The translations under genes and the position numbers were made by a program. Positions 1-35,165 of a stretch of 35,165 nucleotides of DNA are shown here, one piece after another. The stretch lies in assembly GCA_947178245.1 (NCBI GenBank), contig CAMWXO010000002.1:1-35165 (forward strand), in the 5' to 3' direction. The notes below the pieces were generated by a model. The model made no database searches, was not told the DNA's origin, and was given only the letters and a program-made list of their open reading frames with translations. The stretch's first letter is position 1. Each line of letters starts with the position of its first letter. This DNA is from an uncultured Porphyromonadaceae bacterium. Its GTDB lineage: Bacteria > Bacteroidota > Bacteroidia > Bacteroidales > Muribaculaceae.

Positions 1-3
1 ACC

Positions 4-987
4 ATGATTAACCCTGAAAAAAGATACCTTTTCCCTGCCGACTATATGGCAGACCCCAGTGTGCACGTATTCAACGGCAAGATCTACATTTATCCCTCTC
101 ACGACTGGGAGTGTGAGAATGTGGAAAACGACAACGGCGACCAGTATGTGATGAAAGACATGCACGTGCTTTCGATCGACGGCGACCCGATGACGGGCAA
201 GGTGACCGACCACGGAAAAGCACTCGACATAGCCGACATACCCTGGGCCGGACGTCAGCTCTGGGATTGCGACGTGGCCGAGAAAGATGGGAAATACTAC
301 CTCTATTTCCCTCTGAAAGACAAGAACGACATCTTCCGCGTGGGTGTGGCCGTAGGCGATCGTCCGGAAGGGCCGTTCATACCTCAGCCGGATCCCATCC
401 GAGGCAGTTACTCCATCGATATGTGTGTGCTGAAGGATGGCGAGGACTATTACATGTATTTCGGCGGCCTATGGGGCGGACAGCTTCAGCGCTATAAGGA
501 CAACAAGGCGCTCGAGGTGCCATATCTTCCCGAAGGAGATGCCGACTCCCTGCCGAGCCGTTGCGTGCGTCTGAGCAAAGACATGCTGCAGTTTGCCGAG
601 GAGCCCCGTCCCGTGCAGGTTGTAGATGAGGAAGGCAAGCCCCTGAAGGCAAATGATCCCCACCGCTTCTTCGAAGCTTCCTGGGTGCATAAGATGGGCG
701 ACAAGTACATCTTCTCTTACTCCACCGGCGACAGCCATCTGCTCTGCTATGCTGTGGGCGACAATCCGTATGGCCCCTTCACCTATCAGGGCGAGATCCT
801 GACCCCCGTAGTGGGTTGGACCACTCACCACAGCATCATTGAATACGATGGCAAGTGGTATCTCTTCCATCATGACAGTGTTCCCTCGGGAGGCAAGTCA
901 TGGCTCCGTAGCCTAAAGGTGTGTGAGCTCACATTCGACGAAAACGGCAAGATCCGCACCATCGACGGCGGCGGATCAGCCGAGTAA
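4..987 (+). CDS. Glycoside hydrolase family 43-like protein (beta-xylosidase / alpha-L-arabinofuranosidase type), apparently without signal peptide
   Basis: Five-bladed propeller-like GH43 motifs: MADPSVHVFNGKIYIYPSHDW (base Asp), SIDMCVLKDGEDYYMYFGG (middle Asp), RFFEASWVHKMGDKYIFSYS (acid Glu). The start lies 3 nt from the window edge and the frame is open to the edge, so the N-terminus could be longer. Confidence 0.85.
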   Translation: MINPEKRYLFPADYMADPSVHVFNGKIYIYPSHDWECENVENDNGDQYVMKDMHVLSIDGDPMTGKVTDHGKALDIADIPWAGRQLWDCDVAEKDGKYYLYFPLKDKNDIFRVGVAVGDRPEGPFIPQPDPIRGSYSIDMCVLKDGEDYYMYFGGLWGGQLQRYKDNKALEVPYLPEGDADSLPSRCVRLSKDMLQFAEEPRPVQVVDEEGKPLKANDPHRFFEASWVHKMGDKYIFSYSTGDSHLLCYAVGDNPYGPFTYQGEILTPVVGWTTHHSIIEYDGKWYLFHHDSVPSGGKSWLRSLKVCELTFDENGKIRTIDGGGSAE

Positions 988-1004
988 GTAAGTTTGACCG
1001 ACAG

Positions 1005-1032
1005 ACAGGGGCAAGGCTTGCCTTGCCCCTGT
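1005..1032. terminator. Intergenic perfect hairpin (13-bp stem, 2-nt centre), terminator- or processing-site-like
   Basis: ACAGGGGCAAGGC-TT-GCCTTGCCCCTGT between the GH43 and GH31 genes. No strong T-tract follows, so terminator function is uncertain. Confidence 0.55.
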
Positions 1033-1062
1033 GATTTAACATAAACAAACATCTTTTCCATA

Positions 1063-3477
1063 ATGAGACATCTATTTCTTGCGCTGCTCTCCATAATCAG
1101 CGTCTGTGCTTCAGCCGGCACTCCGTTCATTGATTTTATAACTCCTACCATAGTCAGGGTGAGATGGAATCCTGAAGGTGTGAAAACCGATAATGCCACC
1201 GGCGTGTGCAGAACTTCTTACACTCCGGTAGATGTGAAGACCGAGCGGCGCGGCGGTGTGACATGCATACAGTCTGATTCGCTGAAAGTAGAGGTCTCGG
1301 ATAAGGGAAAGATAGATTTTTTTGAAAAGTCGGGCGATCGGTTTGTCCGTGTTCTGAGCACAGCCGATCAGGCGATAGCGGTGCGTGCGTTCGATTGCGA
1401 CACGGTGGTGCGCGAGCGTGTGGTCTATGACGACGCCTCGGCGAGAATGGAAGATACGGCCAATGGCAAAGTCACGGTCAAGGATGTGATAAGCCGCGAC
1501 ACTATCGGCATAAGCCGCAGATTCCGTATGTCATTCATCAACGAGGGGGAAGCCCTCTACGGCCTGGGTTCCCAGATGGAAGACTATATGAATCTGATGG
1601 GAAAGAACCTGTATCTCACCCAGCACAATCTGAAGATCATGGTGCCGATGCTTGTCTCCACCAAGGGCTACGGCCTTCTCTTTGATGCCGGTTGCTCCAT
1701 GAAGTTTGAGAGCGATCCCCTGCTTAGGTCAGGTAACGCTCCCTACGCGCAGATGACCACCATAGAGTTCGAGGCGGCCAATACTGTAGACTATTACTTC
1801 ATTATGGGCTCAGAGATGGAGCAGGTGATTGAGGGCTACCGCTATCTCACGGGCAATGTCTCGATGATGCCCCGCTATCTGTTTGGCTACACACAGTCAA
1901 AAGAGAGATATGTCTCGAGCGATGATATAGTGAACACTGTCAAGGAATACCGCCGTCGCCATGTGCCTCTCGACATGATTGTGCAGGACTGGAACTATTG
2001 GCCTCAGGGGTGGGGCTACATGAAGATGAACCGTCAGTATTATCCCGATCCGAAAGCACTGGCCGACTCGGTGCATGCCCTCGACGCCAAGCTGATGGTG
2101 AGCATCTGGGCCAATCCCCAGTATTGTCCGGAGGAAGAAGATTTCAGAAGCAAAGGTCTCATGCTCGAGCATTCGGTGTATGATGCCTTTAATCCGGATG
2201 CCAGAGACCTCTACTGGCAGTATGCCGACAACGAATTTTTCAGCAACGGTTTCGATGCCTGGTGGTGTGACAGCAGCGAGCCTCTCGACGGCGACTGGAA
2301 CCAGATTCCGGAGCCTGTGAACGGCAAGCCTTACGGCTGGGACGACCATGAACGCCGCTGGCACCTCAACGATGCAGTCCTCTCGGAGGCTTTGGGGGCG
2401 GAACGCGCATGTCTCTACTCTTTGAATCATGCCAAGGGCATTTATGACCATCAGCGTGCCGCCACCGATAGGAAGCGTGTGGTGAATCTGACACGCTCAT
2501 CATTTGCCGGACAGCAGAAATACGGCACTATCGTCTGGAACGGCGACACCCATGCTTCGTGGAACTCCTTCAAGCAGCAGATTCCGTCAGGACTCAACTA
2601 TTTTGCCACGGGCAACCCTTACTGGACTGTAGACGTCGGGTCGTTCTTCACTAAAAACGGTGGACGTTGGTTCTGGAAAGGAGAGTTCCCCGAAGGGGTG
2701 AAGGATGATGCCTATAAGGAGTATTACACGCGTATGTTCCAGTGGGGCACGTTCCTCCCGGTGCTGCGCAGCCATGGCACAGACACACCCCGCGAGATAT
2801 GGCAGTTCGGAGAGGAGGGCTCGCCCTATTACGACGCCATCCTCAAGATGATAAAGTTGCGCTATAGCCTTCTGCCCTATATCTACAGTATGGCCGACCG
2901 GCAGACGAGAAGCGGCTTCTCGATGGCACGTCCGTTGGCTTTCGATTTCCCGAAAGACGTGAAGGTGCACGACATAAAGGATCAGTATATGTTCGGCGAT
3001 ATCATGGTGTGTCCTGTCACCGATCCCGGAGTTGAGTCGAGAGAAGTATATCTGCCCGCGGGTTCTGAGTGGATTGATTTTTGGACCGGCAAGCGCTTTG
3101 CCGGAGGTGAGGTCATCACAGCCGACGCGCCGCTCAGCAGTCTGCCGCTCTTCGTGAAAGGCGGAAGCATAATACTTACGACGGAACCCGTAGAGCATTC
3201 CGGGGCTTCGGTAGGACAGCCCGTGAATATCGACATATATCCCGGCCGCGACGCGACTTTCACCCTCTATGATGATGCCGGCGACACGTATGACTTCGAG
3301 AAAGGGGAGTACACGCGCATCAATCTCGACTGGAATGATGCAAAAGGAGTGCTGACCATCTCCGAGGCTGAAGGCACATATCCTGAGAATCTTCCCGTCA
3401 GGAATCTTGTAGTGCGCAAGGATGGCAAGACAAAAAAAGTGAATTATAAGGGAAAGAAGACCGTAGTGAAGATATAA
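1063..3477 (+). CDS. Glycoside hydrolase family 31 (alpha-xylosidase/alpha-glucosidase type), secreted
   Basis: Signal peptide MRHLFLALLSIISVCASAG; GH31 nucleophile motif FDAWWCDSSEP; acid/base region VWNGDTHASW; MKMIKLRYSLLPYIYS-like region. Confidence 0.9.
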   Translation: MRHLFLALLSIISVCASAGTPFIDFITPTIVRVRWNPEGVKTDNATGVCRTSYTPVDVKTERRGGVTCIQSDSLKVEVSDKGKIDFFEKSGDRFVRVLSTADQAIAVRAFDCDTVVRERVVYDDASARMEDTANGKVTVKDVISRDTIGISRRFRMSFINEGEALYGLGSQMEDYMNLMGKNLYLTQHNLKIMVPMLVSTKGYGLLFDAGCSMKFESDPLLRSGNAPYAQMTTIEFEAANTVDYYFIMGSEMEQVIEGYRYLTGNVSMMPRYLFGYTQSKERYVSSDDIVNTVKEYRRRHVPLDMIVQDWNYWPQGWGYMKMNRQYYPDPKALADSVHALDAKLMVSIWANPQYCPEEEDFRSKGLMLEHSVYDAFNPDARDLYWQYADNEFFSNGFDAWWCDSSEPLDGDWNQIPEPVNGKPYGWDDHERRWHLNDAVLSEALGAERACLYSLNHAKGIYDHQRAATDRKRVVNLTRSSFAGQQKYGTIVWNGDTHASWNSFKQQIPSGLNYFATGNPYWTVDVGSFFTKNGGRWFWKGEFPEGVKDDAYKEYYTRMFQWGTFLPVLRSHGTDTPREIWQFGEEGSPYYDAILKMIKLRYSLLPYIYSMADRQTRSGFSMARPLAFDFPKDVKVHDIKDQYMFGDIMVCPVTDPGVESREVYLPAGSEWIDFWTGKRFAGGEVITADAPLSSLPLFVKGGSIILTTEPVEHSGASVGQPVNIDIYPGRDATFTLYDDAGDTYDFEKGEYTRINLDWNDAKGVLTISEAEGTYPENLPVRNLVVRKDGKTKKVNYKGKKTVVKI

Positions 3478-3561
3478 CCTACGAATATTAAAATTTCGCG
3501 GGTAATTTCGACGTGCGGATATCGTTATCAAAATGAGCAAATACTTAAAAAATACAAAATA

Positions 3562-8024
<4,463 letters not shown>

Positions 8025-8051
8025 AAAATGTTTAAATATCAACATAATATC

Positions 8052-10448
8052 ATGAATCTTAAAACCATTCCCTCATGCCTGCTGGCTCTCGCCGCTGTCT
8101 TCACCGCGGCTGCCGATAAGGTAGACGTGAAATTCTTCACTCCGGAGATAGTCAGAATCATCAAATATCCCGATGCTCAGGCCAAGGAGCGCGAGTCGCT
8201 CGTAGTGACCGCGAAGCCTGAGAATGTAAAGGTGTCGGTAACGTCGAAAGGCACCGAGAACACCTACAAGACATCTGCGCTCACCGTGGTGGCCGATGAA
8301 AAGGACGGGAAAGTAAGTTTCTTCAAGCCTGACGGAACGTTGCTGCTCGCTGAAGGGAAACATGGCTTCACGCCTATCACAGAAGGCATCGACAAAGGCG
8401 CATTCAAGGTGATGCAGAGCTTCGCCCTCGAAGCCGACGAGCCGATCTATGGCGTGGGAATGCTTCAGAATGCAAAAATGTCGCAGCGCGGCGAGCACAG
8501 GCTGATGCAGCAGTCGAATCTCGAGGACTTCGCCCATTTCTTCCAGAGCATAAAGGGATATGGAATTTATTGGGACAACTATTCACCAACTACGCTTAAC
8601 GACAACGAGACGCTCGAACTTGAAAGTCAGGTGGGTGATCTTGTTGACTATTATTTCATGTATGGCGGAGATGCCGACGGTGTGATTGCCGATATCCGCT
8701 GGCTTACGGGCAGTGTTCCCATGCTGCCGCTGTGGACTTACGGCTTCCACCAGAGCCGCGAGCGCTACAAGACTCAGGATGAGCTGCTCGAGGTGGTGGA
8801 TAATTACCGCAAGCTCGGCATCCCCCTCGACGGCATCATTCAGGACTGGCAATATTGGGGAAGCAACTACACGTGGAACGCGATGGAATTCATCAGTCCC
8901 GATTTCAACCGCGCACAGGAGATGATCGACAGGGTTCATGACAATAACGCGCACATCAGCATTAGCATCTGGTCAAGTTTCGGCCCCCAGACAAAACAGT
9001 ATAAGGAACTGAAGGAGAAAGGTCTTCTCTTCGACTTCGAGACATGGCCCGAATCCGGACTCACCGAATGGCCTCCGCGCCGCGACTATCTCTCGGGAGT
9101 CCGCGTCTACGATTGCTACAGCGACACCGCGCGCGATATCTACTGGAATCATCTCAAACGTCTGCATTCCATGGGAATAGACGCATGGTGGATGGACTCG
9201 ACTGACCCGGACCACATGCAGTATAAGGACTCAGACCTCGACCAGCCCTCGGCGCTCGGCTCATATCGCTCTGTGCGCAATCTCTTCCCCTTCATGGCTG
9301 TAGGCGGAGTAGACACCCATCAGCGTGCCGAGGACAAAGTGAAACGTCCCTTTATCCTCACACGCTCCTATTTCACCGGCCAGCAGCGTTACGGCGCCAA
9401 CACATGGAGCGGCGACGTCGGCAGCAGCTGGCAGTCGCTCAGGGCTCAGGTGCCCCTCTGCCTCAACCATACCCTCACCGGAAATCCCAACGTGAACACC
9501 GATATAGGCGGCTTCTTCTCCGGTACGTACAACAGGAACTGGGATCCTACGTCCGGATCGAAGAATCCTCAGTTTCAGGAACTCTATACGCGCTGGATGC
9601 AGTTTGGCCTGTTCACTCCCATGATGCGTAGCCACGGAGCCGACACATATAGGGAGATCTATCACTTCGGAAAGGCCGGTGAACCGGTCTACGACGCTCT
9701 CGTAGATGCCATCAAGCTCCGTTACCGTCTGATGCCCTATATCTACAGCACGGCCAGAAAGGTCAGCACAGACGACGACAGCTTCATGCGAGCCCTCTTC
9801 ATGGACTTCAGGAATGATAAGAACACCTGGGACAATAACCGCGAGTTCATGTTCGGACGCAGCCTTCTCGTCTGTCCGGTGGTGGATCCTCTCTATACTG
9901 AGGAAAAAGCGGTGAAGACCAATGAGATGACCGGATGGGACAAGCAGGATGCCAATCTGAATTCAGGTGGCTGGCCGGTAGTAGACTGGACTCAGAACAA
10001 ACAGTATGAGGTATATCTGCCCGCCGGCGCCGACTGGTATGACTTTTGGACAAACAGGAAATTTGACGGAGGCCGGAAGGTGATGGCCGATGCACCGCTC
10101 GCTTACTCACCGCTCTTCGTCAAGGCCGGAAGCATACTCCCCCTCGCTGAGGATATGCAGTACACTTCGGAAAAGCCCTGGGACTATCTCACGCTCAATG
10201 TCTATCCCGGCAAGAATGCCGACTTCACGCTTTATGAGGATGAGGGTGACAATTTCAATTATCTCGACGGCAAATGTTCGGAAATCCCCATGAGATGGAA
10301 CGACAGCAAGCGCACCCTTACCATTGACGCGATAAAGGGAAGTTTCGACGGCATGCTGAAGAGCCGCATTTTCAATGTCGTCCTTCCCGACGGGCAGTCA
10401 AAAGAAGTGAAGTATGCCGGCAAGCGTATCTCAATATCTTTCAAGTGA
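8052..10448 (+). CDS. Glycoside hydrolase family 31, second paralogue, secreted
   Basis: Signal peptide MNLKTIPSCLLALAAVFTAAA (start placed at 8052); GH31 motifs GIDAWWMDSTDPDHM, WSGDVGSSWQSLRAQV, IKLRYRLMPYIYS. Confidence 0.9.
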   Translation: MNLKTIPSCLLALAAVFTAAADKVDVKFFTPEIVRIIKYPDAQAKERESLVVTAKPENVKVSVTSKGTENTYKTSALTVVADEKDGKVSFFKPDGTLLLAEGKHGFTPITEGIDKGAFKVMQSFALEADEPIYGVGMLQNAKMSQRGEHRLMQQSNLEDFAHFFQSIKGYGIYWDNYSPTTLNDNETLELESQVGDLVDYYFMYGGDADGVIADIRWLTGSVPMLPLWTYGFHQSRERYKTQDELLEVVDNYRKLGIPLDGIIQDWQYWGSNYTWNAMEFISPDFNRAQEMIDRVHDNNAHISISIWSSFGPQTKQYKELKEKGLLFDFETWPESGLTEWPPRRDYLSGVRVYDCYSDTARDIYWNHLKRLHSMGIDAWWMDSTDPDHMQYKDSDLDQPSALGSYRSVRNLFPFMAVGGVDTHQRAEDKVKRPFILTRSYFTGQQRYGANTWSGDVGSSWQSLRAQVPLCLNHTLTGNPNVNTDIGGFFSGTYNRNWDPTSGSKNPQFQELYTRWMQFGLFTPMMRSHGADTYREIYHFGKAGEPVYDALVDAIKLRYRLMPYIYSTARKVSTDDDSFMRALFMDFRNDKNTWDNNREFMFGRSLLVCPVVDPLYTEEKAVKTNEMTGWDKQDANLNSGGWPVVDWTQNKQYEVYLPAGADWYDFWTNRKFDGGRKVMADAPLAYSPLFVKAGSILPLAEDMQYTSEKPWDYLTLNVYPGKNADFTLYEDEGDNFNYLDGKCSEIPMRWNDSKRTLTIDAIKGSFDGMLKSRIFNVVLPDGQSKEVKYAGKRISISFK

Positions 10449-10452
10449 CAAT

Positions 10453-12204
10453 ATGAAGACCGGAAAAATATTACTCTCAGCATGTCTCACGTTGCCCTTT
10501 CTGCTGTCTGCGGCCGGGAAGCCGGGCACGTGTTTCCTGACATCGGTCAATGATCAGGATCTGACTTTCTGCTATACCGATGGGAATGACCTGTCGCTCC
10601 CGTTGATGACTATCGATTGCGGCACTGTGAAGAAAGTAGGTGATCTTTCAGTAGTCAAGTCTGACTATGAGATGAAGACCGGAAAGCGCAGGCATTGTTC
10701 CTATCAATATCAGGAGCAGAAATATCTGCTTTCAGATGCCGACACTCTCACTGTCAGGGTATATGGCGATGGTATCGCTTGGAAGAAGAAAGGCTCCTCG
10801 CGGATTGAATTCGTCGCGCCGGTGCATACCTGGCTGCAGAACTGGACTGACTGCTACGAAAACTTTTTTCCGAAAGATCAGATACTGACGGAAGGAAAAC
10901 GCATCGGCTACCCCGCTCTCGTTGAATATAAGGATGGCGTTTTCGGACTCCTGACAGAATCCGGCATCACGGCCGACGAGGCCGGTACGAGCATGTATGC
11001 GCTTGGCGGCAATGGTTTTGAACTGAAACCTGACGGCGAGGAAGACGGCGGCTGGCAGACATTCATTGTCGGCACTCTCGCTGATATTGTGGAGTCCACA
11101 CTCGTCACGGATATAGCTTCTCCCTGCAAGCTTGAAGATACATCATGGATTGAGCCGGGTGTGGCTTCATGGGTTTACTGGGCATACAACCACGGATCTG
11201 ACGACTATAATATAATAAAGAAATACGTCGATCTTGCCTACGAGCTGAAACTTCCATACGTGCTTATAGACGCGGAGTGGGATAGAATGAAAGACGGCAA
11301 GACAGTTGAAGATGCCGTGGAATATGCCATATTAAGGGATATCAAGCCGATGATATGGTACAATTCTTCGATCGGTTGGGTCGATGGTGCCCCCACGCCC
11401 AAATACAGACTAAATACTCCGGAAGATCTTGAGAAGGAATTTGCCTGGTGTGAGGAGATTGGTGTCAAGGGTGTAAAGATTGATTTCTTTTCGGGTGACA
11501 CAAACCGCAACTGGAAGTTTATGGAAGAACTTCTCGAAGCCGGCGCGCGTCATCACCTGCTTGTCAACTTCCATGGTTCTCCTCTTCCAAGAGGTTGGCA
11601 ACGCACTTATCCCAATTTCATCACTACAGAATCAGTTTATGGTGCTGAATGGTACAACAATGTTCCTACATTTACTGATAAGGCAGCTGCCCATAATGCA
11701 ACATTGCCTTTCACACGCAACGTGATTGGCTCGATGGACTACACTCCCTGCGCCTTCACCGATTCGCAGCATCCCCACATCACCACACATGCCCACGAAC
11801 TGGCGCTGACTGCTCTTTTTGAATCAGGCATCCAGCACCTTGCTGACCGCCCCGAAAGCTTCCTCGAGCAACCTCAAGACGTAAAGGATTATCTGACGAA
11901 TCTTCCTACGGCATGGGATGATACCATCCTCCTTGGCGGCTATCCCGGCGAGTATGCGGTTATGGCAAGAAAGAAGGATGGCAAGTGGTGGATAGCGGCC
12001 ATCAACGGTACCGATTCCCGGAGCGATCTTATAGATTTGGATTATTCACGTCTGGGACTCGAGGGTGGCTGTAAAGTAAAGATTTTTGAAGATGCTGAGC
12101 CGGGCAGTCAGGATAAATGGAAAATCTCCAACTCAAGCACTCTTCCCGCCTCATTCAGTCTGCTTCCGCGTGGCGGACTGGTGATGGTGGTTACTCCTGA
12201 ATAA
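10453..12204 (+). CDS. Glycoside hydrolase family 97 (alpha-glucosidase/alpha-galactosidase family), secreted
   Basis: Start placed at 10453 (MKTGKILLSACLTLPFLLSAAG). GH97 core: VLIDAEWD, GVKGVKIDFFSGDTN, LLVNFHGSPLPRGWQRTYPNFITTESVYGAEW. Confidence 0.9.
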   Translation: MKTGKILLSACLTLPFLLSAAGKPGTCFLTSVNDQDLTFCYTDGNDLSLPLMTIDCGTVKKVGDLSVVKSDYEMKTGKRRHCSYQYQEQKYLLSDADTLTVRVYGDGIAWKKKGSSRIEFVAPVHTWLQNWTDCYENFFPKDQILTEGKRIGYPALVEYKDGVFGLLTESGITADEAGTSMYALGGNGFELKPDGEEDGGWQTFIVGTLADIVESTLVTDIASPCKLEDTSWIEPGVASWVYWAYNHGSDDYNIIKKYVDLAYELKLPYVLIDAEWDRMKDGKTVEDAVEYAILRDIKPMIWYNSSIGWVDGAPTPKYRLNTPEDLEKEFAWCEEIGVKGVKIDFFSGDTNRNWKFMEELLEAGARHHLLVNFHGSPLPRGWQRTYPNFITTESVYGAEWYNNVPTFTDKAAAHNATLPFTRNVIGSMDYTPCAFTDSQHPHITTHAHELALTALFESGIQHLADRPESFLEQPQDVKDYLTNLPTAWDDTILLGGYPGEYAVMARKKDGKWWIAAINGTDSRSDLIDLDYSRLGLEGGCKVKIFEDAEPGSQDKWKISNSSTLPASFSLLPRGGLVMVVTPE

Positions 12205-12210
12205 ATATTT

Positions 12211-14670
12211 ATGATCATGAAACTGAAATCAATATTATTGTCGGTGGCGGCATTCCTGATGCCTGCTATTGCTTCTGCAGCCGACGATCTGACTTTATGG
12301 TATTCCACTCCCGCCGAGCAGTGGGTAGAGGCCCTTCCCGTGGGCAATTCACGAATGGGTGCGATGATTTTCGGCGGAATCGGGCGTGAGCGTGTCCAGC
12401 TCAACGACGAGACTTTCTGGGCCGGCAGTCCTCACAACAACAACAATCCCGAAGGAATCAAGCATCTTGATGAGATAAGAAGGCTTATTTTCGAGGGAAA
12501 GGAGAAAGAGGCTGAGTCGCTTATCGACAAGTATTATATGACGCCTCACCACGGAATGTGTTATCTCACACTCGGTTCGCTCTACATCAATTACAGTCAT
12601 CAGGGAGATGTGGAAGATTATAAGAGGTCGCTCGATATCTCGAATGCGGTCTCAGAGGTTAGCTATAAGGCCGGCGACGTGACATTCAGAAGGCAGACGA
12701 TAGCCTCCCTCCCCGACGGCGTGATCATGATAAGCCTGACGGCCGATAAGGCCAAAGCCCTTGATATCTCGCTTGAGTATGATGCTCCCGAAGGGGGAGT
12801 GGTGAAGATGTCGGGCAAGGGTATGGACGTCACGGTGCCCGGACGCGAGCATGAGGGTATTCCCGCCGGACTTACGGCCAAATGCGGAATCCGTGTGAAG
12901 AGCAACGGAAAGGTCTTCGCTAAGGAAGGCATGCTTAATGTGGAGGATGCCGATTACGCGGAGATCTATATTGCGTCCGCCACCAATTATGTCAACTATA
13001 AGGATATAAGCGGTAATCCGGAGAAAATTGTCGCGTCTCTGCTCAAAAACGCTATGAAGAATGATTTCGCTTCTTCGCTTGCGAGTCATACCGCTGCCTA
13101 TAAGGAGCAATTCGACAGGGTGTCGCTCTCTCTCCCTGCAGCCGACGGCGCTTCAGATAAGGAGACCCATCTGCGTGTGGCTGATTTCAAAAATAACTAC
13201 GACCCGTCGCTGCTCGCTCTCCTTTTCCAGTATGGACGCTATCTGCTCATTTCCTCATCTCAGCCCGGAGGCCAGCCTGCCAATCTGCAGGGAGTCTGGA
13301 ATGAATCGAACTATGCCCCCTGGGACAGCAAATACACCATCAACATCAATGCCGAGATGAACTACTGGCCTGCCGAGGTGACGAATCTCGCGGAGTGCCA
13401 TGAGCCTCTTTTCGATATGATTGAGGATCTGAGCCATACGGGTGCGGAGACTGCCAGGACGCTTTACGGAGCCGACGGATGGGTGGCACATCACAATACC
13501 GACGCATGGAGAGTATGCGGCCCAGTGGATATGGCCCGCTATGGGATGTGGCCCAACGGCGGCGCGTGGCTCGCCACTCATCTTTTCGACCATTATCTCT
13601 TTACCGGCGACAAGGATTTCCTGCGCAAATATTATCCGGTGATAAAGGGTACGGCCGATTTCTATCTTTCGGCAATGGTGGAGGATCCCGAGACGGGATG
13701 TCTCGTCACTTCTCCCTCCATGTCGCCCGAACACGGATACGGCAGCAGCTGGATCACCGCCGGCTGCACCATGGACAACCAGATTGCCTACGATGCGCTC
13801 AACAATACATTGATTTGCGCCGGAATACTCGGGGAAGATCCCGCATATATCACGCGGCTGCAGGAAGCCATCTCAAGACTGCGTCCGATGAAAGTGGGCC
13901 GTTACGGCCAGCTGCAGGAGTGGACTGTGGATGCGGATGACCCGCGCGACGACCATCGCCATGTGTCGCACCTCTACGGCCTCTATCCCTCACGTCAGAT
14001 TACGCCCAACTCCACGCCTGCGGCTTTCGCCGGAGCGAAAAACTCGCTGACTCAGCGCGGAGATATGGCTACGGGATGGAGCATCGGCTGGAAAATCAAT
14101 CTGTGGGCTCGCCTGCTCGACGGCAACCATGCCGACCGCATCATCAGGAATTTCGTGACATTGCTACCCGCTTCTCGTCCGATCGATTATTCAGGCGGCG
14201 GTGAGGGGCGACTCTATCCGAATCTGTTTGATGCGCATCCTCCGTTTCAGATCGACGGCAATTTCGGATTCACTGCCGGCGTAGCCGAGATGCTGCTCCA
14301 GAGTCATGACGGAGCGGTGCATCTGCTGCCCGCGCTCCCCGAGGCCTGGACGGAAGGCGAGGTGAAAGGTCTGAAGGCGAGAGGCAATTTCACTGTGGAT
14401 ATGGACTGGAGCCATGGGCAGCTCGCCAATGCTACGGTGCGCTCCAACATAGGCGGCAACCTGCGTCTGCGCTCATACGTCCCGCTTGAAGGCGAAGGTC
14501 TTGTGGCTGCCGGAGGTGATGTGGATAATCCGCTTCTGACGCCTCTCTCGCTTGAAGATGCCATAGTGAGCGATGAGACCATGAAGCAGTATCCTATGCT
14601 TCTGAAGGTGTATGAATATGATCTGAAGACTGAGCCGGGAGGCAGCTACAAGCTGACCCGCTCACGATAG
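12211..14670 (+). CDS. Glycoside hydrolase family 95 (alpha-L-fucosidase/alpha-L-galactosidase family), secreted
   Basis: [96 protein letters not shown]-terminal signal peptide. Confidence 0.93.
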
Positions 14671-14675
14671 GAATA

Positions 14676-14703
14676 CAGGCCCCGATTCATGAGTCGGGGC
14701 CTG
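14676..14703. terminator. Bidirectional intrinsic terminator between convergent genes
   Basis: CAGGCCCCGA-TTCATGAG-TCGGGGCCTG, perfect 10-bp stem between the GH95 stop (+) and the barrel protein stop (-). Confidence 0.8.
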
Positions 14704-14709
14704 TTTCTG

Positions 14710-16935
14710 TCAATTGCGGCGATTTTCCACATCGTCGTTCGAGATGCTTTTGTCGGTCTTTTTCACCTGAGCCCTGAGATTTCCGAAGCGGTAACTTATC
14801 TGTATGCCCCAGTCGTTTGAGTTTCCGTAGCTGTACGATTTCGAGTAGCCTGTGTAGCCCATGTTGTCGGGTATGCTTTCAAAGACTCTGGCTTTCCGGC
14901 CGAAGGGATTGTTGATGGAGAGGCGTATCGAGAGCCGCTTTTCCTTGAGCATGGACTTCTGAAGGGTAAATCCGTAATATGCCTGACTTGCGAAATCGAA
15001 CTTTGAGTGTCCGTAGAGGCTCGGGGTGGAGACATAACTGTTGAGATAGCCCGTGAGGGTCAGATCCCAGGGGAGTTGCTGTCGCACCCTGATGTAGCCG
15101 TAGCCGCCCCATCCGTGAGAAGATATATTGAGCGATGGATTGGAGATGTGGGCGTAATTCAAGTTGGCGTTAAGCATGAAAGAAGTCTTGCTCCAGGGGG
15201 TATAGTCCATCCAGAGGGCGATGTTGAACCATTTGTTGTGTCCGGAGTTGGCATATCCGCTCCTTACGATATCGCCGGGGAGAAGTTCCTGCACTGCTAT
15301 CACGGCGTTGTTGATGAAACTATAGGATGTGCCCAGATCAAGATTGAAATTTCTGCTGATATGATTATAATTAAGGTTTATCGACTGATGCCGTGATGAC
15401 TCCAGGTCAGGATTTCCGGATGAGATTGAAGTAGGCGATGATATCACTGCAGGGTTAAGCTGGCTTATTCCCGGACGGTTGATGCGGGTGGAATATCCGA
15501 GTTTAAGAGTGTGGGCATCATTGATGTTCCACGAAATTGCGGCATTGGGAACCCAGTCGGAGAGATTGACCGAGAATGGGTCGTTGCTCCCGTCGGGGTA
15601 TTTGGCGGAGAGATGGGAGTATTCATAGCGCAGACCGGCCCGGGCACCAAGCTTCTTCCAGTTGAGCCGATAGTCGAAATAGGCGGCGAGCACCTGAGTG
15701 TTGTGGGTGAAGTCGGAGTGACGTGTCTCCCAGTCGAAATAGTCCTGGTTATTGATCGAGTGGTTGTTGCGGTTGATGTATTTTGCACCCACGTCAAATT
15801 TATTGAAGTCATTGATCGGTCGCGTCCAGTCGAGCTGCCCTGTCTGTTCTATAAAGTCGAGTGTGAAGTCGTTGCGGATGCCCGAATATGCCACCGGCAT
15901 GTTTACCTCATTGTCATATTCCGTAAGATCATTCTGGGTCTGGTTGGTGGTGGATATCATATACGACAGCGTTATGTTCTCACCCTTCTTGCGCGTGGAG
16001 CGCTGCCAGTTGAGTCCTCCATCAAGATCAAAGTATCGGATAGGGTTCGAGAGCCGATGCGTGGAATATGAATAAATCATGTTGCCCGCGTCGTCATTCA
16101 TCTGTATGTGTCCGTTGGAGTCGGAGCGGAAGTTATATGTGTATCCGTTGAATTCTGCTGTAATCAGATTGAGCGTGTCAGGCTCAAAACTTCCTTCAAG
16201 ACCGAAATAGCCTACTTCTCCGCGGCTGCTTGAAGAAGATGACGATGAAATCTCGTTGCCAGAATCGGTGTATTTATACTTTGATTCATTCTCTGTTCTT
16301 GAGTATCGGTCGGTCTGCTTGTTATAGCCGCCATAGACCGACAGATTGACCTTGTCGAGTTGAGTCTGAAGCCAGAGATAGGGCGAAGGGAAGGCCAGTT
16401 GCTTAGAGTAGTTGAGGTTTGCGTTTCCCATCACTCCCTTTATGATTGTATTGCCCATGGTGACGATATTGAGGATTGCGGCCGTGCCTTCGGCGTCCTC
16501 TCTCGCGCCGGGATCGGTGATTACTTCTATTTTCTTAATCATCGATGCCGGGATTGACTTGAAGATATCCTTGGCGTTGCGGGTGAAGCTGCTGTTGGGG
16601 CGTCCGTTCTTATAGATCTTGAAATCGGTGGAGCCTTTGATCTTTATGGTGCCGTCTGGATCGACGCTCACGAGCGGCACTTTCTTCAGAATCTCATCAA
16701 GCTGTGAAGTCTTTGCGTCGGTGTCGGCCTGGACATCGTAGCCGATGCGGTCGATCTCTTTTGTGACGAGCGGCTTCTGAGCCGTAACGGTCACGGCATC
16801 GAGAAGATAGTCAAACTCATCGTCGGCAGATATTGAGTCGGTGGTTTCTTCCACTTGAACGGGATCGGCCGCTATACCCGGAAATGATACAGAAAAGGCG
16901 ATGGGGAGCAAAAAACTCTTCGCAAATCGTGTCAT
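14710..16935 (-). CDS. Outer-membrane beta-barrel protein (OMP_b-brl_3 / TonB-dependent receptor-like, plug plus barrel)
   Basis: Signal peptide MTRFAKSFLLPIAFSVSFPGIAA (start placed at 16935); plug motif QLDEILKKVPLVSVDPDGTIKIKGSTDFKIYKNGRPN...IKKIEVITDPGAREDAEGTAAILNIVT; YSTRINRPGISQLNPAV barrel signature. Confidence 0.88.
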   Translation of the reverse strand: MTRFAKSFLLPIAFSVSFPGIAADPVQVEETTDSISADDEFDYLLDAVTVTAQKPLVTKEIDRIGYDVQADTDAKTSQLDEILKKVPLVSVDPDGTIKIKGSTDFKIYKNGRPNSSFTRNAKDIFKSIPASMIKKIEVITDPGAREDAEGTAAILNIVTMGNTIIKGVMGNANLNYSKQLAFPSPYLWLQTQLDKVNLSVYGGYNKQTDRYSRTENESKYKYTDSGNEISSSSSSSSRGEVGYFGLEGSFEPDTLNLITAEFNGYTYNFRSDSNGHIQMNDDAGNMIYSYSTHRLSNPIRYFDLDGGLNWQRSTRKKGENITLSYMISTTNQTQNDLTEYDNEVNMPVAYSGIRNDFTLDFIEQTGQLDWTRPINDFNKFDVGAKYINRNNHSINNQDYFDWETRHSDFTHNTQVLAAYFDYRLNWKKLGARAGLRYEYSHLSAKYPDGSNDPFSVNLSDWVPNAAISWNINDAHTLKLGYSTRINRPGISQLNPAVISSPTSISSGNPDLESSRHQSINLNYNHISRNFNLDLGTSYSFINNAVIAVQELLPGDIVRSGYANSGHNKWFNIALWMDYTPWSKTSFMLNANLNYAHISNPSLNISSHGWGGYGYIRVRQQLPWDLTLTGYLNSYVSTPSLYGHSKFDFASQAYYGFTLQKSMLKEKRLSIRLSINNPFGRKARVFESIPDNMGYTGYSKSYSYGNSNDWGIQISYRFGNLRAQVKKTDKSISNDDVENRRN

Positions 16936-17156
16936 GCAGTAATATTTTGGGTTATGTTTAAAAAATTTTTTAATACTATAATGTAGACGAAGATAATGCA
17001 TAGTTAGATACTACTTGATAGAGATTTTATGTTTTATTAACATTTGTTGTCATATTTATACCGAATTTTTGGAAATTTGATACGGCGCATGGCTACAAAT
17101 ACTGAGAATTTTGAATTTTTTTTGTTAGTCTTAATGATAGTTCTCGATTTTTTTTG

Positions 17157-17164
17157 TAATTTTG
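17157..17164 (+). promoter_or_regulatory. Bacteroidetes-type -7 element (TAATTTTG) upstream of the HU-family gene
   Basis: Match to TAnnTTTG 27 nt upstream of ATG 17191; no clear -33 TTTG at the expected distance. Confidence 0.5.
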
Positions 17165-17190
17165 CATCCGAAATCAAGAAATCCAAAGAT

Positions 17191-17469
17191 ATGACAAAAG
17201 CAGAAATCGCTACTGAAATAGCAAAGACTACAGGTATCAGCAAGGACGCTGTGGTGACCGTGATCGAACAGTTCATGGCAGTGGTTAAAGACAGCCTCGC
17301 TGCAGGAGAGAACGTATATCTTCGTGGCTTCGGTTCCTTCATCATCAAGGAAAGAGCAGAGAAGACTGCACGCAACATCAGCAAGAATACCGCTGTCGTT
17401 ATTCCGGCCCACAACATTCCGGCATTCAAGCCGGCTCCTGACTTTAAGGAAAAGGTTGCAAAACTCTGA
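17191..17469 (+). CDS. HU-family DNA-binding protein
   Basis: MTKAEIATEIAKTTGISKDAVVTVIEQFMAVVKDSLAAGENVYLRGFGSFIIKERAEKTARNISKNTAVVIPAHNIPAFKPAPDFKEKV; start placed at internal ATG 17191. Confidence 0.95.
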   Translation: MTKAEIATEIAKTTGISKDAVVTVIEQFMAVVKDSLAAGENVYLRGFGSFIIKERAEKTARNISKNTAVVIPAHNIPAFKPAPDFKEKVAKL

Positions 17470-17515
17470 TCCGGATTGTCGGATAAACGTGCCTAAAGAC
17501 TGAATCTAAAGATTT

Positions 17516-17545
17516 AGGGGTGAATTCCATGCGGGATTCACCCCT
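17516..17545 (+). terminator. Terminator-like hairpin downstream of the HU-family gene
   Basis: AGGGGTGAAT-(TCCATGCGGG)-ATTCACCCCT followed by TTTGTAGTTT. Confidence 0.7.
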
Positions 17546-17569
17546 TTGTAGTTTCACCTGCGTGAAAAA

Positions 17570-17611
17570 AGTATGGTGCAGACGCGGTGTGAGAGCCGGC
17601 TGCACCATACT
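17570..17611 (-). terminator. Intrinsic terminator for the minus-strand glycosidase gene
   Basis: Stem AGTATGGTGCAG / CTGCACCATACT. Read on the minus strand it is followed by TTTTTT (plus-strand AAAAAA at 17565-17570). Confidence 0.75.
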
Positions 17612-17641
17612 GATTATTGTAGGGCTGAATGCGGTGAACGC

Positions 17642-19810
17642 TCACTCGCTCTTCACAAGCCTTATTCCGTAGGCTTTGGCGTGATTGGTGGTAAGGTTCA
17701 TGTTCTCGTCTTCAGGACGGAAATCGAGCGTTACGGTATGCTTGCCGGCCTTGAGGTGTGTCTTCACGGAATTCGACCATCCCAAGTCATCCCAGTTACC
17801 GCTGCCGCGCTGAGGCATCACTATGGTGCCGGCTCTCTTTTTGTCTACTGATAAGGTGCGTACGGCGCATTTGTTTTCAGTGTTTACCGGCCCGTTGCCG
17901 TTGGCATATCTCACCGATATGAAATAGTCTCCGTCCTCGTCCACTTCCACCGGGATGTCGAGCCTGGTCTTCTTGTCGAGATCTTTGGGCGAGAAATCCA
18001 CAGCCGTTGCCTTTCGGGTGCTTCGCGGTTCGGAGGCGAAACCCTCCACTCCCTCGCCGGATACTCCTATCACCTGATATTCGCCAGGTTCGGAAGCGTC
18101 AAACGTTGTGGCATGCGTGCGTGCTATCTCGTTTCCGTCCTTGAGCACTATATACTCTCCGATATATTCAATCGGATTCCAGTGCAGTTCTGTGCCTTCG
18201 AGCCATGCTATAGGCGTCAGGGGCGCGGAGATATGCGGTCTGTGGTTCACTTTGGCGGGAGCGATGCGGTTGTCGGCCATTTCTATCTCGATGCTTAGCT
18301 TGCCTTTCGCTTCCGAAGCCTTGATGAAAGGCTGTTGAGGTTTGCCGTTCACCTTGAAGCTTTTTATGCGGTCGCCGTAGCCGCTGACAGTGATGTCGAG
18401 AGTGGCGCCGCGATAGGGAAATCCTTCGAGAGTGCGGGTTGCGGCCAAAGCTTCTGGCACGAATGGATGGAATGCCAGACCATCTTTCATGAAGTCGATT
18501 CCGAAGAGTATCTTGTGGGTGATGGCGAGATTGCCGCTCAGGCACCACAGCATGTTGGAGGAGTTGAGTTCGGTGGCGATGTCGCCGTTTTCGAGATTGA
18601 AGTTCTCCTTGTTGGTGCAGAAAAGAGCCGCGGGCCGGAACACTGATCCGATAGCCTCTATCACTCCCTGCTCATTGCCGGCCTTCGCGTTGGCGAGGCC
18701 CCACCATGCGCCCACCCAGGGCCATAGCGCTTTATTGTGGTAAGCCGGAATGTCGGCTATGGAAGGATAGAAGATCGCCGCGCCGAAGGGGGTGGTGGGA
18801 TTACTTTCGGTGATGGTGCGGGCGCGCTCGGCCGGCGCCACATCCCACATTATCGCAAGTGACTCGCCCAGAGTCTCGGCACGCGGATTGGATATTAGAT
18901 TGTCGCGGCCGTAGCGATACATCGCGTAGTAGCCCTTGTCGTCGAGCCAGAGCCGCGAGTTGATGGCATCCGCTATCCTGTCGGCCTCCGCGAAAGCCTC
19001 CTGAGCCTCGCGCTTGTGTCCTAAAATCTCGGCTGCCTCGCCCAGAACCCGCCAGGCCTGTGCGTGAACCACCGAGGTGGAAAGTGTCTCTGACGAATAT
19101 ATATCGGCACACTGCATCCATCTTGGATGACTCTGCTCGCGCCAGTCGATGAACGAGGTCTCACCGCGCACGAGTCCGCTTTCGGTGTCGTAAAGAGCGG
19201 CACGGTCGGTCTCGAGCGAGCGCTTCATGATTGGATAGATATATTCGAGCCATTGCCGGTCGCCGGTCACCTTGTAGACTTCCCATGCCGCCACGCACCA
19301 TATCTCGCGGTCGGTAGATACGGGCCACGCGCCCCCGCTGCCGGTGTCCTGGATGATGCGGCCGAGACTGTCTACCTTCTTCATGAGCGAGATCTTCGAG
19401 GCCTCGGGCTGCATGTAGGCCATGCTGAGCAGAATTGAGTAGGAGACATCGCGTGTCCAGACTCCCGCCCATTCCTTGCCGGTGCGTAGGGTAGTGTCGG
19501 GCTCCACGGCATTGACCATCTCATCGAGCCCCATATTGTAGATGGCCTCGTGCAGGCGGTTGGGTGTGGTCAGCTTCGGATACGAACTTATATCATTTTT
19601 CAGTTTCCACTGCTTGTCGATGCCCATATAGTAGCCGGGTTGTGCGGAATAGGTGGAGATGATCTCATCAGATGAGGGTGCGGTGGCCATGAAGACTCCC
19701 TGCGTGATGGTGTCGCCATGCCAGGTGTAGGCATCGGTCTGCACTATGGCTTGTGCGCCACAGGCAAGTGTGCATGCCGCTATGAGTGTGGTCAGGATGT
19801 TTTTCTTCAT
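17642..19810 (-). CDS. Six-hairpin ((alpha/alpha)6) glycosidase-like secreted protein with C-terminal beta-sandwich modules
   Basis: Signal peptide MKKNILTTLIAACTLACGAQA; EWAGVWTRDVSYSILLSMAYMQPEA, GSGGAWPVSTDREIWCVAAWEVYKVTGDRQWLEYIYP, LWPWVGAWWGLANAKAGN; C-terminal CBM-like tail. Exact GH family not assigned. Confidence 0.75.
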   Translation of the reverse strand: MKKNILTTLIAACTLACGAQAIVQTDAYTWHGDTITQGVFMATAPSSDEIISTYSAQPGYYMGIDKQWKLKNDISSYPKLTTPNRLHEAIYNMGLDEMVNAVEPDTTLRTGKEWAGVWTRDVSYSILLSMAYMQPEASKISLMKKVDSLGRIIQDTGSGGAWPVSTDREIWCVAAWEVYKVTGDRQWLEYIYPIMKRSLETDRAALYDTESGLVRGETSFIDWREQSHPRWMQCADIYSSETLSTSVVHAQAWRVLGEAAEILGHKREAQEAFAEADRIADAINSRLWLDDKGYYAMYRYGRDNLISNPRAETLGESLAIMWDVAPAERARTITESNPTTPFGAAIFYPSIADIPAYHNKALWPWVGAWWGLANAKAGNEQGVIEAIGSVFRPAALFCTNKENFNLENGDIATELNSSNMLWCLSGNLAITHKILFGIDFMKDGLAFHPFVPEALAATRTLEGFPYRGATLDITVSGYGDRIKSFKVNGKPQQPFIKASEAKGKLSIEIEMADNRIAPAKVNHRPHISAPLTPIAWLEGTELHWNPIEYIGEYIVLKDGNEIARTHATTFDASEPGEYQVIGVSGEGVEGFASEPRSTRKATAVDFSPKDLDKKTRLDIPVEVDEDGDYFISVRYANGNGPVNTENKCAVRTLSVDKKRAGTIVMPQRGSGNWDDLGWSNSVKTHLKAGKHTVTLDFRPEDENMNLTTNHAKAYGIRLVKSE

Positions 19811-19838
19811 TGTTTTTCGAGTCTAAGGTTATACGTTG

Positions 19839-19846
19839 CAAATTTA
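19839..19846 (-). promoter_or_regulatory. Candidate -7 element (TAAATTTG on the minus strand) for the glycosidase gene
   Basis: Plus-strand CAAATTTA, 28 nt upstream of the start codon at 19810. Confidence 0.45.
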
Positions 19847-19959
19847 ATGAAAAATTTTTAATTAGACAGCAGTTTCGGTCACCTTTCATCTTGCAACCAT
19901 TTCAGTGGCGGGAACGTTGTAAATATAAAAGCACACTCAATATAAAACCTTATTCTGTT

Positions 19960-21381
19960 ATGAAGAAATTTACCAAGATAGTAGCCACTGTTTCAGATAA
20001 GAGATGCGACGTGGATTTCATCAGGTCGCTGGCCGAGGCCGGCGTAAATGTGGTCAGGATGAATTCGGCACATCTCGACTATGACGGATTCAAGAAAATA
20101 GTAGACAATACGCGGGCAGCAGACCCATCGCTGGCGATAATGATGGATACGAAAGGGCCCGAAATCCGCACCACGGTCACTGCCGACGGCAATCCCATCT
20201 CTTTCAGGCAGGGCGATGTGGTGGATATTGTAGGCGATCCTGCGGGCAAGACTTCCAAAGAGGTGATATATATGAATTATCCCGCTATCTCGAAGGTGCT
20301 TTCTTCCGGCTCACACATACTGATCGACGATGGTGAGCTCGACTTTGTGGTCACCGTCAGGGAAGGCGACCTGACAAGAGCCGTGGCCGTCAACGATGGT
20401 GTCTTAGGCTCGCGCAAGAGCGTGAATCTTCCGGGAATATGCGTGGATCTTCCCGCCGTGACGGAACGCGACCGCCGCAACATAGAGATAGGTGTGGAGC
20501 TTGGTGTAGACTTTATAGCGCATTCGTTCGTGCGTTCGGCAGCCGACGTGAAGGAGGTGCAGGACGTGCTCGACTCGCTCGGCGCCGACACAAAGATAAT
20601 ATCGAAGATCGAGAATCAGCAGGGTGTGGATAATTTCGACGAGATTCTGAAGGCCTGCTACGGCATCATGGTGGCGCGCGGCGACCTCGGGATAGAGGTG
20701 GCTCCGGAGAGGATCCCCGGCATCCAGAACAGCATGGTGAAGCGTTGCATCAAGGCCCACAAGCCTGTGATCGTGGCCACTCAGATGCTGCATTCCATGA
20801 TAGAGCATCCGCGTCCTACGCGAGCTGAGATCTCCGATGTGGCCAACGCAGTGTATCAGCGCGCCGACGCCATAATGCTGTCGGGGGAGACCGCCTACGG
20901 TAAATATCCTCTCGAGGCGGTGAAGACGATGGCGAGTGTGGCCCGCGAGGTTGAGGCCTCTCTCTATCTCAAGATGCCGGTGGAGCCCCTTATCGACAGC
21001 AACATCTCGTCGTTTCTCGCCCACGAGGCCGTGATGGCCGGCTCGGCAATCGGCACCAAGGCAATCTTCACCGATTCATATACAGGCACCATGACCCGCT
21101 TCATATCATCTTACAGAGGCAACAATCCGATCTACTCGATATGTCATAATCAGAGGGTCTACCGCTGGCTCGCGCTCAGTTTCGGAGTGATGACCTTCTT
21201 CGACGGGCCGGAGCAGAACGGGGGCGGGGAGCGCCATTCGGTGAACGCTGTGGAGAAACTTGTGGAGTCGGGCTTGATAGGACGCCACGACAGGATCGCC
21301 TACATCACCGGAACCCATAAGGGTGCCCGTGCTCTTGAGATACTCACTCCAAACGAGATACTGAAGGAACGGGAGTCCTGA
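19960..21381 (+). CDS. pyk: Pyruvate kinase
   Basis: MKKFTKIVATVSDKRCDVDFIRSLAEAGVNVVRMNSAHLDYD, MMDTKGPEIRT, IMVARGDLGIEVAPERIPGIQ, MLSGETAYGKYPLEAV; start placed at ATG 19960. Confidence 0.96.
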   Translation: MKKFTKIVATVSDKRCDVDFIRSLAEAGVNVVRMNSAHLDYDGFKKIVDNTRAADPSLAIMMDTKGPEIRTTVTADGNPISFRQGDVVDIVGDPAGKTSKEVIYMNYPAISKVLSSGSHILIDDGELDFVVTVREGDLTRAVAVNDGVLGSRKSVNLPGICVDLPAVTERDRRNIEIGVELGVDFIAHSFVRSAADVKEVQDVLDSLGADTKIISKIENQQGVDNFDEILKACYGIMVARGDLGIEVAPERIPGIQNSMVKRCIKAHKPVIVATQMLHSMIEHPRPTRAEISDVANAVYQRADAIMLSGETAYGKYPLEAVKTMASVAREVEASLYLKMPVEPLIDSNISSFLAHEAVMAGSAIGTKAIFTDSYTGTMTRFISSYRGNNPIYSICHNQRVYRWLALSFGVMTFFDGPEQNGGGERHSVNAVEKLVESGLIGRHDRIAYITGTHKGARALEILTPNEILKERES

Positions 21382-21432
21382 CCCGGCCCGAAGGCACCGG
21401 GCATCGCCGGGCGAATATGATGATATTTGCAG

Positions 21433-21472
21433 TTGGAAAATTTCCGGAATAGGAAGTTTTCCAATTTTTTTT
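21433..21472 (+). terminator. Intrinsic terminator downstream of pyruvate kinase
   Basis: TTGGAAAATTTCC-GGAATA-GGAAGTTTTCCAA (13-bp stem, one G-T wobble) followed by T8. Confidence 0.88.
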
Positions 21473-21474
21473 AT

Positions 21475-21482
21475 TATATTTG
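21475..21482 (+). promoter_or_regulatory. Candidate -7 element (TATATTTG) for the downstream YhcH-family gene
   Basis: TAnnTTTG match 68 nt upstream of ATG 21551, just after the pyruvate kinase terminator T-tract. Confidence 0.5.
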
Positions 21483-21550
21483 CAATCTCATTCCCTTGCC
21501 TGCGGACGAGGGGAGAGGCCTTATGACACAACCTGAACATCAATACTGAA

Positions 21551-22183
21551 ATGAAACTTGGAAAACTCTTACTCACTCTCTGCCTCTGTGCAGGGATATG
21601 GCCCGTTGCGGCCGAAGGCGTATATACCCGTGTGGTAGATGATGAGGCTAAGGTGGAATCCTCCCGCCGATGGATGGAATCCGGAGTGTGGCGAAACGGC
21701 TTCGGGGCTGCCTCCCCGCATTCTTCGGTCAATGCAGTGGATTTTTATGAACAATACTCTAAAAACAAGGAGCAGTGGGATGCCGTGTTCGGCTGGCTGC
21801 GCGATAATGACCTGCTCGCTGTCCCTGCCGGTAAGCAGACCATCGACGGCACTACGGTGACGGTGAGTGTGGAAGACAGCAGCAACCGTCCTTTCGGCAA
21901 GAGCAGATCGGAAAGCCATCGGCAGAAGATAGATCTTCAATATTGCGTCAAGGGCATCGAACGTTTCGGCATCCTCGATCATGAATCTTCCGCTCCCAAT
22001 TGTGAATACCGCCCCGACGTGATTCATTACGACTATGATCCGGAGAAAGTCCGGCTGTTCGACTCGTCGCCCGACAACTTCTTCATCTTCTTTCCGGAAG
22101 ATTGGCACATAGCCAAGATAGCCAATGATACAGACGATCAGGAAATCCGCGTCATAGTCTTCAAGATCGACTACGTGGAGTGA
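21551..22183 (+). CDS. YhcH/YjgK/YiaL (DUF386)-family protein with signal peptide
   Basis: Family-like motifs ESHRQKIDLQYCVKGIERFG and DNFFIFFPEDWHIAKI; N-terminal MKLGKLLLTLCLCAGIWPVAAEG looks like a Sec signal. Confidence 0.8.
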   Translation: MKLGKLLLTLCLCAGIWPVAAEGVYTRVVDDEAKVESSRRWMESGVWRNGFGAASPHSSVNAVDFYEQYSKNKEQWDAVFGWLRDNDLLAVPAGKQTIDGTTVTVSVEDSSNRPFGKSRSESHRQKIDLQYCVKGIERFGILDHESSAPNCEYRPDVIHYDYDPEKVRLFDSSPDNFFIFFPEDWHIAKIANDTDDQEIRVIVFKIDYVE

Positions 22184-22214
22184 TTATCAGCTCCGTCCCC
22201 GCTGTCAGGCTGTC

Positions 22215-23000
22215 TCAGATGTCATAGAACCGGTCGAGAAGCTCCCGGCGGTAAGATTTCGAGATCTTGATGTCTGTGATATTGTCGAGCGGCGGAAGAA
22301 GTTGCAGGTCGGTGGCGTTGATGATGCCCACATAGCGGACATTGACGATATATTGCTTGTGTGTCCTTACAAAGTCCGATCCATAGCCGAGTATGGACTC
22401 GGCCGTGGTCTGGCGCTTCAGGATGATGCGTTTGAGATTTGAGAATACGCATTCCCATATTTTCCTGTCGGACATATAGCGGAAATATACTATGTCGTCC
22501 GGATTCACGATGATCTTGGAGTTGGTCACCGACGTTATGGAAATCAATTTGGTCTTCTCGTGGCGCAGTGGGGACGACGAAATGCCGGTCGCATGAGTGC
22601 GGAGGCCTGCGGAGTCTGCATTCATGTTGAGATACCTGTTTATGACCACGTCGAGTTCCGAAGGAGCGAAAGGTTTCAGCAGAAAGTCGAACACTTTCAG
22701 CGAGAGGGCGTCGTGGATGTAGCGCTGATAGCAGGTGTGAAACACCACTCTCGTGCAAGCCGGAAGTTGATTTTCCTCATACCATGCCAGGCCGTTGCCT
22801 TCAGGAAACTCCATGTCAAGAAAGAGCAGATGAGGGCGGTGGAGCGCCACGAGGCGCTGGCCTTCGCGCAGAGTGGTCGCCATTGCGCAAAGTTCAGTGT
22901 CCGGCCTCCGTGTGAGCTCATCTGCGAGAAGCCGTGCGCTCGCCAGGTCATCGTCTATAATCAAGGCTTTTATCTTAGGCTCGGGAATCAGGTCTTTCAT
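22215..23000 (-). CDS. LytTR-family response regulator
   Basis: Receiver: ALIIDDDLASARLL, LLFLDMEFPEGNG (phospho-Asp), FLLKPFAPSE (Lys); C-terminal LytTR: GYGSDFVRTHKQYIVNVRYVGIINATDLQLLPPLDNITDIKISKSYRRELLDR. Confidence 0.92.
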   Translation of the reverse strand: MKDLIPEPKIKALIIDDDLASARLLADELTRRPDTELCAMATTLREGQRLVALHRPHLLFLDMEFPEGNGLAWYEENQLPACTRVVFHTCYQRYIHDALSLKVFDFLLKPFAPSELDVVINRYLNMNADSAGLRTHATGISSSPLRHEKTKLISITSVTNSKIIVNPDDIVYFRYMSDRKIWECVFSNLKRIILKRQTTAESILGYGSDFVRTHKQYIVNVRYVGIINATDLQLLPPLDNITDIKISKSYRRELLDRFYDI

Positions 23001-25030
23001 TTTTTGATTTCAGTTGATAGGTGAATGGAGGCCTTGTGATATATCTCACCGTCGGGAGATGTGGTGAAACAATGGCTGAAAGTTATTTCTTCGTGATACT
23101 TCTCCTTTATTAGCCTCATGGTCTCGAGCAGAACTCGCAGCCCGGTGCCCTTGTGATCGGTATCGGTATGGTCGGGGCCGCAGTTGTTTGTCACGGTCAC
23201 TGACACGCGGTTGTCTTTTTCAGGCCTCATTTCTATCTCAAGCCGCCTGTCCACTTCCGCCGGGAGCGATCTGAAGCCGTGCTTGAATGCATTTTCCACG
23301 AGAATCTGAAGAGCCATGGATGGAAAGAGCAATCCGGTGTCTATCACGGGGTCGATGAGGCATGTGTAGCGGAGGCGCCCTTTGCAGTTGGCTCCGATCA
23401 CGTCGATGTAGTCATCCACGAATCTGAGCTCCTCCGCGAAAGGAATCAGGATATCCGACATCGCGTATTGCTGACGACGTATGAGATTGAGAAGGCTTTC
23501 GAGATGCGACTCCTCTCCGTGTGTCTTTCTGAAGAGTTCTTGGTTGAGGGCGTTGTAGATGAAGTGGGGAGTCACCCTATTGCGCAGATTTTCTTCCCTC
23601 AGTTTGATTATCTTGTTCATCATTCTGTCTTCACGCTTTCGGGCGTTGTAACGGCGCATCATTGACATCAGCACGAGGACCACGATCACGGCCACGGCGA
23701 TGGCTACAGCGGCTATCAGCTTATAGATGTGGGCGCTCTGGCGGGTGTTTTCAGTCTGAAGGTTGAGGATGCGTCGGTCGCGCTGATAGAGCAGGTTGAG
23801 GGCCGAGATGCGCTGTCGCAGCTTGTAGGAGCGAAGCGAGTCCTGCACCGCGTCGTGACGTGTGCGGTAGGAGTATGCGCGGGAGTAGTCGCCGCTGCTT
23901 GCATACAGGTCTTCGAGAGCCTTCAGGCGGGCTACGTGCTGCTCAAGGCGGAGAGTGTCTGATTCCGGGTGCGTCAGGGCCACCCTTTTCCCCTCGGCAT
24001 AGTCTCCGGCCGAGGTGGCTGCCCTGATGAGCAGGGTATGGATGTAGGAGACCACCATCGGATTGGGCTGACGGGTGGTGAAGAATTCCGATGACTTCTC
24101 GAGTATGGGCATGGCCTCTCCCACGCGTCCGAGGCGTATGTATGTGTCGGCGAGGTTGATGTTGTTAAACATCCTCTCCCATGTTGATTCGGGTATCGAG
24201 TCAAGCAGATTGTCGAGCCGAGTCAGCACCCTCTCGGCGTCACGATAATCTCCCTTGTAGTAATAGAGGTTGGCGAGGCCGCTGAGCGTATTGAATTTGT
24301 CATACTGATCCATGACCCCGTAGATATCCATTGACTTGTTCCACCATATAAGGCCGTTGTCAAAGTCGTGCATGTCTGAGAAAACGCCCGCTATGCCGTT
24401 ATATAGCGGAATATAGTTCGCTTCCGGAAGTGTCAGTGAGTCGGCAATGGAAATGGCCCGGTGATAATAGATGGCGGCGCTGTCGAGGCTTCCGGCCAGC
24501 CGCATGGTGTTGGCATAATTGCCGTAGTATTGCGGAAGATCACTCCGTATGCCGGAGAGTTCGGCATAGTCTACCGCCTTCCGCAGATACTTTGCGGTGG
24601 AGTCGGCATTGTAGTGATACTGGTCGAAATAAGATCCATAGGTCTGGTATGCCTTTGCGAGAATCCGTGCCTTATTCTTGTCAGGGGTATGGCGCTCGAG
24701 CCAGCGTATGGCTGAATCGGCTGATGTAGCCAGCGTTCGGGGATCTCTCTGATAGTAAGCGATCACTCCTTGCTCTACCATGGCCTCGCTCCATCTCATG
24801 GAGTCGCCTTGCAGCAGGGCGGTTGCCTTGATGTCGCCTGCAAGGCGCATGGCACCCGGCATATTGCCGGCACGAAGAGAGTCGGATATGGCCGAGATTT
24901 CGGCCGGAGAGCCGGAAATGTCATCTTTCTCGCCGCTGCAGGCGGGGGCGATGAGTGCGAGTGATGCCGATGCGAGAATGCATTTCAAGGCCGGGCGGAT
25001 TACGCTCAAATTCATGCTATTCGTATTCAA
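22997..25030 (-). CDS. TPR-containing LytS/YehU-type sensor histidine kinase
   Basis: N-terminal signal with Cys (LALIAPACSG), TPR-like repeats, TM segment LIAAVAIAVAVIVVLVLMSMM, His_kinase motif NRVTPHFIYNALNQEL, ATPase motifs LVENAFKHG and GTGL. 4-bp ATGA overlap with the regulator gene. Confidence 0.9.
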   Translation of the reverse strand: MNTNSMNLSVIRPALKCILASASLALIAPACSGEKDDISGSPAEISAISDSLRAGNMPGAMRLAGDIKATALLQGDSMRWSEAMVEQGVIAYYQRDPRTLATSADSAIRWLERHTPDKNKARILAKAYQTYGSYFDQYHYNADSTAKYLRKAVDYAELSGIRSDLPQYYGNYANTMRLAGSLDSAAIYYHRAISIADSLTLPEANYIPLYNGIAGVFSDMHDFDNGLIWWNKSMDIYGVMDQYDKFNTLSGLANLYYYKGDYRDAERVLTRLDNLLDSIPESTWERMFNNINLADTYIRLGRVGEAMPILEKSSEFFTTRQPNPMVVSYIHTLLIRAATSAGDYAEGKRVALTHPESDTLRLEQHVARLKALEDLYASSGDYSRAYSYRTRHDAVQDSLRSYKLRQRISALNLLYQRDRRILNLQTENTRQSAHIYKLIAAVAIAVAVIVVLVLMSMMRRYNARKREDRMMNKIIKLREENLRNRVTPHFIYNALNQELFRKTHGEESHLESLLNLIRRQQYAMSDILIPFAEELRFVDDYIDVIGANCKGRLRYTCLIDPVIDTGLLFPSMALQILVENAFKHGFRSLPAEVDRRLEIEMRPEKDNRVSVTVTNNCGPDHTDTDHKGTGLRVLLETMRLIKEKYHEEITFSHCFTTSPDGEIYHKASIHLSTEIKK

Positions 25031-25066
25031 AAAGATATCTTATAGGAGTCTGGGACTTTCAGACTG

Positions 25067-25074
25067 CAAAAATA
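25067..25074 (-). promoter_or_regulatory. Candidate -7 element (TATTTTTG on the minus strand) for the sensor-kinase operon
   Basis: Plus-strand CAAAAATA about 37 nt upstream of the annotated start. Confidence 0.45.
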
Positions 25075-25214
25075 ATAAAATATAATATCTTTTCATAATC
25101 ATATTCCGCCGGATTTTGCGTCGGTGTAAGTATTTTGGCCTTCTTATACGCGATTTTCTGCAACTCAGGTCTTGTTATCGGCATTTCAGAGTGGAAATAC
25201 ACAATATGGCAGTT

Positions 25215-25243
25215 TTTGATATGGAAATGTTTTTATAAATTTG
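25215..25243 (+). promoter_or_regulatory. Orphan Bacteroidetes-type promoter (-33 TTTG, -7 TAAATTTG)
   Basis: TTTG (25215-25218) and TAAATTTG (25236-25243) with a 17-nt spacer; no plausible plus-strand ORF downstream before the hairpin at 25342. Confidence 0.6.
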
Positions 25244-25249
25244 CATGCG

Positions 25250-25382
25250 CAAAGGCAACTTACATCTCATCTTAAAAAGCAAGGTAAACCGGCGCTGACA
25301 GGCACCGGCAACTCTACAATCATCCACTGACTTGCAGAATAAAGGAACGCCCTCATTCTTGATTTCGAGGGCGTTCCTTACA
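25250..25382 (+). ncRNA. Candidate small RNA of unknown family
   Basis: ORF-free stretch between the promoter (25215-25243) and a strong hairpin (25342-25379). Possible internal pairing GCAAG (25279-25283)/CTTGC (25331-25335) enclosing CCGG (25289-25292)/CCGG (25305-25308). Confidence 0.4.
25342..25379. terminator. Strong intergenic hairpin, terminator-like
   Basis: AAGGAACGCCCTC-(12 nt)-GAGGGCGTTCCTT, perfect 13-bp stem; only weak T-tracts on either side, so orientation is ambiguous. Confidence 0.65.
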
Positions 25383-25403
25383 GTTTACGCGAATCGGCGA
25401 ATT

Positions 25404-25445
25404 AATTCTCAATTCCCAATTCTAAATTCTCAATTCTAAATTCTC
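25404..25445. repeat. Tandem heptad array, 6 copies of AATTCYH
   Basis: AATTCTC AATTCCC AATTCTA AATTCTC AATTCTA AATTCTC, directly abutting the stop codon of the minus-strand fusion gene. Confidence 0.9.
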
Positions 25446-25451
25446 AATTAT

Positions 25452-26603
25452 TTACCCGCCTCTTCTTATCTTGATATCAAGCATCTCGGGCGATCTCTTA
25501 GCCCCGTCGGGAAGCACGAGCATCAGGTGGCCTCCGCCCCCGGCACCGAGCATCTTCCATGCAAGCGCTACATTCTTATATTTTTCAATGAATTCAGCCA
25601 CTCCCGGCTGCATCATTGCCGGGAAGAGAGACGTCTGCGCCTCAAAAGAAGCAAGATAAGCCTCCGCGAATGCCGGGAGGTCGCGGTGCCTGATTGCCTC
25701 CCAGCAGCGCTCTGCAGCGGAGGTGAGAGCATGCACCTTTTCGGGTGTGATATCTTTACCGTCCACAACCGAACAGCCGGGCCTGCGAGGAAACATAGGC
25801 ACGATGGCGAGATGATCTTCAAGCCATGAGAGGGTTTCCTCGTCATGAATCGATTCGATGCGGGAAGGCCAGAAATGGCCTTCGTAATAGTGGCGCGTGA
25901 TGCCCGACATGCAGATGCCGATAGCATCCTGAGCGCCTGAGATGTGGCCCGTATTCTCCGGATCGTTTTCAAAGCAGAATATGAGGCGTGCGAGCATCTC
26001 CTCGTTGTAGGGCGGAAGTTCGTAGGGCCATATCTTGCGTGCTGTGTTACGGGTTGAGGTAGACATGCCGCCACGCTCCATGAATTCATGATTGGGCTCT
26101 ATCGAGGCGGTGATGGCCCAGCCTGCGCCATGCTCCGACACGTATGGCTGATCTATCCACGTCCCGGCTATATCCACGCGGTAGGGGAGGTGTGATTTCA
26201 CCTCTCCGCGCAGAGCGGTGGTGGAGCGCGCCGCGAGGCCTTCGTCGGGGATTCTGTCAAGTACTATATATTTTATGCCGCGGCTCTCGCAGAGTTGCCT
26301 CTTGATGTCAGACCCTCCGTCGGAATTCACCACGAAGATGTCAGGCTTGATGCGATCCATCACCTCTACGAAATCGAGCATTCCCGATCCGGTATTGATG
26401 AATGCGTCGGTGACGTATCTGATCGATTTTACCATATAGAGGCGCTCTTTCTCGGAGTAGACGGTTTTGCGTTTTTTAAGTTCCTCGATGGTCTTGTCAG
26501 ATCCTATTCCTACATATAGGTCGCCGAATTGCGCGGCTTGTCTGAAAAAAGCCACGTGGCCTGAATGGAGCATGTCGTAACAGCCCGAGACGAATACCTT
26601 CAT
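25452..26603 (-). CDS. Cytidylyltransferase-like / GHMP kinase-like two-domain fusion protein
   Basis: N-terminal nucleotidyltransferase: VFVSGCYDMLHSGHVAFFRQA (HxGH) and ARSTTALR (ISTxxR-like). C-terminal GHMP features: LPYRVDIAGTWIDQP (motif 1) and LGAGGGGHLMLVLP (motif 3). Confidence 0.8.
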   Translation of the reverse strand: MKVFVSGCYDMLHSGHVAFFRQAAQFGDLYVGIGSDKTIEELKKRKTVYSEKERLYMVKSIRYVTDAFINTGSGMLDFVEVMDRIKPDIFVVNSDGGSDIKRQLCESRGIKYIVLDRIPDEGLAARSTTALRGEVKSHLPYRVDIAGTWIDQPYVSEHGAGWAITASIEPNHEFMERGGMSTSTRNTARKIWPYELPPYNEEMLARLIFCFENDPENTGHISGAQDAIGICMSGITRHYYEGHFWPSRIESIHDEETLSWLEDHLAIVPMFPRRPGCSVVDGKDITPEKVHALTSAAERCWEAIRHRDLPAFAEAYLASFEAQTSLFPAMMQPGVAEFIEKYKNVALAWKMLGAGGGGHLMLVLPDGAKRSPEMLDIKIRRGG

Positions 26604-27868
26604 GCCGTTTTCCGTTGTTTTAGTTGAGTTATCGAGTATATTGCCACCACCACGAAGCAGAAGAGGGGAATCGTAAATGAGGCCGTGATGCCGGCCTTGT
26701 CGCTCAGCAGAGCCTGGCAGGGTGTGATGAGGGCGCCGCCGAGAATGGCCATGATAAGTCCGGATGAGGCGAGTTTCGCATCGCGGGGTTCAACGTCTTC
26801 GAGCGATAGGGCATAGATGGTGGGAAACATCAGCGACATGCACCCCGACACGAAAACGATGGCTACGGAGACAGCCGAGCCGCTCAGTGTCATCACTCCG
26901 ATCACGCCGGCAAGTCCGCCGCAAGCTGCTATGGTGAGCAGCAGCGAGGGCTTCACCCATTTCATGAGCCAGGTGAAGAGCATGCGGCATCCGGTGAAGG
27001 CCAGTATCGACCACAGGAATATGAGTGAAGCTTCGCTCTCGCGCACTCCCGTCTCAGCCATGACCATGCGGATGGTGAACGACCACATGCAGGTCTGTAC
27101 GCCCACATAGAAGAACTGTGCTACCACACCCGAGCAGTATCTTGAATTTTTTCTGAGTGCCCTGAACGAGCTTTTCAGAGATGAGGATGTGCTTCCGTCT
27201 TCTGATTGCGATGCGTCGGGTTTCGGCATTCTGGCGAATAATATCACCAGAAGGAGCACCACGAGAATAGCCCCGATCACAAGGTAGGTGCCGCTTACTG
27301 CGGAGAGCTCGCCCTGCATGATCTGTCTCAGCGCGGATTCGTCCATACCCGCACGCTCGGCGGCGTCAGCCTCGTGCAGCTGCGAGAGAATGAGGTAACG
27401 GCTCAGAAGGATGCCGATTATAGCGCCTACCGGATTGAAGGTCTGTGCGATATTGAGACGCCGTGTCGCGGTCTCTTTCGGGCCCATTGCGAGAATGTAG
27501 GGGTTGGCAGTTGTCTCGAGCACAGAGCAGCCTGACGCCATGACGTAGATGGCGAAGAGAAAGAATGGATAGGATGCTGCGTCGCCGGCCGGACGGAACA
27601 GCAGCGTACCGAGTGCGTAGAGCGAGAGGCCCGTTATGATGCCTGCCTTATAGCCGAAGCGGTTTATGAAGATGGCTGCCGGAAGCGCGAAACAGAAGTA
27701 AGCCCCATAGAAGGCAAACTGAACGAGCGATGTCTGAAGGTCGGACATCGACATTATTCGCTTGAACGCCGCCAGCAGGGTGTCGTTCATGTTGTTGGCG
27801 ATGCCCCACATTAGGAAGAGCATCGAGACCAGCAGAAATGGTAAGATTTTAAAGTTGTTAGATTTCAT
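26600..27868 (-). CDS. FucP-like MFS sugar permease (FHS family)
   Basis: LVSMLFLMWGIANNMNDTLLAAFKRI, GASVLETTANPYILAMGP-like segment (CSVLETTANPYILAMGPKETATRRLNIAQTFNPVGAIIG), multiple TM segments; ATGA overlap with the downstream fusion gene. Start placed at 27868. Confidence 0.88.
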   Translation of the reverse strand: MKSNNFKILPFLLVSMLFLMWGIANNMNDTLLAAFKRIMSMSDLQTSLVQFAFYGAYFCFALPAAIFINRFGYKAGIITGLSLYALGTLLFRPAGDAASYPFFLFAIYVMASGCSVLETTANPYILAMGPKETATRRLNIAQTFNPVGAIIGILLSRYLILSQLHEADAAERAGMDESALRQIMQGELSAVSGTYLVIGAILVVLLLVILFARMPKPDASQSEDGSTSSSLKSSFRALRKNSRYCSGVVAQFFYVGVQTCMWSFTIRMVMAETGVRESEASLIFLWSILAFTGCRMLFTWLMKWVKPSLLLTIAACGGLAGVIGVMTLSGSAVSVAIVFVSGCMSLMFPTIYALSLEDVEPRDAKLASSGLIMAILGGALITPCQALLSDKAGITASFTIPLFCFVVVAIYSITQLKQRKTA

Positions 27869-27977
27869 ATAGTAGGCATTTTCATTGATTCTGCGCAGCT
27901 TGCTCCGCATCTACTGTTTCGGGAGGCTGAATGGCTTTGGTTTCCTTCTTGATCTCGGGAGGTAGAGTTCGGAATGA

Positions 27978-28009
27978 CAAAGTTAGTGAAAATAATCCGT
28001 ATTATCAAA
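27978..28009 (-). promoter_or_regulatory. Candidate promoter of the permease/fusion operon (-7 TAACTTTG, -33 TTTG on the minus strand)
   Basis: Plus-strand CAAAGTTA (27978-27985) and CAAA (28006-28009), 20-nt spacer. Confidence 0.5.
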
Positions 28010-28167
28010 ATAAATCAGCGTTCCGATGCTCAGGGTGAGGATTAGCAAGGGAGAAGGAGACGTTTTCATCGTTTTCAAAATTGGCATCGTTGTCCGAAGA
28101 ATCCTTAATGACTTTAGAGACCCTAATGACCCTGCTTGCTCAAAAACTGAAAAACTTTTTTTACTGC

Positions 28168-28185
28168 GGCGAACTTCAGTTCGCC
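28168..28185. repeat. Perfect palindrome GGCGAACTTCAGTTCGCC (REP-like)
   Basis: 8-bp arms around a 2-nt centre, intergenic, no T-tract in terminator orientation. Confidence 0.7.
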
Positions 28186-28213
28186 AATCTGACAACTGCC
28201 AACGATGCCACTC

Positions 28214-28248
28214 AATTCCAAATTCTACATTCCAAATTCCACATTATC
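28214..28248. repeat. Second, degenerate heptad array related to the one at 25404
   Basis: AATTCCA AATTCTA CATTCCA AATTCCA CATTATC. Confidence 0.75.
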
Positions 28249-28260
28249 TAAATTATTTAC

Positions 28261-28268
28261 TAACTTTG
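28261..28268 (+). promoter_or_regulatory. Candidate -7 element (TAACTTTG) immediately before the helicase start codon
   Basis: TAnnTTTG match ending 4 nt before ATG 28273. Confidence 0.45.
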
Positions 28269-28272
28269 CATC

Positions 28273-30174
28273 ATGATTTCACCCATACATGCCCTTCAGG
28301 AACAGAAGAGGCTGCTGCAGATAGAATATGAAGAGGAGAAGAAAGCCTTCTCCCAACTCACTGAGCGCATCGGCCTTGCACGGCTTGCCGAGCGAGGCAA
28401 TGCATGGCTCGGCATCTCGATGGGCCGCGTATGGTATAACTCGCTCAATCAGAGGGTGGTGGAGATAATGCGGCCCGAGTCTTCTGCGGAAGATGACCAT
28501 AACTTCGAGTATGGCCGACCGGTAGCATTTTTCACAATTCCAGAGCGTGGGGAGAGAACTCCGCTTTATCCTTTCACAGGCACGGTCAGTTTTGTAGACG
28601 GAAACCGTATGGTGGTGGCCATCCCCGAGAGTGCCGATGTTGGGCGACTGTCGTCCGGCTCGGAGGCTGGAGTCATGCTCTCGTTCGACGAGACATCTTA
28701 CCGCACGATGTTTGAAGCCATTGACCGGACAATGAGCGCAAAAGGACGCCTCGGCGAGCTGCGCGACCTCTTTTATTCGCGCAGACCTGCGCAGCAACTG
28801 AGTCTGGAGCCGATGCGTTTCGCTTATCTGAACCACTCGCAGGAGCAGGCCGTCAATATGGTGCTCCGGGCCAAGGACGTGGCTATCGTGCATGGCCCTC
28901 CGGGCACGGGTAAGACCACGACCCTCGTTGAGGCTATTGTGGAGACTCTGAGGCGTGAGCCCCAGGTGCTGGTATGCGCCCAAAGCAATATGGCCGTAGA
29001 CTGGATATGCGAGAGGCTTGTAGACAGAGGAGTGAACGTGCTCAGGCTCGGCAACCCATCGCGTGTGGACGACAAAATGCTCTCATTCACCTACGAGCGG
29101 CGATTTGAGGCGCATCCCGATTATCCTGACCTCTGGAGCATTCGTAAGGCAATCAGGGAACTGCGGGCTGCCGGACGCCGCGCTAACGACAGCCGGCATC
29201 AGAAACTCGACCGCCTGCGTAGCCGGGCCACAGAACTTGAGATACGCATAAATCAGGATCTTTTCAATTCTGCCCATGTGATCGCCTCTACGCTCGTAGG
29301 CAGCGCGTCACGACTTCTCGAAGGAATGAAATTCTCCACTCTCTTCATCGATGAGGCTGCTCAGGCGCTCGAGGCCGCCTGCTGGATTCCCATCCGCAGG
29401 GCAGGCAGGATAGTGCTTGCCGGCGACCACTGCCAGTTGCCGCCGACAGTGAAATCGTATGAGGCCATGAAGGCCGGACTCGGACGCTCTCTTATGGAGC
29501 GACTCGCGGTCTCACACCCGGAAGCGGTGACGCTGCTCACTATGCAATATCGCATGAATCAGGAGATAATGCGTTTCTCAAATGAGTGGTTCTACTCCGG
29601 AGCCATGACCGCCGCGCCTGAAGTGAAGCATAGGGGAATACTTGATCTGGACACCCCAATAGAATGGATAGACACAGCCGAAGCCATACTCCCCGTCAAC
29701 GAAGACGCGGATCCGGCCGAAGCCGAATCCGCGTTTCAGGAAGCCCTCGCAGGAGAAAGCCACGGACGCATCAACCGCGACGAAGCGGAATTCACCGTCC
29801 TAACTCTGCGCACATACATTGAGAAGATAGGTAAGCAGCGGTTTCTCGACGAGCGCATCGACGTGGGAGTCATCTCCCCTTATCGGGCCCAGGTGAGATA
29901 TCTGCGCGGTCTTATCAAGCGCACGCAGTTTTTCAGGCCCTTCCGTCATCTCATCTCGGTGAACACCGTCGATGGATTTCAGGGGCAGGAGCGCGATGTA
30001 ATCATAATCTCGCTTGTGAGGAGCAACGACGACGGCAATATCGGTTTTCTGCGTGATCTCAGACGTATGAACGTGGCGATGACCCGTGCCCGCATGAAAC
30101 TCATCATCATCGGATCTGTCTCGACCCTCACCCGCCACCCCTTCTATCGCCGCCTCCACGACTTACTGTCATAA
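28273..30174 (+). CDS. SF1 helicase of the IGHMBP2/SMUBP-2-like group (AAA_11/AAA_12)
   Basis: Walker A HGPPGTGKTTTLVEAI, FIDEAAQALEAACWIPI, GDHCQLPPTV, LTMQYRMNQEIMRFSNEWFY, NTVDGFQGQERDVIIISLVRSN, MNVAMTRARMKL. Confidence 0.93.
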   Translation: MISPIHALQEQKRLLQIEYEEEKKAFSQLTERIGLARLAERGNAWLGISMGRVWYNSLNQRVVEIMRPESSAEDDHNFEYGRPVAFFTIPERGERTPLYPFTGTVSFVDGNRMVVAIPESADVGRLSSGSEAGVMLSFDETSYRTMFEAIDRTMSAKGRLGELRDLFYSRRPAQQLSLEPMRFAYLNHSQEQAVNMVLRAKDVAIVHGPPGTGKTTTLVEAIVETLRREPQVLVCAQSNMAVDWICERLVDRGVNVLRLGNPSRVDDKMLSFTYERRFEAHPDYPDLWSIRKAIRELRAAGRRANDSRHQKLDRLRSRATELEIRINQDLFNSAHVIASTLVGSASRLLEGMKFSTLFIDEAAQALEAACWIPIRRAGRIVLAGDHCQLPPTVKSYEAMKAGLGRSLMERLAVSHPEAVTLLTMQYRMNQEIMRFSNEWFYSGAMTAAPEVKHRGILDLDTPIEWIDTAEAILPVNEDADPAEAESAFQEALAGESHGRINRDEAEFTVLTLRTYIEKIGKQRFLDERIDVGVISPYRAQVRYLRGLIKRTQFFRPFRHLISVNTVDGFQGQERDVIIISLVRSNDDGNIGFLRDLRRMNVAMTRARMKLIIIGSVSTLTRHPFYRRLHDLLS

Positions 30175-30253
30175 TCTCTATAAAACAACGGCAGCCGAGC
30201 CCCATCCCAGGCCCCGGCCGCCGCACCTACTTACGAATAAATGTGTTTTATTA

Positions 30254-30985
30254 TTATGTGAATTTTTCTTGCGCTTCCTTATAGGAATCAAGACTTCCTA
30301 TGTCAAAGCGTGAGCCGGGCATCGGCCAGGCGTGGAGAGTGGTGACGTCTGTCAGATAATGCGCGAGATTCCCGGGCGCGTCAAAGCCGCATCCGTGCGC
30401 CATGCAGTCGAGTATCAGCGGCAGATCCTTCCTTGAGTATATGTAGAATGGAGGCACAGCCCAGTTAGACACCGGCTGCTCGGGTTTCTCCTGCATCTGC
30501 AACACTTTCATGTCCTTATCTACGGCGATCACGCCAGTGCGCTGCAGTTTCCTCAGTTCCGGCTCGTGATGGCACATTATGACCGATGTGTCTTTCTCCT
30601 TGAAGAAATCCACGAATCCCCGCAGGGAGAAATCGAGGATGTTGTCGGCCGCGAGCACCATGATGTCGTCGTCTATCCTCATTTGTTCAATAGCGAGCAA
30701 TATATCGCGCACGGCTCCGAGGCGCGTCTCATTAGTAGAAGTTCCGTCGTCGATAATGGTTACCGGTTTTGAATAGCTCATATCGGCGAGCCACTTTTCA
30801 AAGATTGGGGCGAAGCGGTGGTTGGTGACAATCACGTGCTCGTCGATATCGGCGATAGGGTCGATGTCGTCGAGCAGCCGGGCGAGTATGCTGCGCGAGC
30901 CTACCTTAAGCAATGGCTTCGGGAAATTCTCGGTCAGCGGATAGAGCCGGGTGGCGTATCCGGCGGCGATGATTATTGACTTCAT
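30254..30985 (-). CDS. Sugar-phosphate nucleotidyltransferase
   Basis: MKSIIIAAGYATRLYPLTENFPKPLLKVGSRSIL (variant of the GxGTRLxPLTxxxPKPLL motif), VLAADNILDFSLRGF. Confidence 0.9.
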   Translation of the reverse strand: MKSIIIAAGYATRLYPLTENFPKPLLKVGSRSILARLLDDIDPIADIDEHVIVTNHRFAPIFEKWLADMSYSKPVTIIDDGTSTNETRLGAVRDILLAIEQMRIDDDIMVLAADNILDFSLRGFVDFFKEKDTSVIMCHHEPELRKLQRTGVIAVDKDMKVLQMQEKPEQPVSNWAVPPFYIYSRKDLPLILDCMAHGCGFDAPGNLAHYLTDVTTLHAWPMPGSRFDIGSLDSYKEAQEKFT

Positions 30986-32172
30986 AGGAAATCGACTCCG
31001 TTGGTGGGATTGCAGAAAAAAATCCTGAATGAATCGGCATACTGAGGGTAGCGTGCAAGATATCCGGCCGTCACTTTCTCTCGAATTACATCTTCCTTGG
31101 CCGGATCCACGAGAGCAATGCAGGCGCCCTTGAAGCCGGCTCCGCTGAAGCGGCCGCCATATATGCCGTCAGTCTCGCGCATTATCCTGTATATTTCTAT
31201 CAACTCGGGCGAGCCACATTCATAATTGTTCATGCTGCTCTCGCACGATTCAAACACCAGGCGGCCGAACGCCTCGATGTCTCCGTCTTCCCAAGCCTTT
31301 ACGCCGGCTTTGACGCGGTCGCATTCAGAATAGAAATGGCGTGCACGGCGCGCGAAACGTTTCGGCATCCTGCCCTCATTCCTTTCAAATGCCTCTTCCT
31401 CCACATCACGCAGGCGTGTGTCAGCGAGTTCCTTGAGCGGCACGTCCTCGTATGCCTGCATCATCCAGGCCGCCGTCTTGCACTCCGCCACGCGCAGGTT
31501 GTAGTCGGTTCCGGTCAGCTTGCGCGTCACTCCCGAGAAGAATATTCCGAGCTTGAAGGGAAGAGGCTTGGGATTTTTGCCGCCGAAAGGTATAAGTCGG
31601 TGGTCACCGGTATGGGTGTCGAGATAAAGAAGCTTGTCAGCCTCGCAGAGCACCACGCATGCCTGGTCGAGGATGCCGTTGTTGAGCCCCACGTAATTTC
31701 TTTCGGCACGAGAAGCGTATTCTATCACCTGCGTCTGCGTCAGTCCCAGACCGTTCACCTTGTCGAGCGCCATCACGAATCCGCAGAGCAGAGCGGCCGA
31801 AGAAGACAGGCCTCCGATAGGCATGGAGCCCCTGACGATGCCCCTCACGCCTCTCTTGAGCCTGAAATCCTGCTGCAGCGCCCATACTGCGCCGCGCAGA
31901 TAGTCGCCCCAGTTGCCCTGACGCTCATCGACAGGCCGCTGCACGTTGAAGGTCATCAGGCCCTCGAAAGATAGTGAGGCCATCTCCACCTTTCCTGACT
32001 CGGTAGCGGAAAAGAGGAATTCGATACCTGAATCAAAAGCGAATCCGGTCACCAGCCCATGCTGGTGATCCACGTGTGCCCCGAGCGGACAGATGCGATA
32101 AGGGGAAAAGAGCTCATACAGAGCATCGCCCTTCCCGAAGAAAGTCCGGTAAGCCGTATATAATTCAGTCAT
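30982..32172 (-). CDS. GHMP kinase of the galactokinase family, galacturonokinase-like signature
   Basis: SPYRICPLGAHVDHQHG (motif 1 with Glu-to-Ala relative to GEHTDY), SMPIGGLSSSAALLCG (motif 2), GRFSGAGFKGACIALV (motif 3). ATGA overlap with the nucleotidyltransferase gene. Confidence 0.85.
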   Translation of the reverse strand: MTELYTAYRTFFGKGDALYELFSPYRICPLGAHVDHQHGLVTGFAFDSGIEFLFSATESGKVEMASLSFEGLMTFNVQRPVDERQGNWGDYLRGAVWALQQDFRLKRGVRGIVRGSMPIGGLSSSAALLCGFVMALDKVNGLGLTQTQVIEYASRAERNYVGLNNGILDQACVVLCEADKLLYLDTHTGDHRLIPFGGKNPKPLPFKLGIFFSGVTRKLTGTDYNLRVAECKTAAWMMQAYEDVPLKELADTRLRDVEEEAFERNEGRMPKRFARRARHFYSECDRVKAGVKAWEDGDIEAFGRLVFESCESSMNNYECGSPELIEIYRIMRETDGIYGGRFSGAGFKGACIALVDPAKEDVIREKVTAGYLARYPQYADSFRIFFCNPTNGVDFL

Positions 32173-32197
32173 ATCCTCTAATTTTAGGCAATTGTTA

Positions 32198-32238
32198 AAT
32201 AATTCACCTAATGTTGTTTATATTATTAGTGAATTATT
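32198..32238 (-). terminator. AT-rich inverted repeat overlapping the GT2 stop codon
   Basis: AATAATTCAC(C)TAAT ... ATTAGTGAATTATT; lies between the GT2 stop and the galacturonokinase-like gene start. Confidence 0.5.
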
Positions 32239-33061
32239 GCAAAAACTTAGATCTTAGATTGCTGTCGTAAACTTTTCGAACTATAAAGAGTGGCATTAAT
32301 CTGAAACAATACCTAGCTAAAGGATAGACGTATTTCCACGTAATAAGACCAAAAATATCTCGGATGCCACTCATATATATTTGGAATTCATTGTACGCTT
32401 TCTTTCGACTTCTCCTTTTGTAGACATCACTATCGCGTCGGAATTTCAGAACTACATCTTCAAGATTTCCTATTTTATGACCCGATTTCACTACATCAAA
32501 CCATAGTGCAATATCTTGGCTTGTGCGATACTTTTCGTTATATTGAAGCCCAATATCAAAAAGACTCTTTCTCATCATAACAGCCGGGTGAGCCAAGGGT
32601 GACGCCTTGTATATATATTTAAGCACAGATTGGTGGTCTTTTGGGAATGTCCTAGTTCCAAGATTCGCATTCTCAGAATTGAACTCTACAATACTCCCAC
32701 CTAGCACGTCGATATCAGGGTGACTATCTAAATAATCCCGTTGTATCTTTAATCTGACGGGAGTGGATATATCATCCGAATCCATCCTTGCAATATATTT
32801 TCCGGATGCAAATTTCAGACCTTTGTTTAATGACTTTGTCAAGCCTAAATTCTCATCATTTACTAAAATAATGAGATGAGTACCAATACACTTATGCCAA
32901 CGGTCAATAACTGCATTCAATTCCTCTCCCAAAGGGCCATCTTTGACAATTATAATCTCATCAGGCTTCACTTCCTGATCGTTCCAGATGCTTTTTAAAG
33001 CACACGAAAGATATTCCGGTTTTTCTGACTTATAAACCGACATCAATACAGATATTGACAT
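32234..33061 (-). CDS. Glycosyltransferase family 2
   Basis: ISVLMSVYKSEKPEYLSCALKSIWNDQEVKPDEIIIVKDGP, GKYIARMDSDDISTPVRLKIQRDYLDSHPDIDVLGG (DxD-type). Confidence 0.93.
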   Translation of the reverse strand: MSISVLMSVYKSEKPEYLSCALKSIWNDQEVKPDEIIIVKDGPLGEELNAVIDRWHKCIGTHLIILVNDENLGLTKSLNKGLKFASGKYIARMDSDDISTPVRLKIQRDYLDSHPDIDVLGGSIVEFNSENANLGTRTFPKDHQSVLKYIYKASPLAHPAVMMRKSLFDIGLQYNEKYRTSQDIALWFDVVKSGHKIGNLEDVVLKFRRDSDVYKRRSRKKAYNEFQIYMSGIRDIFGLITWKYVYPLARYCFRLMPLFIVRKVYDSNLRSKFLQ

Positions 33062-33151
33062 TCTTTAGGATCACTAATGATAAATTTATTGAAATAATAC
33101 CTATGTCTTGAAGCCGCAATACTATTATAGTGATTTGGGTGTATTTGATAA

Positions 33152-34294
33152 TCAATAATATAAATATTCACTCCTAATCTTTTGTTTATTAAGGGCACAA
33201 TAATTAATAATTTCAGGTGTATACTTTCCAAATGCCGGTCCGTTTACGAATTGGAAAACCCATACTCCCATCGCTCTTATATTGAATTCGATTAACTTTG
33301 GATTGTTATCGGCGTCCAGCATGACATCAAGATTTACACATCTGTGATATGGTATTTTCTCCCCTACACTACAAGCGAACTTGCAAACATTTTCCCAATT
33401 AGGAATTTGCAAATGTCGTTCTTTGAAATTAATACCATTATGGCAATCAGAAAAATCACCATACTGATTACAAACTTTTGCATGAATATTTCCATCTGTA
33501 TCTATTCCTGCAAAAACGCCTCCTTGATGTGCATTATCCATGTATGATCCTTCATTCCCTATTCTGATTACAGAATTCAGCAATCTAACTTGATTATCTT
33601 CAACGGAGCGATATACTAATAATCTTAATTTATTTATACTGCTTCTACATAAAGAAGACATGAATTTGGATTGAGTCATCCATTCCTGAATTATGTAATC
33701 TTCACCTAAAGACTGATTTAAATAGTGAAGAGAAAATTTTTCTTGTGATTGAACTTCTTTCCAGCAATTGCCATCTCGTCGAAAAAGTCGAACCCCTATT
33801 CCTGATGACGTATCAACTGTTTTCTTTGCTATGAAATTTTCAGGCAGTAATTCTTCAATATTTTTTTCGGAGAGATTAAGCAAAGAATACTCACTATCAT
33901 AATATACTCCTTGTATCCTTCTCAGATAAGTTTTAGGCATTATGTCGTTCCCTAATATACGATCGTACATATTTTTATCTGAGAAATAGCCTCGATATTG
34001 CGGTGGATTTAAGATGTTTTCTATGACATTATGTAATAAATCTTCCGGTACATTATCATAACCGACTCCTCCCATTTGAGAGAAGAGTTTATAATAAATA
34101 GAATTGGCCTTTCCAATAGATCGCCAGTAAGTCTTATAGGCTTTAAGTTCAGCCTTATGGAATTTCTTATTCAGTATATCTTTATGTTGATTGTATATCT
34201 TTTTATATTGTCTGACATATATTGTTGATAGTATATAATCAAACATACGACCCAACATCTTGTTGAATGTTACTATGGCTACGCGTTTATCCAT
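33152..34294 (-). CDS. Sugar-transfer-associated ATP-grasp protein (ATPgrasp_ST-like)
   Basis: KTYLRRIQGVYYDSEY, ENFIAKKTVDTSSGIGVRLFRRDG, YIIQEWMTQSKFMSSLCRSSINKLRLLVYRS, HRCVNLDVMLDADNNPKLIEFNIRAMGVW; start placed at 34294, overlapping the upstream gene end by 8 bp. Confidence 0.78.
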   Translation of the reverse strand: MDKRVAIVTFNKMLGRMFDYILSTIYVRQYKKIYNQHKDILNKKFHKAELKAYKTYWRSIGKANSIYYKLFSQMGGVGYDNVPEDLLHNVIENILNPPQYRGYFSDKNMYDRILGNDIMPKTYLRRIQGVYYDSEYSLLNLSEKNIEELLPENFIAKKTVDTSSGIGVRLFRRDGNCWKEVQSQEKFSLHYLNQSLGEDYIIQEWMTQSKFMSSLCRSSINKLRLLVYRSVEDNQVRLLNSVIRIGNEGSYMDNAHQGGVFAGIDTDGNIHAKVCNQYGDFSDCHNGINFKERHLQIPNWENVCKFACSVGEKIPYHRCVNLDVMLDADNNPKLIEFNIRAMGVWVFQFVNGPAFGKYTPEIINYCALNKQKIRSEYLYY

Positions 34295-35165
34295 TTTTAT
34301 TAAATAATAAACCAAGTTGATAATCAAAACTATCGGGAGAAAACTTAACATATCCACTCCACGGATAAAAGGTCAATTCTCCAAATATTATTCTGCCGGA
34401 GATGTTATATAAATCTACCCTAACAAAAGGAAAACCCTTAGAGAGCGTTTCTGCAACGTGGATCATCTCTCTTATATTATCGGGCAGTTGAGGAGCAATA
34501 TCGAATGTGGGATGATCTGACTCGACATGTTCTAAGAAGGAAAGATTTTCATCCCAAAATCCTCGACGATGGTCGGAATATCGATTTTTATCGACCCATA
34601 AATATCTAAATTTTCCATCAAAACAAAGGAATTTGTAATCATCAATTGAGCCGTCGGAGTTTTCCTCTGATTCTAAATATTTTTCAACTATAATCTTTGA
34701 GTCGTTGGCTCCTTTATAAGCCCATTCTCTTGAAATGATATAATATTTTTTATTTTTCCACGAATCAACTTTCTTTCGTAGATTGTGATAATCAATATTC
34801 TTCTTATTTTTTATAATGGCTACGTTATCCCCATTCCCTCCGTCTGTGGTCTTTACCACAAAACTGCCTGGAAGACTGTCAAAATCAATTTCTGCTGCAT
34901 TGTCACATACTTGATATAGTTCATTTAGGCAATCACCACATCCTTTATTTTTAACGTACTGTCTAACCTTAAATTTATCAGTGCAATCAAGCATCGTTGC
35001 TTTATGATAGAACATTTTATACCACTGAATCCACTCAGAAAATCTTTTAGGTGTAGTTAGGTTAGGCCATCTATGTAAGATTATATAATATTGGATTCTG
35101 AGCATAACATTGTCCGGAAGGAAAAATAACAATTTTGCGATTCCGTATTTAATATTCTTAAATCG
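34287..35165 (-). CDS. TupA-like ATP-grasp protein, 5' end truncated by the window
   Basis: TTPKRFSEWIQWYKMFYHKATMLDCTDKFKVRQYVKNKGCG, FVVKTTDGGNGDNVAIIKNK, IIVEKYLES, DYKFLCFDGKFRYLWVDKNRY, PFVRVDLYNISGRIIFGELTFYPWSGYVKFSPDSFD. The frame stays open to base 35165 (RFKNIKYGIAKLLFFLP). Confidence 0.85.
   Translation of the reverse strand, partial: RFKNIKYGIAKLLFFLPDNVMLRIQYYIILHRWPNLTTPKRFSEWIQWYKMFYHKATMLDCTDKFKVRQYVKNKGCGDCLNELYQVCDNAAEIDFDSLPGSFVVKTTDGGNGDNVAIIKNKKNIDYHNLRKKVDSWKNKKYYIISREWAYKGANDSKIIVEKYLESEENSDGSIDDYKFLCFDGKFRYLWVDKNRYSDHRRGFWDENLSFLEHVESDHPTFDIAPQLPDNIREMIHVAETLSKGFPFVRVDLYNISGRIIFGELTFYPWSGYVKFSPDSFDYQLGLLFNKNG

Follow-up and report, generated by a model that had tools for sequence, protein, structure and literature searches.

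A predicted, undescribed small-RNA gene very probably switched on by the adjacent LytTR regulator and recurring with the same position and layout in at least 13 genomes of related gut bacteria

A sequence-only reading of the 35,165-bp stretch of DNA analysed here (the window) singled out an intergenic segment between a sensor kinase gene and a fusion-kinase gene as a candidate small RNA, which raises the question of whether this segment is a gene in its own right and, if so, what controls it. Our analysis suggests that it is very probably an undescribed small-RNA gene switched on by the adjacent LytTR regulator, with its position and layout retained across 13 or more genomes of related gut bacteria. 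We give a probability of roughly 80% to a small regulatory RNA gene that stands alone, is about 135 nt long, diverges from and is activated by the LytTR two-component system, and carries the output of this system (Table 1). The candidate has gained support from synteny, from a leave-one-out model, from an RNA that is more conserved than its flanks and from the lack of a matching Rfam family. Judged by its sequence, the segment would pass for an intergenic small regulatory RNA, with a promoter, no ORF and a terminator, the T-tract of which is weak in the window.

Table 1. Coordinates of the predicted small-RNA unit and of the two-component genes next to it, in window positions.
Feature	Position	Strand	Evidence
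Response regulator, receiver and LytTR domains; proposed activator of the RNA promoter	22215..23000	-	Pfam
Sensor histidine kinase, TPR repeats and His_kinase (PF06580), divergent from the RNA	22997..25030	-	Pfam, orthologues
Candidate -7 element of the sensor-kinase gene, TATTTTTG	25067..25074	-	inferred
LytTR-type direct repeat 1, CCTTCTTAT	25139..25147	+	aligned with the conserved repeat of 13 relatives; 21-bp period
LytTR-type direct repeat 2, GCAACTCAG	25160..25168	+	alignment with 13 relatives; 12 bp after repeat 1
LytTR-type direct repeat 3, GCATTTCAG	25181..25189	+	alignment with 13 relatives; 12 bp after repeat 2
-33 promoter element, TTTG	25215..25218	+	pattern match; promoter-only matrix from 13 relatives
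-7 promoter element, TAAATTTG	25236..25243	+	pattern match; promoter-only matrix from 13 relatives
Predicted small RNA, about 135-137 nt	25249..25385	+	synteny, constant spacing in relatives; ends predicted from promoter and hairpin
Conserved RNA tail, AATCATCCACTGACTTGCAGAAT, directly before the hairpin	25318..25340	+	similarity to relatives' tails
Terminator-like hairpin, 13-bp perfect stem, 12-nt loop	25342..25379	+	folding; equivalent hairpins in relatives

The promoter (25215-25243, with a 17-nt spacer between TTTG and TAAATTTG) lies where the sequence-only reading had placed it, pointing into the segment. Sites of the form TTG-N17-21-TANNTTTG occur just twice in the window when both strands are counted: this one, which is the only one on the plus strand, and one on the minus strand (28008-27978) upstream of the permease gene. 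When the window, about 70,000 positions in all, is scored with a promoter-only matrix derived from 13 relatives, 25211-25243 comes out on top, and a repeat-only matrix from the same relatives likewise gives its best score to the window site; the two matches are one base off their expected spacing.

In a BLAST search of 111 genomes of the genus, the RNA had no relative at E<=1e-5 besides the window itself, so synteny was needed to find its counterparts. The fusion kinase was rejected as an anchor, as none of 80 relatives of that gene has the sensor nearby. The sensor kinase proved useful, with orthologues at 54-60% identity in 16 other genomes of the genus. Three of these 16 loci were left out, two being cut by contig ends (one of them with a partial operator) and one split across contigs; in all 13 with an intact upstream region, a divergent unit is present upstream of the sensor, consisting in order of three 9-bp repeats, a promoter of the Bacteroidota type, an RNA body and its conserved tail, and a terminator hairpin. 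The body of these units is usually 96-101 nt long, and its sequence is altered while the parts and their spacing are kept. When close species are compared, conservation is usually higher in the RNA than in the DNA that follows it (for example, 0.91 vs 0.23 and 0.73 vs 0.34). Since place and parts persist while the sequence changes, searches by sequence only would miss this RNA, as BLAST did.

The layout also extends to more distant sensors: two loci with sensors of 39-41% identity (L136, L137) match it by eye and by fold. A further sensor/regulator pair at 39% identity (L138, in genome G011) has an operator-like stretch (26 bits) and no recognisable small-RNA unit, which possibly reflects a loss. 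In genome G050, the sensor gene and the small-RNA unit are found on separate contigs (L206, L207); each lies near a contig end, so that a repeat or an insertion may have disrupted the junction.

A model that combines repeats and promoter and draws on the 13 relatives only, leaving the window aside, picks out 25133-25245 in the window's own genome with E=4.7e-10; other complete carriers score 49-87 bits, and the remaining genomes of the genus 28 bits or less. Among the 397 genomes of the family searched, matches outside the genus, in G308 and G265, were rejected as promoters of ordinary protein genes. A match in G082 was also set aside, with no recognisable sensor or LytTR gene nearby; that genome has three intergenic LytTR-like repeats accompanied by another promoter and a hairpin (L160/L208). 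A matrix of the 22-nt tail alone was too weak to single out the site in 35 kb.

What would control this promoter is suggested by the DNA upstream of it. In the relatives this region aligns without gaps over 114 columns and contains three 9-bp repeats with a 21-bp period; the pooled self-match is 0.435 at lag 21, compared with about 0.32 or less at other lags (8 to 34). The self-match of the window also peaks at lag 21, yet the peak is modest when taken alone (reached by 83 of 5000 shuffles). An operator-only model finds one strong site (32-53 bits) in every carrier genome except the window's, the next best site scoring 20.5 bits and being coding, a count that refers to draft genomes and to this layout of operator, as operators laid out otherwise would escape the model. 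The repeats of the window, which stop about 25 bp upstream of the -33 element, are more diverged than those of the relatives and were not reported by the operator-only model. The response regulator encoded next to the unit has both a PF00072 and a PF04397 domain above the Pfam cut-off, with strong conservation of the LytTR domain among carriers.

The LytTR operators described in the literature consist of 9-bp repeats, mostly 12 bp apart (for example ACCACTTAC-12-ACCACTTAC) and typically about 10 bp from the promoter (PMC6193735). The repeats described here agree with these in length, in their 12-bp separation and in their location upstream of a promoter, and those of the relatives, of the GACCACTTGG type, resemble ACCACTTGC; they differ in being three rather than a pair, in their distance from the promoter, about 25 bp as against about 10 bp, and in the promoter itself, which is of the Bacteroidota type (PMC6193735). 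As far as can be told from regulator domains, repeat length and spacing, the promoter would thus qualify for LytTR control, less clearly in the window than in its relatives.

The body of the RNA, from the -7 box to the hairpin, is 97 nt long in the window, and 11 of 14 loci have a body of 96-101 nt. In many relatives the terminator is preceded by a tail of the form ..UCAACC..ACUUGCA, which the window keeps: the last 32 nt of its body outscore 998 of 1000 dinucleotide shuffles when compared with the relatives' tails. Beyond tail, length and hairpin, the window RNA body has no significant similarity to the relatives (its summed score was reached by 95 of 1000 shuffles), and a UUUCAACC loop common to most of them is missing from it. 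The conservation of 25250-25340 apart from the hairpin, which had been proposed as a mark of a genuine RNA, therefore holds for the tail (2 of 1000 shuffles as good) and, except for length, fails for the rest of the body. Conservation of the RNA beyond its flanks appears to be usual among the relatives; in the window it would be limited to tail, length and hairpin.

The internal complementarity reported earlier is present, as GCAAG (25279-25283) with CTTGC (25331-25335) and CCGG (25289-25292) with CCGG (25305-25308), and the former pair is formed in the minimum-energy fold; the single-sequence folds of some relatives likewise pair a 5' segment with the conserved CTTGC. Compared with dinucleotide shuffles, the fold of the 138-nt segment has z = -3.9, and 199 of 200 shuffles fold less well. 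No single consensus fold was obtained across relatives (RNAalifold on a mixed alignment gave four pairs), because two subgroups of relatives fold differently.

Because the window copy is more diverged than its relatives, the RNA might have lost its function in this species while still working in the others, the window copy being a decaying remnant. The diverged operator, the missing loop and the weak T-tract would fit such a decay. We nevertheless consider it unlikely, as promoter, tail, 97-nt body and perfect 13-bp hairpin are all intact, and so are the reading frames of sensor and response regulator.

The perfect 13-bp hairpin of the sequence-only reading is confirmed, with arms AAGGAACGCCCTC (25342-25354) and GAGGGCGTTCCTT (25367-25379), and the end that had been given for the segment, 25382, falls just beyond it. 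Relatives have an equivalent hairpin at the matching place, often unrelated in sequence; the stems differ between subgroups yet still pair, and one subgroup of six shows several pairs in which both partners have changed. The plus-strand T-tract of the window is indeed weak (ACAGTTT), as had been said. This weakness, together with a minus-strand permease/kinase operon that ends at 25452 with no other obvious terminator before the hairpin, is what would be expected if the hairpin were only the terminator of that operon and the promoter match arose by chance. That reading seems very improbable, since promoter, repeats, body length and hairpin recur together in 13 relatives with differing downstream genes or a tRNA, and several relatives have long plus-strand T-tracts. 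The hairpin probably serves the minus-strand operon as a terminator as well as the small RNA.

With regard to the nature of the product, Rfam covariance models gave no match at the gathering threshold in the window and chance-level matches only in 24950-25500, and on the 13 relatives they returned only tRNAs. No Rfam family was thus matched, which agrees with the earlier statement that the segment is not recognisable as SRP RNA, 6S, tmRNA, RNase P or a known riboswitch. It had also been described as ORF-free, which is borne out: there is no ORF of 20 aa or more inside the window RNA, no conserved ORF in the 97 nt, and none shared among the relatives' RNA stretches. A shorter frame of 17 codons does begin at an ATG at 25245, and some relatives have short frames too, so that the unit could be imagined to encode a very short peptide (a leader peptide or small protein) rather than to act as RNA; this has very little probability, given that the ATG lies upstream of the expected start site and that the frames vary in position, length and sequence among relatives, one of which (L129) has none.

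Beyond the RNA the neighbours vary by species, being different genes or a tRNA, and the protein genes mostly converge on the RNA. For this reason the RNA is not a leader, and the relevant neighbour is the LytTR two-component system and not, as the sequence-only reading had suggested, also the fusion kinase. Action in cis, whether by antisense or feedback effects on the sensor/regulator mRNA or by serving a downstream gene as its leader, could be suspected from the RNA being encoded beside the two-component genes, and is just as improbable as the peptide, since the RNA does not overlap them, is predicted to pair with the sensor leader or sensor-regulator junction of its own species no better than with those of other species, and has downstream genes that differ.

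For the stand-alone regulatory RNA that we favour, a rough proposal can be made. The sensor kinase would phosphorylate the LytTR response regulator, which would then bind the three direct repeats with their 21-bp period, upstream of the -33 element, and activate transcription of an RNA ending at the GC-rich hairpin; the RNA would carry the output of the system, most likely by base-pairing with mRNAs through one or more exposed UCAACC-like segments. From transcription, phosphorylation and direct binding to activation rather than repression, the mode of action and the targets, these are steps that we infer. In nine genomes, complements of the UUUCAACC loop were no commoner than those of a reversed control and fell in different genes, with no recurrent target.

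It is possible, if somewhat doubtful, that in Bacteroidota a LytTR two-component system has this new, rapidly evolving small-RNA family as its only direct output; such a phosphorelay would work entirely through RNA. One of the nearest parallels is FasX of the FasBCA system in group A Streptococcus, where a small-RNA gene lies beside a ComE-like regulator, a consensus regulator site precedes the FasX promoter, phosphorylated FasA is proposed to act only at that promoter, and the output is proposed to pass mainly or solely through FasX (PMC12675982). In contrast, the fasBCAX locus belongs to a Firmicute, has another type of promoter, and produces an RNA with known targets (PMC12675982). The working mode may be like that of FasA and FasX; we claim neither a likeness of sequence nor kinship with FasX, and such kinship is unlikely. 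RNAIII of the agr system in Staphylococcus aureus is also transcribed divergently from a LytTR-controlled two-component operon; it is, however, a far longer RNA that codes for delta-haemolysin and forms part of a peptide quorum-sensing locus, features that are not seen at the window locus.

Within Bacteroidota, few small RNAs with a known controller have been described. As presented in the portions of the papers drawn on here, GibS and MasB of Bacteroides thetaiotaomicron resemble the window RNA in having their own start site, an intrinsic terminator, a similar size and narrow conservation, and MasB is activated by a dedicated regulator, Cur; those portions describe no link of either RNA to a LytTR two-component system (PMC7366714, PMC10994844). 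A further difference from these two is that the window RNA has no Rfam match. We found no published small RNA tied to a LytTR two-component system in Bacteroidota in the literature searched. As regulator, operator, promoter and RNA occur together and are conserved over many species, both the controller and the function of the RNA are directly testable.

Some minor observations concern the other side of the locus. The DNA that separates the hairpin from the end of the fusion-kinase gene includes, at 25400-25450, an A+T-rich near-tandem repeat of CAATTCTAAATTCTCAATT-like units. The fusion gene itself (25452-26603, minus strand) scores in Pfam only as CTP_transf_like (PF01467), and its C-terminal half resembles, by eye, a sugar kinase of the GHMP type. 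The gene occurs widely in Muribaculaceae and relatives, where it often follows a matching permease; going solely by the relatives of this fusion kinase, the window most likely comes from a member of Muribaculaceae. Three contigs labelled Eggerthellaceae, Lachnoclostridium and Lachnospiraceae (L071, L081 and L094) carry a Bacteroidales-type fusion kinase at 69-74% identity, and are probably mislabelled or contaminated bins.
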